A program made the translations under genes and the position numbers. The notes under the pieces are model-generated. The model was not told where the DNA came from. It saw only the letters and a list, made by a program, of their open reading frames with translations, and searched no databases. 64,000 bases of DNA from Pseudomonas serboccidentalis (lineage in GTDB: Bacteria; Pseudomonadota; Gammaproteobacteria; Pseudomonadales; Pseudomonadaceae), in NCBI RefSeq assembly GCF_028830055.1, contig NZ_CP101655.1, forward strand, positions 2,312,051 through 2,376,050, read 5' to 3'. Positions 1-64,000 of this stretch are shown here, piece after piece (within the stretch, counting starts at the first letter, position 1; every line of letters starts with the position of its first letter).

Positions 1-2315
1 TCGGGGTCTTCGAGCACGGCTTTCTTGATGTGCTCCATGCCGACCCGTTGCAGGTAGTGCACGGTGCGTTCGAGGTAGAAGGCTTCTTCGCGATACAGCT
101 GCAGGAACGCGCCGTTGTATTCGCGGACTTCCTCGGCGGTTTTCAGCTTGACGAAGAATTCGGCGACTTCGGTCTTGATCCCGCCGTTGCCGCCGATGTA
201 CATCTCCCAGCCGGAGTCGACGCCGATAATGCCTACGTCCTTGATCCCCGCTTCCGAGCAGTTGCGTGGGCATCCGGAGACGGCCAGCTTCACTTTGTGC
301 GGCGACCACATGTTGAACAGGTCATGTTCCAGCTCGATGCCCAACTGTGTCGAATTCTGCGTGCCGAAGCGGCAGAATTCGCTGCCGACGCAGGTTTTCA
401 CGGTGCGGATGGATTTGCCGTAGGCATGGCCGGACGGCATGTCGAGGTCCTTCCAGACACCGGGCAAGTCCTGCTTCTTGATCCCCAGCAGGTCGATACG
501 CTGACCGCCGGTGACCTTGACCATGGGCACGTTGTACTTGTCGGCCACGTCGGCAATCCGCCGCAGTTCCGACGGGTTGGTCACGCCACCCCACATCCTT
601 GGAACCACCGAATAGGTGCCGTCCTTCTGAATGTTGGCGTGGGCGCGCTCGTTGATCAGGCGCGATTGCGGATCGTCCTTGGCTTCGCCGGGCCAGGTGG
701 AAATCAGGTAATAGTTCAGCGCCGGGCGGCACGTCGCACAGCCGTTGGGGGTGCGCCAGTTGAGGTAGCTCATGGTGCCGGCGATGGTCAGCAGGTGCTG
801 TTCGCGAATGGCCTGGCGAATCTGCCCGTGGTTGAGGTCGCTGCAACCGCAGATGGCTTTTTCGCTCTTCGGTTTGACGTCCGCCGCGCCGCCGACGGTG
901 TTGATCAGAATCTGCTCGACCAAACCAGCGCAGGAACCACAGGAACTCGCGGCTTTGGTGTGTTTTTTCACCTCATCGACACTGAACAGGCCGTGTTCCT
1001 GAATCGCCTTGACGATGGTGCCTTTGCACACGCCGTTGCAGCCGCAGACTTCGGCGGTGTCGGCCATGACCATGGCTTTGTCCTGGCCCTGATGTCCTAC
1101 GTCTCCGAGGGCGTTTTCGCCGAACATCAGGTGATCGCGGATCTCGCCAATGGCGTGATTCTCACGAATCTGGCGGAAATACCAACCGCCATCTGCCGTA
1201 TCGCCGTACAGACAAGCGCCGACCAGCACGTCATCCTTGATCACCAGTTTCTTGTATACGCCGCCGATCGGGTCGGAGAGGGTGATGGTTTCGGTGCCTT
1301 CGCCGCCCATGAAGTCGCCGGCGGAAAACAGGTCGATGCCGGTGACTTTCAATTTGGTCGAGGTCACCGAGCCCTGGTAGCGGGCGAAACCCAATTGTGC
1401 GAGGTGGTTGGCGCAGACTTTGGCCTGTTCGAACAGCGGTGCTACCAGGCCATAGGCAATGCCGCGATGGCTGGCGCACTCGCCGATGGCATAAATGCGC
1501 GGATCGTAGGTTTGCAGGGTGTCGTTGACCAGAATCCCGCGGTTGCACGGGATGCCGGCCTGTTCCGCCAGTTCGGTATTAGGGCGAATGCCGGCGGCCA
1601 TGACCACCAGATCAGCAGGGATGATGTCGCCGTTCTTGAATTGCACCGAGCCGACCCGGCCATTGCCGGCATCGTGCAGGGCCTGGGTCTGCTCGCACAG
1701 GCGAAAGTGCAGGCCACGGGATTCGAGGGCGCTTTGCAGCAGTTGGCCGCTGGTCTTGTCCAGTTGCCGCTCCAGCAGCCATTCGCCGAGGTGCACCACG
1801 GTGACGTGCATGCCGCGCAGCATCAGGCCGTTGGCGGCTTCGAGGCCGAGCAGGCCGCCGCCGATGACCACCGCGTGTTTGTGGGTTTTCGCGGTGTCGA
1901 TCATCGCCTGGGTGTCGGCGATGTCGCGGTAGCCGATCACACCCTGCAAGGTATTGCCAGGGATCGGCAGGATAAATGGCGTCGAACCGGTGGCGATCAA
2001 CAGGCGGTCGTATTCGGCCTCGGTGCCGTCTTCGGCGATCACCCGACGTTTGACCCGGTCGATCTGCACCACCTTGCGGTTGAGCAACAACTTGATGTTG
2101 TTTTCCAGGTACCAGTCGAGGTCGTTGAGCACGATCTCTTCGAAGGTCTGCTCGCCGGCCAGCACCGGTGACAGCAGAATGCGGTTGTAGTTGGTGTGCG
2201 GTTCGGCGCCGAAGACCGTGATGTCGTACAGCTCGTTGCTCAGTTTGAGCAGTTCTTCCAGGGTGCGAACCCCGGCCATGCCATTGCCGATCATCACCAG
2301 TTTGAGTTTTTTCAT
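1..2315 (-). CDS. nirB: Assimilatory nitrite reductase [NAD(P)H], large subunit (3' end outside window)
   Basis: Reduces nitrite to ammonium in the cytoplasm with the small subunit NirD. Translating the minus strand from the ATG at 2315 gives an open frame of about 771 codons running off the window edge, so the C-terminus is missing (the family is usually about 820-850 residues). The N-terminus (MKKLKLVMIGNGMAG) is the Rossmann FAD site and an NAD-binding domain follows (VVIGGGLLGLEAA, near residue 145). Two BFD-like [2Fe-2S] cysteine clusters lie in the middle (CGCNGVCKG with CGSCAG; CGCSDL with CATCRP). The sirohaem/[4Fe-4S] ligands are visible as TCVGSEFC and GCPRNCSEAG. nirD would be expected beyond the edge. 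Expression is probably controlled by the sigma-54 promoter and leader just upstream. Confidence 0.97.
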   Translation of the reverse strand, partial: MKKLKLVMIGNGMAGVRTLEELLKLSNELYDITVFGAEPHTNYNRILLSPVLAGEQTFEEIVLNDLDWYLENNIKLLLNRKVVQIDRVKRRVIAEDGTEAEYDRLLIATGSTPFILPIPGNTLQGVIGYRDIADTQAMIDTAKTHKHAVVIGGGLLGLEAANGLMLRGMHVTVVHLGEWLLERQLDKTSGQLLQSALESRGLHFRLCEQTQALHDAGNGRVGSVQFKNGDIIPADLVVMAAGIRPNTELAEQAGIPCNRGILVNDTLQTYDPRIYAIGECASHRGIAYGLVAPLFEQAKVCANHLAQLGFARYQGSVTSTKLKVTGIDLFSAGDFMGGEGTETITLSDPIGGVYKKLVIKDDVLVGACLYGDTADGGWYFRQIRENHAIGEIRDHLMFGENALGDVGHQGQDKAMVMADTAEVCGCNGVCKGTIVKAIQEHGLFSVDEVKKHTKAASSCGSCAGLVEQILINTVGGAADVKPKSEKAICGCSDLNHGQIRQAIREQHLLTIAGTMSYLNWRTPNGCATCRPALNYYLISTWPGEAKDDPQSRLINERAHANIQKDGTYSVVPRMWGGVTNPSELRRIADVADKYNVPMVKVTGGQRIDLLGIKKQDLPGVWKDLDMPSGHAYGKSIRTVKTCVGSEFCRFGTQNSTQLGIELEHDLFNMWSPHKVKLAVSGCPRNCSEAGIKDVGIIGVDSGWEMYIGGNGGIKTEVAEFFVKLKTAEEVREYNGAFLQLYREEAFYLERTVHYLQRVGMEHIKKAVLEDP

Positions 2316-2387
2316 CAGGTTCTCCGGGGGAGCTGCGGCTGGCCTCTTGTGGGCAGTCAGGCCTTGCTCGACAAATTTTGCGCAAAC

Positions 2388-2425
2388 AAAAAAAGGCGTC
2401 CCGCTAGTTGCCTAGCGAGGACGCC
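2388..2425 (-). terminator. Intrinsic attenuator in the nirB leader
   Basis: Strong GC hairpin (GGCGTCC and CTAGCG arms, 2395-2407 with 2412-2425, one bulged base) followed on the minus strand by an uninterrupted U-run. It lies about 70 bases before the nirB start, so it is a leader attenuator, not an end-of-gene terminator. Confidence 0.88.
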
Positions 2426-2474
2426 TTTGTCCTGGTCCCGTTCTCTCGGGAAACCCGGCCTTCGTCGTTGAAGG
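2395..2474 (-). promoter_or_regulatory. NasT (ANTAR)-responsive leader of nirB
   Basis: Reading the minus strand, three short hairpins each present a six-base loop with A at position 1 and G at position 4, the recognition feature described for ANTAR proteins: CCTTC[AACGAC]GAAGG (2474-2459), TCCCG[AGAGAA]CGGGA (2451-2436) and GGAC[AAAGGC]GTCC (2432-2419). The last hairpin shares bases with the 5' arm of the terminator, so the two are mutually exclusive. NasT binding should therefore favour antitermination. The nasA and nasS leaders have two such hairpins; this one appears to have three. The pairing is read by eye; the function is inferred from the family. Confidence 0.85.
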
Positions 2475-2503
2475 TTGGGTTTTATGTATGGTGAAACGAG
2501 TAA

Positions 2504-2520
2504 TGCAGCGGTTGTGCCAA
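2504..2520 (-). promoter_or_regulatory. Sigma-54 (-24/-12) promoter of nirB
   Basis: Minus strand TTGGCACAACCGCTGCA. It keeps GG and GC exactly 10 bases apart, as in the RpoN consensus TGGCAC-N5-TTGCA. The predicted start near 2493 puts all three leader hairpins in the transcript. An NtrC site was not identified. Confidence 0.8.
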
Positions 2521-2612
2521 GTGCCGGGAGGACTGTAATTGCTGGGACATTGGCTCGATTGGGGATGTCTCGCTGCACTTTTTGGAGGCGTGTTGCGCTT
2601 TTTTGGAGCGCA

Positions 2613-2693
2613 GGATCAAAAGATCGCAGCCTTCGGCAGCTCCTACAGGTGTACGCAATTCCCTGTAGGAGCTGCCGAAGGCTGCGATCTTTC
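2613..2693. repeat. REPIN (family 1, paired inverted REP)
   Basis: Two inverted copies of the GTAGGAGCTGCCGAAGGCTG palindrome facing each other across a short spacer. It fills the gap between nirB's promoter and the end of the PP2C-kinase gene and touches that gene's stop codon. Confidence 0.9.
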
Positions 2694-4365
2694 AAGGGTG
2701 ATGAAACAACAACACCAGCAGCACCAGATTCCCCAGCAGGGCCAGCAACGCCATCGTCCGCCAGACCTTCAGCGGCTCTCGCTCCAATAAAGGTCTGGGT
2801 CGCACGCTCAAGCTGCGCCGCTCACCCTGTTCCAGCAGCAATAACCATTCTTCAGCCGTTTCAAATCGCTGGTGCGGGTCCGCAGCAACACCGCGCTCAA
2901 GACTCTGCGCGACCCACTCCGGCAAGTCCGGACGGTAGCGACTGGCACTCACCGGCACGCCGAATCGCGGTCGTTGAAAGGCTTCGATCTCGCCGTAGGG
3001 AAAGTGCCCCGTCAGCAGGAAATACAGGCTCACGCCGACGGCGTACAAATCCTGTTGCGCACTGGGTGGCTCGCCGCGAAAGGCTTCCGGGGCGATGAAA
3101 CTCGGTGTTCCCGGCAGCGTTGACGGTGTGTCTTGTGACAGTCCCGGGCAGTACGCCAGACCGAAATCCAGCAACCGCAACTCACCGTCGTCGCCCAGGT
3201 GCAGATTTTCCGGCTTGATGTCGCGGTGCAGAATCTGTCGCCGATGCAGCAATCCCACCGCGCGCAATAGCCGCTCGGCGATCTCCTGCCATTGCGCCAC
3301 GGGCAAGGGGCCGTTCTGTTGAAACAACTGCGCCAGCGTCGTTCCGCAATATTCACGCATCACGTAGTACAAATGCTGACGCTGGTTGCCGGCATGGACT
3401 TCAGGAAAGTGCCGTCCGGCGACGCGTTTGAGGAACCATTCTTCCGACAGCAAGGCCTGCCCGGTCTGGGGATCATCGGCCAGACGCGCCGGCAGGGTTT
3501 TCAACAGCCAGCTCCGGCCTTGCCCATCCAAGACCCGATACAGCAGCGATTGCTGGCTCTGGCCGACGACGCCTTGCACCTGCCAGCCTTCGAACATCTG
3601 CCCGGTTTTCAGCGGCGGCGGCAGCGGCCATTGCTGTAAATGTATCAGCGCATCGCCGAGGCTCGCCTCACCGACGGCATCGACCCGCACCAGCAACGCG
3701 CTGGCGTTGTCCTGACTGCCGGCCAGGTGAGCGGCGTTGACCAGCGTGTGTGCCGCGCTGTGGAGATCCGGCTGATCACGCAGAATCGCGGCAATCGCGG
3801 TATCACCCAATGTCGACCACACGCCATCGCTGAGCAGCACGAAACACTCGCCTGCGCGCAATTCACCGTCGAGGAAATCCAGCACCAGATGCTGATCCAG
3901 CCCCAGCGCGCGTTTAAGCACGTGCTGCATACCCGGTTGATCCCAGACGTGATCTTTGCTGACCCGCTGCAGACTGTCGGCGTGCCAGCGATAAACCCGG
4001 CAATCGCCTACATGAGCCAGGGTAAAGCGCCGACCGCGCATGACCAAGGCACTGACCGTGGTGAGCAGCGGTTGCCCACCACCGTTGGCCTGCAACCAGC
4101 GGTTCTGGGCGAGCAGCAGGCGATCCAGGGCCTGGGCCGCGCTCCAGGTTTCCGGCGTGGCGTAGTAGTCGAGGGCCAAAGCCTGCAAGGTCGAACGCGC
4201 AGCGAGCCCGCCATCGGCACATTGGCTGACACCGTCGGCAATGGCGAACAGATAACCCTTGCTCGCCGCCAGTGCCGGAGCCGGTGTGACCAGGCGCAGG
4301 GCGTCCTGATTCTCCTCGCGAGGGCCGGTGGCGCTGGCTTCGGCGAAACTCAGTTGCAAAGCCAT
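2692..4365 (-). CDS. Bifunctional PP2C-type phosphatase / Ser-Thr protein kinase, C-terminal membrane anchor
   Basis: 557 residues. Residues 1-240 are a PP2C-like phosphatase with the metal-binding motifs visible: GPREENQDAL, AIADGVSQ, HVGDCRVYRW, LLSDGVW and SQDNASALL. Residues 255-510 are a Hanks-type kinase with a lysine in LLKTL, catalytic loop HRDIKPENL, DFGLA, FIAPEA and a conserved YAVGVSLYFLLTG helix. The last 20 residues are a hydrophobic anchor ending in HHP, so both domains should face the cytoplasm. It starts 7 bases after the nasA stop with no clear Shine-Dalgarno sequence, which suggests translational coupling to nasA. The same neighbour is known in the P. aeruginosa nitrate locus (PA1782). 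Substrates are unknown. Confidence 0.9.
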   Translation of the reverse strand: MALQLSFAEASATGPREENQDALRLVTPAPALAASKGYLFAIADGVSQCADGGLAARSTLQALALDYYATPETWSAAQALDRLLLAQNRWLQANGGGQPLLTTVSALVMRGRRFTLAHVGDCRVYRWHADSLQRVSKDHVWDQPGMQHVLKRALGLDQHLVLDFLDGELRAGECFVLLSDGVWSTLGDTAIAAILRDQPDLHSAAHTLVNAAHLAGSQDNASALLVRVDAVGEASLGDALIHLQQWPLPPPLKTGQMFEGWQVQGVVGQSQQSLLYRVLDGQGRSWLLKTLPARLADDPQTGQALLSEEWFLKRVAGRHFPEVHAGNQRQHLYYVMREYCGTTLAQLFQQNGPLPVAQWQEIAERLLRAVGLLHRRQILHRDIKPENLHLGDDGELRLLDFGLAYCPGLSQDTPSTLPGTPSFIAPEAFRGEPPSAQQDLYAVGVSLYFLLTGHFPYGEIEAFQRPRFGVPVSASRYRPDLPEWVAQSLERGVAADPHQRFETAEEWLLLLEQGERRSLSVRPRPLLEREPLKVWRTMALLALLGNLVLLVLLFHHP

Positions 4366-4372
4366 CGGCGTT

Positions 4373-5584
4373 TCAGACCCGTGCCGCGGTCACGGCTGCC
4401 GAACCCCAAGTGGTTCTCCAGCGACGTTTGACGCCGTGCAGGCCGAACCACGCCAATACGCCAAGGCTGGCGAACAACCACAACGCCAGTTGATAGCTGC
4501 CGGTGCTTTGCTTGATCGCGCCCATACCGGCGGCCAGGGCAAAGCCGCCGATGCCGCCGGCCATGCCGATCAGCCCGGTCATCACCCCGATCTCAAGGCG
4601 AAAACGTTGCGGCACCAACTGGAACACCGCACCGTTGCCAGCGCCAAGACCGAGCATGGTGCAGACAAAAAGCGCCAGCGCCGCGTAGGAACTTGGCAGG
4701 TTGAAACCGACAGCCGCAATGCAGATCGCCGCCACGGTGTACATCGCCAGCAAGGTGCGGATGCCGCCGAAGCGATCCGCCAGTGCGCCACCCAGCGGGC
4801 GCATCAGGCTGCCGCCGAACACGCAGGCGGCGGTGTAGTAACCGGCGGTGACCGGGCTCAGGCCGTATTGGTCATTGAAATAGCCGGGCAGGGCGCTGGC
4901 CAGGCCGATGAAGCCGCCGAAGGTGACGCTGTAGAAAAACATGAACCACCAACTGTCGCGGTCACCGAGTGCCTTGAAATAGTCGGCCATGGCTTTGGCT
5001 TTCGGCCGCTGCGGGGCGTTTTTTGCCAGCCAGGCGAACAGCACCAGGGTCAGCAGCAATGGAATCAGCGCGAAGCCGAATACGTTGCTCCAGCCGAATG
5101 ACGCGGCCAGCACCGGAGCGATCAACGCGGCAAACACGGTGCCGGAGTTACCGGCGCCGGCGATGCCCATGGCCTTGCCCTGATGTTGCGGCGGATACCA
5201 TTGCGAGGCCAGCGGCAGCGCGACGGCGAACGAGGCGCCGGCCATGCCGAGGAACAACCCGAGCACCAGCGCCTGTTCATAACTGTGGATGCCGAGTTTC
5301 CAGGCGCCGAACAGTGCGCAGATCACGATCACCTGGCCGATCAGTCCGGCGGTTTTCGGTGACAGGCGATCAGCCAGCATGCCCATCACAAAGCGCAACA
5401 CCGCTCCGGCCAGAATCGGCGTTGCCACGACCAGGCCGCGTTGTTGCGTGGTCAGGTGCAGGTCGGCGGCGATCTGCACCGCCAGCGGGCCGAGCAGGTA
5501 CCAGACCATGAAACTCAGGTCGAAATACAGAAAGGCTGCGAACAGGGTCGGGGTATGGCCGGATTTCCAGAAGCTTGAATTCAT
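4373..5584 (-). CDS. nasA: Nitrate/nitrite MFS transporter (NarK/NasA family)
   Basis: 403 residues, about 12 hydrophobic segments, inner membrane. NNP-family features include the FLYFDLSFMVWYLLGPL first helix and the glycine-rich helices GMAGASFAVALPLASQWYP and GLGAGNGAVFQLVPQRF. It imports nitrate for assimilation. The open frame runs upstream to 5707, but the ATG at 5584 (MNSSFWKSGHTPTLF) is preferred because the extra codons lie inside the leader attenuator and the family begins here. It is followed directly by the PP2C-kinase gene in the same operon. P. aeruginosa PA1783 is the positional equivalent. Confidence 0.95.
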   Translation of the reverse strand: MNSSFWKSGHTPTLFAAFLYFDLSFMVWYLLGPLAVQIAADLHLTTQQRGLVVATPILAGAVLRFVMGMLADRLSPKTAGLIGQVIVICALFGAWKLGIHSYEQALVLGLFLGMAGASFAVALPLASQWYPPQHQGKAMGIAGAGNSGTVFAALIAPVLAASFGWSNVFGFALIPLLLTLVLFAWLAKNAPQRPKAKAMADYFKALGDRDSWWFMFFYSVTFGGFIGLASALPGYFNDQYGLSPVTAGYYTAACVFGGSLMRPLGGALADRFGGIRTLLAMYTVAAICIAAVGFNLPSSYAALALFVCTMLGLGAGNGAVFQLVPQRFRLEIGVMTGLIGMAGGIGGFALAAGMGAIKQSTGSYQLALWLFASLGVLAWFGLHGVKRRWRTTWGSAAVTAARV

Positions 5585-5680
5585 CGCGCACCTCAGCTGA
5601 AAAGAGTCTCTATAGGAGTCACAGCAGGTGGAGCGCCGCCACGGCCGCACCACCGGCCCCGGGCTGTGGGGCCAAAACGC

Positions 5681-5731
5681 AAAAAACGCCGCTACCTGTT
5701 TCGCCATGAGGGGCGAACGGGTGAGCGACGT
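5681..5731 (-). terminator. Intrinsic attenuator in the nasA leader
   Basis: Long hairpin (arms 5731-5712 and 5705-5686, loop CCTCAT, small bulges) followed by six T on the minus strand. It lies about 100 bases before the nasA ATG. Confidence 0.85.
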
Positions 5732-5766
5732 CTTTGTCGTGGGTGGGGCAACCGCCGTTGGTTACC
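5712..5766 (-). promoter_or_regulatory. NasT (ANTAR)-responsive leader of nasA
   Basis: Minus strand: P1 is GGTAACC[AACGGC]GGTTGCC (5766-5747) and P2 is CGAC[AAAGAC]GTCG (5739-5726). Both hexaloops have A1 and G4. P2 overlaps the 5' arm of the following terminator. P1 begins almost at the predicted 5' end of the transcript. Confidence 0.88.
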
Positions 5767-5779
5767 TGTACTGAATGCC

Positions 5780-5798
5780 TAGCCAGATTTGTGCCAAG
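5780..5798 (-). promoter_or_regulatory. Sigma-54 promoter of nasA
   Basis: Minus strand TTGGCACAAATCTGGCTA, with GG and GC 10 bases apart. The expected start is near 5771, immediately before the first leader hairpin. The -12 half (TGGCT) is weaker than in nirB. Confidence 0.72.
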
Positions 5799-5893
5799 GA
5801 TCAAAAGATCGCAGCCTCGTTGCACTCGACAGCTCCTACAGGAATACGCATGTCCGTGTAGGAGCTGCCGAAGGCTGCGATCTTTTGATCTTT
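5799..5893. repeat. REPIN (family 1) between nasT and nasA promoter
   Basis: Inverted pair of the family-1 REP. The left copy has the variant loop CGTTGCACTCGACAG in place of the usual CCTTCGGCAG. It ends 2 bases before the nasT stop and abuts the -24 box of nasA. Confidence 0.88.
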
Positions 5894-5895
5894 AA

Positions 5896-6471
5896 TCAGC
5901 CGAGCAACTCACTCATGGCAATGATCTGCTCCGCCACCTGAATCAGTTTCTGCTGGCGGCTCATGGCCTGGCGGCGCATCAGGGTGTAGGCCTCTTCCTC
6001 GTTGCAGTCCTTCATCTTCATCAGCAGCCCTTTGGCCAGTTCGATGCGCTTGCGCTCGGCCAGTTGCTGGTCGCGGGCGTGCAGTTGCGCGCGCAGGGCC
6101 TGATCGCTTTCGAAGCGGGCCATCGCCACATCCAGAATCGGCTGCAAGCGCTGGGCGTGAATGCCTTCGACGATGTAGGCGCTGACCCCGGACTTGATCG
6201 CCTGACGCATCACCCCGGGGTCATGTTCGTCGGTGAACATCACGATTGGCCGGGGCTGGTCGCGGCTGACCAGCACCACTTGCTCCATCACATCACGGCT
6301 CGGTGACTCGGTATCGATCAGGATCACGTCCGGGCGCACCGTTTCGACGCGTGCCGGCAGGTCGATGGTCAGGCCGGACTCATCGATGACCTCGAAACCG
6401 GCCTCGGTCAGCGCGGCTTTCAGGCGCCCGACTTTTTTCGCGGTGTCGTTGATCAGCAGAATGCGCAACAT
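5896..6471 (-). CDS. nasT: Nitrate-responsive antitermination regulator, ANTAR protein
   Basis: 191 residues. The N-terminal receiver-like domain (MLRILLINDT, LIDTESPS near residue 50) is followed from about residue 130 by an ANTAR RNA-binding domain (RKRIELAKGLLMKMKDCNEEEA, TLMRRQAM). NasT is known to bind leader hairpins and prevent termination when it is released from NasS in the presence of nitrate or nitrite. It lies 15 bases after nasS, with an AGGAG ribosome site before its ATG. Three candidate target leaders are in this window. Confidence 0.95.
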   Translation of the reverse strand: MLRILLINDTAKKVGRLKAALTEAGFEVIDESGLTIDLPARVETVRPDVILIDTESPSRDVMEQVVLVSRDQPRPIVMFTDEHDPGVMRQAIKSGVSAYIVEGIHAQRLQPILDVAMARFESDQALRAQLHARDQQLAERKRIELAKGLLMKMKDCNEEEAYTLMRRQAMSRQQKLIQVAEQIIAMSELLG

Positions 6472-6486
6472 GGTGTCGGTCTCCTG

Positions 6487-7698
6487 TCAGCGGCGGGCGA
6501 GAAGGGCAGCGGCGTCGCTCAGGGCGTGCAGCTTGAAACTGCGGGCGTAACCGGCCGGATCGCTGCCGTCCCAGACTTTGCCGTCGAGCAACTGACTGCT
6601 GCGCATTTCCTTGCCCCAGGCGGCGACGCCCACGGCGGTGGCGGCTTCGCGGTAAATCTCCAGCTGTTGAACCTGGCGGGCGACGCCGAGGTAGTCGGGG
6701 TCTTCACGCAGCAAGCCCCAGCGGCGGAACTGGGTCATGAACCACATGCCGTCGGACAGATACGGCAGATTGACCTCGCCGTTGCCATGAAAGCGCAAGG
6801 CGTGCGGGTCCTGCCAGCGATTGCCGAGGCCGTCGGCGTAGTCACCGAGAAACCGCGGCTCGATGCAGGACAGCGGGGCGTCGAGATATTCCGGGGCGCT
6901 CAGCAGTTGCGCGGTGCTGCGGCGGTTTTCCGGGCTTTGCTCAATGAAGCGGCTGGCCTCCAGGATCGCCATCACCAGCGCCCGGGCGGTGTTGGGGTAT
7001 TGCTCGACGAACGCGCGGGTGCAGCCGAGGACTTTTTCCGGGTGATCGGGCCAGATGGTCTGGCTGGTGGCGAGGGTGAACCCCAGATCCTGCTGCACGG
7101 CGCTGGCAGCCCACGGCTCACCGACGCAGAACCCATCGATGCGCCCGGCTTGCAGGTGCGCGACCATTTGCGGCGGCGGCACCACCACACTGTCGACATC
7201 CTGCAACGGATGAATGCCCTGACTCGCCAGCCAGTAATAAAGCCACATTGCATGGGTGCCGGTGGGGAAGGTCTGGGCGAAGGTCAGTTTTGCGCGGGTT
7301 TGGTGCGCGTGCCGATCCAGCGCCTCAGGACTGGTCACGCCCAGTTGCTGCAAGCCGCGGGACAGGTTGAGGCTCTGGCCGTTCTGGTTCAGCCCCATCA
7401 GCACCGCCATGTCGCACGGGGCGACGCCGCCGATGCCCAGATGCACCGCGTAAATCAGCCCGTACAGGCTGTGGGCGACATCCAGTTCGCCACTGACCAG
7501 TTTGTCGCGCAACGTGGCCCATGAGGCCTGACGCTTGAGGTTGATCGTCAGGCCGTAAGGTTGGGCAAAGCCCTGCGTTGCGGCCACGACCACCGAGGCG
7601 CAATCGCTCAGGGCCATGAAGCCGAGGTTGATCACGCTTTTTTCCGGGGCGTCACTGCCGTTGACCCAGGCCAGCGGCCCGACGGGCGAATCACTCAT
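6487..7698 (-). CDS. nasS: Nitrate sensor, NrtA/CmpA-like periplasmic-binding fold, partner of NasT
   Basis: 403 residues without signal peptide or membrane segment, so a cytoplasmic version of the nitrate-binding ABC receptor fold. It opens PLAWVNGSDAPEKSVINLGFMALSDCA and contains the family segments GTHAMWLYYWLASQGI and GRIDGFCVGEPWAASAV. In the family it sequesters NasT when nitrate is absent. It is first gene of a nasS-nasT unit with its own attenuated leader, which implies autoregulation. Confidence 0.94.
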   Translation of the reverse strand: MSDSPVGPLAWVNGSDAPEKSVINLGFMALSDCASVVVAATQGFAQPYGLTINLKRQASWATLRDKLVSGELDVAHSLYGLIYAVHLGIGGVAPCDMAVLMGLNQNGQSLNLSRGLQQLGVTSPEALDRHAHQTRAKLTFAQTFPTGTHAMWLYYWLASQGIHPLQDVDSVVVPPPQMVAHLQAGRIDGFCVGEPWAASAVQQDLGFTLATSQTIWPDHPEKVLGCTRAFVEQYPNTARALVMAILEASRFIEQSPENRRSTAQLLSAPEYLDAPLSCIEPRFLGDYADGLGNRWQDPHALRFHGNGEVNLPYLSDGMWFMTQFRRWGLLREDPDYLGVARQVQQLEIYREAATAVGVAAWGKEMRSSQLLDGKVWDGSDPAGYARSFKLHALSDAAALLARR

Positions 7699-7712
7699 AT
7701 AAAGCCACCTTC

Positions 7713-7760
7713 AAAAAAAACGTCGTCCCCGGCTTTGCCCAAGCAAAACCCGAGGACGAC
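7713..7760 (-). terminator. Intrinsic attenuator in the nasST leader
   Basis: Arms CGTCGTCC and GGGGACGACG with an inner TTTGC/GCAAA stem, then eight T on the minus strand. It ends 15 bases before the nasS ATG. Confidence 0.88.
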
Positions 7761-7795
7761 GCCATTGTCCGTGCCCGCACGCCGCCATTGGCCTG
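7751..7795 (-). promoter_or_regulatory. NasT (ANTAR)-responsive leader of nasST
   Basis: Minus strand: two successive hairpins carry the same hexaloop AATGGC (A1, G4). P1 is CAgGCC[AATGGC]GGCgTG (7795-7778) and P2 is ACgGAC[AATGGC]GTCGT (7772-7756). P2 overlaps the terminator arm. The stems are less perfect than at nirB and nasA (lower-case bases unpaired). Confidence 0.78.
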
Positions 7796-7815
7796 TGGGC
7801 TGATAACCCGCAAGG

Positions 7816-7832
7816 TGCAAGGCATATGCCAG
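7816..7832 (-). promoter_or_regulatory. Sigma-54 promoter of nasST
   Basis: Minus strand CTGGCATATGCCTTGCA: TGGCAT-N5-TTGCA with the exact 10-base GG to GC spacing. It is divergent from the pyrD promoter about 50 bases away. Confidence 0.78.
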
Positions 7833-7879
7833 TCGGGCTGATTTGCCTGTACGCCTCGCGCCAGGGAGCGTTGCCCGGC

Positions 7880-7885
7880 TATAAT
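7880..7885 (+). promoter_or_regulatory. Probable -10 box of pyrD
   Basis: TATAAT 37 bases before the pyrD ATG. No convincing -35 box at 17 bases, so only the -10 is called. Confidence 0.5.
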
Positions 7886-7921
7886 CGCCGCCTCTTTTCG
7901 CCGCCCGAGTCATCGCCGCCC

Positions 7922-8944
7922 ATGTACACCCTGGCCCGTCAGCTGTTGTTCAAACTTTCCCCGGAAACCTCCCATGATCTGTCGCTGGATCTGATCGGCG
8001 CGGGTGGGCGTTTGGGCCTCAACGGCTTGCTGTGCAAGAAGCCGGCGAACGTGCCGGTGACGGTCATGGGCCTGGATTTCCCGAACCCGGTGGGTCTGGC
8101 GGCCGGTCTGGACAAGAACGGCGCGGCCATCGATGGCTTCTCGCAACTGGGGTTCGGTTTTGTCGAAATCGGCACCGTGACTCCGCGTCCGCAGCCGGGC
8201 AATCCGAAACCACGGATCTTCCGCCTGCCGGAAGCCGAGGCGATCATCAACCGCATGGGCTTCAACAACCTCGGTGTCGATAACCTGCTGGCGCGGGTCG
8301 CCGCAGCCAAATACAAAGGCGTGCTGGGGATCAACATCGGCAAGAACTTCGACACCCCGGTCGAGCGCGCTGTCGACGACTACCTGATCTGCCTGGACAA
8401 GGTGTATGCCCACGCCAGTTACATCACTGTCAACGTCAGCTCGCCGAACACCCCGGGCCTGCGCAGCCTGCAGTTCGGTGACTCGCTCAAGCAGTTGCTG
8501 GCGGACCTGGCCACGCGCCGCGCCGAACTGGCCTTGCGTCACGGCAAACACGTGCCGCTGGCGATCAAGATCGCCCCGGACATGACCGACGAAGAAACCG
8601 CGCAGGTCGCGCAGGCGTTGATCGAAACCGGGATGGATGCAGTGATCGCCACCAACACCACCCTGAGCCGCGTCGGCGTCGAAGGCATGGAGCATGGTGA
8701 CGAGGCGGGTGGTTTGTCGGGTGCCCCGGTGCGGGAGAAGAGCACCCACACCGTGAAAGTGCTGGCCGGTGAATTGGCCGGACGGTTGCCGATCATTGCG
8801 GCTGGCGGTATTACCGAAGGCAAGCATGCGGCGGAGAAGATTCTCGCCGGTGCGAGCCTGGTGCAGATCTATTCGGGCTTCATCTATAAAGGCCCGGCGC
8901 TGATTCGTGAGTCGGTAGACGCGATCGCCGCCCTGCGCAAATAA
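7922..8944 (+). CDS. pyrD: Dihydroorotate dehydrogenase, class 2 (quinone-dependent)
   Basis: 340 residues; oxidises dihydroorotate to orotate in pyrimidine synthesis, passing electrons to quinone at the inner membrane. The N-terminal amphipathic helix ([19 protein letters not shown]) is typical of class 2. FMN and substrate motifs are visible: [54 protein letters not shown] and GAPVREKST. The ATG at 7922 is chosen over the in-frame ATG at 7826 because the latter adds 32 residues lying in the nasST promoter. Followed by a REPIN and then convergent rmf. Confidence 0.97.
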
Positions 8945-8963
8945 CCCAGGCTGACCCGGTCAA

Positions 8964-9049
8964 TGTAGGAGCTGCCGGAGGCTGCGATCTTTTGATGTTG
9001 TTTTTTAATATCAAAAGCAAAAGATCGCAGCCTCCGGCAGCTCCTACAT
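8964..9049. repeat. REPIN (family 1), outward-facing pair
   Basis: Two family-1 REPs with GGAGG/CCTCC variant stems, in the opposite relative order to most others here, separated by an AT-rich spacer. It lies between convergent pyrD and rmf and could terminate pyrD transcription. Confidence 0.88.
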
Positions 9050-9071
9050 GAGATGTGTGTCATTCAGGCAT

Positions 9072-9097
9072 AAAAAAGGGCTCCTCGAAGGAGCCCC
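9072..9097 (-). terminator. Terminator of rmf
   Basis: Minus strand GGGCTCC-TTCGA-GGAGCCC stem followed by TTTTTT, about 85 bases after the rmf stop. Confidence 0.9.
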
Positions 9098-9181
9098 TGG
9101 GCCGCAGCCCGCCGTCCGGGAAGGACGTGCATGGTAAGTCGCTAAAAATTCAGATTGTCGTGTCGCAATAAGTGCCCTGTG

Positions 9182-9397
9182 TCAGCCGACGGCGTGAAGT
9201 TCGTTGAGTCTGTGGATCCCCGCAGTGCCGGTCATACCGTCCCAGTTGTCGCCGCGTCCTTCTCGCCAGCCGTTGATCCAGGCTTGACGTACCGACGGTA
9301 GAGTAAATGGGCAAAGCTCGCGGGATTTGCCACCAACGCCATATTGATATCCGCGCAAAAATGCTCTTTCCAACGGATCACGCTTAAGTCTTCTCAT
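9182..9397 (-). CDS. rmf: Ribosome modulation factor
   Basis: 71 residues, basic. The start MRRLKRDPLERAFLRGYQYG and the block RQAWINGWREGRGDNWDG are diagnostic of Rmf, which dimerises 70S ribosomes into inactive 100S particles in stationary phase. The position between pyrD and rlmL is conserved in Pseudomonas. The GTGAGGG ribosome site is close to the ATG. A long hairpin leader precedes it. Confidence 0.95.
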   Translation of the reverse strand: MRRLKRDPLERAFLRGYQYGVGGKSRELCPFTLPSVRQAWINGWREGRGDNWDGMTGTAGIHRLNELHAVG

Positions 9398-9436
9398 AGG
9401 GTGTTTCCCTCACTTGTTGACTGTTTGTGTCGCGTT

Positions 9437-9529
9437 GACCTCAACCGAGGTCTGGCAGAAAAACTCTGCCGTGGGGCGGCTCGCTGCCGGCGTGGCGAGC
9501 CAAGGTGTTGACGCCGTTGCGACGTCAAC
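9437..9529 (-). ncRNA. Structured 5' leader of rmf (rmf RNA motif candidate)
   Basis: Four consecutive hairpins on the minus strand within 93 bases: GTTGACG/CGTCAAC (9529-9507), GGCTCGC/GCGAGCC (9501-9478), GGCAGA/TCTGCC (9470-9454) and GACCTC-GGTT-GAGGTC (9452-9437). All stems are perfect. A conserved 'rmf' RNA motif upstream of rmf in Pseudomonas has been reported from comparative genomics, and this fits its position; I could not compare it with the published consensus. Confidence 0.75.
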
Positions 9530-9728
9530 CTGTGGTCAGTTCTAACCAATGAGTCACACCGAGGGAATGATCGTTTTGTCATAAGGACGTAACGAAAATA
9601 GTGCTACAGCCATAAGTAACGACGGGTTTCATGAGCGTTTTTTCAGCAAACCCCGGTATGATCAGCCCCGCGCGGGATGATGGGGTTAATCCTTTAGTGA
9701 GAATGACCCACGTTTACGCTCGGTTAAT

Positions 9729-9902
9729 AAGCGACGAAGGGTCGCTTTAAGACTTTTTGTTTCATCAACTTTTTTACCTGTCCTTGCATCTAAGCTCTTT
9801 TAACCCGAGCAGCGGGGATGGAACGGCACACCTTCGTGCCACGCGGGCGCTCTTTTAGAAAAGCGCCTGATTGAAAACCGGATCGGCAATGCGTTGCCGG
9901 TT
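9729..9902 (+). other. Hairpin-rich region upstream of rlmL
   Basis: Plus-strand hairpins at 9729-9747 (AAGCGAC/GTCGCTT, then a U-rich stretch), 9825-9840 (GGCAC/GTGCC), 9846-9867 (GGCGCT...AGCGCC) and 9884-9899 (CGGCAA-TGCG-TTGCCG), ending about 25 bases before the rlmL ATG. The rest of the 9530-9928 gap shows no open frame of note. It is either a structured 5' UTR or a small RNA with its terminator near 9750. Confidence 0.5.
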
Positions 9903-9928
9903 CACTAGCCAAAGGCTCTGGAAATACC

Positions 9929-12199
9929 ATGTCCGATCGTTTCGAACTCTTCCTCACTTGCCCCAAAGGCCTTGAAGGCCTGCTCATCGAGGAAGCCGTC
10001 GGGCTTGGCCTTGAAGACGCCCGCGAGCACACCTCCGCCGTGCGTGGCATGGCGACCATGGAAACCGCTTATCGCCTGTGCCTCTGGTCGCGTCTGGCCA
10101 ACCGTGTGCTGCTGGTCCTCAAGCGTTTCCCGATGAAGGACGCCGAAGACCTCTACCACGGCGTGCTGGATGTCGACTGGCAGGACCACATGCTCAGCGA
10201 CGGCACTCTGGCCGTTGAGTTCAGCGGTCACGGCTCGGGCATCGACAACACCCACTTCGGCGCCTTGAAGGTCAAGGACGCCATCGTCGACAAACTGCGC
10301 ACCCCGCAGGGCGACCGTCCGTCCATCGACAAGCTCAACCCGGACCTGCGCATTCACCTGCGTCTGGATCGCGGTGAGGCGATCCTGTCCCTCGATCTCT
10401 CCGGCCACAGCCTGCACCAGCGCGGTTACCGCTTGCAGCAGGGCGCTGCACCGCTGAAGGAAAACCTCGCGGCGGCGATCCTGATTCGTTCCGGCTGGCC
10501 GCGCATTGCTGCCGAAGGCGGCGCGCTGGCTGACCCGATGTGCGGTGTCGGTACGTTCCTCGTCGAGGCCGGCATGATCGCCGCCGACATGGCGCCGAAC
10601 CTGCGTCGCGAGCAGTGGGGCTTCACTGCATGGCTGGGCCACGTCCCGGCGCTGTGGAAAAAACTCCATGAAGAAGCCGTCGAGCGTGCCGCTGCCGGTC
10701 TGGCCAAGCCACCGCTGTGGATTCGCGGTTACGAAGCCGACCCGCGCCTGATTCAACCGGGCCGCAACAACGTCGAGCGCGCCGGTCTGAGCGAGTGGAT
10801 CAAGATCTATCAGGGCGAAGTCGCGACCTTCGAGCCGCGTCCGGACCAGAACCAGAAAGGTCTGGTGATCTGCAACCCGCCGTACGGCGAGCGTCTGGGT
10901 GATGAAGCCAGCCTGTTGTACCTCTACCAGAACCTCGGCGAGCGTCTGCGTCAGGCCTGCCTGAACTGGGAAGCCGCGGTGTTCACCGGCGCGCCGGACC
11001 TGGGCAAGCGCATGGGCATTCGCAGCCACAAACAGTATTCGTTCTGGAACGGCGCGCTGCCGTGCAAGTTGCTGCTGATCAAGGTGCTGCCGGATCAGTT
11101 CGTTACCGGCGAGCGTCGTACCCCGGAACAGCGTCAGGCCGAGCGCGAGCAAGCGGCTTACGATCAAACCCCGAACGAGCCGCAAGAGCGCAAGTTCAAC
11201 AAGAACGGCAATCCGATCAAACCGACGCCAGCCCCGGCGCCGGTGATCGAGCAACCGCGCCTGAGCGAAGGCGGGCAGATGTTTGCCAACCGCCTGCAGA
11301 AAAACCTCAAGGCGATGAGCAAGTGGGTCAAGCGCGAAGGCATCGATTGCTACCGCGTCTACGATGCCGACATGCCGGAATACGCCATGGCCATCGACCT
11401 GTACCACGACTGGGTGCATGTGCAGGAATACGCTGCGCCGAAGTCGATCGATCCGGAGAAGGCCTCGGCACGCATGTTCGATGCCCTGGCCGCGATTCCG
11501 CAGGCGCTGAACGTCGACAAGAGCCGCGTGGTGGTCAAACGCCGCGAGCGCCAGAGCGGCACCAAGCAGTACGAGCGTCAGGCCGCGCAGGGCAAGTTCA
11601 ATGAGGTCAGCGAAGGTGGCGTCAAGCTGCTGGTGAACCTCACCGACTACCTCGACACCGGGCTGTTCCTCGACCACCGGCCAATCCGCATGCGCATCCA
11701 GAAAGAGGCGGCCGGCAAGCGCTTCCTCAATCTGTTCTGCTACACCGCGACGGCCAGCGTGCACGCCGCCAAGGGCGGGGCGCGCAGCACCACCAGCGTC
11801 GACCTGTCGAAAACCTACCTCGACTGGGCGCGTCGCAACCTGTCGCTGAACGGTTTCTCCGACAAGAACCGTCTAGAGCAGGGCGACGTGATGGCGTGGC
11901 TGGAAAGCTGCCGGGACGAGTTCGACCTGATCTTCATCGATCCGCCGACCTTCTCCAACTCCAAGCGCATGGAAGGCATTTTCGACGTGCAGCGTGACCA
12001 GGTGCAGTTGATCGACCTGGCCATGGCGCGTCTGGCCCCGGGCGGCGTGCTGTACTTCTCCAACAACTTCCGCAAGTTCCAGCTGGAGGAGAACCTGGCC
12101 GAGCGCTACGCGGTCGAGGAAATCAGCGCGCAGACCATTGATCCGGATTTTGCCCGCAACACCAAGATTCACCGCGCCTGGAAAATCACGGCTCGTTGA
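9929..12199 (+). CDS. rlmL: Bifunctional 23S rRNA methyltransferase (m2G2445 / m7G2069)
   Basis: 756 residues. The N-terminal THUMP region (MSDRFELFLTCPKGLEGLL) leads into the RlmL methyltransferase with ADPMCGVGTFLVEAG near residue 195 and catalytic CNPPYGERLGDE near 313. A basic, proline-rich linker (about 395-440) joins the RlmK half, with FLNLFCYTATASVHAA and IDPPTFSNSKR near residue 660. It modifies 23S rRNA in the large subunit. The length matches the fused gammaproteobacterial RlmKL. Divergent from rmf. Confidence 0.97.
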   Translation: MSDRFELFLTCPKGLEGLLIEEAVGLGLEDAREHTSAVRGMATMETAYRLCLWSRLANRVLLVLKRFPMKDAEDLYHGVLDVDWQDHMLSDGTLAVEFSGHGSGIDNTHFGALKVKDAIVDKLRTPQGDRPSIDKLNPDLRIHLRLDRGEAILSLDLSGHSLHQRGYRLQQGAAPLKENLAAAILIRSGWPRIAAEGGALADPMCGVGTFLVEAGMIAADMAPNLRREQWGFTAWLGHVPALWKKLHEEAVERAAAGLAKPPLWIRGYEADPRLIQPGRNNVERAGLSEWIKIYQGEVATFEPRPDQNQKGLVICNPPYGERLGDEASLLYLYQNLGERLRQACLNWEAAVFTGAPDLGKRMGIRSHKQYSFWNGALPCKLLLIKVLPDQFVTGERRTPEQRQAEREQAAYDQTPNEPQERKFNKNGNPIKPTPAPAPVIEQPRLSEGGQMFANRLQKNLKAMSKWVKREGIDCYRVYDADMPEYAMAIDLYHDWVHVQEYAAPKSIDPEKASARMFDALAAIPQALNVDKSRVVVKRRERQSGTKQYERQAAQGKFNEVSEGGVKLLVNLTDYLDTGLFLDHRPIRMRIQKEAAGKRFLNLFCYTATASVHAAKGGARSTTSVDLSKTYLDWARRNLSLNGFSDKNRLEQGDVMAWLESCRDEFDLIFIDPPTFSNSKRMEGIFDVQRDQVQLIDLAMARLAPGGVLYFSNNFRKFQLEENLAERYAVEEISAQTIDPDFARNTKIHRAWKITAR

Positions 12200-12213
12200 C
12201 ACTTGCCAAAGTT

Positions 12214-12253
12214 GGATCCACAGAGCCTTGATTTTTAAAGGCTCCGTGGATCC
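12214..12253 (+). terminator. Likely terminator or palindrome after rlmL
   Basis: Near-perfect 14-bp inverted repeat (GGATCCACAGAGCC / GGCTCCGTGGATCC) with a T-rich loop, 15 bases after the rlmL stop. No T-run follows, so it may act as an RNA-stabilising hairpin instead. Confidence 0.6.
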
Positions 12254-12344
12254 TCCTGCGCTAGCTAAATTAGTGGCTAATAGCTATAACTCACACACGG
12301 TCAATGGGGTTTTCCCGCAAATGCTGGCGTAGTGAGTTGTCTTT

Positions 12345-14732
12345 ATGTCGTTGCACCCCGTGCGCCCAAGGATCCTGGGTTTTATCAGCGAAGACGTCTC
12401 GGCCTGGTTGGTCGCGCTGCTGGTATTGCTCGCCGGCGGGATTCTCACGGGGCTGCTCGCCTGGGCTTCCCTCAACCAGTTTCATCATCAATTGCGCCAA
12501 CGCTTCCAACTGCTGGCCAATGAGCGTTACAGCCGTATCGAAGAACGTTTCCAGGATCAGGAACAACGCCTCGACGGCCTGCGCCGTTTCTTCGCCAACT
12601 CCTATTCGGTATCCCGTGCCGAATTCGACGGTTATGCCAAACCTCTTTTATTACGTACCCAGGCCTATTCCTATGCGCCTCGGGTGAGCCGTGCCGAGCG
12701 CCCGGCGATCGAACAAGCCGTGCGCAACGAAGGTTTCAGCACCTTCACCCTTCGCGAGCTGAACGCTGAAGGCCAGTTACAGGCGGCCGGTGATCGCCCC
12801 GAATACGTGCCGGTGATCTACACCCAGAGCCGGAGTCATTTGCCCACGCCGTTGGGTTACGATCTGCTGGCGCAACCTCTGCGACGAGCGACACTGGAGC
12901 GCGCCGATAGCACCGGGCACATGGCGGTGTCGCAGCCATTGCACCTGGTGGGCATCGATCCAGCGTATGCCCGGGGCGTATTGCTGCTGGCGCCGGTCAG
13001 CCGTGAAGGGGCGCCGACAGGTACGTCTGAAGGCTATGTGATGGCGGTGATCAGCATGCAACAGTTGCTGGCCGATGGCTTGCCCGAGGACAACCAGGAC
13101 TTCCTCACGGTGCGCATCCTTGATCTGTCCACTGATGATCAGCATGAAGTGCTCTACGAATCCGCCAACACAGCCGGGGCCAGTGATCTGTCTGCCACGC
13201 GGTTGTTGCGCATGGCCGACCATGACTATCAAGTGGACATACAGCCCAGCGAAGCCTTTCTGCAGGCCAACCATTCGTCGGTCAGCAGCCTGGTGGTGCT
13301 GGGTGCACTGCTGAGCCTGTTGCTCAGCGCATTGCTCTATGTGCTGGTGAGTCAGCGCCAGCGCGCCCTGCGCATGGTCGAACTGCGCACCCAGGAATTG
13401 CACGCTCGCGAGCAGGAACTGCGCGGCACCCACGGCCAGTTGCGCGGGGTGCTGAACGCCGCGACCCAGGTCGCAATCATCGCCACTGACCTGCGCGGGG
13501 TGATCAACACCTTCAATCCCGGCGCAGAGCAGATGCTCGGCTACAGCAGCGCCGATGTCGTCGGCCACATGACCCTGGAAAACCTGCACCTGCCGCGCGA
13601 ACTCGCAGCGCGCGCGGCGGAATTGAGCGCGCGCTACGGCAAGAGCATCCCGACCTGTCACGCGATGCTGGTCGAGGGTGGCGAAGTCGGCGGTCATGAA
13701 GCGCGCGAGTGGACGCTGGTGCGCAGCGATGGCAGTCATCTGCCGGTGAACATGCTCGCCACCCCGGTGCTCGATGAGCAGGGCCTGTGGGTCGGGCATC
13801 TGGCGATCTGCATCGACATCACCGAGCGCAAGCGCGTGCACGAGGCGCTGGCGGCGCGGGATGTGCTGCTGAAAAAGCTCAGTGCTCACGTGCCTGGCGG
13901 CATCTATCAATTCAAGATGGAATTCGACGGGCGCTTCAGCGTGATCTACGCCAGCGACGGCATCCGCGATATCTACGAGCTGGCGCCGGACGTGCTGCTG
14001 CTCGATGCCGAGGCGATTTTCTCCCGCATCCACCCGCAGGACATCACCCGCGTGCGCACCTCGATCCGCGCCTCGGCAGACAACCTCAGCCCCTGGCGCG
14101 AGGAGTACCGCGTGCAACTGCCCGAGCGCGGCCTGCGCTGGGTGCGTGGTGAGGCGACGCCGGAAGAGCTGCCGGGCGGCGGCGTGCTGTGGCACGGCTA
14201 CATCTCAGACATTTCCGATCTGAAGCGGGTGGAAGAGGAATTGCGGGCACTGTCGGTCACCGACTCACTGACCGGCATCCACAACCGTCGCTATTTTCAA
14301 GAACGCCTGACCACCGAAATGGCCCGGGTCGAGCGCGGCGGTGGCGAACTGTCGGTGATCATGCTCGACATCGACCACTTCAAGCGGATCAACGACCAGT
14401 ACGGGCATGCCGTGGGTGACCGCGTGCTGCAAGCGGTGTGCGAGCGCATTGGTCATCGTCTGCGTCGCACTGATGTGTTCTGCCGTCTGGGCGGCGAAGA
14501 GTTCATGGTGCTGTGCCCGGACATCGACGGCGAGCACGCGTACATGCTGGCGGTGGAGTTGTGGCAGGGCTTGCGCGGTGCGCCGGTGGATGTGGTCGGC
14601 GTGGTGACGGCGAGTTTCGGCATCGCCAGCTGGCGCCCGGGGGAGGGCGCGGATGCGCTGCTGCTGCGCGCGGATTCGGGGGTGTATGCGGCGAAGCAGG
14701 GCGGGCGGGATCGGGTTGAGCAGATGAGTTAG
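12345..14732 (+). CDS. Membrane diguanylate cyclase with CHASE, PAS and GGDEF domains
   Basis: 795 residues. Membrane helix at about 14-40 (SAWLVALLVLLAGGILTGLLA), a periplasmic CHASE-type sensor to about 300, a second helix near 310-335 (SSLVVLGALLSLLLSALLYVLVS), two PAS/PAC modules (about 360-500 and 505-630), then a C-terminal GGDEF domain. The domain has DSLTGIHNRRYF, DIDHFKRINDQYGH and the active motif GGEEF. RRTD five residues before GGEEF is a product-inhibition I-site. No EAL domain, so it should make c-di-GMP in response to an external ligand. ATG at 12345 chosen; the gene is an extra insertion relative to the rlmL-dacB order of P. aeruginosa. Confidence 0.92.
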   Translation: MSLHPVRPRILGFISEDVSAWLVALLVLLAGGILTGLLAWASLNQFHHQLRQRFQLLANERYSRIEERFQDQEQRLDGLRRFFANSYSVSRAEFDGYAKPLLLRTQAYSYAPRVSRAERPAIEQAVRNEGFSTFTLRELNAEGQLQAAGDRPEYVPVIYTQSRSHLPTPLGYDLLAQPLRRATLERADSTGHMAVSQPLHLVGIDPAYARGVLLLAPVSREGAPTGTSEGYVMAVISMQQLLADGLPEDNQDFLTVRILDLSTDDQHEVLYESANTAGASDLSATRLLRMADHDYQVDIQPSEAFLQANHSSVSSLVVLGALLSLLLSALLYVLVSQRQRALRMVELRTQELHAREQELRGTHGQLRGVLNAATQVAIIATDLRGVINTFNPGAEQMLGYSSADVVGHMTLENLHLPRELAARAAELSARYGKSIPTCHAMLVEGGEVGGHEAREWTLVRSDGSHLPVNMLATPVLDEQGLWVGHLAICIDITERKRVHEALAARDVLLKKLSAHVPGGIYQFKMEFDGRFSVIYASDGIRDIYELAPDVLLLDAEAIFSRIHPQDITRVRTSIRASADNLSPWREEYRVQLPERGLRWVRGEATPEELPGGGVLWHGYISDISDLKRVEEELRALSVTDSLTGIHNRRYFQERLTTEMARVERGGGELSVIMLDIDHFKRINDQYGHAVGDRVLQAVCERIGHRLRRTDVFCRLGGEEFMVLCPDIDGEHAYMLAVELWQGLRGAPVDVVGVVTASFGIASWRPGEGADALLLRADSGVYAAKQGGRDRVEQMS

Positions 14733-14755
14733 GCCGTTACGCCAATCCCCCAGAA

Positions 14756-14839
14756 GATCAAAAGATCGCAGCCTGCGGCAGCTCCTACATGGGAATGATG
14801 TACACCCTGTAGGAGCTGCCGCAGGCTGCGATCTTTTGC
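14756..14839. repeat. REPIN (family 1) between convergent cyclase gene and dacB
   Basis: Inverted pair with GCCGCAGGCTG variant stems, ending 10 bases before the dacB stop. Confidence 0.9.
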
Positions 14840-14849
14840 TTTGGGCGGT

Positions 14850-16310
14850 TTAGAGGGCCGAAGCCGTCTGCGGCAACCGCGGCTGCTTGTACAGATCCAG
14901 CAGCACCTGATCCAGCACCGACGATGCGCCGAACGGGGCCTTGTCGTTGAGGATCGCCACCACCGCCCAGGTATTGCCGTTGACGTCGCGGCTGAAGCCG
15001 GCGATCGCGCGCACGGTGTTCAGGGTGCCGGTCTTGACGTGGGCTTCGCCGCGCATCGCGGTGGTCTTCAAGCGTTTGCGCATGGTGCCGTCGGTGCCGG
15101 CAATCGGCAGCGAGCTGATGTACTCGGCGGCGTACGGGCTGTGCCAGGCGGCTTGCAGCATGTTGGCCATTTCGCGGGCGCTGACGCGTTCGGCGCGGGA
15201 CAGCCCGGAGCCGTTCTCCATCACCAGGTGCGGCGCGGTGATGCCTTTCTTCGCCAGCCACTGGCGGACCACGCGTTGTGCGGCCTTGGCGTCGTCACCG
15301 TCGGCTTCGTTACGGTACTTCTGGCCCAGGCTCAGGAACAGCTGTTGGGCCATGGTGTTGTTACTGTATTTGTTGATGTCGCGGATGATTTCCGCCAGAT
15401 CCGGCGAGTAGGCGCGGGCCAGCAGTTTGGCGCTGCTCGGGGTCGCGGCGAGGCGATCCTTGCCCTGGATGCTGCCACCCAGTTCTTTCCAGATCGCGCG
15501 TACGGCGCCGGCGGTGTAGGTCGCGTGGTCGAGCAGCGACAGGTAAGTCTGCGAGCTGCAACCTTCACCCAGTTGGCCGGCGACGGTCACGGTCACACTG
15601 CCGTCCGCCTGGGTCACCGGGTTGTAGCGCACGCCACCGGTGCACTGTTTGGAGTTGAGCGCCTTGACCGTGTTTTCGATGCGCACGCTGGCAATCGGCG
15701 GCTCCACCGAGATCAGCACCCGGCCACCGTCATTGCGTGCGACGAAACGCAGCGCCTTGAGGTTGACCAGCAGCGAATCCGGCTTGACCAGGAACGGCTT
15801 GTTCTCGTCGTTGCCGTCGTCGTTGAACTCGGGCAGTTGTGGCTGGATGAAGAAGCCGCGGTCGAGAACCAGGTCACCGGTGACCTGGGTCACGCCGTTG
15901 GCGCGCAGGTCGCGCATCAGCAGCCAGAGTTTTTCCATGTTCAGCTTCGGATCGCCGCCACCCTTGAGGTACAGGTTGCCGTTGAGGATGCCGCCGCTCA
16001 GGTCGCCGTCGGTGTAGAACTCGGTTTTCCACTGATGGTTGGGGCCGAGCATTTCCAGCGAGGCGTAGGTGGTGACCAGTTTCATGGTAGAGGCCGGGTT
16101 GACCGAGACGTCGGCGTTGTACACGGTCGCGTTGCCCGGGCCGTCGAGCGGAATCATCACCAGCGACAGTGCATTGGGCGGCAGTTTGCTGGTCTTCAGG
16201 GCTTTTTCGACGTTAGGGGTGAGGGCGGTGTTGATGGTGGCCGCAGAAACCGGCAGGGCCAGGGGCAGAAGAAGGCCGGCGAGAAACAGTGGACGCAACG
16301 ATTTGATCAT
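14850..16310 (-). CDS. dacB: D-alanyl-D-alanine carboxypeptidase/endopeptidase (PBP4 class)
   Basis: 486 residues, periplasmic. Signal peptide MIKSLRPLFLAGLLLPLALPVSA. Catalytic SxxK is STMK (Ser74, Lys77), the second motif is NGSGLSRAE and the third is HVKTGTL, all intact; the long insert between the first two is typical of class C PBPs. It trims or cleaves peptidoglycan peptide cross-links. Start at 16310 chosen because the upstream in-frame extension (to 16403) would precede the signal peptide. Confidence 0.95.
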   Translation of the reverse strand: MIKSLRPLFLAGLLLPLALPVSAATINTALTPNVEKALKTSKLPPNALSLVMIPLDGPGNATVYNADVSVNPASTMKLVTTYASLEMLGPNHQWKTEFYTDGDLSGGILNGNLYLKGGGDPKLNMEKLWLLMRDLRANGVTQVTGDLVLDRGFFIQPQLPEFNDDGNDENKPFLVKPDSLLVNLKALRFVARNDGGRVLISVEPPIASVRIENTVKALNSKQCTGGVRYNPVTQADGSVTVTVAGQLGEGCSSQTYLSLLDHATYTAGAVRAIWKELGGSIQGKDRLAATPSSAKLLARAYSPDLAEIIRDINKYSNNTMAQQLFLSLGQKYRNEADGDDAKAAQRVVRQWLAKKGITAPHLVMENGSGLSRAERVSAREMANMLQAAWHSPYAAEYISSLPIAGTDGTMRKRLKTTAMRGEAHVKTGTLNTVRAIAGFSRDVNGNTWAVVAILNDKAPFGASSVLDQVLLDLYKQPRLPQTASAL

Positions 16311-16544
16311 ATGAAATAAAACCCTGCAGAAGAGGGGAAAAATAACGAGGGCATGGATGAAAAAGCCCTCAGTGGTCATGAAAGTGTCGGCATTATGCCC
16401 CAAGCTGTAACAGCTTGTGCCTTGCCCGAGGCGGCCATTTCGTTATTTTTTTACAGGCGGTCGGCCACAGCGCCCAGAGAGTCGGGCAATTGACCGCTTA
16501 AACTGGTAAAGTGCCGGCCGTTATTACTTAAGAGGATTGTTCCA

Positions 16545-16889
16545 ATGGCGACTAACCGTTCCCAGCGTCTGCGCAAAAAACTGTGCGTTGATGAATTTCA
16601 AGAGCTGGGTTTCGAACTGAACCTGGACTTCAAAGAAGACTTGTCCGAAGAAGCCATTGACGCTTTCCTCGAAGCATTCATCAAAGAAGCCATGGAAGCC
16701 AACGGTCTGGGCTATGTCGGCGGCGACGACTTCGGTCTGGTGTGCCTGCAGAAGCGTGGCTCGGTCAACGAAGAGCAGCGCGCTGCCGTTGAAGCCTGGT
16801 TGAAAAGCCGTAGCGAACTGACCGGCATGACCGTCAGCCCGCTGCTGGACGTTTGGTATCCGGAAAAGCCGATCAACGCGGCTAAGTGA
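16545..16889 (+). CDS. yggL: YggL family protein (50S ribosome-associated)
   Basis: 114 residues, acidic middle. MATNRSQRLRKKLCVDEFQE, NGLGYVGGDDFGL and a C-terminal TGMTVSPLLDVWYP match the YggL/DUF469 family, reported to bind the 50S subunit. Divergent from dacB and followed by a strong terminator. The function in Pseudomonas is not established. Confidence 0.88.
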   Translation: MATNRSQRLRKKLCVDEFQELGFELNLDFKEDLSEEAIDAFLEAFIKEAMEANGLGYVGGDDFGLVCLQKRGSVNEEQRAAVEAWLKSRSELTGMTVSPLLDVWYPEKPINAAK

Positions 16890-16894
16890 TACTG

Positions 16895-16930
16895 AAAAAA
16901 ACGGCGACCTTCGGGTCGCCGTTTTTTTTC
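16895..16930 (+). terminator. Terminator of yggL (bidirectional)
   Basis: ACGGCGACC-TTCG-GGTCGCCGT stem with a T-run after it and an A-run before it, so it can also serve the convergent benE-type gene. Confidence 0.93.
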
Positions 16931-16971
16931 GTGAATCAAAAGATCGTCCGAACGCGGCCCGATCTTTGCTT

Positions 16972-18162
16972 TTAAGCTTTGCGCCAATTCAGAATCAGCA
17001 ACGTCAAAACCCCCGCCACAATCCCCCAGAACGCCGACCCAATGGAAAACAGCGTCAGCCCCGACGCGGTGACCATGAAGGTGATCAGCGCCGCTTCACG
17101 TTCCTTCACCTCGGTCATGGCAATGCTCAGGCCGTTGATGATCGAGCCGAACAGCGCCAGTGCGGCAATCGACAGCACCAGTTCTTTCGGCAACGCGGCA
17201 AACAGCGCCGCCAACGTAGCGCCGAATACTCCGGCAATCCCGTAGAAAATCCCGCACCACACCGCGGCGGTGTAGCGCTTGTTGCGGTCTTCGTGGGCGT
17301 GCGGGCCGGTGCAGATGGCTGCGCTGATTGCCGCGAGGTTGATGCCGTGGGAGCCGAATGGCGCCAGCAGCAGTGAGGCGATGCCGGTGGTGGTGATCAG
17401 CGGCGACGCCGGCACGTTGTAGCCGTCGGCGCGCAGCACGGCGATGCCGGGCATGTTCTGCGAGGTCATGGCCACCACGAACAGCGGGATGCCGATGCTG
17501 ATGGTCGCCGCCAGCGAGAAGTGCGGCGTAGTCCACACCGGTGTCGCCACTTCCAGGTGAAAACCGCTGAAATCCAGCAGGCCCATGAAGCCCGACAGCG
17601 CGGTGCCGATCAGCAATGCTGCGAGCACCGCGTAACGTGGCGACAGGCGTTTGACCACTAAATAGGTGAAGAACATCCCCAGCACCAGCCCGGTGCGGTG
17701 TTGCGCAGCGACGAAGATTTCGCTGCCGATCTTGAACAGAATCCCCGCCAGCAGCGCCGCCGCCAGCGATGCCGGGATCTTTTTCATCAGGCGTTCGAAG
17801 CTGCCGGTCAGGCCGCAGATGGTCACCAGTACTGCGCAGGTAATGTAGGCGCCGATGGCTTCGCCATACGTGACGCCGCCCAGGCTGGTGATCAGCAGGG
17901 CCGCGCCCGGGGTCGACCAGGCGATGGTGATCGGCGTGCGGTAACGCAGCGACAGGCCGATCGAGCACACCGCCATGCCGATGGAGATCGCCCAGATCCA
18001 CGAGGAAATCTGCCCGCTGCTCAGGCCCGCCGCTTGCCCGGCCTGAAACATCAGCACCAGTGAGCTGGTGTAGCCGGTCATCATCGCAATGAAACCGGCG
18101 ACGATGGCCGAAGGCGAAGTGTCGGCGAGAGGGCGCAGCCGGGTGTAGGTGGCGTCGTTCAT
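16972..18162 (-). CDS. benE: BenE family transporter (benzoate/H+ symporter-like)
   Basis: 396 residues with about 11-12 hydrophobic helices. SPSAIVAGFIAMMTGYTSSLVL, PITIAWSTPGAALLI, NMPGIAVLRADGYNVPASPL and a C-terminal HGINLAAISAAICTG are characteristic of BenE/YdcO inner-membrane transporters. ATG at 18162 (MNDATYTRLRPLADTSPS) chosen; the frame extends to 18423 only by reading through a REPIN. No benzoate catabolic genes are nearby, so the natural substrate is uncertain; the purine genes downstream raise other possibilities. Confidence 0.85.
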   Translation of the reverse strand: MNDATYTRLRPLADTSPSAIVAGFIAMMTGYTSSLVLMFQAGQAAGLSSGQISSWIWAISIGMAVCSIGLSLRYRTPITIAWSTPGAALLITSLGGVTYGEAIGAYITCAVLVTICGLTGSFERLMKKIPASLAAALLAGILFKIGSEIFVAAQHRTGLVLGMFFTYLVVKRLSPRYAVLAALLIGTALSGFMGLLDFSGFHLEVATPVWTTPHFSLAATISIGIPLFVVAMTSQNMPGIAVLRADGYNVPASPLITTTGIASLLLAPFGSHGINLAAISAAICTGPHAHEDRNKRYTAAVWCGIFYGIAGVFGATLAALFAALPKELVLSIAALALFGSIINGLSIAMTEVKEREAALITFMVTASGLTLFSIGSAFWGIVAGVLTLLILNWRKA

Positions 18163-18210
18163 GACGGTGGTGTTCCTTATACAGATGAAGATGTCCGCCA
18201 TAACGCTAAC

Positions 18211-18300
18211 CCTTGTAGGAGCTGCCGAAGGCTGCGATCTCTTGATCTTGCTTCTTAAAATCAAAGTCAAAAGATCGCAGCCTTCGGCAGCTCCTACAGG
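18211..18300. repeat. REPIN (family 1)
   Basis: Outward-facing pair of family-1 REPs separated by an AT-rich stretch, between divergent benE and the GntR gene. Confidence 0.9.
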
Positions 18301-18412
18301 GGAGGTGGTGTTCTGGCGGCGGATTCTGTGATCAAGCCTAAACTCAATCGTAACGGATCGTTGCAATACAGCCGTGGACGCAAACAGCCATACAGTCGTG
18401 TTGCCACCTTCC

Positions 18413-18424
18413 ATTGTGTACAAT
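18413..18424. promoter_or_regulatory. Candidate GntR/FCD operator
   Basis: ATTGT-GT-ACAAT palindrome 93 bases before the GntR start. Short palindromes of the form TTGTNNACAA are common FadR-subfamily operators. Autoregulation is inferred. Confidence 0.45.
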
Positions 18425-18516
18425 CGCGCTGTTTTTTACGCGATACTTGCCAGCGACCTACTGTGCCGTATTACAGTCACGGTCTATTCGCCGCAGTTCT
18501 CCCGACTCGAGTGCCC

Positions 18517-19281
18517 ATGAACGAACAGTTGCAACCCCTCAAGAAACAACCGCGAGCAGGCAAAGCCGGCCGCAGCGGAACCCAGGACGATATTGTCTAC
18601 GCGCATATCTTCGAGGCCATCCTCGAACAGCGTCTGGCGCCCGGCACCAAGTTGAGCGAAGAAGCGCTGGGGGAAATCTTCGGGGTCAGCCGCACCATCA
18701 TTCGCCGCGCGCTGTCGCGTCTGGCCCATGAAGGCGTGGTGTTGTTGCGGCCGAACCGCGGCGCCGTGGTCGCCAGCCCGAGCGTTGAAGAAGCGCGTCA
18801 GGTGTTCATGGCCCGCCGTCTGGTGGAGCGCGCGATCACTGAACTCGCCGTGCAGCACGCCACCGCCGAGCAGATCGCCGAACTGCGCCAGATGGTCAAC
18901 GACGAGCGCGACAGCTTCTCCCGTGGCGATCGCGGTGCCGGTATCCGTCTGTCGGGCGAATTCCATCTGAAGCTGGCTGAAGCGGCGAAAAACGCGCCAT
19001 TGATCAGCTTCCAGCGCAGCCTGGTCTCGCAGACCTCGCTGATCATCGCCCAGTACGAAAGCGGCAACCGCTCGCATTGTTCCTACGACGAGCACACCCA
19101 GTTGATCGACGCCATCGAAGCGCGCAACGGTGAGCTGGCGGTGGACCTGATGATGCATCACATGGATCACATCGACAGCAAGCTCAACCTCGATGAGGAA
19201 AGTGCGTCGGATGACCTGCATGCGGTGTTCTCGCATCTGTTGCAGACCAAGAAGCCTGGGCGTCCGGCGGCCAAGCTTTGA
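18517..19281 (+). CDS. GntR family (FadR/FCD) transcriptional regulator
   Basis: 254 residues. N-terminal winged helix (DIVYAHIFEAILEQRLAPGTKLSEEALGEIF, VSRTIIRRALSRLAHEGVV) at about 25-95, then an FCD ligand domain with likely metal ligands in SGEFHLKL, YDEHTQLIDAI and MMHHMDHID. Start at 18517 chosen; the frame extends to 18328 without start signals. It is convergent with guaD, and by position (P. aeruginosa PA1520-like) it is a candidate regulator of the guaD-xdh purine genes. The ligand is not known from sequence. Confidence 0.88.
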   Translation: MNEQLQPLKKQPRAGKAGRSGTQDDIVYAHIFEAILEQRLAPGTKLSEEALGEIFGVSRTIIRRALSRLAHEGVVLLRPNRGAVVASPSVEEARQVFMARRLVERAITELAVQHATAEQIAELRQMVNDERDSFSRGDRGAGIRLSGEFHLKLAEAAKNAPLISFQRSLVSQTSLIIAQYESGNRSHCSYDEHTQLIDAIEARNGELAVDLMMHHMDHIDSKLNLDEESASDDLHAVFSHLLQTKKPGRPAAKL

Positions 19282-19300
19282 GCTGATACCGGGTCGCTCC

Positions 19301-19397
19301 AATCGCGAGCAGGCTAACTCCTACAGTGGATCTTCAGTGGCCACAAAATGTGTGAACAACAAAGATCACTGTAGGAGTGAGCCTGCTCGCGATAGCA
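19301..19397. repeat. REP pair (family 2, GTAGGAGTGAGCCTGCTCGCG)
   Basis: Inverted pair of the second REP family; the left copy carries a deletion (CAGGCTAACTCC). Confidence 0.85.
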
Positions 19398-19411
19398 ATC
19401 GGACAAGCAAT

Positions 19412-19450
19412 AAAAATCCCCCGGGGTGAACACCCCCGGGGGATTTTTTA
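19412..19450. terminator. Bidirectional terminator between GntR gene and guaD
   Basis: ATCCCCCGGGG stem flanked by A- and T-runs, serving the convergent genes. Confidence 0.93.
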
Positions 19451-19464
19451 TGCCTCGGGAAAAC

Positions 19465-20769
19465 TCAGCGCTGATGCACCAAAGCACCCGCCGCATACGT
19501 CTGTTGCACCGTGCGGTCATCGCCCAGCGTCATCAACACAAACAACGTCTCGGCAATGGTGTTGGCCTGCTTCAGGCGATAGCTGAGCAGCGGCGTGGCG
19601 TTGTAATCCAGCACCAGGAAGTCGGCGTCGGAGCCCGGTTGCAGGTTGCCGATCTTGTCTTCCAGGCGCAGCGCCCGCGCACCGCCAAGCGTTGCGAGGT
19701 ACAGCGACTTGAACGGACTCAGGCGTGCACCCTGCAACTGCATGACTTTGTAGGCTTCGTTGAGGGTTTGTAGCAGCGAGAAACTGGTGCCGCCGCCGAC
19801 GTCAGTGCCCAGGCCGACGTTCAGCTTATGCTTCTCGGCCATCGGCAGGTTGAACAGGCCGCTGCCGAGGAACAAGTTCGAGGTCGGGCAGAACGAGATC
19901 GCCGAGCCGGTTTCCGCCAGGCGCGCGCATTCGTCGTCGCACAGGTGCACACCGTGGGCGAATACCGAGCGCTCGCCGAGTAACTGGTAGTGATCGTAAA
20001 CGTCGAGGTAGCCCTTGCGCTCCGGGAACAGTTCCTTGACCCACTCGATTTCCTTGAGGTTCTCGCTGATGTGGGTCTGCATGTACAGATCCGGGTATTC
20101 GGTCAGCAGTTGTCCGGCGAGGGTCAGTTGTTCCGGGGTGCTGGTCGGGGCGAAGCGCGGGGTGACGGCGTAGTGCAGGCGGCCCTTGCCGTGCCAGCGT
20201 TCGATCAGCGCCTTGCTCTCGACGTAGCTGGATTCGGCGGTGTCGGTCAGGTAGTCCGGGGCGTTGCGGTCCATCATCACCTTGCCGGCGATCATCCGCA
20301 GGTCGAGCTTCTCGGCGGCTTCGAAGAACGAATTCACCGATTGCGGGTGCACGCTGCCGAACACCAGCGCGGTGGTGGTGCCGTTGCGCAGCAGTTCCTT
20401 GATGAAAATGTCCGCGACTTCATCAGCGTGGGCCTTGTCGCCGAACTGGCTTTCGCACGGGAAGGTGTAGGTGTTGAGCCAGTCCAGCAGTTGTTCGCCG
20501 TAGGCACCGACCATGCCGGTTTGCGGCAGGTGGATGTGGGTGTCGATGAAGCCCGGGGTGATCAGCGCGTCCTGATAATGCGTGATCTCGATGTCCGCCG
20601 GCAGCGTCGGCAACAGTTCGCTGGCGTGGCCGAGGGCGCTGATCTTGCCGCCATCGACCACCAGCAGGCCGTCCTCGAAATATTCGTAGGAGGCGTCGAT
20701 CCCCACTTCAGCGGGGTCGGCGATGCTGTGCAGGATGGCGGCGCGGTAGGCTTTGCGAGTCAGAGGCAT
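19465..20769 (-). CDS. guaD: Guanine deaminase
   Basis: 434 residues, amidohydrolase fold, cytoplasmic. Metal site GFIDTHIHLPQTGMVG, then MQTHISENLKEIEWV, FAHGVHLCDDE and GLGTDVGGGTSFS. It converts guanine to xanthine, feeding xanthine dehydrogenase encoded upstream in the same direction. xdhC ends 13 bases before its start, so guaD is the last gene of an xdhA-xdhB-xdhC-guaD run. Confidence 0.95.
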   Translation of the reverse strand: MPLTRKAYRAAILHSIADPAEVGIDASYEYFEDGLLVVDGGKISALGHASELLPTLPADIEITHYQDALITPGFIDTHIHLPQTGMVGAYGEQLLDWLNTYTFPCESQFGDKAHADEVADIFIKELLRNGTTTALVFGSVHPQSVNSFFEAAEKLDLRMIAGKVMMDRNAPDYLTDTAESSYVESKALIERWHGKGRLHYAVTPRFAPTSTPEQLTLAGQLLTEYPDLYMQTHISENLKEIEWVKELFPERKGYLDVYDHYQLLGERSVFAHGVHLCDDECARLAETGSAISFCPTSNLFLGSGLFNLPMAEKHKLNVGLGTDVGGGTSFSLLQTLNEAYKVMQLQGARLSPFKSLYLATLGGARALRLEDKIGNLQPGSDADFLVLDYNATPLLSYRLKQANTIAETLFVLMTLGDDRTVQQTYAAGALVHQR

Positions 20770-20782
20770 GAGGGTTCTCTAA

Positions 20783-21640
20783 TCAGTTTGAGGCTTTGAG
20801 TTTGGCGGCCTGACTGCGCCGGGAAGCGGGCAGCAGTCTGGCAATCGGTTCGGCGCTGGCGGTGTGCAGGCCGAAATTGGCGTTGTAGGTGGCGATGATT
20901 TCGCCGGCGATGGAGATGGCGATTTCCACAGGCAGTTTGCCTTTGACTTCGCCGATGCCCATCGGGCAGCGCATGCGTTGCACGACGCTGGCGTCGAAAC
21001 CGCGATCACGCAGGCGATGTTCGAACTTGGCCCGTTTGGTCTTCGAACCGATCAGGCCGAACCAGGCAAAGTCGTTGCGCTTGAGGATCGCGGCGGTGAG
21101 TTCAAGGTCCAGCTGATGGTTGTGGGTCATGACGATGCAATAGCTGCCGACGGGCAGGTCATCGATTTCATCCACAGGCTCTTCGGCGACGATTTTACGC
21201 ACGCCGTGGGGGATCTGTTGGGGGAATTCCTCTTCCCGCGAATCGATCCAGCGCACCCGGCAGGGCAGGCTGGCGAGCAATGGCACCAGCGCGCGGCCGA
21301 CATGGCCGGCGCCGAATACGGCGATCTGCGCCTGCACCTGGCCCATCGGTTCGAACAGCAACACCGTGGCGCCGCCGCAGCACTGACCGAGGCTGGCACC
21401 GAGGCTGAAGCGCTCCAGATGGGTGTCCTGCTTGCCGCTGGCGAGCATGTCGCGGGCGATCTGCATGGCTTTGTATTCCAGATGCCCGCCACCGATGGTG
21501 TCGAAGGTCTGTTTCGCGCTGACGACCATTTTCGAGCCGGCATTGCGCGGGGTCGAGCCGAGTTCTTCGATGATCGTCACCAGAACGCAGGGTTCACCCT
21601 GGTTCTGCAGGTCGGCGAGGGCGTCGATCCAGTTGTACAT
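20783..21640 (-). CDS. xdhC: Xanthine dehydrogenase accessory (molybdenum cofactor insertion) protein
   Basis: 285 residues. Starts MYNWIDALADLQNQGEPCVLVTI; GSTPRNAGSKMVV and the cysteine motif QCCGGATVLLFEP belong to the XdhC N-terminal domain. The C-terminal half is a Rossmann domain (AVFGAGHVGRALVPLLASLP). It binds and delivers the sulfurated cofactor to XdhB. ATG at 21640 chosen because the in-frame extension to 21790 crosses a REP pair. Confidence 0.94.
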   Translation of the reverse strand: MYNWIDALADLQNQGEPCVLVTIIEELGSTPRNAGSKMVVSAKQTFDTIGGGHLEYKAMQIARDMLASGKQDTHLERFSLGASLGQCCGGATVLLFEPMGQVQAQIAVFGAGHVGRALVPLLASLPCRVRWIDSREEEFPQQIPHGVRKIVAEEPVDEIDDLPVGSYCIVMTHNHQLDLELTAAILKRNDFAWFGLIGSKTKRAKFEHRLRDRGFDASVVQRMRCPMGIGEVKGKLPVEIAISIAGEIIATYNANFGLHTASAEPIARLLPASRRSQAAKLKASN

Positions 21641-21672
21641 GTTCACCTCGACATCTTCGTTGTCTGTCAGTC

Positions 21673-21748
21673 CGCCATCGCGAGCAGGACTCACTCCTAC
21701 AGTTGGAATGCATTCCCCTGTAGGAGTGAGCCTGCTCGCGATAGCCGC
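21673..21748. repeat. REP pair (family 2) inside the xdhB-xdhC gap
   Basis: Inverted pair of the GTAGGAGTGAGCCTGCTCGCG repeat, between the xdhB stop and xdhC start; it could reduce read-through into xdhC-guaD. Confidence 0.88.
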
Positions 21749-21758
21749 ACCTCGGTCC

Positions 21759-24158
21759 TTAAAGCGGAGCCAGCTCAGCTTCAGCAGCAACCGGTTTTAC
21801 CGCTTTGAGCTGGCGCATCTGCTCACACCCCCACAACACCCGCTCCGGGGTCGCCGGCGCATCAATCTGCGGTTGATGCTGATAGTCACCAAGGCTCGCC
21901 ACTGCATCCTTGATCGCACACCACGCGGCAATCCCGAGCATGAATGGCGGCTCACCGACAGCCTTGGAATGGAACACCGTGTCTTCCGGGTTCTTGCGGT
22001 TTTCCACCAGTTTCACCCGCAAATCCAGCGGCATGTCCGCCACGGCCGGGATCTTGTAGCTGGCCGGGCCGTTGGTCATCAGCTTGCCCTTGTTGTTCCA
22101 GACCAGCTCTTCCATGGTCAGCCAGCCCATGCCCTGAACGAAACCGCCCTCGACCTGACCGATATCGATCGCCGGGTTCAGCGAGGCACCGACATCGTGG
22201 AGGATGTCGGTGCGCAGCATCTTGTACTCGCCGGTCAGGGTGTCGACGATCACTTCGCAGCACGCCGCGCCGAAGGCGAAGTAGTAGAACGGCCGGCCAC
22301 GGGCCTGGCTGCGGTCGTAGTAGATTTTCGGGGTCTTGTAGAAGCCGGTGCTCGACAGTGAGACCTGATTGAAATACGCCAGCTGGATCAGCGCTTCGAA
22401 GGTCATGATGTGGTCACGCACGCGCACATGGCCGTTGTGGAATTCCACGTCTTCTTCGCTGACCTTGTAGTGCCGCGCGGCAAATTCCACCAGACGCTGC
22501 TTGATGATCTCGGCGGCGTTCTGCGCAGCCTTGCCATTGAGGTCGGCACCGCTGGAGGCGGCGGTCGGCGAGGTGTTCGGCACCTTGTCGGTGTTGGTCG
22601 CGGTGATCTGCACCCGGTCCATTTCCACCTGGAACACTTCGGCCACCACCTGCGCGACCTTGGTGTTCAGGCCCTGGCCCATTTCCGTGCCGCCGTGGTT
22701 GAGGTGGATGCTGCCGTCGGTGTAGACGTGGATCAGCGCGCCGGCCTGGTTGAGGAAGCTGGCGGTGAAGGAAATGCCGAATTTCACCGGGGTCAGCGCC
22801 AGGCCTTTTTTCAGGATCGGGCTGTTGGCGTTGTAGCGGCGGATCGCTTCGCGGCGCTCGGCGTACTGGCTGCTTTCTTCCAGTTCCGCGGTCATTTCCT
22901 CGAGCATGTTGTGCTCGACGGTCTGGTAGTAGTGGGTGACGTTGCGCTCGGTCTTGCCGTAGTAGTTGGCCTTGCGCACGGCCAACGGGTCGAGGTGCAG
23001 GTGGCGGGCAATAGCGTCCATCACTTCTTCGATGGCAACCATGCCTTGCGGACCGCCGAAACCACGGTAGGCGGTGTTCGACGCGGTGTTGGTCTTGCAG
23101 CGGTGACCATTGATGGTCGCATCACCCAGGTAGTACGAGTTGTCCGAGTGGAACATCGCCCGGTCAACGATCGATGCGGACAGGTCCGGCGAGCAGCCAC
23201 AGTTGCCGGCCAGGTCCATGTTGATCCCGTGCAGGCGCCCGGTGCTGTCGAAGCCGACGTCGTACTCGACGTAGAACGGGTGACGCTTGCCGGTCATCAG
23301 CATGTCTTCGACCCGTGGCAGACGCATCTTGGTCGGCTGCCCGGTGAGGTGCGCGATTACCGCGCACAGGCACGCCGGGCTGGCGGCCTGGGTTTCCTTG
23401 CCGCCGAAACCACCGCCCATGCGGCGCATGTCGACGACGATCTTGTTCATCGACACGTCGAGCACTTCGGCCACCAGTTTCTGCACTTCGGTGGGGTTCT
23501 GCGTCGAGCAGTAGACGATCATCCCGCCGTCTTCGGTGGGCATCACTGAGGAGATCTGCGTCTCCAGATAGAAGTGTTCCTGGCCGCCGATGTGCAGCGT
23601 GCCCTGAATGCGGTGTTCGGCCGTGGCCAGTGCCGACGCTGAATCGCCGCGCTGATGGGTGTGGCTATCGAGCACGAAGTGGCGTTTGCGCAGGGCTTCG
23701 ACTACATCCAGCACCGGCTCCAGATCTTCGTATTCGATGATCGCGGCCATTGCCGCTTTGCGCGCGGTTTCCAGGTCTTTGGCGGCCACGGCCAGCACCG
23801 GTTGGCCGACGAACTGCACATCGTCGATGGCCAGCAGCGGATCGCCCGGCAGCAGCGGGCCGATGTCTTTCAGGCCCGGCACGTCTTCGTGGGTGATCGC
23901 AATGCGCACGCCGTCGAAGGCGTAGCAGGGCTGGGTGTCGATGCTGATGATTTTCGCGTGGGCGCGGTCTGACAGTCGTGCGTAAACGTGCAGCTGGTTG
24001 GGGAATTCCAGACGGTCATCGATGTACTGCGCTTCACCGGACACATGCTTGGCGGCGCTGTCGTGCTTGACGCTGCGGCCGACACCGGTGGTCAGGTCCT
24101 TGGCGAACAGTTCAGCCAGTTCGGCCTGAGTCTTCTCTACGGCGTGATGGTTAGACAT
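21759..24158 (-). CDS. xdhB: Xanthine dehydrogenase, molybdopterin-binding subunit
   Basis: 799 residues. Moco-binding segments visible: MGGGFGGKETQA, AYRGFGGPQGM, GGTEMGQGLNTKV, the acidic active-site region KAVGEPPFMLG and the ASSGADLNGKA loop. It hydroxylates hypoxanthine and xanthine at the molybdenum centre, with electrons passing to XdhA. Its start overlaps the xdhA stop by 8 bases, indicating coupled translation. Confidence 0.96.
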   Translation of the reverse strand: MSNHHAVEKTQAELAELFAKDLTTGVGRSVKHDSAAKHVSGEAQYIDDRLEFPNQLHVYARLSDRAHAKIISIDTQPCYAFDGVRIAITHEDVPGLKDIGPLLPGDPLLAIDDVQFVGQPVLAVAAKDLETARKAAMAAIIEYEDLEPVLDVVEALRKRHFVLDSHTHQRGDSASALATAEHRIQGTLHIGGQEHFYLETQISSVMPTEDGGMIVYCSTQNPTEVQKLVAEVLDVSMNKIVVDMRRMGGGFGGKETQAASPACLCAVIAHLTGQPTKMRLPRVEDMLMTGKRHPFYVEYDVGFDSTGRLHGINMDLAGNCGCSPDLSASIVDRAMFHSDNSYYLGDATINGHRCKTNTASNTAYRGFGGPQGMVAIEEVMDAIARHLHLDPLAVRKANYYGKTERNVTHYYQTVEHNMLEEMTAELEESSQYAERREAIRRYNANSPILKKGLALTPVKFGISFTASFLNQAGALIHVYTDGSIHLNHGGTEMGQGLNTKVAQVVAEVFQVEMDRVQITATNTDKVPNTSPTAASSGADLNGKAAQNAAEIIKQRLVEFAARHYKVSEEDVEFHNGHVRVRDHIMTFEALIQLAYFNQVSLSSTGFYKTPKIYYDRSQARGRPFYYFAFGAACCEVIVDTLTGEYKMLRTDILHDVGASLNPAIDIGQVEGGFVQGMGWLTMEELVWNNKGKLMTNGPASYKIPAVADMPLDLRVKLVENRKNPEDTVFHSKAVGEPPFMLGIAAWCAIKDAVASLGDYQHQPQIDAPATPERVLWGCEQMRQLKAVKPVAAEAELAPL

Positions 24159-25605
24159 AAGCGGTCACCCGAGTCTCGATGTGCGGTGTTTGCAGTTCGA
24201 TGAAGTATTTGCGCAGCAGGTTCTGCGCGCTGAGCAGGCGATATTCCTTGCTGGCGCGGAAGTCCGAGAGCGGCGTGAAGTCCTCGGCCAGCGCGGCGCA
24301 GGCGCGTTCGACCACGGCGTTGTTGAACGGCTGTCCGAGCAGCACGGTTTCGCAATGGGCGGCGCGTTTCGGGATCGCCGCCATGCCGCCGAAAGCCATG
24401 CGGGCATCGGTGATTACGCCGTTTTCCACACGCAGGTTGAAGGCGGCGCAGACCGCAGAGATGTCGTCGTCCAGGCGCTTGGAGACCTTGTAGGCGCGGA
24501 ACAACTGCTCGGCGCTGGCGCGCGGGACGATGATCTTCTCGATGAACTCGCTTTCCTGGCGGGCCGTGACCTTGTAGTCGATGAAGTAATCTTCCAGGTT
24601 CAGCGTGCGCCGGGTTTCACCCTTGCACAGCACAACTTGAGCGCCGAGGGCGATCAGCAGCGGTGGCGAATCACCGATTGGCGAGGCGTTGCCGATGTTG
24701 CCGCCGAGGGTGCCCTGATTGCGAATCTGCAGCGAGGCGAATCGGTGCAGCAATTCGCCGAAGTCCGGGTACTCGGCGTTTAACGCTTCGTAGCAGTCGG
24801 AGAGGGCAGTGGCGGCGCCGATTTCGATGCGGTCTTCGAAGGTTTCGATGCGCTTCATTTCGGCGACGTTGCCGACGTAGATCATCACCGGCAGGGTGCG
24901 GTGGAACTGGGTGACTTCCAGGGCCAGATCGGTACCGCCGGCCAGCAGTCGCGCTTGTGGATAAGCATCGTAGAGGTCGGCCAGATCGGCGACGGTCAGC
25001 GGCACCAGGCAGCGCTTGTCGCCGCTGTTGAGTTCGCCGATATCGGTCGGGGCGATGGCTTTGAGGCGGGCGATGGTCTCGGCTTCGCGGGCATCGAACT
25101 GGTCCGGCTGCTTGCCGCAGCACGATTGCTCGGCGGCAGCGAGGATCGGCCGGTAGCCGGTGCAGCGGCAGAGGTTGCCGGCCAGCGCTTCGTGGGCCTT
25201 GGCCTGATCCGGTGCATCGCTGTTCTTTTGCAGGGCGAACAGCGACATGACGAAACCGGGGGTGCAGAACCCGCACTGCGAGCCGTGGCACTCGACCATG
25301 GCTTGCTGCACGCTGTGCAATTCGCCCTGGTGCTTGAGGTCTTCGACGCTGATCAGTTGTTTGCCGTGCAGCGACGACACAAAGGTCAGGCACGAGTTGA
25401 GGCTGCGGTAGCGAATGTGTTCGCGGCCGTCGTCATCCGTTTGCAACTCGCCGACCACCACAGTGCAGGCGCCACAATCGCCGCTGGCGCAGCCTTCTTT
25501 GGTGCCGGATTTGCCCACATGCTCGCGCAGGTAATTGAGCACGGTCAGGTTCGGGTCCAGGGCGTGCTCGCTACGGAGTTCCTGGTTAAGTAAAAACTGG
25601 ATCAC
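24151..25605 (-). CDS. xdhA: Xanthine dehydrogenase, iron-sulfur/FAD subunit
   Basis: 484 residues. Two [2Fe-2S] clusters: CASGDCGACTVV with the downstream LNSCLTFV, and CGFCTPGFVM with LCRCTGYRPI. An FAD-binding domain follows (ARLLAGGTDLALEVTQ, GNIGNASPIGDSPP). It transfers electrons from the Moco subunit to NAD+. First gene of the xdhABC-guaD unit, divergent from a GntR gene. Confidence 0.96.
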   Translation of the reverse strand: MIQFLLNQELRSEHALDPNLTVLNYLREHVGKSGTKEGCASGDCGACTVVVGELQTDDDGREHIRYRSLNSCLTFVSSLHGKQLISVEDLKHQGELHSVQQAMVECHGSQCGFCTPGFVMSLFALQKNSDAPDQAKAHEALAGNLCRCTGYRPILAAAEQSCCGKQPDQFDAREAETIARLKAIAPTDIGELNSGDKRCLVPLTVADLADLYDAYPQARLLAGGTDLALEVTQFHRTLPVMIYVGNVAEMKRIETFEDRIEIGAATALSDCYEALNAEYPDFGELLHRFASLQIRNQGTLGGNIGNASPIGDSPPLLIALGAQVVLCKGETRRTLNLEDYFIDYKVTARQESEFIEKIIVPRASAEQLFRAYKVSKRLDDDISAVCAAFNLRVENGVITDARMAFGGMAAIPKRAAHCETVLLGQPFNNAVVERACAALAEDFTPLSDFRASKEYRLLSAQNLLRKYFIELQTPHIETRVTAYV

Positions 25606-25664
25606 GGAAGGCCTCGCAGACTCATTATTGTTGTTAACCGACTTGAACCGAATTTAGCAGGTCT

Positions 25665-25701
25665 GACTTTTCGGTCAATGGTTTTCTGACTTAAGGGTCA
25701 G
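25665..25701. promoter_or_regulatory. Two tandem TGAC-N6-GTCA palindromes in the xdhA/GntR divergent promoter
   Basis: Palindromes at 25665-25678 and 25688-25701, centres 23 bp apart (about two helical turns). They lie 60-100 bases upstream of xdhA and are well placed to be operators of one of the flanking GntR regulators. The binding protein is inferred. Confidence 0.5.
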
Positions 25702-25872
25702 GAAAATCGCTTTTGTCGATTAACGTGTGCTCTATTGAGTATTGACCCTGAGCGGATCCACTGCTTTTTTGCTTGAATCGTGCCAAAAACCGCCCTGCGG
25801 GCACTCCGCCATGCACCTGCATTTGCGCTACACTGCGCCGCTTGTGCAGATCGAAGAGTTTGAAGGACAACC

Positions 25873-26532
25873 ATGACGTTCAAGGCGCCGGACAGCCTCG
25901 CCGAGCAAATCGCTCACCACCTCGCCGAACGCATCATTCGCGGCGAAATGAAGCCGGGAGAGCGCATTCAGGAACAGAAGGTCACGCTGGCCCTCAATGT
26001 CAGCCGCGGATCGGTCCGCGAAGCCCTGCTGATCCTCGAACGCCGCCACCTGATCGCGATCCTGCCGCGACGTGGCGCCCATGTCACCGAACTCACCGCG
26101 CACAAGGTGCAGAGCCTGTGCACGTTGATGAGCGAGCTGTACATCCTGCTCGGCAATGCGGTCGCCAATGGCTGGCAGACCCAGGCCGACATGGCGCCGT
26201 TCGTGCAGATCCAGCAGCGCCTGAGCGCCAGCTATGAACGTCAGGACATCCGCACCTTCGTCGACGACAGCTTCGCCGTGATGCGCGCAGCGTACCCGTT
26301 CGCCAACAACCCGTACCTGCAAGAGACCGTCGAGAACCTGCAGCCGGCCATGAGCCGTGCCTACTTCCTCGCCCTCGAACAGCGCAAGGCCGAAATGAGC
26401 GAGTTCCTCGAACTGTTCGAACGCCTGCTCGCCGCCGTGCTCGCCCGTGATTTGCCGCAGATCCGCATCGTGCTGACGGCTTACGCCCGGCGCAGCTGCG
26501 ATCTGGTGGTTTCCGCCCTGACGGTTGCCTGA
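25873..26532 (+). CDS. GntR family transcriptional regulator
   Basis: 219 residues. N-terminal winged helix (LAEQIAHHLAERIIRGEMKPGERIQEQ, VSRGSVREALLILERRHLI), then a short all-helical domain lacking the histidines of metal-binding FCD proteins (FVDDSFAVMRAAYPF). smc starts 2 bases after its stop, so the two are co-transcribed. The same gene sits before smc in P. aeruginosa (PA1526). Targets unknown; the divergent xdh operon is an obvious candidate. Confidence 0.85.
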   Translation: MTFKAPDSLAEQIAHHLAERIIRGEMKPGERIQEQKVTLALNVSRGSVREALLILERRHLIAILPRRGAHVTELTAHKVQSLCTLMSELYILLGNAVANGWQTQADMAPFVQIQQRLSASYERQDIRTFVDDSFAVMRAAYPFANNPYLQETVENLQPAMSRAYFLALEQRKAEMSEFLELFERLLAAVLARDLPQIRIVLTAYARRSCDLVVSALTVA

Positions 26533-26534
26533 GC

Positions 26535-29500
26535 GTGCGGCTAAAGTGCATCAAACTGGCGGGGTTCAAGTCCTTCGTCGACCCGACCACGGTGAACTTC
26601 CCCAGTAACATGGCGGCAGTCGTCGGGCCGAACGGTTGCGGCAAGTCGAACATCATCGACGCCGTACGCTGGGTGATGGGCGAAAGCTCGGCGAAAAACC
26701 TGCGTGGCGAGTCGATGACCGACGTCATCTTCAACGGCTCGACCAGCCGCAAACCGGTGAGCCAGGCGAGCATCGAGCTGGTGTTCGACAACTCCGATGG
26801 CACGCTGGTTGGTGAATACGCGGCGTATGCCGAGATTTCCATTCGCCGCAAAGTTACCCGCGACAGTCAGAACAGCTATTTCCTCAACGGCGCCAAATGC
26901 CGCCGTCGCGACATCACCGATATCTTCCTCGGCACCGGTCTGGGGCCGCGCAGCTACTCGATCATCGAGCAGGGGATGATCTCCAAGCTGATCGAAGCCA
27001 AGCCCGAAGACCTGCGCAACTTCATCGAAGAAGCGGCGGGCATCTCCAAGTACAAGGAGCGCCGGCGCGAGACCGAAAACCGCATTCGCCGCACCCACGA
27101 AAACCTCGCCCGCCTGACCGACCTGCGCGAAGAACTCGAACGCCAGCTCGAACGCCTGCACCGTCAGGCCGAGTCCGCGAAGAAGTATCAGGAATACAAG
27201 ACCGAAGAGCGTCAGCTCAAGGCGCAACTGTCGGCCCTGCGCTGGCAGGATCTGAACGATCAGGTCGGCCAGCGCGAGTCGATCATCGGCACTCAGGAAG
27301 TCAGTTTCGAAGCGTTGGTCGCCGAGCAGCGTAATGCGGATGCGGCCATTGAGCGCCTGCGCGACGGGCACCATGAACTGTCCGAACGCTTCAATCTGGT
27401 GCAGGGGCGCTTCTATTCGGTCGGCGGCGATATCGCCCGGGTCGAGCAGAGCATCCAGCACGGCCAGCAGCGCTTGCGTCAGTTGCAGGATGACCTGAAA
27501 GAAGCCGAACGCGCGCGTCTGGAAACCGAATCGCATCTGGGCCACGACCGCACGCTGCTGCTGACCCTCGGCGAAGAGCTGGACATGCTCACCCCCGAGC
27601 AGGAGGTCACCAGCGCCGCCGCCGAAGAAGCCGCCGCTGCGCTGGAAGATTCCGAAAGCGTCATGCACGGCTGGCAGGAGCAGTGGGACACCTTCAACCT
27701 GACCGCCGCTGAACCCCGGCGTCAGGCCGAAGTGCAGCAGTCGCGCATCCAGCAGCTGGAAACCAGCATGGAGCGTCTGGCCGATCGACAAAAGCGTCTT
27801 GCGGAGGAGCGTGACTTGCTCTCGGCCGATCCGGAAGACGCCGCGATCATGGCGCTCAACGAGCAACTTGCCGAGTCCGAAGCGACCCTGGAAGACTTGC
27901 AGACCAGCGAAGAAGCGCAGGTCGAAAAGCTTGAGCAACTGCGTCAGGAATTGCAGCAGGCGCTGACCGCGCAGCAACAGGCGCAGGGCGATCTGCAGCG
28001 GCTCAACGGTCGCCTGGCGTCCCTTGAGGCCCTGCAGCAAGCCGCGCTCGATCCGGGCACCGGCACCGCCGAATGGTTGAAGGAACACAACCTCGCCGAG
28101 CGCCCGCGCCTGGCCGAGGGCCTGAAGGTCGAGGCGGGTTGGGAGCTGGCGGTGGAAACCGTGCTCGGCGCCGATCTGCAAGCGGTACTCGTCGACGATT
28201 TCAGCGGCTTCGATCTGTCCGGTTTCAGCCAGGGTGATTTGCGCCTGCTCAGCCCGGGCAACGATGGCGTGCGGGTGGCCGGCAGCTTGCTGGACAAGGT
28301 CGAGGCGCAGATTGATCTGTCGCCGTGGCTCGGTCAGGTCAAACCGGTCGACAGCCTCGAGCAAGCCTTGGCCTTGCGCGGACAGTTGAGCGCCGGCCAG
28401 AGCGTGATCAGCCGCGACGGTTATTGGGTCGGCCGGCACTTTCTGCGCGTGCGTCGTGCCAGTGAAGCCGAGAGCGGCATGCTCGCCCGAGGTCAGGAAA
28501 TCGAGACGCTGCAGGCCGAGCGCGAAGAGCGCGAAGCCACGGTCGAGGCCATGGAAACCCGCTTGCAAACCCTGCGTGCGCAACAGCGTCAGCAGGAAAA
28601 CGGTCGCGAACATTTGCGGCGCTTGCTGCAAGACGAAGCGCGTCAGCAAGGTGAACTGAAAGCCCAATTGTCCGCCGGCAAAGCCAAGGCCGAACAACTG
28701 ACCTTGCGCCGTACGCGCCTCGATGAAGAGCTGGTCGAACTCGGCGAACAGCGCGAGCTGGAACACGAACAGATCGGCGAAGCGCGCATGCAATTGCAGG
28801 AAGCGCTCGACGCCATGGCGCTGGACACCGAACAGCGCGAATTGCTGCTGGCCCAGCGCGACAGCCTGCGCGAACGCCTCGACCGCGTGCGACAGGAAGC
28901 CCGTCAGCACAAGGATCACGCTCATCAACTGGCCGTGCGTCTCGGCTCGTTGCGTGCCCAGTACGATTCCACGCGTCAGGCGCTGGAGCGTCTGGAGATG
29001 CAGGCCGAGCGCCTCACCGAAAAGCGCGAACAGTTGAGTCTGAATCTGGAGGAGGGTGAGGCGCCGCTGGAAGAGCTGCGCCTGAAACTCGAAGAGCTGC
29101 TCGACAAACGCATGACCGTCGACGAAGAACTGAAGACTGCGCAGATCGCGCTGGAAGACGCCGACCGCGAATTGCGCGAAGCGGAAAAACGTCGGACCCA
29201 GGCCGAGCAGCAATCGCAATTGATCCGCGGCCAGCTCGAACAGCAGCGCATGGAATGGCAAGCGCTGACCGTGCGACGCAAGGCGTTGCAGGATCAATTG
29301 CTCGAAGACGGCTACGATCTCAATGGCGTGCTCGCGACCTTGACGCCTGAGGCCAGTGAACGCGCCGCCGAAGATGAACTCGAACGAATCAATGCGCGGA
29401 TTCAGCGTCTGGGCGCGATCAACCTCGCGGCCATCGACGAATACACGCAACAATCCGAGCGTAAACGTTATCTGGATGCGCAGGACGCCGATCTGGTGGA

Positions 29501-30023
29501 AGCACTGGAGACCCTGGAAAACGTCATTCGCAAGATCGACAAGGAAACCCGTAACCGTTTCAAAGATACCTTTGATCAGATCAATGGCGGTTTACAGGCA
29601 CTTTTCCCGAAAGTTTTCGGTGGAGGCAGCGCCTATTTGGAACTGACGGGCGAAGATCTACTCGATACAGGGGTGACGATCATGGCGCGGCCGCCAGGAA
29701 AGAAGAACAGCACCATCCATTTGCTCTCCGGCGGGGAAAAAGCCCTGACCGCACTGGCACTGGTTTTTGCGATCTTCAAATTGAATCCGGCGCCGTTCTG
29801 CATGCTCGATGAAGTTGACGCGCCACTGGATGACGCTAACGTTGGACGCTACGCACGATTGGTTAAAGAGATGTCGCAGACCGTGCAGTTCATCTATATC
29901 ACCCACAACAAGATCGCCATGGAAATGGCCGATCAACTGATGGGGGTGACGATGCACGAGCCGGGTTGTTCGCGACTGGTTGCAGTGGATGTCGAGGAGG
30001 CGATGGCGATGGTGGACGCCTGA
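26535..30023 (+). CDS. smc: Chromosome segregation SMC ATPase
   Basis: 1162 residues, GTG start (MRLKCIKLAGFKSFVDPTTV). Walker A is VGPNGCGKSN; two long coiled coils (about 170-500 and 660-1000) flank a hinge near 510-650 (ERPRLAEGLKVEAGWE, YWVGRHFLRV). The C-terminal head has the signature LLSGGEKALTAL and Walker B CMLDEVDAPLDD. It forms the condensin-like ring that compacts and segregates the chromosome. The GTG starts 2 bases after the GntR stop. Confidence 0.97.
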   Translation: MRLKCIKLAGFKSFVDPTTVNFPSNMAAVVGPNGCGKSNIIDAVRWVMGESSAKNLRGESMTDVIFNGSTSRKPVSQASIELVFDNSDGTLVGEYAAYAEISIRRKVTRDSQNSYFLNGAKCRRRDITDIFLGTGLGPRSYSIIEQGMISKLIEAKPEDLRNFIEEAAGISKYKERRRETENRIRRTHENLARLTDLREELERQLERLHRQAESAKKYQEYKTEERQLKAQLSALRWQDLNDQVGQRESIIGTQEVSFEALVAEQRNADAAIERLRDGHHELSERFNLVQGRFYSVGGDIARVEQSIQHGQQRLRQLQDDLKEAERARLETESHLGHDRTLLLTLGEELDMLTPEQEVTSAAAEEAAAALEDSESVMHGWQEQWDTFNLTAAEPRRQAEVQQSRIQQLETSMERLADRQKRLAEERDLLSADPEDAAIMALNEQLAESEATLEDLQTSEEAQVEKLEQLRQELQQALTAQQQAQGDLQRLNGRLASLEALQQAALDPGTGTAEWLKEHNLAERPRLAEGLKVEAGWELAVETVLGADLQAVLVDDFSGFDLSGFSQGDLRLLSPGNDGVRVAGSLLDKVEAQIDLSPWLGQVKPVDSLEQALALRGQLSAGQSVISRDGYWVGRHFLRVRRASEAESGMLARGQEIETLQAEREEREATVEAMETRLQTLRAQQRQQENGREHLRRLLQDEARQQGELKAQLSAGKAKAEQLTLRRTRLDEELVELGEQRELEHEQIGEARMQLQEALDAMALDTEQRELLLAQRDSLRERLDRVRQEARQHKDHAHQLAVRLGSLRAQYDSTRQALERLEMQAERLTEKREQLSLNLEEGEAPLEELRLKLEELLDKRMTVDEELKTAQIALEDADRELREAEKRRTQAEQQSQLIRGQLEQQRMEWQALTVRRKALQDQLLEDGYDLNGVLATLTPEASERAAEDELERINARIQRLGAINLAAIDEYTQQSERKRYLDAQDADLVEALETLENVIRKIDKETRNRFKDTFDQINGGLQALFPKVFGGGSAYLELTGEDLLDTGVTIMARPPGKKNSTIHLLSGGEKALTALALVFAIFKLNPAPFCMLDEVDAPLDDANVGRYARLVKEMSQTVQFIYITHNKIAMEMADQLMGVTMHEPGCSRLVAVDVEEAMAMVDA

Positions 30024-30282
30024 GCCAGCGTGGTGTCGGAAGGGTATTGATGTTCTGTAGGACTTTTTTACCGACTTCGACTTGCTGGCCAATCGACATA
30101 TTCGCGCAAGCCAATGTGACAGACGGTGTAAAGTTGTCTTTGGTCGTGCTAGTTTAATGTCAATTTTTCGTATACGTGGGCAAAACGCCTGTCAGAACAT
30201 AGAGTTGGCGCCACGTTTTAAAGCGGTTTACACAGTGTAAACCCCTTATTTTTCAGCATTTTTTATAGAGGCACGGGATTAC

Positions 30283-31146
30283 ATGGAAATCGGTCTGCGC
30301 GAGTGGCTGATCGTCATCGGCATCATTGTGATAGCCGGTATTCTTTTCGATGGCTGGCGCCGTATGCGCGGCGGCAAGGGAAAACTGAAATTCCGTCTTG
30401 ACCGAAGTCTGTCCAACCTGCCGGACGAGGACACCAGCGCTGAGCTGTTGGGCCCGGCTCGCGTGCTGGACACGCATAAAGAACCGCAACTGGACGAACA
30501 CGATCTGCCGTCGGTGAGCATGCCGGCCCGCGAAGCACGCGAGCCTCGCGAATCGGGCTCCAAACGTGGCAAGCGTGGCAGCAATGGTCCGGCCCAGGGC
30601 GACCTGAACCTCGACCTGGACCTGGACGGTGGCCCGAGCTTCAGCAGCCGTGATGATGACTTTGTCGAAGACAGCAAGCCTTCGCCGGCCGTGGCCGACA
30701 AGGATCAGCCGCAAGCCGAAGAAGTCCTGGTGATCAGCGTGATCTGCCGCGACGCAGCCGGCTTCAAAGGCCCGGCGTTGTTGCAGAACATTCTGGAAAG
30801 CGGTCTGCGTTTCGGCGAGATGGATATTTTCCACCGCCACGAAAGCATGGCCGGTAACGGTGAAGTGCTGTTCTCCATGGCCAACGCCGTCAAGCCGGGT
30901 ATCTTCGATCTGGACGACATCGACCATTTCAGCACCCCGGCGGTGAGCTTCTTCCTTGGCCTGCCAGGCCCGCGTCATCCGAAGCAGGCCTTCGACGTGA
31001 TGGTGGCGGCAGCCCGCAAGCTGTCCCAGGAGCTGAATGGCGAGTTGAAAGACGATCAGCGCAGCGTTCTGACCGCGCAGACCATCGAGCACTACCGTCA
31101 GCGCATCGTCGAATTCGAACGCCGGGCCCTGACCCAGAAGCGCTAA
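30283..31146 (+). CDS. zipA: Cell division protein ZipA
   Basis: 287 residues. N-terminal membrane anchor ([20 protein letters not shown]), basic stretch, then a charged/proline-rich linker to about residue 145. The C-terminal FtsZ-binding domain ([47 protein letters not shown]) follows. It tethers FtsZ rings to the inner membrane. The smc-zipA-ligA order is conserved. The 259-base gap before it holds an AT-rich promoter-like region but nothing else clear. Confidence 0.96.
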
Positions 31147-31151
31147 AGGCC

Positions 31152-33645
<2,494 letters not shown>

Positions 33646-33673
33646 TACCTCTTCCGGAGAGTGCGCTTTTTTG

Positions 33674-33792
33674 TGGTGAGGGGGCTTGCCCCCGTTGGGT
33701 TGCGAAGCAGCCCCGACTTCAGAGAATGCAGTTCATCCATAGTCTGCCGTTGGAGTGCGTTGCACTCCAACGGGGGCAAGCCCCCCTCACCA
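33674..33792. repeat. Long palindromic repeat (family 3, GAGGGGGCTTGCCCCCGTTGG arms)
   Basis: Outer arms TGAGGGGGCTTGCCCCCGTT and the inverse about 100 bases away, with an inner GGAGTGC-GTT-GCACTCC hairpin. A second member lies at 46755-46874. It probably terminates ligA. Confidence 0.85.
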
Positions 33793-33859
33793 GGTGTTAG
33801 TGGGAACGATGTTGTCTCGGCAATGATCTAGTCTTGGCAAGCCCCAGGGAGAGATCGCC

Positions 33860-35023
33860 ATGTACCGCTTTTTCGAGCAGCTCAGTTCTCGCATCGTCGC
33901 GCCGTTCATGGGCGAAACTTCACGCAACAGCAAAGTCTGGCCGTGCCGCTGCGGCCAGTCGCTGTTCTTTCGCAACAGCCAGTGCCTGGCTTGCAACGCT
34001 GCGCTGGGCTACCAGCCTGAAGAAAGTCGCATCACTTCATTGTCGCCCGGTGTGGAGGGTGGCATCTGGACGCTCGACGCCGACCCCGATGCCGGACTGT
34101 TTCGCCGCTGTGCCAACCTGGACACGCCGGCTGCCTGCAACTGGCTGCTGCCCCTCAATGCGCACGACAGTTTGTGTGTCGCGTGCAGCCTCAATCGCAC
34201 CATCCCCGACCTCGCGGTGGCGGCAAACCCCGAGCGCTGGCGCAAAGTCGAAATCGCCAAACGACGCCTCGTCGCGCAACTGATCACCCTCGGTCTGCCG
34301 GTCATCCCGAAAACCGTGGATGAAGACACCGGTCTGGCCTTCGATTTCATCGGCGTCGACCTTGAAGGCAACGCACCGATGACCGGCCACGCCAACGGCC
34401 TGATCACCCTCGACATCAAGGAAGCCGACGACGCCCACCGCGAGCAGGTGCGGGCGGCGATGCATGAACCCTATCGCACGCTGCTCGGGCATTTCCGGCA
34501 TGAGGTCGGGCATTACTACTGGGATCGCCTGATCGCCAACGGCCCGTGGCTCGAAGCCTTCCGTAACCTGTTTGGCGACGAACGCGCCAGTTACGCCGAA
34601 GCGCTTGATCGTCATTATCAGCAGGGCGCACCGCTGGACTGGCCGCAACACTACGTCAGCGCCTACGCGACCATGCATCCGTGGGAAGACTGGGCCGAAA
34701 CCTGGGCGCATTACCTGCACATGATGGACGCCGTGGACACTGCGCTGGGCTTCGGCATGAGCGCGCGGGAAATGGACTTCGACTACCAGCCGTTTCCGCC
34801 CGGCACCCTGTACGACCCGGAGCACCCCGGCGGCGCGGCATTCCTGTCATTCGTCAATGCGTGGATCGAACTGGCCGGCATGCTCAACGAACTGTCGCGC
34901 AGCATGGGCCAGCCGGATTTCTACCCGTTCGTGCTGCCGGCGGCGGCGATTGCCAAGCTGCACTTCATCCATCTGGTGATCCAGCAGGCGGGCGGTCGGG
35001 CAGACGAGGTTCTCACCCTGTAG
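33860..35023 (+). CDS. Putative zinc-binding metallopeptidase with N-terminal zinc ribbon
   Basis: 387 residues, no signal peptide. The N-terminal zinc ribbon has cysteines in WPCRCGQ and CLACNAALGY, with a second set in CVACSLNRTIPDL. The catalytic zinc motif HEVGHYYWDRL (HExxH) is near residue 215 and an acidic helix PWEDWAETWAHYLHMMD near 275 is the likely third ligand. It belongs to an uncharacterised family found in many proteobacteria (P. aeruginosa PA1530 is the positional equivalent). Its TAG stop is the first bases of a REP element. Substrate unknown. Confidence 0.82.
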   Translation: MYRFFEQLSSRIVAPFMGETSRNSKVWPCRCGQSLFFRNSQCLACNAALGYQPEESRITSLSPGVEGGIWTLDADPDAGLFRRCANLDTPAACNWLLPLNAHDSLCVACSLNRTIPDLAVAANPERWRKVEIAKRRLVAQLITLGLPVIPKTVDEDTGLAFDFIGVDLEGNAPMTGHANGLITLDIKEADDAHREQVRAAMHEPYRTLLGHFRHEVGHYYWDRLIANGPWLEAFRNLFGDERASYAEALDRHYQQGAPLDWPQHYVSAYATMHPWEDWAETWAHYLHMMDAVDTALGFGMSAREMDFDYQPFPPGTLYDPEHPGGAAFLSFVNAWIELAGMLNELSRSMGQPDFYPFVLPAAAIAKLHFIHLVIQQAGGRADEVLTL

Positions 35024-35047
35024 GAGCTGGCGCAGGCTGCGATCTTT
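35021..35047. repeat. Single REP (family 1) overlapping the metallopeptidase stop codon
   Basis: TAGGAGCTGGCGCAGGCTGC directly follows CCTG, so the REP supplies the stop codon. Confidence 0.85.
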
Positions 35048-35089
35048 ATGTCCTTGAAGCCACTCATATTTTTAATCTGAAACCAACGG

Positions 35090-35117
35090 TTGTAACTTCG
35101 CTTCAGATAGGTACAAT
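35090..35117 (+). promoter_or_regulatory. Sigma-70 promoter of ffs
   Basis: TTGTAA (35090-35095), 16-bp spacer, TACAAT (35112-35117), about 32 bases before the RNA 5' end called here. Confidence 0.7.
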
Positions 35118-35149
35118 GGCGCGGCTCGCCGACAGGTGAGTGTCGTTAT

Positions 35150-35262
35150 GGTGACCCCATCGGTCCCCCCGCAACGATTACCCGTGAACCTGGTCAGATC
35201 CGGAAGGAAGCAGCCACAGCGGGAACATTGTGTGCCGGGGTGTGGCTGGTGGGGTTACCACC
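35150..35262 (+). ncRNA. ffs: 4.5S RNA (signal recognition particle RNA)
   Basis: The universally conserved SRP core is present: CTGGTCAGATCCGGAAGGAA followed by GCAGCCACAGCGGG. The ends pair as GGTGACCCC with GGGGTTACC, giving a 113-nt single hairpin RNA of the bacterial 4.5S type. It binds Ffh for co-translational targeting. The exact 5' end could be some bases upstream. Confidence 0.95.
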
Positions 35263-35291
35263 TTAACGAACATCGAACGCTTCAACAGAAC

Positions 35292-35321
35292 TGCATGGGT
35301 TTCGCCCACTGCGGTTTTTTT
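35292..35321 (+). terminator. Terminator of ffs
   Basis: TGCATGGG/CCCACTGC stem with one bulge, then seven T. Confidence 0.85.
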
Positions 35322-35351
35322 ATGCCTGCGATTCGAGTTTTCACGCCAGCC

Positions 35352-35383
35352 TCTGTGGGAGCGAACCTGCTCGCGAAGGCAAC
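35352..35383. repeat. Single REP (GTGGGAGCGAACCTGCTCGCG type)
   Basis: One imperfect palindrome of the GTGGGAGCGA...TCGCG class between ffs and the helicase gene. Confidence 0.75.
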
Positions 35384-35482
35384 GCCCCAATGCCTGTTCG
35401 GCCTTCGCTGCGCAACAGTGGCATACTCCACCGTCTTGCTGCGCGCGTCGTTGACAAGTTCGCGCCCTGGCTACGAGGTTGT

Positions 35483-37432
35483 ATGCACCCGGAACATCAC
35501 GATTTATCCACTGCCGTTTACTTGCCTGTGACGGATGAAACCTGCGCGAGCCTGTTGCAGCCAGAGGGCGTGAAAACCCTCGGCGAGCTGACGGACGCGC
35601 AATTGGCCGCGGTGCTGGTCATTCAGAATCTGGCCCAGGCGGCCGAAAAGGATCTCACCGCCGCCGCGGCGGAGAAGGTCCTGGCCAAGTTGATTGCATG
35701 GGCGGTCGATGGCCGGGCAGGGCTGTTGTCCGAGGCGCAGCGACTGTTCGATCCGCGCCAGTTGTACTTCGGGCTCAACGCCATCCGGCGGCTGAACCTG
35801 CGATTGCTGTTGGCCGACGAAGTATCGGCGCAGGATTACCTGCTGCCTGATGGCAAATGGGATGACGAGTTCAAGACGCGCCACCACGCCGCCAACAATC
35901 CGTTCAGCCAACAGATGATCAGCCCCATCCATCGCGAGCGCTGGCTGAGCGCGGCACAAGACAAACTGGTCAGGACCTTCCGCGCCAATCTGGACGAAGA
36001 CCTGCACGTGCAGGGCTACGCCGGGATCGGCAAGAGCCATCTGCTCGGTGCCTTGACCGAGTGTCTGCGACCGGAGAAAACCCTGCTGCTGGCGCGCACC
36101 CCGGAAAAACTGGCCACGCTCGGTCAGCGCATGGGCATTACCGGTGATCGCAAGCCCGGCATCACTTTCGAAGCCTTCGCGCGCGGGCTGATACACGGTC
36201 GCAGACCGCAGCCGGCGGGTGCTGCCGCCAGGTTGGCGAGTAAGCAGAGTGTGGCGCAGGAACTGAATATCCTCGGCTTTCGCGGCCATGATGCGCAACG
36301 GACCTTCAACGTTTGCCTGGAAACCCTTGAGCGCTATTGTCAGTCCCGGGACTACAGCCTGAGCGCCCAGCATCTGCCGTATTTCCAGCTTTCGTTGTCC
36401 AGCCTTGAGTCCAAGGTGCTGCTGGAATATTCCAGCCGCGTCTGGACCTATCTTGAGGCCAACCCGGCATGGGGGCGGCAGAGCGGCTTCGAAGCGTTGT
36501 TGCTGATCAAGCGGGCGAGTCTGGCCGGCTGCGTGGTGCCGCCTCGCTATACCCACGTGCTGATTGATGAGAGCCAGGATATTCCTGCCTCGCTGCTGCA
36601 GATCATCGAGCGCGGCCGTCAGGTGCTGATCACCCTGGGCGATGAGTATCAGCACGCCAGCCGAGATCTGGTGAAAAGAAAGCGCGAAGTGCGCCAGAGC
36701 GATATCACCTATTCGGTACGCTCCGGCCGCAACGTCGAGCGTCTGGTCAATCCGCTGATTTCCCGGCACTCGGAAAAGACCAAGGTGCCTTTCGAAGGCG
36801 CGCGTGAGGCGGACGTCGGAATCGAGTTTTATCCACAAGGCTTTGTGCCGCCCGAAGGTTGCGTGGTGCTGACCGCCTCACCGTGGGACACGATGATGTG
36901 GGCCATGCAATTGCACGATGGCAACTGCCTGTTCAGCTTTGCCGACATGAAAGCGCAGCGCGATCTCGAACACTTCATGACCACCGCCATCGAGCTGTTC
37001 AAGGTTGACTACTACAGTGCCGAGTACAGCGATAAGGGCCCGCATCGGTATTTCAGCGACTTGCCCGACTGGCAGCAGGTGCGCGAGGCCAATCAGTTCG
37101 ACGAGGCGTTTCTGTGGGTCGAGGCCGAGCTGCAAAAGGGCTTCAAGGTGGCTGACCTGACCCGTCTGAATCGCATGATCGGCGGCCCCGGCAAGAGCTG
37201 CATGCTGATGCAGGCGCAGGAGGCGGGTGGCATGGAGTTCGACCGGGTGCTGCTGACGCCGGAGCTGCTGACCAACGTCAAGTTCAAGGACGCCTATGCG
37301 TTCGATGAGCGGATCTGCGCCGTGTACATCGCCATCTCGCGCGCCCGGCAGCAGCTCTATCTGCCGTACGACGTGGTCGAATGGATCGAATTTCATGACT
37401 ACCAGAAATTCCGCGAGTCGCACGGCTACTGA
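35483..37432 (+). CDS. Putative SF1 (UvrD/Rep-like) ATPase/helicase
   Basis: 649 residues from the ATG at 35483 (MHPEHHDLSTAVYLPV); the upstream in-frame ATG at 35390 lies near a REP. Walker A HVQGYAGIGKSHLLGAL near residue 210, Walker B HVLIDESQDIPASLL near 385, a GDEYQ motif III (ITLGDEYQHA) and a C-terminal motif VI AVYIAISRARQQLYLP. The N-terminal 180 residues have no recognisable domain. It sits between ffs and dnaX among replication/repair genes. The DNA or RNA substrate is unknown. Confidence 0.8.
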   Translation: MHPEHHDLSTAVYLPVTDETCASLLQPEGVKTLGELTDAQLAAVLVIQNLAQAAEKDLTAAAAEKVLAKLIAWAVDGRAGLLSEAQRLFDPRQLYFGLNAIRRLNLRLLLADEVSAQDYLLPDGKWDDEFKTRHHAANNPFSQQMISPIHRERWLSAAQDKLVRTFRANLDEDLHVQGYAGIGKSHLLGALTECLRPEKTLLLARTPEKLATLGQRMGITGDRKPGITFEAFARGLIHGRRPQPAGAAARLASKQSVAQELNILGFRGHDAQRTFNVCLETLERYCQSRDYSLSAQHLPYFQLSLSSLESKVLLEYSSRVWTYLEANPAWGRQSGFEALLLIKRASLAGCVVPPRYTHVLIDESQDIPASLLQIIERGRQVLITLGDEYQHASRDLVKRKREVRQSDITYSVRSGRNVERLVNPLISRHSEKTKVPFEGAREADVGIEFYPQGFVPPEGCVVLTASPWDTMMWAMQLHDGNCLFSFADMKAQRDLEHFMTTAIELFKVDYYSAEYSDKGPHRYFSDLPDWQQVREANQFDEAFLWVEAELQKGFKVADLTRLNRMIGGPGKSCMLMQAQEAGGMEFDRVLLTPELLTNVKFKDAYAFDERICAVYIAISRARQQLYLPYDVVEWIEFHDYQKFRESHGY

Positions 37433-37449
37433 ATACCTGGCCACAATCT

Positions 37450-37545
37450 CCCTGTAGGAGTGAGCCTGCTCGCGATAGCGGTAGATCATTCACTAAAGGA
37501 TGGCGGCTGATACACCGCCATCGCCAGCAGGCTCACTCCTGCAGA
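37450..37545. repeat. REP pair (family 2)
   Basis: Inverted pair of GTAGGAGTGAGCCTGCTCGCG. The rest of the 37433-37807 gap shows no gene; the dnaX promoter is presumably near 37750. Confidence 0.85.
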
Positions 37546-37807
37546 GTTACGGGTTGTCTTCGGAACTGCCGGTATACAACCGGATCATGTCTCGATCTCC
37601 CCCAACATTTTCCGCCACCCCTTGCTGTTGTTCTTCAGGCAGCAGACGCTGGTTGAACCAGTCCAGGGCCATTGATTGCTACGATCCCGGGCTGATATTC
37701 CCCCGCCAACAGCAGCTTGGCCATATTAGACGAGCACACCGGATGCAATTTTGCCCTTGCTCCGCTAGCATTAGCCGCTTCAGCTTCCTTCGTTGCGACG
37801 GTTTTCG

Positions 37808-39907
37808 ATGAGTTATCAGGTTCTTGCACGTAAATGGCGTCCGCGCTCGTTCCGCGAAATGGTCGGCCAGACCCATGTGCTCAAGGCTCTGATCAATGCC
37901 TTGGACAGCCAGCGGCTGCACCACGCGTACCTGTTCACCGGTACGCGCGGGGTCGGCAAGACCACCATTGCGCGGATCATTGCCAAATGCCTGAACTGTG
38001 AGACAGGTATCACTTCCAGCCCGTGCGGCGAGTGCTCGGTGTGCCGCGAGATCGATGAAGGTCGCTTCGTCGACCTGATCGAGATCGACGCCGCGAGCCG
38101 GACCAAGGTCGAGGACACCCGCGAGCTGCTCGACAACGTGCAGTACGCCCCGAGCCGCGGGCGCTTCAAGGTCTACCTGATCGACGAAGTGCACATGCTC
38201 TCCAGCCATTCCTTCAATGCGCTGCTGAAAACCCTCGAAGAGCCGCCGCCGTACGTCAAGTTCATCCTGGCGACGACGGACCCGCAGAAACTTCCGGCAA
38301 CGATTTTGTCGCGCTGCCTGCAGTTCTCTCTGAAGAACATGACGCCCGAGCGCGTGGTCGAGCATTTGACCCACGTCCTCGGCGCCGAGAACGTGCCGTT
38401 CGAAGACGACGCGTTGTGGCTGCTGGGTCGCGCTGCTGACGGCTCGATGCGGGACGCCATGAGCCTGACCGACCAGGCCATTGCCTTCGGTGAAGGCAAG
38501 GTACTGGCCGCCGACGTGCGGGCGATGCTCGGCACGTTGGATCACGGCCAGGTCTTCGACGTACTGCACGCGCTGATCGAAGGCGACGCCAAAGCGTTGC
38601 TCGAGGCCGTGCGCCACCTGGCCGAGCAAGGCCCGGACTGGAATGGCGTGCTCTCGGAAATTCTCAACGTGCTGCACCGCGTCGCCATCGCCCAGGCGTT
38701 GCCCGAAGGTGTTGACAACGGTCATGGCGACCGTGATCGGGTGTTGGCGCTGGCTCAGGCGCTGCCGGCCGAAGATGTGCAGTTCTATTACCAGATGGGC
38801 CTGATCGGCCGCCGCGACTTGCCGTTGGCGCCGGACCCCCGGGGTGGCTTCGAGATGGTTCTGCTGCGGATGCTGGCCTTCCGGCCGGCGGACACGGCGG
38901 ACGCCCCGAGGCAACCGCTAAAGCCAGTGGGGATCAGCCAGGCCACAGTTGATTCCGCAAACTCAGTGGCTGCCGCGCCTAAACCTGCGCCGGTAGTCGC
39001 TGCGGCTGTTGCGCCGACGCCTGCACCTGCACCGGTTGTTGCGCCTGCGCCAGTACCGACCCCGGAACCCGCGCCTGTCGTGGTCGCCGAGCCCGCGCCA
39101 GAGCCGGCGCCAGAACCCGAGCCGGTCGTCGCCGAAGAGGTCGTCGACCTGCCGTGGAACGATCCGGTCGAACCCGAGCCTGAACCCGCGCAGCAACCGG
39201 CCGTCGAACCGGTGTTGGAAACCGCTGGCGAGCAGCCCGAGTTGCCGCCGATGCCGCTGCCGACCCCGGACAGCGTGGTGCCGGATGCACCGGAGTGGGC
39301 CGCCGCGCCGATTCCCGAGCCGTCGGTCGCCGAGATCGATGCCGCCACGCCGGGCATGGACCTGGACGACGAACCGCCGCTGGACGAAGACTACATCGAG
39401 CCGGACATGGATTCGGCCTACAGCTACCTCGACGACCTGGCCAGCGAACACACCGCCGAGCCGGTTCCGGAACCTGAGCCCGAGCCTGCCGCCGCGCCGG
39501 CCACCGGTCTGGCGTTGCAATGGCTGGAGCTATTCCCGCAACTGCCGATCTCCGGCATGACCGGCAGCATCGCCGCCAACTGCACGCTGATCGCGGTCGA
39601 TGGCGACCATTGGCTGATGCACCTGGACCCGGCGCACAGTGCGCTGTTCAACGCTACGCAGCAACGTCGCCTGAACGATGCATTGAACCAGTTCCACGGT
39701 CGCACGCTGACCCTGACCATCGAGCTGATCAAGCCCGAGCAGGAAACCCCGGCGCAGGCCGCGTCTCGTCGTCGGGCCAACCGTCAGCGCGAAGCGGAGG
39801 AATCGATCCACGGTGATCCGTTCATCCAGCAGATGGTCCAGCAGTTCGGTGCGGTCGTGCGACACGATACTATTGAACCTGTCGACGCTCTGGTCACTCA
39901 GGGCTAA
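37808..39907 (+). CDS. dnaX: DNA polymerase III subunits gamma/tau
   Basis: 699 residues. Starts MSYQVLARKWRPRSFREMVGQ; Walker A GTRGVGKTTIAR, zinc cysteines CLNCETG...CGECSVC, Walker B VYLIDEVHMLS and sensor LATTDPQKLPATILSRC. A proline/alanine/glutamate-rich linker (about 375-555) precedes the C-terminal polymerase-binding domain. It is the clamp-loader motor that organises the replisome. No E. coli-type A-AAA-AAG slippery site was seen, so a frameshift-made gamma form is not supported. Confidence 0.97.
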   Translation: MSYQVLARKWRPRSFREMVGQTHVLKALINALDSQRLHHAYLFTGTRGVGKTTIARIIAKCLNCETGITSSPCGECSVCREIDEGRFVDLIEIDAASRTKVEDTRELLDNVQYAPSRGRFKVYLIDEVHMLSSHSFNALLKTLEEPPPYVKFILATTDPQKLPATILSRCLQFSLKNMTPERVVEHLTHVLGAENVPFEDDALWLLGRAADGSMRDAMSLTDQAIAFGEGKVLAADVRAMLGTLDHGQVFDVLHALIEGDAKALLEAVRHLAEQGPDWNGVLSEILNVLHRVAIAQALPEGVDNGHGDRDRVLALAQALPAEDVQFYYQMGLIGRRDLPLAPDPRGGFEMVLLRMLAFRPADTADAPRQPLKPVGISQATVDSANSVAAAPKPAPVVAAAVAPTPAPAPVVAPAPVPTPEPAPVVVAEPAPEPAPEPEPVVAEEVVDLPWNDPVEPEPEPAQQPAVEPVLETAGEQPELPPMPLPTPDSVVPDAPEWAAAPIPEPSVAEIDAATPGMDLDDEPPLDEDYIEPDMDSAYSYLDDLASEHTAEPVPEPEPEPAAAPATGLALQWLELFPQLPISGMTGSIAANCTLIAVDGDHWLMHLDPAHSALFNATQQRRLNDALNQFHGRTLTLTIELIKPEQETPAQAASRRRANRQREAEESIHGDPFIQQMVQQFGAVVRHDTIEPVDALVTQG

Positions 39908-39975
39908 TAACTGAAGGCGTTCGGCGTGCATTCGCCGGGCGCTGATTTGATCCAAGTACTTTTGAGGTGATTCCC

Positions 39976-40314
39976 ATGATGAAAGGTGGCATGGCCGGCC
40001 TGATGAAGCAGGCGCAGCAGATGCAGGAAAAAATGGCCAAGATGCAGGAAGAACTGGCCAACGCCGAAGTCATCGGCAAGGCCGGTGGCGATATGGTCAC
40101 CGTGGTGATGACCGGTCGTCACGACGTGAAAAGCGTCAGCATCGACCCAAGCCTGGTTGAAGGCCTGAGCGAAGACGACAAAGAAATGCTGGAAGCCGTG
40201 GTCGCTGCCGCCGTCAACGACGCCGTGCGCAAGATCGAAGCCAACAGCCAGGAAAAAATGGGCAGCATGACCGCCGGCATGAACCTGCCAGCGGGTATGA
40301 AACTGCCATTCTGA
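39976..40314 (+). CDS. ybaB: YbaB/EbfC family nucleoid-associated protein
   Basis: 112 residues starting [20 protein letters not shown], helical N-terminus followed by [20 protein letters not shown] and a methionine-rich tail. It binds DNA as a dimer. It follows dnaX by 68 bases with an AGGTGA ribosome site, as in most proteobacteria. Confidence 0.94.
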
Positions 40315-40343
40315 TTCGCCATTGCGCGGCAGATGAGCTACAC

Positions 40344-40376
40344 AAAATGCCAGGCATCGCGCCTGGCATTTTTGTT
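40344..40376 (+). terminator. Terminator of dnaX-ybaB
   Basis: AATGCCAGGC-ATCGC-GCCTGGCATT stem followed by TTTG; A-rich on the left so it may work both ways. Confidence 0.9.
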
Positions 40377-40397
40377 TCTGCCTGATCAGGTACAAAC

Positions 40398-40493
40398 CCT
40401 GTAGGAGCTGTCGAGTGAAACGAGGCAGCGATCTTTTGATCTTGATCTTTAAAAGCAAAATCAAAAGATCGCAGCGTGCCGCAGCTCCTGCAT
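40398..40493. repeat. REPIN (family 1), degenerate
   Basis: Outward-facing pair; the left copy is the GTCGAGTGAAACGAGGC variant and the right has GCAGCGTGCCGCAGCTC. Compensated stem changes keep pairing in part. Confidence 0.82.
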
Positions 40494-40587
40494 AAATCTC
40501 GTGCAGTGTCGAAACATCGAACCCGCTACCGCCACAAAGGTCTGCTCCCTATACCCCCTGAATTCCCCATTCACAGGAGACGCTGAC

Positions 40588-41622
40588 ATGTCCGACCCTC
40601 TGACGCTCAACCAACGCTTCGTCCTCGCCTCGCGCCCGGTCGGTGCGCCGACCCCGGAAAATTTCCGTCTGGAGCGCGAAGCGTTGCCGGACCTCGAAGA
40701 CGGTCAGGTGCTGTTGAAAACCCTGTACCTGTCGCTCGACCCGTACATGCGCGGGCGTATGAGTGACGCGCCGTCCTACGCCGCGCCGGTACAAATCGGC
40801 GAAGTGATGACCGGTGGTGCTGTCAGCCGTGTCGAAGACTCCCGTCATCCGAAATTCCACAAGGGTGATCTGGTGGTCGGCCTCACCGGTTGGCAGAGCC
40901 ACAGCATCAGCGACGGGCGCAACATCATTCCGATCCCGTCCGGCCTGCCGAGCCCGTCGATGACTCTCGGTGTATTGGGCATGCCGGGAATGACCGCGTA
41001 CATGGGCCTGATCGACATCGGTCAGCCGAAGGAGGGCGAAACCCTGGTGGTTGCCGCTGCGTCCGGCGCAGTTGGCTCGGTGGTCGGCCAAGTGGCGAAG
41101 ATCAAAGGTCTGCGCGCCGTCGGCGTGGCCGGTGGCGCCGACAAATGCAAATACGTGGTCGAGGAGCTGGGTTTTGATGCCTGCATCGATCATAAGGCGC
41201 CGGATTTTGCCGAACAACTGGCCAAGGCGTGCCCGAATGGCATCGACATCTATTACGAGAACGTCGGTGGTCATGTCTTCGATGCCGTGGTGCCGCTGCT
41301 CAACCCCAAGGCGCGAATTCCGCTGTGCGGGCTGATTGCCGGCTACAACGCCTCTGAAGCGCCGCAAGGCCCGGATCGTCTGCCGATGCTGCAACGTACG
41401 TTGTTGACCAAGCGTGTGCGGATTCAGGGCTTCATCGTGTTTGACGACTATGGCGACCGTCAGCCGGAATTCATCAGCCACATGGTGCCGTGGGTGCGCG
41501 ACGGCAAGGTGAAATTCCGCGAGGACGTGGTGGAAGGCCTGGAGCAGGCACCGGAGGCGTTTATCGGTCTGCTGGAGGGGCGCAACTTCGGCAAACTGGT
41601 GGTGAAGGTCGCTCAGGACTGA
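40588..41622 (+). CDS. Zinc-independent NADP-dependent oxidoreductase (MDR family, CurA-like)
   Basis: 344 residues. LYLSLDPYMRGRMSDAPSYA near the start and the nucleotide-binding AAASGAVGSVVGQVAKIKG near residue 155 are hallmarks of the leukotriene-B4 dehydrogenase/curcumin reductase group, which reduces activated C=C bonds. No zinc-binding cysteines. ATG at 40588 has AGGAGA 10 bases upstream. It separates ybaB from recR, which are adjacent in P. aeruginosa, and has its own REPIN and terminator before it. Confidence 0.9.
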   Translation: MSDPLTLNQRFVLASRPVGAPTPENFRLEREALPDLEDGQVLLKTLYLSLDPYMRGRMSDAPSYAAPVQIGEVMTGGAVSRVEDSRHPKFHKGDLVVGLTGWQSHSISDGRNIIPIPSGLPSPSMTLGVLGMPGMTAYMGLIDIGQPKEGETLVVAAASGAVGSVVGQVAKIKGLRAVGVAGGADKCKYVVEELGFDACIDHKAPDFAEQLAKACPNGIDIYYENVGGHVFDAVVPLLNPKARIPLCGLIAGYNASEAPQGPDRLPMLQRTLLTKRVRIQGFIVFDDYGDRQPEFISHMVPWVRDGKVKFREDVVEGLEQAPEAFIGLLEGRNFGKLVVKVAQD

Positions 41623-41688
41623 GCATTTGACGCTGGCCGGAGGCGCGGGTATAAACCGCGTCTCGTTGTTTTGTCGGACTTTTTACCC

Positions 41689-42291
41689 ATGAGCTTCAGC
41701 CCTTTGATTCGCCAACTGATCGACGCCCTGCGAACCTTGCCGGGCGTGGGTCAGAAAACCGCCCAGCGCATGGCGTTGCAGTTGCTCGAGCGTGATCGCA
41801 GCGGCGGCACGCGCCTGGCCCAGGCCCTGAGCCAGGCCATGGAAGGGGTCGGTCATTGCCGTCAGTGCCGCACGCTGACCGAAGACGATCTGTGCCCGCA
41901 ATGCGCCGATCCGCGCCGCGACGACACGCTGCTGTGCGTGGTGGAAGGGCCGATGGACGTGTATGCGGTCGAGCAGACCGGTTTCCGTGGCCGCTACTTC
42001 GTGCTCAAGGGCCATCTGTCGCCGCTCGACGGTCTGGGGCCTGAGGCGATCGGCATTCCGCAGTTGATGGCGCGCATCGAAGAGGCGGGTACCTTTACCG
42101 AAGTCATCCTCGCCACCAACCCGACGGTGGAAGGTGAAGCCACGGCGCATTACATCGCCCAGCTTCTCGCCAACAAAGGCCTGATCGCCTCACGCATCGC
42201 TCATGGCGTGCCGCTGGGCGGTGAGCTGGAACTGGTGGATGGCGGGACGCTGGCGCATTCGTTTGCCGGGCGTAAGCCGATTTCCCTCTGA
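41689..42291 (+). CDS. recR: Recombination mediator RecR
   Basis: 200 residues. Helix-hairpin-helix ([20 protein letters not shown]), zinc finger [16 protein letters not shown], then a Toprim domain ([35 protein letters not shown]). It acts with RecF/RecO to load RecA on gaps. ATG at 41689 chosen; an in-frame TTG upstream is unlikely. Confidence 0.96.
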
Positions 42292-42380
42292 TCAAAGCAA
42301 AAGATCGCAGCCTTCGGCAGCTCCTACAGGGATGCATTCCAATTGTAGGAGCTGCCGAAGGCTGCGATCTTTTGATCTTC
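42292..42380. repeat. REPIN (family 1) directly after recR
   Basis: Inverted pair beginning at the recR stop. Confidence 0.92.
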
Positions 42381-42443
42381 TGCATCTTGAAAACCAAGCA
42401 AGCGCTCGGTTAACGTCGGCGAACCCTTCGATGGAGCTCGCCC

Positions 42444-43592
42444 ATGCCTGCCTTCCAGGAATACTTCGACCCCAGCCACCAAATGGTCCGTGACAGCGTC
42501 AGACGTTTCGTCGAGCGCGAGATCCTGCCGGACATCGACGCGTGGGAAGAAGCCGAAAGTTTTCCCCGTGAGCTGTACCTGAAGGCCGGGGCGGCGGGGA
42601 TTCTCGGTATTGGTTACCCAGAAGCACTGGGCGGTAGCCACGAAGGTGATCTGTTCGCCAAGATCGCCGCCAGTGAGGAACTGATGCGCTGCGGCTCCGG
42701 CGGTCTGGTGGCCGGGTTGGGGTCGCTGGATATCGGTCTGCCACCGATCGTCAAATGGGCGCGCTCTGAAGTGCGTGAGCGCGTCGTGCCACAAGTGCTC
42801 AGTGGCGAAAAGATCAGCGCCCTGGCGGTCACCGAGCCCGGTGGCGGTTCCGACGTCGCTAACCTGCAAACCCGCGCTGTGCGTGACGGTGATGTCTATC
42901 GGGTCAGCGGCAGCAAAACCTTCATCACCAGCGGCGTACGCGCCGATTGCTACACCGTCGCGGTGCGCACCGGCGCGCCAGGTTTCGGCGGCATCAGCCT
43001 GCTGCTGATCGAGAAGGGCACACCAGGCTTCACGGTAGGTCGCCAGCTGAAGAAAATGGGCTGGTGGGCCTCGGACACCGCTGAACTGTTCTTCGACGAC
43101 TGTCGGGTACCTGTGGGCCATCTGATCGGTGCCGAGAATATGGGCTTTGCCTGCATCATGGGCAATTTCCAGAGCGAACGGCTGGCACTGGCGCTGATGG
43201 CCAACATGACTTCACAGCTGGCGCTCGAAGAGGCCCTGAAGTGGGCGCGCGAGCGTGAGGCCTTCGGCAAACTGATCGGCAAGTTTCAGGTGATCAAGCA
43301 TCGCCTCGCCGAAATGGCCACGGCGCTGGAAGTGTCGCGGGAGTTCACCTACCGGCAGGCGGCGAAGATGGCGGCGGGACAGAGCGTGATCAAGGAGATT
43401 TCCATGGCCAAGAATTTTGCCACGGATACCTCGGACCGGATCACCACTGAAGCGGTGCAAATTCTCGGCGGCCTCGGTTACATGCGCGAGAGCCTGGTGG
43501 AGCGGCTGTATCGGGATAACCGCATTCTGTCGATTGGCGGCGGGACGCGGGAAGTGATGAACGAGATCATCAGCAAGCAGATGGGGCTTTAA
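42444..43592 (+). CDS. Acyl-CoA dehydrogenase family protein (atypical active site)
   Basis: 382 residues with the full ACAD fold: helical N-terminus (MVRDSVRRFVEREILPDIDAWE), FAD-contact strand ALAVTEPGGGSDVANLQT near residue 130 and C-terminal QILGGLGYMRESLVERLYRD. Where short/medium-chain enzymes have the catalytic glutamate (YEGT), this protein reads SIGGGTREVM. The alternative glutamate site of long-chain/isovaleryl enzymes also appears absent (ERLALALMANM). P. aeruginosa PA1535 is in the same place next to recR. Substrate unknown. Confidence 0.88.
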   Translation: MPAFQEYFDPSHQMVRDSVRRFVEREILPDIDAWEEAESFPRELYLKAGAAGILGIGYPEALGGSHEGDLFAKIAASEELMRCGSGGLVAGLGSLDIGLPPIVKWARSEVRERVVPQVLSGEKISALAVTEPGGGSDVANLQTRAVRDGDVYRVSGSKTFITSGVRADCYTVAVRTGAPGFGGISLLLIEKGTPGFTVGRQLKKMGWWASDTAELFFDDCRVPVGHLIGAENMGFACIMGNFQSERLALALMANMTSQLALEEALKWAREREAFGKLIGKFQVIKHRLAEMATALEVSREFTYRQAAKMAAGQSVIKEISMAKNFATDTSDRITTEAVQILGGLGYMRESLVERLYRDNRILSIGGGTREVMNEIISKQMGL

Positions 43593-43681
43593 AAGCAAAA
43601 GATCGCAGCCTTCGGCAGCTCCTACATTGAGATGGGTGTTTCCCTTTAGGAGCTGCCGAAGGCTGCGATCTTTTGATCTTT
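43593..43681. repeat. REPIN (family 1) between convergent acyl-CoA dehydrogenase gene and apt
   Basis: Inverted pair filling the whole intergenic gap (about 90 bases). Confidence 0.92.
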
Positions 43682-43682
43682 A

Positions 43683-44231
43683 CTATTTATCGGTCAACGC
43701 AAACTGCGTCAGGCAGAAGGCAGGAATCCCCATGTCTTCCAGACGCTGCGAACCACCCAGCTCCGGCAGATCAATGATCGCCGCCGCTTCATGCACCCGC
43801 GCGCCCATGCGGCGGATCAGGTTGGCCGCTGCGATCAACGTACCACCGGTGGCGATCAGGTCATCGAACATCACCACCGAATCACCTTCGCACAGGCTGT
43901 CGGCGTGCACTTCGAGGAACGCTTCGCCGTACTCGGTCGCGTAACCTTCGGCCAGCACGTCCGCCGGCAGTTTGCCCTGCTTGCGGAACAGCACCAGCGG
44001 CTTGTTCAACTGGTAGGCCAGCACCGAACCGATCAGGAAACCGCGCGCATCCATCGCGCCGATGTGGGTGAAGTCGGCTTCCACATAACGGTGGGCGAAG
44101 CTGTCCATCACCAGGCGCATGGCCTTGGGCGACTGGAACAGCGGGGTGATGTCGCGAAAGATCACGCCCGGTTTCGGAAAATCGATCACGGGGCGGATCA
44201 GGGATTTGATGTCGAAGGAGTCGAAGACCAT
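43683..44231 (-). CDS. apt: Adenine phosphoribosyltransferase
   Basis: 182 residues. [40 protein letters not shown] and the PRPP loop [17 protein letters not shown]. It salvages adenine to AMP. The ATG at 44231 matches the usual family length; an upstream in-frame ATG adds 9 residues. Located next to anr as in P. aeruginosa. Confidence 0.95.
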
Positions 44232-44309
44232 CGTCGAGGTGTCCTGGCAGGGCTGCAAACGGCGCAGTATACCCGCGGCTGAAACGCTTCGCTCAACCGC
44301 GGATCGAGA

Positions 44310-45044
44310 TCAGCCTTCGAGCGAGCCACCAGCCAGGGCGCAGAGCTGGATCGGGTCGAGGATGTGGATCTCCTTGCCCTCGGCGGCGATCAGTTCATTC
44401 TGCTGGAAGCGGGTGAACACCCGGGACACGGTTTCCACCGCGAGGCCCAGGTAGTTGCCGATTTCGTTGCGCGACATGCTCAGGCGGAACTGGTTGGCCG
44501 AGAACCCGCGAGCGCGGAAGCGGGCCGACAGGTTGACCAGGAACGTGGCGATGCGCTCGTCGGCGGTTTTCTTCGACAACAACAGCATCATTTGCTGGTC
44601 GTCACGGATCTCGCGGCTCATCACGCGCATCAACTGGCGGCGCAGCTGTGGCAGTTGCAGAGCCAGTTCGTCGAGGCGTTCGAAAGGAATTTCACACACC
44701 GAGGTGGTTTCCAGGGCTTGGGCCGACACCGGGTGTTTCTCGGTGTCCATGCCGGACAGACCGACCAGCTCGCTCGGCAGGTGGAAACCGGTGAGCTGCT
44801 CTTCGCCGGTGTCGCTCAGGCTGAAAGTCTTGAGGGCGCCGGAGCGTACTGCATAAACGGAATCGAAGGTGTCGCCCTGGCGGAACAGGAACTCGCCTTT
44901 TTTCAGCGGGCGACCACGTTTAACGATTTCGTCCAGCGCATCCATGTCTTCCAGATTCAGAGAAAGTGGCAGGCAGAGAGGGGCCAGGCTGCAATCCTTG
45001 CAATGGGCCTGGTTATGAGCGCGCAGTTTGACTGGCTCGGACAT
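44310..45044 (-). CDS. anr: Anaerobic regulator Anr (FNR-type, oxygen-sensing [4Fe-4S])
   Basis: 244 residues. Cluster ligands in [11 protein letters not shown] near residues 15-25 plus the central cysteine in [10 protein letters not shown] cyclic-nucleotide-type barrel, dimer helix ([19 protein letters not shown]) and helix-turn-helix ([24 protein letters not shown]) follow, with the E--SR recognition residues of FNR. It activates genes through TTGAT-N4-ATCAA boxes; boxes are found here before hemN, ccoG and ccoN2. Just downstream of divergently expressed hemN. Confidence 0.97.
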
Positions 45045-45213
45045 TTCTTAAATCCTTGTGGGAAAACACACATAAGCCGTAAGGGTAACCTACGGGAGGA
45101 CATTCAGGCCAGTCCACGGCGAGATTGCCCCACGGGCATAAGGCCGCAGGGCAAACAATAGGCGCGGGGTGTTCGCGAGACTCGCAAGGAATCGGTTTCA
45201 TGGGCAGGACGTT

Positions 45214-46596
45214 TCAGATCACCCGCGAGAAGCGCTGACGGTTCTGCTGTTCCAGATACGCGTCGAACACCATGCACACCGAACGCACCAAGAGGCGTCC
45301 GGCCGGCAATACTTCGATCCTTTCGCGATCCAGCGTGATCAAGCCATCGTTGGCCATGTCTTGCAGTTGTGGCCACAGCGCGCCGAAATAACCTTGAAAG
45401 TCGACGTTGAACGCTTGCTCGATCTCGGCGAACTCCAGGCTGAAATTACAGATCAGTTGCTGGATTACTGCCCGGCGCAGGCGGTCGTCGGCGTTGCACA
45501 CCAGGCCCCGGCTGGTCGCCAGTTGCGCGGCAGCGAGGCTGTTCTGGTACTGGTTGAGGTCGCTGCTGTTCTGGCAGTACAGGTCGCCGATCTGGCTGAT
45601 CGCCGACACCCCCAGACCAATCAGATCGCAATGGCCGTGCGTGGTGTAGCCCTGAAAGTTGCGTTGCAGGGTCTGTTCTTCCTGGGCGATCGCCAGCTCA
45701 TCGTCGGGCAGGGCGAAGTGATCCATGCCGATGTAGCGATAACCGGCGGCGGTCAGTTGTTCGATGGTGCGCTGGAGCATTTCCAGTTTTTGCGCCGGGC
45801 TCGGCAGCTCGTTGCTGTTGATCCGCCGCTGCGGCATGAAGCGCTCCGGCAGGTGCGCATAGTTGAACACCGAGAGCCGGTCCGGCTGCAGGCTGATGAC
45901 TTCTTCGACAGTGCGCGCGAAGTTCTCCGGCGTCTGCTTGGGCAGGCCGTAGATCAGGTCGATGTTGATCGAGCGAAATTGCAGGGTGCGCGCCGCATCG
46001 ATTACCGCGCGGGTTTCTTCCAGACTTTGCAGGCGATTGACTGCGCGCTGCACCGCCGGATCGAGGTCTTGCAGGCCGATACTGACCCGGTTGAACCCCA
46101 GCTCGCGCAACAGGCCCATGGTCGACCAGTCGGCCTCGCGTGGGTCAATTTCAATGCCGTAGTCGCCGGAATCGTCATCCAGCAAATTGAAGTGTTTGCG
46201 CAGGTGCGCCATCAACTGCCGCAGTTCGTCGTGGCTGAGGAAGGTCGGGGTGCCGCCGCCGAAGTGCAGTTGCTCGACTTTCTGCGCCGGTTCCAGGTGG
46301 CAGGCAATCAGCTGGATTTCCTGCTCCAGCCGTTGCAGATATGGCTGTGCGCGGCCGCGATCCTTGGTGATGACCTTGTTGCAGGCGCAGTAGTAGCAAA
46401 TGTTCGCGCAGAACGGCACGTGCACGTACAGCGACAACGGGCGCAGCGCCTTGCGGCTGTCGCGCAGGGCATGGAACAGGTCGAACGTGCCGACCTGACT
46501 GTTGAATTGCACGGCCGTCGGGTACGAGGTGTAGCGCGGCCCCGCCAAGTCGTAGCGGCGGATCAGATCAGTGTCCCAACGAATGGCGTCGAGCAT
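45214..46596 (-). CDS. hemN: Oxygen-independent coproporphyrinogen III oxidase (radical SAM)
   Basis: 460 residues. The radical-SAM cluster motif CANICYYCACNK is near residue 62; GGGTPTFLS and the substrate motif RYTSYPTAVQF near residue 20 are diagnostic. It makes protoporphyrinogen IX without oxygen. A perfect ANR box 64 bases upstream predicts induction at low oxygen. The 45045-45213 gap to anr contains no gene I can support. Confidence 0.96.
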   Translation of the reverse strand: MLDAIRWDTDLIRRYDLAGPRYTSYPTAVQFNSQVGTFDLFHALRDSRKALRPLSLYVHVPFCANICYYCACNKVITKDRGRAQPYLQRLEQEIQLIACHLEPAQKVEQLHFGGGTPTFLSHDELRQLMAHLRKHFNLLDDDSGDYGIEIDPREADWSTMGLLRELGFNRVSIGLQDLDPAVQRAVNRLQSLEETRAVIDAARTLQFRSINIDLIYGLPKQTPENFARTVEEVISLQPDRLSVFNYAHLPERFMPQRRINSNELPSPAQKLEMLQRTIEQLTAAGYRYIGMDHFALPDDELAIAQEEQTLQRNFQGYTTHGHCDLIGLGVSAISQIGDLYCQNSSDLNQYQNSLAAAQLATSRGLVCNADDRLRRAVIQQLICNFSLEFAEIEQAFNVDFQGYFGALWPQLQDMANDGLITLDRERIEVLPAGRLLVRSVCMVFDAYLEQQNRQRFSRVI

Positions 46597-46659
46597 GCGG
46601 GCATTCCCCCGGATAGGCTGGCAGTGTGGCGAGTCTATCGGGCGGCGGTGAGGGGGCTC

Positions 46660-46673
46660 TTGATTTGCATCAA
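46660..46673. promoter_or_regulatory. ANR box of hemN
   Basis: TTGAT-TTGC-ATCAA, a perfect match to the ANR/FNR consensus, 64 bases before the hemN ATG. Confidence 0.92.
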
Positions 46674-46680
46674 GAGCATA

Positions 46681-46750
46681 AGAGCAAAAGATCGCAGCCT
46701 GCGGCAGCTCCTACAGGGAAACACATTCCAAATGTAGGAGCTGTCGTTTT
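46681..46750. repeat. Truncated REPIN (family 1)
   Basis: Left REP intact; the right copy stops after GTAGGAGCTGTCG and runs into a T-run and the next repeat. Confidence 0.82.
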
Positions 46751-46754
46751 TTTT

Positions 46755-46874
46755 GTGGCGAGGGGGCTTGCCCCCGTTGGGCTGCGCAGCGGCCCTCTGC
46801 AATCAGGCAATTAGAACATGTTGTCCGGATTTACGACTGCTGCGCAGCCGGACGGCGGCAAGCCCCCTCGCCAC
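46755..46874. repeat. Long palindromic repeat (family 3)
   Basis: Outer arms GTGGCGAGGGGGCTTGCC and its inverse, with inner GCTGCGCAGC palindromes. Directly follows the TauE/SafE-type gene. Same family as 33674-33792. Confidence 0.85.
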
Positions 46875-46878
46875 AGTT

Positions 46879-47562
46879 TTAATGGCCCATGAGCCAATGC
46901 TGATGCGGCCCCGGCAGCGTCCAGATCCCAAACAGAATCACCAGCAAGCCACCCGTCATGCGCACGCTGCGTTTGCGCAACAGCGCGGTCACACGCTCGG
47001 CGGCGAGCCCCGTGGCGAGCAGCACCGGCCATGTGCCCAGGCCGAAGGCGAGCATCAATAACGCACTGTCTAGCGCATTGCCCTGGCTCGCCGACCACAG
47101 CAGCGTGCTGTAAACCAGCCCGCACGGCAGCCAGCCCCACAGCGCGCCGAGCAGCAATGCCCGCGGCAGAGTCGACACCGGCAGCAAGCGGTTGGCCACG
47201 GGTTGGATATAGCGCCATAAGCCACGGCCAAGGCTTTCGATGCGGGTCAGGCCGCTCCACCAGCCGGCCAGATACAGGCCCATGGCGATCAGCAGCAATC
47301 CGGCGAGAATGCGCATGAACATCGCCGCCGGGCTGTTCGCCACCGCCCAGCCGGCCAGACCGATCAGCAGGCCGGCAGTGGCGTAGCTGAGGATGCGTCC
47401 GAGGTTGTACGCCAGCAGCAAACGAAAGCGCCGGCTGCGCTGTTCCTTGGGAATCGCCAGGGTCAGCGCGCCCATCAGGCCGCCGCACATGCCCAGACAA
47501 TGACCGCCGCCGAGCAGGCCGAGGATCAGCGCCGAAACCAGCAGGGGCGCCAGCTCAAGCAT
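46879..47562 (-). CDS. Sulfite exporter TauE/SafE (DsbD-like) membrane protein of the cco cluster
   Basis: 227 residues, six or so membrane helices. The N-terminal MLELAPLLVSALILGLLGGGHCLGMCGGLMG has the paired cysteines and histidine seen in DsbD/UreH-type transporters, and WGWLPCGLVYSTLLW gives another cysteine. It overlaps ccoS by 8 bases, so it is translated with the oxidase assembly genes and probably helps copper or redox handling (P. aeruginosa PA1547). Start at 47562 rather than the upstream in-frame codon at 47637, which lies inside ccoS. Confidence 0.85.
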   Translation of the reverse strand: MLELAPLLVSALILGLLGGGHCLGMCGGLMGALTLAIPKEQRSRRFRLLLAYNLGRILSYATAGLLIGLAGWAVANSPAAMFMRILAGLLLIAMGLYLAGWWSGLTRIESLGRGLWRYIQPVANRLLPVSTLPRALLLGALWGWLPCGLVYSTLLWSASQGNALDSALLMLAFGLGTWPVLLATGLAAERVTALLRKRSVRMTGGLLVILFGIWTLPGPHQHWLMGH

Positions 47563-47767
47563 GGGGTGGCGCCTTGTCCTGCGGCTTGTCGGACTTGGCT
47601 TCGTCCACGGCAGCGGTGTGGTTGGGGTCCTGATCATCGAACAGGATGCTGTGGGCCGGGCCGTCGAGGTCGTCGTACTGACCGCTGTCCACCGCCCAGA
47701 AGAAGATGTACACGGCGATGGCCACGATCAGCAGGGCGGCCGGGATCATCACGTAAAGAGCTGGCAT
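47555..47767 (-). CDS. ccoS: cbb3 oxidase maturation protein CcoS
   Basis: 70 residues. Single N-terminal membrane helix (ALYVMIPAALLIVAIAVYIFFWAV) followed by DSGQYDDLDGPAHSILFDDQ, the CcoS/FixS signature. It is needed for haem and copper insertion in cbb3 oxidase. 22 bases after ccoI. Confidence 0.95.
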   Translation of the reverse strand: MPALYVMIPAALLIVAIAVYIFFWAVDSGQYDDLDGPAHSILFDDQDPNHTAAVDEAKSDKPQDKAPPHA

Positions 47768-47789
47768 CGCTACTCCAGGCCCGCGCGGC

Positions 47790-50240
47790 TCAAGCCGGCA
47801 ACGGGCGGGTTTCTGAGCGGGTGCCGGCGACCGGCGCACTCGGCAGGCGAGTCAGGCGCAGGGCGTTGAGCACCACGGTCAACGAACTGATCGACATACC
47901 GACGGCGGCCCACACCGGGGTGATCCAGCCGAGGGCGGCGAACGGCAACATGAGGCCATTGTACAGCGCCGCCCACAGCAGGTTCTCGATGATTACCCGG
48001 CGGGTGCGTCGAGCCAGCGTGAATGCCTGCACCAGCGCGTCGAGGCGATTGGACAGCAGCACCGCATCGGCACTGGTTTTCGCCAGATCGGTGGCCGAGC
48101 CCATGGCCACGCTGATGTCGGCGGCGGCCAGCACCGGGACGTCATTCACGCCGTCGCCGAGCATCAGCACTTTGCGACCCTGTGCGTGCAGTTGTTGCAG
48201 CACTTGCAGTTTGTCGTCCGGGCGCAGCCCGCCACGGGCCTCGTCGATGCCCAGCTCGGCGGCGACACTGGCAACCATCGGCGAGCTGTCGCCGGACAGC
48301 AGCAGCGTGCGCCAGCCACGGGCCTTGCACGCGGCAAGCAGCGCGGGGGCATCGTCGCGCAGGCGATCATCGAGAACGAACCAGGCCAATGGCCCCTGAT
48401 CGTCACCGAGCAGCAGCCATTGTCCCGGTTCATTCGGCATCGCCGGTATAGGTTTGCCGCTGAGGTCGCAGACAAATGCGGCCTGACCGATGCGCAAACG
48501 CTGTGCGCCGACCAGCCCTTCGAGCCCAAGCCCCGGCGTGCTGTGGACTTCTTCGGCGGCCAGCGGTGCGCGGCCAAAGGCGCGGGCAATCGGGTGTTCC
48601 GAACGGTTTTCCAGCGCAGCGGCAAGGCTCAGGCACTGGTCGCTGTTCAGCGTGCCCAGCGGGCGAATCGAGCGCAAAACCAGGCGCCCCTCGGTGAGGG
48701 TGCCGGTCTTGTCAAAGATCACCGTGTCGATCTGGTTCAGGCCTTCGAGCACATGGCCGCGAGTGAGCAGCAGGCCGAGTTTGTGCAAGGTGCCGGTGGC
48801 GGCGGTGAGGGCGGTTGGCGTGGCGAGCGACAGCGCACAGGGGCAAGTCGCAACCAGCATCGCCAGGACGATCCAGAACGCCCGCGACGAATCCAGTTCC
48901 CACCACAACAGGCCGATGGCCGCCGCGGCAATCAGCGACAACAGCAGGAACCATTGCGCGGCACGGTCGGCGATTTCCGCCAGTCGCGGTTTCTCGGCCT
49001 GGGCGCGATCGAGCAGGCGGACGATGGCCGACAGCCGTGTGTCCTGACCCAGCGCCAGCACTTCGACGGTCAATGCGCCTTCGACATTCAGTGTGCCGGC
49101 GGTTACGGCGTCACCGGTCATGCGCGGCTGCGGCAGGTATTCGCCGGTGAGCAGCGATTCGTCGATGCTCGACTGGCCGTCGAGGATCTTGCCATCCGCC
49201 GGCAGGATCGACCCCGGTTGCACCAGCACCCGGTCGCCCAGACGCAGTTCGCTGAGCAGAATGCGTTCGCTCTGGCCGCTGTCGTCGAGGCGCAGGCACG
49301 AGGCTGGCAGCAGGTTGACCAGTTGCGCCGTCGCGGCGGCGGTGCGCTCGCGGGCGCGGCGTTCCAGATAACGCCCGGCGAGCAGGAACAGCGCAAACAT
49401 CCCGACCGCGTCGAAATACAGTTCGCCGACCCCGGTGATCGAGGTCCAGATCCCGGCGATGTACGCGCTGCCAATCGCCAGCGACACCGAGACGTCCATG
49501 GTCAAGTGACGGGTGCGCAGATCACGCATCGCGCCTTTGAAGAACGGCGCGCAGCTGTAGAACACGATCGGCGTGGTCAGGAACAGCGCGACCCAGCGCA
49601 GAATTGTGTGCAGTTCGGGGCTGAGATCAATGTTGAATTCCGGCCAGGTCGCCATGGTCGCCATCATCGCCTGGAACCACAGCAGCCCGGCGACGCCGAG
49701 CTGGCGCAGGGCCAGACGGTTTTCGCTGGCCAGTTGTTCGCTGGCGCGGTCGGCCTGATACGGGTGGGCGGCGTAACCGATGTGACGCAGTTCGGCGAGG
49801 ATCTGGCTCAGCGGCAATTGCGCGTCGGCCCAGCGCACGTGCAGGCGATGGTTGGACAGATTCAACCGCGCCTCGGCCACCGCCGGCAGGGTGCGCAAGT
49901 GTTTCTCGATCAGCCAGCCGCAGGCGGCGCAACTGATGCCCTCCATCAGCAAGGTGGTTTCGGCGAGTTCGCCTTCGTGACGGACGAAAGGCTTTTGCAC
50001 ATCGGCGCGGTCGTACAGCGCCAGTTCATCGGTCAGTTGCACCGGCAGCGCTTCGGGGTTGGCCGAGGCTTCACTGCGGTGTTGGTAATAGCTGTCGAGA
50101 CCACCGGCAACGATGGCTTCGGCCACGGCCTGACAGCCGGGGCAGCAGAATTCGCGGGACTCCCCGAGCACGATGGCGGTGAAGCGACTGCCGGCCGGAA
50201 CGGGCAGGGCGCAGTGGTAGCAGGGGAGTGGGGTGGTCAT
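47790..50240 (-). CDS. ccoI: Copper-exporting P-type ATPase for cbb3 assembly
   Basis: 816 residues. A cysteine-rich N-terminus (CYHCALPV, FCCPGCQAV) precedes a heavy-metal domain with GISCAACGWLIEKH. Membrane helices follow, then the transduction motif TCPCALSLATPTALTAA, phosphorylation site FDKTGTLTEG and MLGDGVNDVPVLAAADIS. It is the FixI/CcoI (CopA2) class that supplies copper to periplasmic chaperones for the oxidase rather than detoxifying. Between ccoH and ccoS. Confidence 0.95.
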   Translation of the reverse strand: MTTPLPCYHCALPVPAGSRFTAIVLGESREFCCPGCQAVAEAIVAGGLDSYYQHRSEASANPEALPVQLTDELALYDRADVQKPFVRHEGELAETTLLMEGISCAACGWLIEKHLRTLPAVAEARLNLSNHRLHVRWADAQLPLSQILAELRHIGYAAHPYQADRASEQLASENRLALRQLGVAGLLWFQAMMATMATWPEFNIDLSPELHTILRWVALFLTTPIVFYSCAPFFKGAMRDLRTRHLTMDVSVSLAIGSAYIAGIWTSITGVGELYFDAVGMFALFLLAGRYLERRARERTAAATAQLVNLLPASCLRLDDSGQSERILLSELRLGDRVLVQPGSILPADGKILDGQSSIDESLLTGEYLPQPRMTGDAVTAGTLNVEGALTVEVLALGQDTRLSAIVRLLDRAQAEKPRLAEIADRAAQWFLLLSLIAAAAIGLLWWELDSSRAFWIVLAMLVATCPCALSLATPTALTAATGTLHKLGLLLTRGHVLEGLNQIDTVIFDKTGTLTEGRLVLRSIRPLGTLNSDQCLSLAAALENRSEHPIARAFGRAPLAAEEVHSTPGLGLEGLVGAQRLRIGQAAFVCDLSGKPIPAMPNEPGQWLLLGDDQGPLAWFVLDDRLRDDAPALLAACKARGWRTLLLSGDSSPMVASVAAELGIDEARGGLRPDDKLQVLQQLHAQGRKVLMLGDGVNDVPVLAAADISVAMGSATDLAKTSADAVLLSNRLDALVQAFTLARRTRRVIIENLLWAALYNGLMLPFAALGWITPVWAAVGMSISSLTVVLNALRLTRLPSAPVAGTRSETRPLPA

Positions 50241-50276
50241 CAGATTTTCACTAATACTGCCGAATCAACACCATTC

Positions 50277-50365
50277 CTGTAGGCGCTGCCGCAGGCTGCG
50301 ATCTTTTGACTTTACCTTTTCAAGGCAAGATCAAAAGATCGCAGCCTGCGGCAGCTCCTACAGGG
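50277..50365. repeat. REPIN (family 1) between ccoH and ccoI
   Basis: Outward-facing pair inside the ccoG-H-I-S gene run; the left copy has GTAGGCGCTGCCG. Confidence 0.9.
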
Positions 50366-50371
50366 TTCGGT

Positions 50372-50911
50372 TTATTTTTTCAGGTCTTCGGCGCCCTGCA
50401 GGGGTTCATCTCCCAGCAGCAGATCCTTGTCATGGCTGACCAGTTCTTCTTCGAACATGCGCCACACGTGATCATCCTGAGTACCCAGCAACTCGACAAA
50501 CCGGCGGCCCTCGACCTTATCGCCCAGCTGGCCGATGTAGCGACCGGTTTCGGTTTCGCTGCGAGTCAGGACGATCTTGCGATCCTTCTCCGGCTGGGTC
50601 GGCGAGATCAGGTTCAGTTCCAGGGTTTTCGGCTGGCTGTCGCCGCTCAGGCGCAGGTCGACTTCGCCGGTGAGGTCATCCAGGTGCACGCTGGCGCGCA
50701 TCTTCAGGTTCTGCGCCAGCAACTCGCGATCCAGTGAACGGTTGATGCCCTTGCCGGCCTCGTAATAGTTGTCGTTGACCAGATTGTCCGGGTTGTTCAC
50801 CGCAATGGTCACCATCGACAGGGTCAGGGTCACCGAACAGGCCAGAATCGCGATGATGATCCATGGCCAAAGGTGCTTGTACCAAGGGCTGGCGGCGTTT
50901 GCTGCGGGCAT
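50372..50911 (-). CDS. ccoH: cbb3 oxidase assembly protein CcoH (FixH)
   Basis: 179 residues. N-terminal helix (PWYKHLWPWIIIAILACSVTLTLSMV), then NPDNLVNDNYYEAGKGINR and a periplasmic beta domain, as in FixH. It stabilises the oxidase subcomplexes. ATG at 50911 chosen over an upstream TTG; 11 bases after ccoG. Confidence 0.92.
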   Translation of the reverse strand: MPAANAASPWYKHLWPWIIIAILACSVTLTLSMVTIAVNNPDNLVNDNYYEAGKGINRSLDRELLAQNLKMRASVHLDDLTGEVDLRLSGDSQPKTLELNLISPTQPEKDRKIVLTRSETETGRYIGQLGDKVEGRRFVELLGTQDDHVWRMFEEELVSHDKDLLLGDEPLQGAEDLKK

Positions 50912-50922
50912 GTTCAGTTCTC

Positions 50923-52338
50923 TCAACGGGTTTGTGGGCCGATGAATCGGCTCTTGGCTTCAACGTGAACGCTGTCGTCGTCGGCATCCTTGAGGATGAA
51001 TTTCACCTCGTTGGTGCTCGACGGCAATTGTTCCGGTGCGCTCGACAACTCCACCGGCATGCTGAAGATTTCACCGGCCGGGACCTTGATCTCGCGTTTG
51101 CCCTGCAGGCGCAGATCCGGCAGACCGGCGGCTTCCAGCACGTAGGTGTGGTCGCGCTGATCCTTGTTCATGATCTTCAGGCTGTAGACGTTTTCGATCC
51201 GGCCTTCGGCGTTCTCGCGGTACAGCACACGGTCCTTGCTGACGTCGAAGCCGACCAGCGAACGCATGAAGAACGCCGTCACCAACAGGCTGATCATCGT
51301 CAGCAGCACTACCGCATAGCCAATCAGGCGTGGCCGCAGTTTATGGGTTTTCTGGCCTGACAGGTTGTGTTCGGTGGTGTAGCTGATCAGCCCGCGCGGG
51401 TAGTCCATCTTGTCCATGATCGCGTCGCAGGCATCGATGCACGCGGCGCAGCCGATGCACTCGATCTGCAGGCCGTCGCGGATGTCGATACCGGTCGGGC
51501 AGACCTGGACGCACATGGTGCAGTCGATGCAGTCGCCCAGGCCCAGGGCCTTGTAATCGACGCCTTTCTTGCGCGGGCCACGGCTTTCGCCGCGACGCGG
51601 ATCGTAGGAAACGATCAGGGTGTCCTTGTCGAACATCACGCTCTGGAAACGCGCGTACGGACACATGTAGATGCACACCTGCTCGCGCAGCCAGCCGGCG
51701 TTACCGTAGGTGGCGAGGGTGAAAAAACCGACCCAGAAGTACGACCAGCCATCGGCCTGGCCGGTGAAAAACTCAAAGACCAGTTCGCGGATCGGCGAGA
51801 AGTAGCCGACGAAGGTCATGCCGGTGACGAAACCGATCAGCAGCCACAACGAATGTTTGGCGAGCTTGCGCAGGAACTTGTTGCCGCTCATCGGCGCCTT
51901 GTCGAGCTTGATGCGCTGGTTGCGGTCGCCTTCGGTGACCTTCTCGCACCACATGAAGATCCACGTCCACACGCTTTGCGGGCAGGTGTAACCGCACCAG
52001 ACGCGACCCGCGTAAACGGTGATGAAGAACAGGCCGAACGCGGCAATGATCAGCAGGCCGGAAAGCAGAATGAAATCCTGCGGCCAGAAGGTCGCGCCGA
52101 AGATGAAGAACTTGCGTTCCGGCAGGTTCCACCATACGGCCTGATGGCCGCCCCAGTTGAGCCACACCGTACCGAAATACAACAGGAACAGGGCGGCACC
52201 GCCCATCATCCGCAGATTGCGGAACAGGCCGGTGAAAGCACGGGTGTAGATTTTTTCTCGAGAGGCGTAAAGATCGACGCTGTTGTTCGCGTTCTTGCTG
52301 GGCGGTGTAACGTCGTGTAGCGGAATCTGGTTGCTCAT
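50923..52338 (-). CDS. ccoG: Cytochrome c oxidase accessory protein CcoG (FixG-like)
   Basis: 471 residues. Several membrane helices with CGYTCPQSVWTWIFMWCE, two [4Fe-4S] ferredoxin motifs (CIDCTMCVQVCPTGID; CIGCAACIDACDAIM) and a C-terminal Ig-like periplasmic domain (FixG C-terminal). It is a cupric reductase-type assembly factor. Two adjacent ATGs (52341, 52338); the second has better spacing from GGGA. An ANR box lies 165 bases upstream. Confidence 0.94.
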   Translation of the reverse strand: MSNQIPLHDVTPPSKNANNSVDLYASREKIYTRAFTGLFRNLRMMGGAALFLLYFGTVWLNWGGHQAVWWNLPERKFFIFGATFWPQDFILLSGLLIIAAFGLFFITVYAGRVWCGYTCPQSVWTWIFMWCEKVTEGDRNQRIKLDKAPMSGNKFLRKLAKHSLWLLIGFVTGMTFVGYFSPIRELVFEFFTGQADGWSYFWVGFFTLATYGNAGWLREQVCIYMCPYARFQSVMFDKDTLIVSYDPRRGESRGPRKKGVDYKALGLGDCIDCTMCVQVCPTGIDIRDGLQIECIGCAACIDACDAIMDKMDYPRGLISYTTEHNLSGQKTHKLRPRLIGYAVVLLTMISLLVTAFFMRSLVGFDVSKDRVLYRENAEGRIENVYSLKIMNKDQRDHTYVLEAAGLPDLRLQGKREIKVPAGEIFSMPVELSSAPEQLPSSTNEVKFILKDADDDSVHVEAKSRFIGPQTR

Positions 52339-52505
52339 CATTGCATCCCACGGCAGTGGAAAAATGCCTCGGTCGATACATGCCGACCGCGGTCAGAAAG
52401 AGATCTTGCAGTGGCGCAATGATACGCCTGTCGCCCTAACTCAAGGGTGCGACCTTTGGTCGCGTTGGGAAAAAAGCGTTATTGGTGTAGCGAATGCGGT
52501 AAAGC

Positions 52506-52519
52506 CTGATGCAGATCAA
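52506..52519. promoter_or_regulatory. ANR box of the ccoG operon
   Basis: Minus strand TTGAT-CTGC-ATCAG, 9 of 10 consensus bases. Upstream of ccoG, and overlapping the end of a small minus-strand reading frame. Confidence 0.75.
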
Positions 52520-52680
52520 TTGACTTGTTGAGTATGGACAGTTTTGGCGCTGCCGCTCACTTCTCGTTCGCGCGTGGCCAGGGCCACGGATTCCTCGGGG
52601 GCGTCCGATGATTGGGGGGCGTGATCGATTTCCGTGAGTGTGTGCTCAACCGATTGATGGGTTTCGTCGTCATTCAGCAT
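52516..52680 (-). CDS. Possible small acidic protein, 54 residues
   Basis: ATG at 52680 preceded by AAGGA; begins MLNDDETHQSVEHTLTEIDH and ends VHTQQVN. Hydrophilic, no known motif. It is the only reading frame I can suggest in the 52342-52931 gap. Its stop overlaps the ANR box, which counts against it; it could equally be chance. Confidence 0.35.
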   Translation of the reverse strand: MLNDDETHQSVEHTLTEIDHAPQSSDAPEESVALATREREVSGSAKTVHTQQVN

Positions 52681-52739
52681 AGCGGCTTCATCCTTGAAGT
52701 GGCTCCGATGCGGGTCATCGGGCTGTGGAGGACCCTACA

Positions 52740-52931
52740 GAGCAAGGTGAATAGAGTCCATCAGGCATGTGTCTCAAAGTATTAATTTCAAGGGCTGTAC
52801 CCATGTTGTGGAAATATCATTAGTTAATTAATGGGTTTTAAATTCTTATTGCTTTCGAATAGCTTGGTGGCTGTTCTGCAATCGCTGGGTTGCATGTTCA
52901 AGTTTGATAATTAACGGAATAATGGAATGTT
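52740..52931. other. AT-rich intergenic stretch before the phosphoesterase gene
   Basis: Markedly lower GC than the rest of the window (TAGTTAATTAATGGG and similar). It probably holds the phosphoesterase promoter and suggests a foreign origin of that gene. Confidence 0.55.
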
Positions 52932-53936
52932 ATGAAGATCAAGGAAGTTAAAAAGCTTTTCGCTGGTTTGTGCCTGTTATCGCTGGCCTCTTTCGCCAGT
53001 GCCAATGAAAGCGTTCCGCAGCACATGGTATTTGCCTCAGACCCGCAATACCCGTGGACGGAAAAATCGGACAGTGGTGAAGATGAGTCGAGCGCGGACT
53101 TCGACAAGCGTTCGAAGTGGCTGGTGGAAAGCCAGTTCGCGAGTATTGCGCAGTTTCGCAGCGAGATGGGCGGACAGGCTGCCGTGCCATTGATGATCAA
53201 CGGCGACATGACCGCTTTCGGCCACGGCTGGCAGCGTTCGTTTGTAGGGACGATGCTGAAGAAGCACTTTGGTGATCACTATCTCTATGGCCTGGGTAAT
53301 CATGATTACCAGAACAATGTGGGCGACTGTTTTAGTGAAAGTTGTGCGGCGGGGAGTATTGTCGATTATCGCGATCATCACGTTGATAAAGTCGATCAGT
53401 TCGATCTTGAAGTGAGCGGCAGTTTCCTGAATAAGCTCTATCTTGGCAGTCTGGCTTATTCAAAGAACATCGGGGAAGTGCATCTGGTACAACTGAATAA
53501 TGAACCGACTTACCAGGTAAGGATTTCCCACGCGCTGAACCCGACAACATTCGATATCAGGCAGTCGCTGGATTGGCTGGAGAATGATTTGCGAATGGCG
53601 CGAGTGCAGGGCTACGCGATCATTATCAACATGCACAAACCCTATGACTGGGCGGGCAGTTGGGATCAGGAAAAGCGTTTTCGCGAAATGATCGAAAGGT
53701 ATGAGGTGACGGCAATATTCGCGGGCCATTTCCACGCCGAGGGTGGCAGCAAGACTTACCTGGGGAGCGTGCCGATGTTCCTCAGTGGTGCGACGTCGCA
53801 GCAGACCTACCTGACCGCCAGTTTTTCCACGGACCGCAAGCAACTGGAGGTGAGCCTGGTCGAGGGTAATCAGTGGCGCAATCGTAAGCCGGTCGCCACA
53901 GTGCCGGTGAAGTCGATCTGGGCCAATCGACCATAA
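52932..53936 (+). CDS. Secreted calcineurin-like metallophosphoesterase
   Basis: 334 residues. Signal peptide with cleavage after LLSLASFASA. Metallophosphoesterase motifs in order: FASDPQYPW (D in place of the usual DxH), INGDMTAFGH, GLGNHDYQNN, NMHKPYDW and AGHFHAEGG. Two cysteines (DCFSESC) could form a disulfide in the periplasm. Such enzymes cleave phosphomono- or diesters; the substrate is unknown. It lies alone on the plus strand between ccoG and the ccoP1 operon, where P. aeruginosa has no gene. Confidence 0.85.
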   Translation: MKIKEVKKLFAGLCLLSLASFASANESVPQHMVFASDPQYPWTEKSDSGEDESSADFDKRSKWLVESQFASIAQFRSEMGGQAAVPLMINGDMTAFGHGWQRSFVGTMLKKHFGDHYLYGLGNHDYQNNVGDCFSESCAAGSIVDYRDHHVDKVDQFDLEVSGSFLNKLYLGSLAYSKNIGEVHLVQLNNEPTYQVRISHALNPTTFDIRQSLDWLENDLRMARVQGYAIIINMHKPYDWAGSWDQEKRFREMIERYEVTAIFAGHFHAEGGSKTYLGSVPMFLSGATSQQTYLTASFSTDRKQLEVSLVEGNQWRNRKPVATVPVKSIWANRP

Positions 53937-53972
53937 AAAATCCCCCGCCAGGTCACTGGCGGGGGCTTTTTC
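53934..53972. terminator. Bidirectional terminator between phosphoesterase gene and ccoP1
   Basis: CCCCCGCCAG-GTCA-CTGGCGGGGG stem flanked by A- and T-runs; starts at the phosphoesterase stop codon. Confidence 0.93.
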
Positions 53973-53990
53973 CTGCGTCAGGCGTTGGCT

Positions 53991-54974
53991 TTACTGGGCC
54001 TCGGCTTCCGCGGGTTTGTCACCGTGGGACAGGCTGTAAACATAGGCCGCCAGCAAGTGCACCTTGTCGTTGCCTTGCAGTTGTTCCTGTGCAGGCATCT
54101 GGCCCTGACGGCCGTAACGGATGGTCTGCTGCAGCTGCGCGAAGCTCGAACCGTAGATGAACGCGGCCGGGTGGGTCAGGTTGGGCGCGCCCATGGCCGG
54201 GGTGCCTTTGCCTTCCGGACCGTGGCAGGCCACGCAGTTGGCGGCGAACAGCTTCTGGCCGTTGGCCGGGTCAGCCTTGGTGCCTTCCGGCAGCTTGCGG
54301 CCGTCGAGCTGGGTGACCACGAAGGCCGCCACGTCGGCTACGCCTTGTTCGCCGATCACTTCGGCCCAGGCCGGCATCACCGCGTGACGACCGCCCATGA
54401 TGGTGGTCTTGATGGTTTCCGGTTCGCCGCCCCAGCGCCAGTCGGCGTCAGTCAGGTTCGGGAAGCCATAGGCGCCCTTGGCGTCGGAACCGTGGCACAC
54501 CGAGCAGTTGGAGGCGAACAGACGGCCGCCCATCTTCAGTGCTTGCGGGTCCTTGGCGACTTCTTCGATTGGCATCGCCGCGAACTTGGCGAAGATCGGA
54601 CCGAACTTGGCGTCCGAACGAGCCATTTCCTTTTCCCACTCATGCACGCCGGTCCAGCCGGTCTGGCCGTTGGCGAACGCCGTCTGCTTGTCGTTATCGA
54701 GGTAGTTGTAGCCCGGCAGCAGGCCTTTCCAGTTGCCCAGGCCCGGGTACAGCACCAGATAACCCAGTGCAAACACGATGGTGCCCACGAACAGCATGAA
54801 CCACCATTTCGGCAGTGGGTTGTCGTACTCCTCGATCCCGTCGAAGGAGTGGCCCACGGTCTCTTCCGTCTGTTCGCTACGCTGGCCCTTGCGGGTCGAC
54901 AGCAGCAGCCAGGTCAGGGAAAAGATCGTACCGAGACTGAGGACTGTGACGTACAGACTCCAGAATGTAGTCAT
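53991..54974 (-). CDS. ccoP1: cbb3 cytochrome c oxidase subunit III, dihaem cytochrome c (operon 1)
   Basis: 327 residues. Two N-terminal membrane helices (residues 5-27 and about 57-78) joined by [17 protein letters not shown]. Two c-type haem sites, CSVCHGS near 158 and CVACHGP near 248, with methionine ligands in MPAWAEV and GQMPAQ. It passes electrons to CcoO/CcoN. It has a longer linker ([14 protein letters not shown]) than the operon-2 copy. Confidence 0.96.
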
Positions 54975-55156
54975 TCTTTGTTACTCCTAGAAGCTTGCTC
55001 GACGTGCTTGATGGCTTCGGGATCATCCGCAAAAGGCAGCAAGGTCGCGTCTTCGAACTCCGACTTGCGCTTGGGGCTGAACACCCACAGCGCCAGACCG
55101 ATGAAGGCCACCATCACAACGACGGTGCCCAGGCCACGAATCATCCCGATATCCAT
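54971..55156 (-). CDS. ccoQ1: cbb3 oxidase small subunit CcoQ (operon 1)
   Basis: 61 residues. One membrane helix ([19 protein letters not shown]) then [20 protein letters not shown]. Overlaps ccoP1 by 4 bases. It stabilises the oxidase complex. Confidence 0.93.
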
Positions 55157-55162
55157 TAAGAA

Positions 55163-55771
55163 TCACCGTTTGCTTTTGATGATGGTGCCCAGGCCTTGCA
55201 GATAGGCCACCAGCGCGTCCATTTCGGTTTTGCCCTTCACGGCATCTTTTGCACCGGCGATGTCTTCGTCGGTGTAAGGGACGCCGAGCGTGCGCAACAC
55301 TTCCATCTTCTTGGCCGTGTCTTTGCCGTCGAGCTTGTTTTCCACGAGGAACGGGTAAGCCGGCATTTTCGACTCAGGTACCACGTTGCGCGGGTTGTAC
55401 AGGTGCGCACGCTGCCAGTCATCGGAGTAACGACCGCCAACCCGGGCCAGGTCCGGACCGGTACGTTTGGAGCCCCACAGGAACGGGTGGTCCCAGACGC
55501 TTTCACCGGCGACCGAGTAGTGGCCGTAGCGTTCGGTTTCGGCACGGAACGGACGGATCATCTGCGAGTGGCAGCCGACACAGCCGTTGGCGATGTAGAC
55601 GTCGCGGCCTTCCAGTTCCAGCGCCGAGCGCGGCTTCATGCCTTCGACCGGCTTGTTGGTGACGTCCTGGAAAAACAGCGGAACGATCTGGGTCAGGCCG
55701 CCAATGCTGACGGCAATGACCATGAAGAAGGCCAGCAGGCCAATGTTCTTCTCGACAGCTTCATGCTTCAT
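55163..55771 (-). CDS. ccoO1: cbb3 oxidase subunit II, monohaem cytochrome c (operon 1)
   Basis: 202 residues. N-terminal membrane anchor ([17 protein letters not shown]) and haem site [12 protein letters not shown] near residue 61, with [22 protein letters not shown]. Its ATG shares one base with the ccoN1 stop (TGATG), so translation is coupled. Confidence 0.96.
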
Positions 55772-57213
55772 CAGTGAGCTCCAACGACAGCGATCTGGGC
55801 GGCGGCTTCGGCTTCAGCCGGGTTCGAGGCGCGCACGGTGCGCCAGACGTTGTAAGCCATCAGGAACATGCCGCTGGCGAAGAATGCACCGCCCAGGGCA
55901 CGGACGATGTAGCCCGGGTGGCTGGCCTGCAGCGCTTCGACGAACGAGTAGGTAAGGGTGCCGTCATCGTTGATTGCACGCCACATCAGGCCCTGAGTGA
56001 TGCCGTTGACCCACATCGACGCGATGTACAGTACGGTGCCGATGGTGGCGAGCCAGAAGTGCGCGTTGATCAGGCCGACGCTGTGCATCTGCGCACGACC
56101 GAACAGTTTCGGGATCATGTGGTAGACCGCGCCGATCGAGATCATCGCCACCCAGCCCAGAGCGCCGGCGTGTACGTGGCCGATGGTCCAGTCGGTGTAG
56201 TGCGAGAGCGAGTTGACGGTCTTGATCGCCATCATCGGACCTTCGAAGGTCGACATGCCGTAGAACGCCAGGGAAACCACGAGGAAGCGCAGGATCGGGT
56301 CGGTGCGCAGCTTATGCCAGGCGCCCGAGAGGGTCATCATGCCGTTGATCATGCCGCCCCAGCTCGGTGCCAGCAGGATGATCGACATTGCCATGCCCAG
56401 CGATTGTGCCCAGTCCGGCAGTGCGGTGTAGTGCAGGTGGTGCGGGCCGGCCCAGATGTACAGGGTGATCAGTGCCCAGAAGTGCACGATCGACAGGCGA
56501 TAGGAGTAGATCGGACGTTCGGCCTGTTTCGGCACGAAGTAGTACATCATCCCCAGGAAGCCGGTGGTCAGGAAGAAACCCACGGCGTTGTGGCCGTACC
56601 ACCACTGGATCATCGCATCGGTCGCGCCCGAGTAGGCGGAGTAGGACTTGAAGAGGCTGACCGGCAAGGACGCGTGGTTGACGATGTGCAGCATCGCGGT
56701 CACGACGATGAATGCGCCGTAGAACCAGTTACCGACGTAGATGTGCTTGGTCTTGCGCTTGGTGATGGTACCGAAGAACACCAGCCCGTAGGAGACCCAG
56801 ACAATGGCCAGCAGAATCGCGAGTGGCCATTCCAGTTCGGCGTATTCCTTGGTGGTGGTGTAACCCAGCGGCAAGGTGATGATTGCGCCGACTATGACCG
56901 CTTGCCAGCCCCAGAAGGTGAAGGCGGCGAGGCTGTCGGAGATCAGTCGCGTCTGGCAGGTTCGCTGCACGACATAGTAGGAAGTGGCAAACAGTGCACA
57001 ACCACCGAAGGCGAAAATCACCAGGTTTGTGTGCAACGGGCGCAGGCGTCCAAAGCTCGTCCACGGCAGACCGAAGTTCAACTCCGGCCAGACCAGTTGC
57101 GAGGCGATGAAGACACCGAGCCCCATGCCAAGGATCCCCCAGACCACCGTCATGATGGCGAACTGGCGGACTACCTTATAGTTATAAGCAGTCGGACTGA
57201 TTGCTGTGCTCAT
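55771..57213 (-). CDS. ccoN1: cbb3 oxidase catalytic subunit I (operon 1)
   Basis: 480 residues, about 12 membrane helices. Haem-copper ligands are visible in [37 protein letters not shown] and [15 protein letters not shown]. It reduces oxygen to water at low oxygen and pumps protons. First gene of ccoNOQP-1, nearest to ccoG as in P. aeruginosa, where this operon is the more constitutive one. Confidence 0.97.
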
Positions 57214-57297
57214 TCTAAGGTTCCACGGTTTAGGTGTTTTATTAGGATTAAAATCGGCCGCAAGTATGCAGAGAGCAAGGGGTCATTGCAACGCGCC

Positions 57298-57311
57298 ATG
57301 ACCTGGGTCAA
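57298..57311. promoter_or_regulatory. Weak ANR-like palindrome before ccoN1
   Basis: ATGAC-CTGG-GTCAA, 85 bases before ccoN1. It keeps the N4 spacing and TGAC/GTCA symmetry but departs from TTGAT/ATCAA. No gene is evident in 57214-57712. Confidence 0.35.
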
Positions 57312-57640
57312 TGCTTTCCAACGCTGATTCTGCGGCCTTTCCATACGCCGCGTAAGGACAAAATTGGCCTCGGACAAAATGTCGCAGCGGACGAAAAAAG
57401 CGAGGGGTTCAGGTCAGTTGTAACGGGGTGTGTTCGAACGCAGTGATCGGGTGACGGACGGTCATTGGCGCGACAGCCGGTATCTACCGGGCTTTGCGCC
57501 CTGTCAGTCAGGCGATTTGTCGAACACATCGCTCAAGGTCGACCTGCAACCGGCACGGGCCAGTCCGCATCGTGCAAGCGTAGACCCGAATCGGGGGATC
57601 CGAAAGGAGAGGGTGTGACGGGGTGCGACAAAAAGAAGCA

Positions 57641-57745
57641 GCTGCGAGCTGAAAGCTGCAAGCGACAAGATGGTTCAAGTCGCCTGCAGGTTTGTATACA
57701 GTTTTGTTGATTTTACTTGGAGTTTTCAGCTTGAAGCTTGTCGCT
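57641..57745. repeat. AGCTGCAAGC-type repeat overlapping the ccoP2 3' end
   Basis: GAGCTGAAAGCTGCAAGCGA and a related inverted copy TTCAGCTTGAAGCTTGTCGC about 60 bases on, a short repeat type common after Pseudomonas genes. The second copy encodes the last residues of CcoP2 (KLQAENSK). Confidence 0.5.
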
Positions 57746-58669
57746 CAATTGATCACTATCTTTTGAAAGGCTGTATACATATGCGGCGAGCAATTGCACT
57801 TTATCGTTGCCCAGCAGTTCGTTCTGCGCCGGCATGTGACCCTGGCGGCCATGGCGGATGGTCTGCTCAAGCTGCGTCAGGCTGGTGCCATAGATAAATC
57901 CGGCCGGGTGCGTCAGATTCGGCGCCCCCATGGCTTCAGTGCCTTGCCCGGTTGCGCCATGACAGGCGATGCAGGTGGTGCTGAACGCTTGCTGTCCGGC
58001 TTGCAGGTCCGCCTTGCTGTCGGCGGGCAGCGGCAGGCCGGCCAGCTCGTGACGCACATACGCCGCGACGTTCTTCACGCCCGCCTCACCGAGCACTTCG
58101 CCCCAGGCCGGCATCGCCGCCATCCGTCCACCCATGATGGTGGTCTTGATGGTCTCGGCACTGCCGCCCCAACGCCAGTCCTTGTCGGCCAGGTTAGGGA
58201 AACCGAAGGCGCCCTTGGCGTCGGAGCCGTGGCACACCGAGCAGTTGGAGGCGAACAGCCGGCCACCCATTTTCAGCGCCTGCGGATCCTTCGCCACTTC
58301 TTCCACCGGCATGGCGGCGAACTTGGCGAAGATCGGTCCGAATTTGGCGTCGGCCTTGTTCATTTCCTTTTCCCACTCGTGGACGCCGGTCCAGCCGTCC
58401 TCGTAGCCGGGCAGGACACCTTTCCAGTTGCCCAGGCCCGGATACAGGATCAGGTAGCCCACGGAGAACACCAGCGTGCCGGCGAACAGCATGAACCACC
58501 ACTGCGGCAGCGGGTTGTCGTACTCCTCGATGCCGTCGAAGCTGTGGCCCATGGTCTGATCGACGCTGCCCTTGGTCTCGCCCCGGCGGGTGCCGATCAG
58601 CAGCCATGTCAGGCCGATCAGGCTGCCGATGGTCAGTACGCAGATCCACGTACTCCAGAAGGTGGTCAT
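57713..58669 (-). CDS. ccoP2: cbb3 oxidase subunit III, dihaem cytochrome c (operon 2)
   Basis: 318 residues, closely similar to ccoP1: two membrane helices, CSVCHGS and CIACHGA haem sites, MPAWGEV and GHMPAQ ligands. The linker after PGYEDG lacks the insertion of CcoP1. The C-terminus is read from a repeat. Confidence 0.95.
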
Positions 58670-58863
58670 GGCCGGGTACTCCTTGTCTCAGATGCTGGGG
58701 TAGTGTCGGGTTGCGGCTCGTCGGCGAACGGCAGCAGGCGCGCTTCGGCGAACTCCGGGGTACGCTTGCGGTTGAACACCCATAGGGTCAAACCGACGAA
58801 GGCGACGAACACCACGACGGTGCCGAGGCCGCGAATCAGGCCTGCACTCATTTCAATGACCAT
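58666..58863 (-). CDS. ccoQ2: cbb3 oxidase small subunit CcoQ (operon 2)
   Basis: 65 residues from 58863 (or 61 from the second ATG at 58851). Membrane helix [19 protein letters not shown], then [19 protein letters not shown]. Overlaps ccoP2 by 4 bases. Confidence 0.92.
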
Positions 58864-58866
58864 GGC

Positions 58867-59475
58867 TCACCTCTTGCTCTTGATCGCAGTGCCGAGCACT
58901 TGCAGGTAGGAGACGAGGGCGTCCATTTCGGTCTTGCCCTTGAGGCTGGCCACCGCGCCGCTGATGTCGTCGTCGGTGTACGGCACGCCGAGGGTGCGCA
59001 TGGTCTTGAGCTTGGTTTCGGTGTGGCTGCTGTCGACCGCTTGCGTCACCAGCCACGGGTAGGCCGGCATTTTCGATTCCGGCACGACGTTGCGCGGGTT
59101 GTACAAGTGCGCGCGGTGCCAGTCATCCGAGTAGCGCGCGCCGACCCGGGCCAGGTCCGGACCGGTACGCTTGGAGCCCCACAGGAACGGGTGATCCCAG
59201 ACGCTTTCACCGGCCACCGAGTAGTGCCCGTAGCGTTCGGTTTCGGCACGGAACGGCCGGATCATCTGCGAGTGGCAACCGACGCAGCCTTCGCGGATGT
59301 AGATGTCGCGGCCTTCCAGTTGCAGCGCGGTGTAGGGCTTCATGCCTTCCACCGGTTTGTTGGTGACGTCCTGGAAGAACAGCGGGACGATCTGGGTCAG
59401 GCCGCCGATGCTCACGGCGAACACCATCAGCAGCATCAGCAGGCCGACGTTCTTTTCAATCGTTTCGTGTTTCAT
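58867..59475 (-). CDS. ccoO2: cbb3 oxidase subunit II, monohaem cytochrome c (operon 2)
   Basis: 202 residues, same length as CcoO1 with haem site [15 protein letters not shown] at 59475 follows GAGGAG; an upstream in-frame ATG at 59514 lies within ccoN2 and is not preferred. 10 bases after ccoN2. Confidence 0.96.
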
Positions 59476-59485
59476 GGCGGACTCC

Positions 59486-60910
59486 TCAGGCCATCTGCGC
59501 GGCAGCAACGACATCAGCAGGCTGCGAGGCCCGCACGGTGCGCCAGGTGTTGTAAGCCATCAGGAACATGCCGCTGAGGAAGATCGCGCCGCCCACCAGT
59601 CGCACGATGAAGCCTGGGTGGCTGGCCACCAGGGTTTCGACGAAGGAGTAGGTCAGCGTGCCGTCCTCGTTCACTGCGCGCCACATCAGGCCCTGAGCGA
59701 TGCCGTTGACCCACATCGACGCGATGTACAGCACGGTGCCGATGGTCGCGAGCCAGAAGTGCGCGTTGATCAGGCCGATGCTGTGCATCTGCTCTTTGCC
59801 GAAGACTTTCGGGATCATGTGGTACAGCGCGCCGATGGAAATCATCGCCACCCAACCCAGAGCGCCGGCGTGCACGTGGCCGATGGTCCAGTCGGTGTAG
59901 TGGGAGAGGGCGTTGACGGTCTTGATCGCCATCATCGGACCTTCGAAGGTCGACATGCCGTAGAACGCCAGCGACACCACGAGGAAACGCAGGATCGGGT
60001 CGCTGCGCAACTTATGCCAGGCGCCCGAGAGGGTCATCATGCCGTTGATCATGCCGCCCCAGCTCGGTGCCAGCAGAATCAGCGACATCACCATGCCCAG
60101 CGACTGCGCCCAGTCCGGCAGCGCGGTGTAGTGCAAGTGGTGCGGGCCGGCCCAGATGTACAGGGTGATCAAAGCCCAGAAGTGCACGATCGACAGGCGA
60201 TACGAATACACCGGACGTTCGGCCTGCTTCGGCACGAAGTAGTACATCATCCCGAGGAAACCGGCGGTGAGGAAGAAACCCACGGCGTTGTGGCCGTACC
60301 ACCATTGCACCATCGCGTCGGTTGCACCGGCGTACACCGAGTAGGACTTGGTGAAACTCACTGGCAATTCAAGGTTGTTGACGATGTGCAGGATCGCTAC
60401 GGTGATGATGAACGCGCCGAAGAACCAGTTGCCCACATAGATGTGCTTGGTTTTGCGCTGCATGATCGTGCCGAAGAACACGATGGCGTAGGCGACCCAG
60501 ACGATGGTGATCAGGATGTCGATCGGCCATTCCAGCTCGGCGTATTCCTTGGAACTGGTGTAGCCCAGTGGCAGGCTGATCGCCGCCAGGAGGATCACCA
60601 GTTGCCAGCCCCAGAAGCAGAACGCGGCGATTTTTGGCGCGAACAGCTGCGTCTGGCAGGTGCGCTGCACCGAGTAGAACGAACTGGCGAACAGCGCACA
60701 GCCACCGAACGCGAAGATCACCGCGTTGGTGTGCAGCGGGCGCAGACGGCCGAAACTGGTCCATGGCAAATTGAAGTTGAGTTCAGGCCAGACCAATTGG
60801 GCGGCGAGAAAAACCCCGAGCCCCATGCCGACGATGCCCCACACCACCGTCATAATGGCGAATTGGCGGACCACCTTGTAGTTGTAGGCGGTACTGATAG
60901 AAGTGTTCAT
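59486..60910 (-). CDS. ccoN2: cbb3 oxidase catalytic subunit I (operon 2)
   Basis: 474 residues, about 12 helices, same histidine motifs as CcoN1 ([35 protein letters not shown]). By position it is the equivalent of the P. aeruginosa ANR-induced operon, and an ANR box lies 120 bases upstream. It differs from CcoN1 mainly at the N-terminus, the [17 protein letters not shown] region and the C-terminus. Confidence 0.97.
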
Positions 60911-61004
60911 GGTTCCCCATCCACGGTTCAGCCGAAGTGAGCGCGCGCGAGAACGCCGCGAATCCTTCGTCTGGAGTTATAGGCAGACTAAAAGCGAGGC
61001 AAGC

Positions 61005-61682
61005 ATGGACAAACAGCACAAGGCCAGTATTGACGGGGATCAATGGGCGCAGTGTGTGCGTGATCATGGGTGGCTTTGGGATGCCGCGTCGGGCGAGGCT
61101 GCGGCGACGTTGATCCTGGCCCACGGTGCTGGTGCGCCGATGGATAGCGACTGGATGAACGATATGGCTGGGCGCCTTGCCGGGCTTGGTATCAACGTGT
61201 TGCGGTTTGAGTTTCCGTATATGGCGCAGCGGCGGGTGGATGGGGTGAAGCGGCCGCCGAATCCTGCTGGGAAATTGCAAGAATGCTGGCGTGAGGTTTA
61301 TGCCGAGGTGCGGCGTCATGTCACTGGGGTTTTGGCCATTGGCGGCAAGTCGATGGGCGGGCGGATGGCGAGTTTGGTGGCGGATGAGTTGGGTGTTGAT
61401 GCGATGGTGTGTCTGGGGTATCCGTTTTATGCGGTGGGGAAGCCGGAGAGGCCTCGGGTTGAGCATTTGGCGGGTTTGCGGACTCGGGCTTTGATTGTGC
61501 AGGGGGAGCGGGATGCGTTGGGCAATCGCGAGGCTGTCGAGGCTTACACGTTATCGCCTGAGATTGAGGTGTTTTGGTTGGCGGCTGGGGATCATGATTT
61601 GAAGCCTTTGAAGGTTTCGGGGTTTACGCATGAGGAGCATTTGGCCCGTGCGGCTGGGCGTGTGGCTGGGTTTCTTCGGTGA
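61005..61682 (+). CDS. Alpha/beta-hydrolase family protein
   Basis: 225 residues, cytoplasmic. Oxyanion region LILAHGAGAPMDSDWM near 41, nucleophile elbow IGGKSMGGRMAS (G-K-S-M-G, Ser near 115), acid in VQGERDALGN, and histidine in AAGDHDLKP. It resembles the KANL3/Tex30-like small hydrolases (P. aeruginosa has a related gene here). ATG at 61005 has GCGAGG upstream. The first codons overlap the ANR box of divergent ccoN2. The later codons favour G- and T-ending triplets (TTG, GGG, GTT), unlike neighbouring genes. Confidence 0.83.
   Translation: MDKQHKASIDGDQWAQCVRDHGWLWDAASGEAAATLILAHGAGAPMDSDWMNDMAGRLAGLGINVLRFEFPYMAQRRVDGVKRPPNPAGKLQECWREVYAEVRRHVTGVLAIGGKSMGGRMASLVADELGVDAMVCLGYPFYAVGKPERPRVEHLAGLRTRALIVQGERDALGNREAVEAYTLSPEIEVFWLAAGDHDLKPLKVSGFTHEEHLARAAGRVAGFLR
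61030..61043. promoter_or_regulatory. ANR box of ccoN2
   Basis: TTGAC-GGGG-ATCAA, 9 of 10 consensus bases, 120 bases upstream of the ccoN2 ATG and inside the first codons of the hydrolase gene. Confidence 0.75.
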
Positions 61683-61724
61683 GGCTTCACTTGGGGTGTA
61701 TATCCGTTGCTGCGGTAACGGCGG

Positions 61725-62000
61725 CTTAGGGTTTCGCCCTGACGGCGACTCACTTTTTTTACAAACGCCTAAAAAAAGTAAGCAAAAAAACGCTTGCTCC
61801 TACGTGCGGCCCGCTCGCTGGGGCTCGGGGTTCCCTCGCTCCGGGATCCATCCGGGCGCATCGTCTACGGTTTGCTTCGCTGCACCTCCTCTCGCTGTGT
61901 TTGGCTGCGCCAAACGGTCGCTGCGCTCCCACCCCCGGATGAATCCCGGAACGAGGCCTTCCGATGTCGCCCGTGGATCAAGATCAAAAGCTGCAGCCGA
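61725..62000. repeat. Long repeat-like element with inverted arms
   Basis: Begins GGGTTTCGCCCTGACGGCGA and contains 22-nt inverted arms (61835-61856 and 61934-61955, 20 of 22 complementary) around an inner GTTTGGC-TGC-GCCAAAC hairpin (61899-61915). The composition resembles a dispersed non-coding repeat I recall from fluorescent pseudomonads. No coding sequence is supported. Confidence 0.5.
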
Positions 62001-62055
62001 GCTTGCGCTCATCCTGTTGAGTGGTGAAGAGCAGAAGCGGTGTGCTGTTGATTTC

Positions 62056-62380
62056 TGTGGGAGCTGGCCTGCCAGCGATGGCGGCCTACGAGCCGACCAA
62101 TCTCTAACTGACCCCACCCATTCCCACTGTAGGAGTGAGCCTGCTCGCGATGGCGGCCTGCCAGCCGCCCCATTTCTACTGGGTGTACCCAATCCAACTG
62201 TGGGAGCTGGCCTGCCAGCGAAGGCGACCTGCCAGCCGACCAATCTCTGCCGGATGTACCCAATTCAACTGTAGGAGTGAGCCTGCTCGCGATGGCGGCC
62301 TGCCAGCCGCCCCATTTCTACTGGGTGTACCCAATCCAACTGTGGGAGCGAGCTTGCTCGCGAAAGCGGCGGACCAGACA
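62056..62380. repeat. Tandem array of five REP units, 71-nt period
   Basis: Units start at 62056, 62128, 62199, 62270 and 62341. Units alternate between the GTGGGAGCTGGCCTGCCAGC and GTAGGAGTGAGCCTGCTCGC types; unit 2 (62128-62198) and unit 4 (62270-62340) are identical over all 71 bases. All are in the same orientation. Confidence 0.92.
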
Positions 62381-62530
62381 CCATCGAAATTGAGGGCAAT
62401 TCCCGGCACTTCATGCCCTGTTTAAATTACACGAACCGTTACGCCATAAAGGCTACAACGCCTTGCGCCGTTACCTACGCCTACGCCAGAATCCGCCGGC
62501 TTACGCGGCCATGCAGTGGGCGATATCGTT

Positions 62531-62727
62531 TCCCTGTCACTGAAAAACAGTGATCGGGTTTGGTAGCCCGTCTGTAATAGCTGTATGGCGACACCGTATG
62601 CAGTCCCTTTTTGGGGGCTCGGTTTTATGGTGGTCATGCGTGGGGCTCATTCGTGAGCGCCGGGTTCCTATTGCAGCCGGTCTACCAACCCGCGTATGGC
62701 CGCCACCCTCGTTTGGTAGCGAGGGTG
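62531..62727 (+). ncRNA. Highly structured leader upstream of the DUF3077/DUF6124-like gene
   Basis: Successive plus-strand hairpins: TCACTG/CAGTGA (62537-62553); CGGG[TTTGGTAG]CCCG (62555-62570); CTGTATG/TATGCAG (near 62582-62604); GCTCA-TTCG-TGAGC (62645-62658); a GC-rich hairpin whose loop contains CTACCAA (62682-62688); and CACCCTCG[TTTGGTAG]CGAGGGTG (62704-62727). Two loops are identical and the third loop is their complement, so kissing or alternative pairing is possible. It ends 34 bases before the ATG. The function is unknown. Confidence 0.6.
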
Positions 62728-62761
62728 ATGGCTCCTTGAAATCTGCGATAGGAGTTCATCC

Positions 62762-63118
62762 ATGTTCAAAATCACACCCAACCCACCGCACACTGACCCA
62801 ATCCCCCACGACCCAGCGCTTGAGTCTCAGAAGACCAAAGAGGCAACGGATCGCGCCCTCGACTACTACCTCAGACCCGAAGCTCTGGTAGCGCCGCCCA
62901 AGACTCGTCCCATCTACCTTGTCGATCCCACACTGGATGACGAAACCCTGCTCGTCGAAGCCTGTGAATCGCTGTCCTCGGCCAAAGCCATGGCCGGCAA
63001 CATCGCCAACTCCGTGAGCGGCCCGGAGCGTCAACCGCTGCTGGCGCTGCAACAGCTGATCATGCTGAACGAGCTGCTGGTCAATCGACTGCTGGATAAG
63101 CTGCGCGTGCCCCTGTAG
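62762..63118 (+). CDS. Small DUF3077/DUF6124-like protein
   Basis: 118 residues. Opens MFKITPNPPHTDPIPHDPAL and continues EATDRALDYYLRPE, then an acidic helical C-terminal half (TLLVEACESLSSAKAMAGNI, ALQQLIMLNELLVNRLLDKL). This architecture matches a Pseudomonas-restricted family of unknown function often found in several copies. A ribosome site GATAGGAG precedes the ATG. The TAG stop and the last residues (VPL) are encoded where a REP begins. No enzymatic motif. Confidence 0.8.
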   Translation: MFKITPNPPHTDPIPHDPALESQKTKEATDRALDYYLRPEALVAPPKTRPIYLVDPTLDDETLLVEACESLSSAKAMAGNIANSVSGPERQPLLALQQLIMLNELLVNRLLDKLRVPL

Positions 63119-63160
63119 GAGTGAGCCTGTTCGCGATGGTGGCCTGCCAGGTAGCATCAA
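63112..63160. repeat. Single REP (family 2) supplying the stop of the DUF gene
   Basis: CCCTGTAGGAGTGAGCCTGT..., with the TAG as stop codon. Confidence 0.82.
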
Positions 63161-63174
63161 TTTCAGACAGGCAA

Positions 63175-63209
63175 CAAAAAGCCCGGAAGCTCTCGCTGTC
63201 CGGGCTTTC
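63175..63209. terminator. Terminator after the DUF gene
   Basis: AAAGCCCGGA-loop-TCCGGGCTTT with A- and T-rich flanks; loop AGCTCTCGCTG. Confidence 0.88.
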
Positions 63210-63312
63210 AAGATCAAAAGATCACCACCGCGGCAACTCCTGCACGGTGTCATCTTTTCGATGTACCTCGAAGGGTACTTGCCCGCAGTTGCAGCGCTCA
63301 ACCCAGCCAGTG

Positions 63313-63795
63313 TTAGTTGGCTTCAGGCGGTCTCAGCCTCGTCATGGTGAAAATCCCCTTGGGGTTCAGACGATAGCGATGACTTTTGAACACGGCCTCG
63401 AATGATCCCGTAGCAATGTCCGTTTTAGTGTCATATTTGATGCTGAGGGTCGCCGAGTCGGCGGTTACCCTAGCCATTCCGATAAAACCCGGCGGTGCAG
63501 GGATCCAATGGCTATGTCCAAATGTCAGCCCGTGGCTGAGGTTATAGGTGCCTGTGAGTGCCTCATCGGATTGGTAGGGCAGAGTCAGGGAGAAAGCAAA
63601 ATAGCTTTCATCGTCGAAATTTCCCGTTCCACCATCAATGGCCCAATACGGCTCACCCAAAAACTCGCCCTGATAGAAAGATCTGAATTTGGCTGTTTTC
63701 TGTTTACCGCCCAATCTCCATTGAAATGTGTCATCGCGCACTAGCACTAGTGGCTTTTCTTTCGGGAGAAAAATAACTTGAGTGGTCATTGTCAT
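63313..63795 (-). CDS. Hypothetical protein, 160 residues
   Basis: Not recognised. No signal peptide or membrane helix; rich in beta-forming and aromatic residues (WRLGGKQKTAKFRSFYQGEF, YFAFSLTLPYQS, TGTYNLSHGLTFGHSHWIP, SFEAVFKSHRYRLNPKG), suggesting a small beta-barrel or sandwich. Two possible ATGs (63795, 63789) follow GGCAGGT. Lower GC than its neighbours, consistent with an accessory gene. It lies between two look-alike terminators. Confidence 0.7.
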   Translation of the reverse strand: MTMTTQVIFLPKEKPLVLVRDDTFQWRLGGKQKTAKFRSFYQGEFLGEPYWAIDGGTGNFDDESYFAFSLTLPYQSDEALTGTYNLSHGLTFGHSHWIPAPPGFIGMARVTADSATLSIKYDTKTDIATGSFEAVFKSHRYRLNPKGIFTMTRLRPPEAN

Positions 63796-63909
63796 ACCTG
63801 CCTTTTCGAGTAAGAGGAGGTGTTACAACCGACTGCAATTACGGTTTCTCTTGATACCCGCTCGAACAGATGTTCGTCTACTGTCAGATCTGACAGGTAG
63901 CGCAAGCAA

Positions 63910-63944
63910 TAAAAAAACCGGAAGCTTTCGCTGCCCGGTTTTTT
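63910..63944. terminator. Bidirectional terminator upstream of the hypothetical gene
   Basis: AAAAAACCGG-loop-CCGGTTTTTT; the loop AAGCTTTCGCTGC is nearly the same as in the terminator at 63175. Confidence 0.85.
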
Positions 63945-63960
63945 GGGGAGGGACCAGCAA

Positions 63961-64000
63961 GATCAAAAGATCGCAGCCTTCGGCAGCTCCTACATTGGAA
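63961..64000. repeat. REP (family 1), cut by the window edge
   Basis: GATCAAAAGATCGCAGCCTTCGGCAGCTCC orientation copy; a partner probably lies beyond the edge. Nothing else is seen in 63796-63909. Confidence 0.85.

Follow-up and report, generated by a model that had tools for sequence, protein, structure and literature searches.

The window analysed here, a 64,000-nucleotide stretch of the genome of Pseudomonas serboccidentalis, contains near its 3' end a compact series of RNA elements followed by a gene for a small DUF6124 family protein. An ORF with an alpha/beta hydrolase domain lies before the series, the genes further upstream are, judging by their translations, what we take to be cbb3 oxidase genes (ccoN, ccoO), and an ORF on the opposite strand follows. 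Scans of the two neighbouring ORFs, the first with Pfam and the second with Pfam and PHROG profiles, recovered no phage-like features. The individual features are as follows:

60903-61682: neighbouring ORF with an alpha/beta hydrolase domain (by Pfam only)
62501..62529, + strand: promoter-like pair TTACGC - 17 nt - TATCGT, directly 5' of the a1 region (tentative)
62523..62574, + strand: a1b1 target element (c4-a1b1, RF03163), a stem-loop and the a1 hairpin; 45.4 bits in Rfam, slightly below the gathering threshold of 46.7
62555..62570, + strand: a1 hairpin CGGG-TTTGGTAG-CCCG, with the loop TTTGGTAG at 62559-62566 (loop 1 of the initial annotation)
62572..62580, + strand: b1, CTGTAATAG, complementary to b'
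62602..62619, + strand: terminator-like hairpin between b1 and C4
62623..62710, + strand: C4 antisense RNA (Rfam RF01695, 80 bits, E 1.9e-15)
62645..62658, + strand: C4 stem P2, GCTCA-TTCG-TGAGC, with a TTCG loop
62665..62676, + strand: b', the loop of the P3 stem, TTCCTATTGCAG, complementary to b1 and to b2 (Shine-Dalgarno region)
62682..62688, + strand: a', CTACCAA, a single-stranded stretch of the junction with complementarity to a1 and a2
62704..62727, + strand: a2 hairpin CACCCTCG-TTTGGTAG-CGAGGGTG, with the loop TTTGGTAG at 62712-62719; overlaps the 3' end of C4
62743..62756, + strand: b2, CTGCGATAGGAGTT, containing the Shine-Dalgarno sequence TAGGAG of the downstream gene; forms a 14-nt run with b'
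62762..63118, + strand: putatively controlled gene for a DUF6124 family protein of 118 aa (PF19619, 71 bits), ATG at 62762
63313-63795, opposite strand: neighbouring ORF of 160 aa, without a Pfam or PHROG match

Under a permissive rule that asks for a TANNNT box at a distance of 16-18 nt from a -35-like box, all 23 cassettes of the host genome have a promoter-like pair 5' of C4. Since a stricter consensus scan found no promoter at 62501..62529, the pair in the window is regarded as tentative.

The core of the locus is a C4 antisense RNA, i.e. a member of the known phage-type family represented in phages P1 and P7: the segment at 62623-62710 scores 80 bits with the RF01695 covariance model against a cut-off of 45, and the Rfam C4 and c4-a1b1 matches stand in the correct order. 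The targets of C4 in P1/P7 are named a1b1 (the subject of RF03163) and a2b2, and both have counterparts here, a1b1 upstream and a2b2 downstream of C4, each complementary to a' and b'. The initial annotation had described the same segment as a structured leader ahead of a small gene, which we find to be the DUF6124 gene. Its directly read motifs, namely the hairpins at 62555 and 62704 with the same loop, CTACCAA at 62682-62688 and the TTCG stem at 62645, are all in place, as is the complementarity of both outer loops to the middle element: loop 1 is the target a1, the middle loop is a', loop 3 is the target a2 and the TTCG hairpin is P2. Whereas CTACCAA had been drawn as a hairpin loop, the C4 fold places it in a three-way junction, where it forms the 3' strand and stays unpaired. 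The statement that no known class is matched was right as far as riboswitches are concerned, but the leader does belong to a known RNA family, and its identity as C4 explains the riboswitch-like look of such leaders.

Several measures support the fold itself. The 230-nt stretch at 62531-62760 folds far better than its dinucleotide shuffles (z -5.9, 0/200), and in an alignment of the 23 RF01695 matches of the host genome 96.9% of the cells over 27 base pairs are paired, against 84.7% in shuffles. Compensatory change is widespread in the P1/P2/P3 fold, with 18 of the 27 pairs altered on both sides; none of 500 shuffles attains any of five measures of covariation, and sliding the structure along the alignment lowers the paired fraction to 32-44%. 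When C4 is folded in isolation, the mean probability of being unpaired is 0.80 for b' and 0.88 for a', compared with 0.30 for the whole C4, and the P1-stem GG at which RNase P would release C4 is present (ATGGTGG).

The complementarity of the 7-nt loops to which the initial annotation drew attention is not remarkable by itself, as a shuffled a' equals it in 698 of 5000 trials upstream and in 318 of 5000 downstream. Chance does not account for the Rfam match, for the match of b' to the Shine-Dalgarno region or for the co-variation of the recognition segments across paralogues and orthologues. The 14-nt run of b' at 62743-62756 covers TAGGAG and is equalled by only one of 5000 shuffles, and the exact CTGCRATAGGAG of b2 occurs once in the genome. 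A search for further genomic targets of the window's C4 yielded 18 sites with at most one mismatch, fewer than the 39 found with the reversed pattern.

The host genome (6.0 Mb, one contig) encodes 23 C4 matches, all above the cut-off, among the 150 of 1725 candidates that were scored. Judged by coordinates, 20 of these are followed on their own strand, at a distance of up to about 510 bases, by a DUF6124 or DUF3077 match, in some cases after a small ORF, and three are not; conversely, 17 of the 20 DUF6124 matches of the host come after a C4. Three further complete genomes yielded 30, 47 and 35 matches (150 candidates scored), two of the 112 being under the cut-off; in 70 of these 112 a DUF6124 match follows on the C4 strand in the next 600 bases, and, among the matches listed, a C4 precedes 70 of 85 DUF6124 matches. 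Across a sample of the genus, 138 of 149 genomes (host included) have a C4, 137 of them with a match over the cut-off, and the top genomes contain at least 27, which is the number of candidates scored per genome. In the order-level sample, scored at 17 candidates per genome, C4 was found in 36 of 244 genomes; the 32 that do not belong to the genus have between 1 and 6 copies, apart from one with 14. In a class-level sample DUF6124 was detected in one of 369 genomes, namely the host. Thus, many Pseudomonas chromosomes have dozens of these cassettes, each, for the most part, with a matching set of recognition loops of its own.

This abundance allowed us to compare complementarity within and between cassettes, scored as the longest complementary run (Watson-Crick pairs 1, G-U pairs 0.5) and expressed as cognate versus non-cognate means. 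Over the 23 cassettes of the host genome the means are 7.07 versus 4.61 for a'-a2, 7.28 versus 4.44 for b'-b1 and 8.67 versus 4.93 for b'-b2, with none of 20,000 permutations reaching the observed value in each case. As a1 is located by its match to a', the a'-a1 pair was assessed over the whole upstream stretch, giving 7.20 versus 5.60 (permutation p <=5e-5). The initial annotation had pointed to similar leaders before DUF6124 and DUF3077 genes and expected them to show natural covariation of the loops; both the family and the covariation are borne out, the a'-a2 and a'-a1 complementarity being higher within than between the 23 paralogues. The window's a class is common to six host cassettes; the 23 b' strings are all different with no 9-mer in common, and the own b2 is strictly the best partner of b' in 19 of 23 cassettes.

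The correspondence is not uniform. Some cassettes pair weakly in the b segments (the minimum cognate score is 3.5 for b1 and for b2), L110 lacks b1 and L116 lacks a2. The segments were extracted at fixed offsets, by which cassettes with long loops are partly mis-cut, and the a1 site of L021 is mislocated (its a' being one base short); the latter was kept in the paralogue count. RNAcofold shows a weak cognate preference for a1b1, the own partner being strongest in 9 of 23 rows, and none for a2b2, where it is strongest in 3 of 23 and the window's own a2b2 scores zero. Since loop-loop contacts are beyond the program, this speaks neither for nor against the pairing. We also looked for avoidance of cross-talk and saw none: the non-cognate b'-b2 mean of 4.93 (1.8% of pairs at 8 or more) is slightly above that of shuffled loops (4.68, 1.0%), so that the difference between loops is no sign of selection against cross-talk.

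The pattern was reproduced in the complete 6.7 Mb genome with 47 C4 matches (G062), in which four close pairs of cassettes lie ~0.85 to 1.08 kb apart. Here, the cognate and non-cognate means are 7.01 and 4.63 for a'-a2, 6.98 and 4.53 for b'-b1, and 8.03 and 5.03 for b'-b2, and a b'-b2 score of 8 or more is attained by 27 of 47 cognate but only 49 of 2162 non-cognate pairs. No two of the 47 b' strings are identical, although five pairs of them have a 9-mer in common. In 24 of the 47 cassettes no sibling's b2 scores as high as the own one, and in 29 the own one is best or tied; thus, about half of the cassettes are tied or beaten by the b2 of a sibling.

A second comparison used the same chromosomal position in related species. 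Starting from the neighbouring hydrolase we collected 30 loci including the host, and searched their 1.5 kb flanks with a model built from the host's 23 C4s; a C4 was found in 12 of the 30 (host included, one cut off). Re-reading four sites with longer flanks gave one C4, a second C4 truncated where the stretch ends, and two sites without C4. With L077 dropped for its cut-off C4, 11 syntenic cassettes were usable. They have nine different b' strings and b1 and b2 mostly follow, the cognate and non-cognate means being 7.45 versus 4.47 for b'-b1 and 10.14 versus 5.65 for b'-b2 (0/20,000 permutations each), with weaker pairings for the b1 of L079 (5.0) and the b2 of L078 (6.0). Over 33 cassettes, eight adjacent b' positions show all four Watson-Crick pairs, in a tally that by construction counts only the paired bases of each cassette's best run and excludes unpaired cells. 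The a loop is nearly constant among the orthologues, and in the sole deviating cassette, L068 (TTTAGTAG), a1, a' and a2 agree with one another.

The window's own a'/b' string recurs in 30 stretches of a genome collection (each up to 8 kb), all titled Pseudomonas, with a DUF6124 match in 29 of them, though not always directly behind C4, and the same hydrolase in eight. In G062 this specificity is found at 3997314, whereas the cassette on the hydrolase side, at 2148492, has other loops. This suggests that cassettes, or their specificities, move or recombine.

These comparisons bear on two rival explanations. One is that the repeated loops are simply part of a coding sequence. Both copies, 153 nt apart, do read Phe-Gly-Ser in one frame, as the initial annotation had pointed out while asking that coding be excluded, and an ORF at 62550-62891 is open through both loops. 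The arrangement is not conserved: 12 of 34 cassettes (with the L021 site set by hand) have both loops in one frame, close to the third that chance alone would give, and in just six of the 34 is that shared frame also open, leaving the coding explanation with next to no probability. The other is that the cassette is a decaying prophage relic. In its favour, C4 is a phage-type RNA, the host genome also has decayed copies at 3824092 (-) and 3350781 (+), where a1b1 matches lack a full C4, and an in-frame TAG interrupts the DUF6124 match (462681) that follows the C4 of L015. Yet b', b1 and b2 have changed in a compensatory way at a single chromosomal site among related species, which, along with the covariation of the fold, points to selection, and C4 is present in 138 of the 149 genus genomes, making loss of function highly improbable as a general account. 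As for the decayed copies, one is followed by an apparent tail of a DUF6124 frame and the other by half a C4.

The cassette is probably a complete chromosomal C4 antisense-RNA unit that silences its own gene, and most likely the C4 switches off the small Pseudomonas gene standing behind it. In P1/P7, a' of C4 gives specificity, b' reaches the ribosome site and the RNA is processed by RNase P (PMC5320573). By analogy, we infer transcription, processing and silencing along the following lines, in which any role of the DUF6124 protein is likewise an extrapolation. A single promoter would give rise to a transcript spanning a1b1, C4, a2b2 and the DUF6124 gene; C4 (62623-62710) would fold as P1/P2/P3 and be released by RNase P; the a' strand would dock on the loop of the a2 hairpin and the b' loop would cover the Shine-Dalgarno sequence within b2, as a consequence of which DUF6124 would stay untranslated. 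Pairing of C4 with a1b1 may act in addition on the start of the transcript. As most b' fit their own b2 best, each locus should for the most part be regulated independently of the others. Before processing, a1b1 could pair in cis with a'b' and hold C4 back, making the precursor a two-state RNA. Consistent with this, the minimum free energy structure has such pairing in 17 of 23 leaders, with an advantage of 2.8 kcal/mol over the C4 fold in the window, and accordingly the probability of being unpaired falls to 0.43 for b' and 0.29 for a' in the full-length leader. The kissing-loop, two-state RNA of the initial annotation thus survives in part: a cis switch is energetically plausible, but the proposal covered the a half alone and missed the b half at the ribosome site.

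The same cis pairing can be read with the opposite sign. Mutants of the two-state IsrK-orf45-anrP RNA of Gifsy-1 in Salmonella demonstrated a silent, cis-paired form and its activation by the short IsrK RNA, which activates rather than represses (PMC4825925), and the leader described here resembles it in that its 5' part has two alternative partners, one local and one further downstream, as in structures A and B of that system. By this scheme the leader would be locked by a1b1-a'b' pairing, and a short promoter-proximal a1b1 RNA would open the mRNA in trans and turn translation on. The cis pairing in 17 of 23 leaders would fit, as would the terminator-like hairpin between b1 and C4, a candidate transcriptional attenuator, which recurs in 14 of 23 paralogues and is matched by at most 2 of 60 shuffles in eight of those 14. 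It is, however, missing in nine paralogues, the window's own copy (62602..62619) is equalled by 9 of 60 shuffles, and six leaders do not show a1b1-C4 pairing. Similarly, the isrK model (RF01394) does hit 62536-62612, but its 33.1 bits fall short of the gathering threshold of 50, so that the RNA is not placed in that family, and the controlled gene is a different one. The conserved anti-Shine-Dalgarno b' loop and the C4 fold, in turn, indicate a released antisense RNA. Activation of this kind therefore appears unlikely; the closeness with which b' follows b2 leads us to favour a released C4 that occludes the ribosome site, though the sign of the control is a proposal from sequence. The main text of PMC4825925 does not contain the terms Citron, phage P1, bacteriophage P1 or C4 RNA.

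C4 is an immunity RNA in P1/P7 (PMC5320573), and it is conceivable that the chromosomal copies mainly silence incoming phages or satellites with the same a/b recognition, DUF6124 being secondary. Viral contigs indeed carry C4 with varied loops (62 of 80 examined loci, out of at least 120 stretches, could be parsed, and 18 misfit the parsing rule), and the host cassette at 3176944 (L022/L101) has the same a loops and near-identical b', b1 and b2 as a record named 'Pseudomonas phage vB_Pae_U10', from which cross-silencing is predicted. This likeness is also explicable by shared descent, and the window's own a'/b' string was encountered, within the genome collection, in the 30 Pseudomonas stretches described above, 29 of them with a DUF6124 match, giving an immunity function a slim chance as the primary one. 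The U10 record encodes an integrase and a primase and is satellite-like by our reading; there is no DUF6124 or DUF3077 match behind the C4 at 3176944.

A broader and decidedly unlikely version would combine the two roles. The repertoire of up to almost 50 C4 cassettes in Pseudomonas might constitute a set of RNA barcodes, each silencing itself and incoming elements with the same loops, and allowing its DUF6124 or DUF3077 protein to be made once the cognate C4 is absent or titrated away. If true, this would amount to a scattered RNA-based self/non-self or addiction system evolving by coordinated change of b', b1 and b2.

The gene behind C4 varies in type. Among 67 cassettes (23 from the host, the 30 best genus matches and 14 others; six without an ORF after C4), it is of the DUF6124 or DUF3077 type, or encodes a short protein of ~52 aa, a BRO-N antirepressor resembling phage Ant, or a third, unnamed type of protein, with profiles run on one example each of the BRO-N, short, third and DUF3077 types. 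This variety suggests that the downstream gene is modular. For the window's DUF6124 protein, a predicted model has helices at 18-37, 60-84 and 90-115 (mean pLDDT 75.8). A fold search with this protein, a helical hairpin, gave best E-values of 0.57 in the PDB and 0.24 among viral models, a profile search of PDB sequences gave one match at E 0.76, and a comparison with the PADLOC anti-phage defence profiles returned no family up to E 1. One host protein, at 2584492 (-), matches both the DUF6124 and DUF3077 Pfam families; a common ancestry of DUF6124, DUF3077 and the third family received no support from hhalign with the shallow profiles at hand. In L049, the example on which the BRO-N profile was run, C4 lies 5' of the antirepressor-like gene in the classical phage arrangement but within a Pseudomonas genome, and L052, L053, L056, L059 and L047 are assigned to this arrangement by their resemblance to it. 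Another cassette with DUF6124, L095 (EU982300), is found close to prtR, at one margin of the Pseudomonas phage DVM-2008 record.

In type I toxin-antitoxin systems an antisense RNA blocks the translation of a small protein of the same locus. The present cassettes likewise combine an antisense RNA and a small protein at one locus, but C4 is on the same strand as the mRNA. With the C4 of P1/P7 (RF01695, RF03163) they have in common the fold, the assignment of specificity to a' and of the ribosome site to b', and two targets flanking C4. They differ in that DUF6124 rather than icd or ant stands behind C4, in the non-phage-like character of the scanned neighbouring ORFs, and in their number, with 23, 30, 47 and 35 matches in four genomes and mostly different b loops in the 23 and 47 cassettes read. 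The window is thus not an immI locus of the P1/P7 kind, with icd and ant in a phage genome (PMC8198154).

Among earlier accounts, the nearest found are a 2010 survey and a study of Acinetobacter sRNAs. The survey lists C4, including c4-a1b1, for Proteobacteria and phages (PMC2864571), with Pseudomonadales among the orders, as quoted in PMC5320573. The latter describes the 21 Group 1 sRNAs of Acinetobacter baumannii, a large C4-like family in one genome that is expressed and apparently processed; its targets are left open and variability is described for a' alone. Here, by comparison, variation extends to a and b alike, and each cassette has its targets within itself, in its leader and at its ribosome site. 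C4 has been best known from phages P1/P7 and from this sRNA family with open targets. The family is thus a known one, and its combination with DUF6124 and the co-evolving b loops were not found in print in a search, mostly of non-subscription papers and under current gene names, that returned no paper with the word DUF6124, hence none linking it with C4, and DUF3077 only in a resequencing report. Having the targets inside the cassette makes a natural library of antisense RNAs and targets readable, with 23 members in one genome and 47 in another, and offers a direct test of how antisense pairs diverge yet stay matched, while the orphan family DUF6124 would be linked to a mechanism.

Some further sequence elements accompany the cassettes. 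In the window, CTGTAGGAGTGAGCCTG occurs three times, at 62127, 62269 and 63113, flanking the cassette, with the stop codon of the DUF6124 gene inside the third copy. Two conserved stretches are found 5' of the promoter-like pair, AGAATCCGCCGGCTT in 8 of 23 cassettes (at 62486-62507 in the window) and GGTTGYCCGTCGGA in 5 of 23; these may possibly represent operators.
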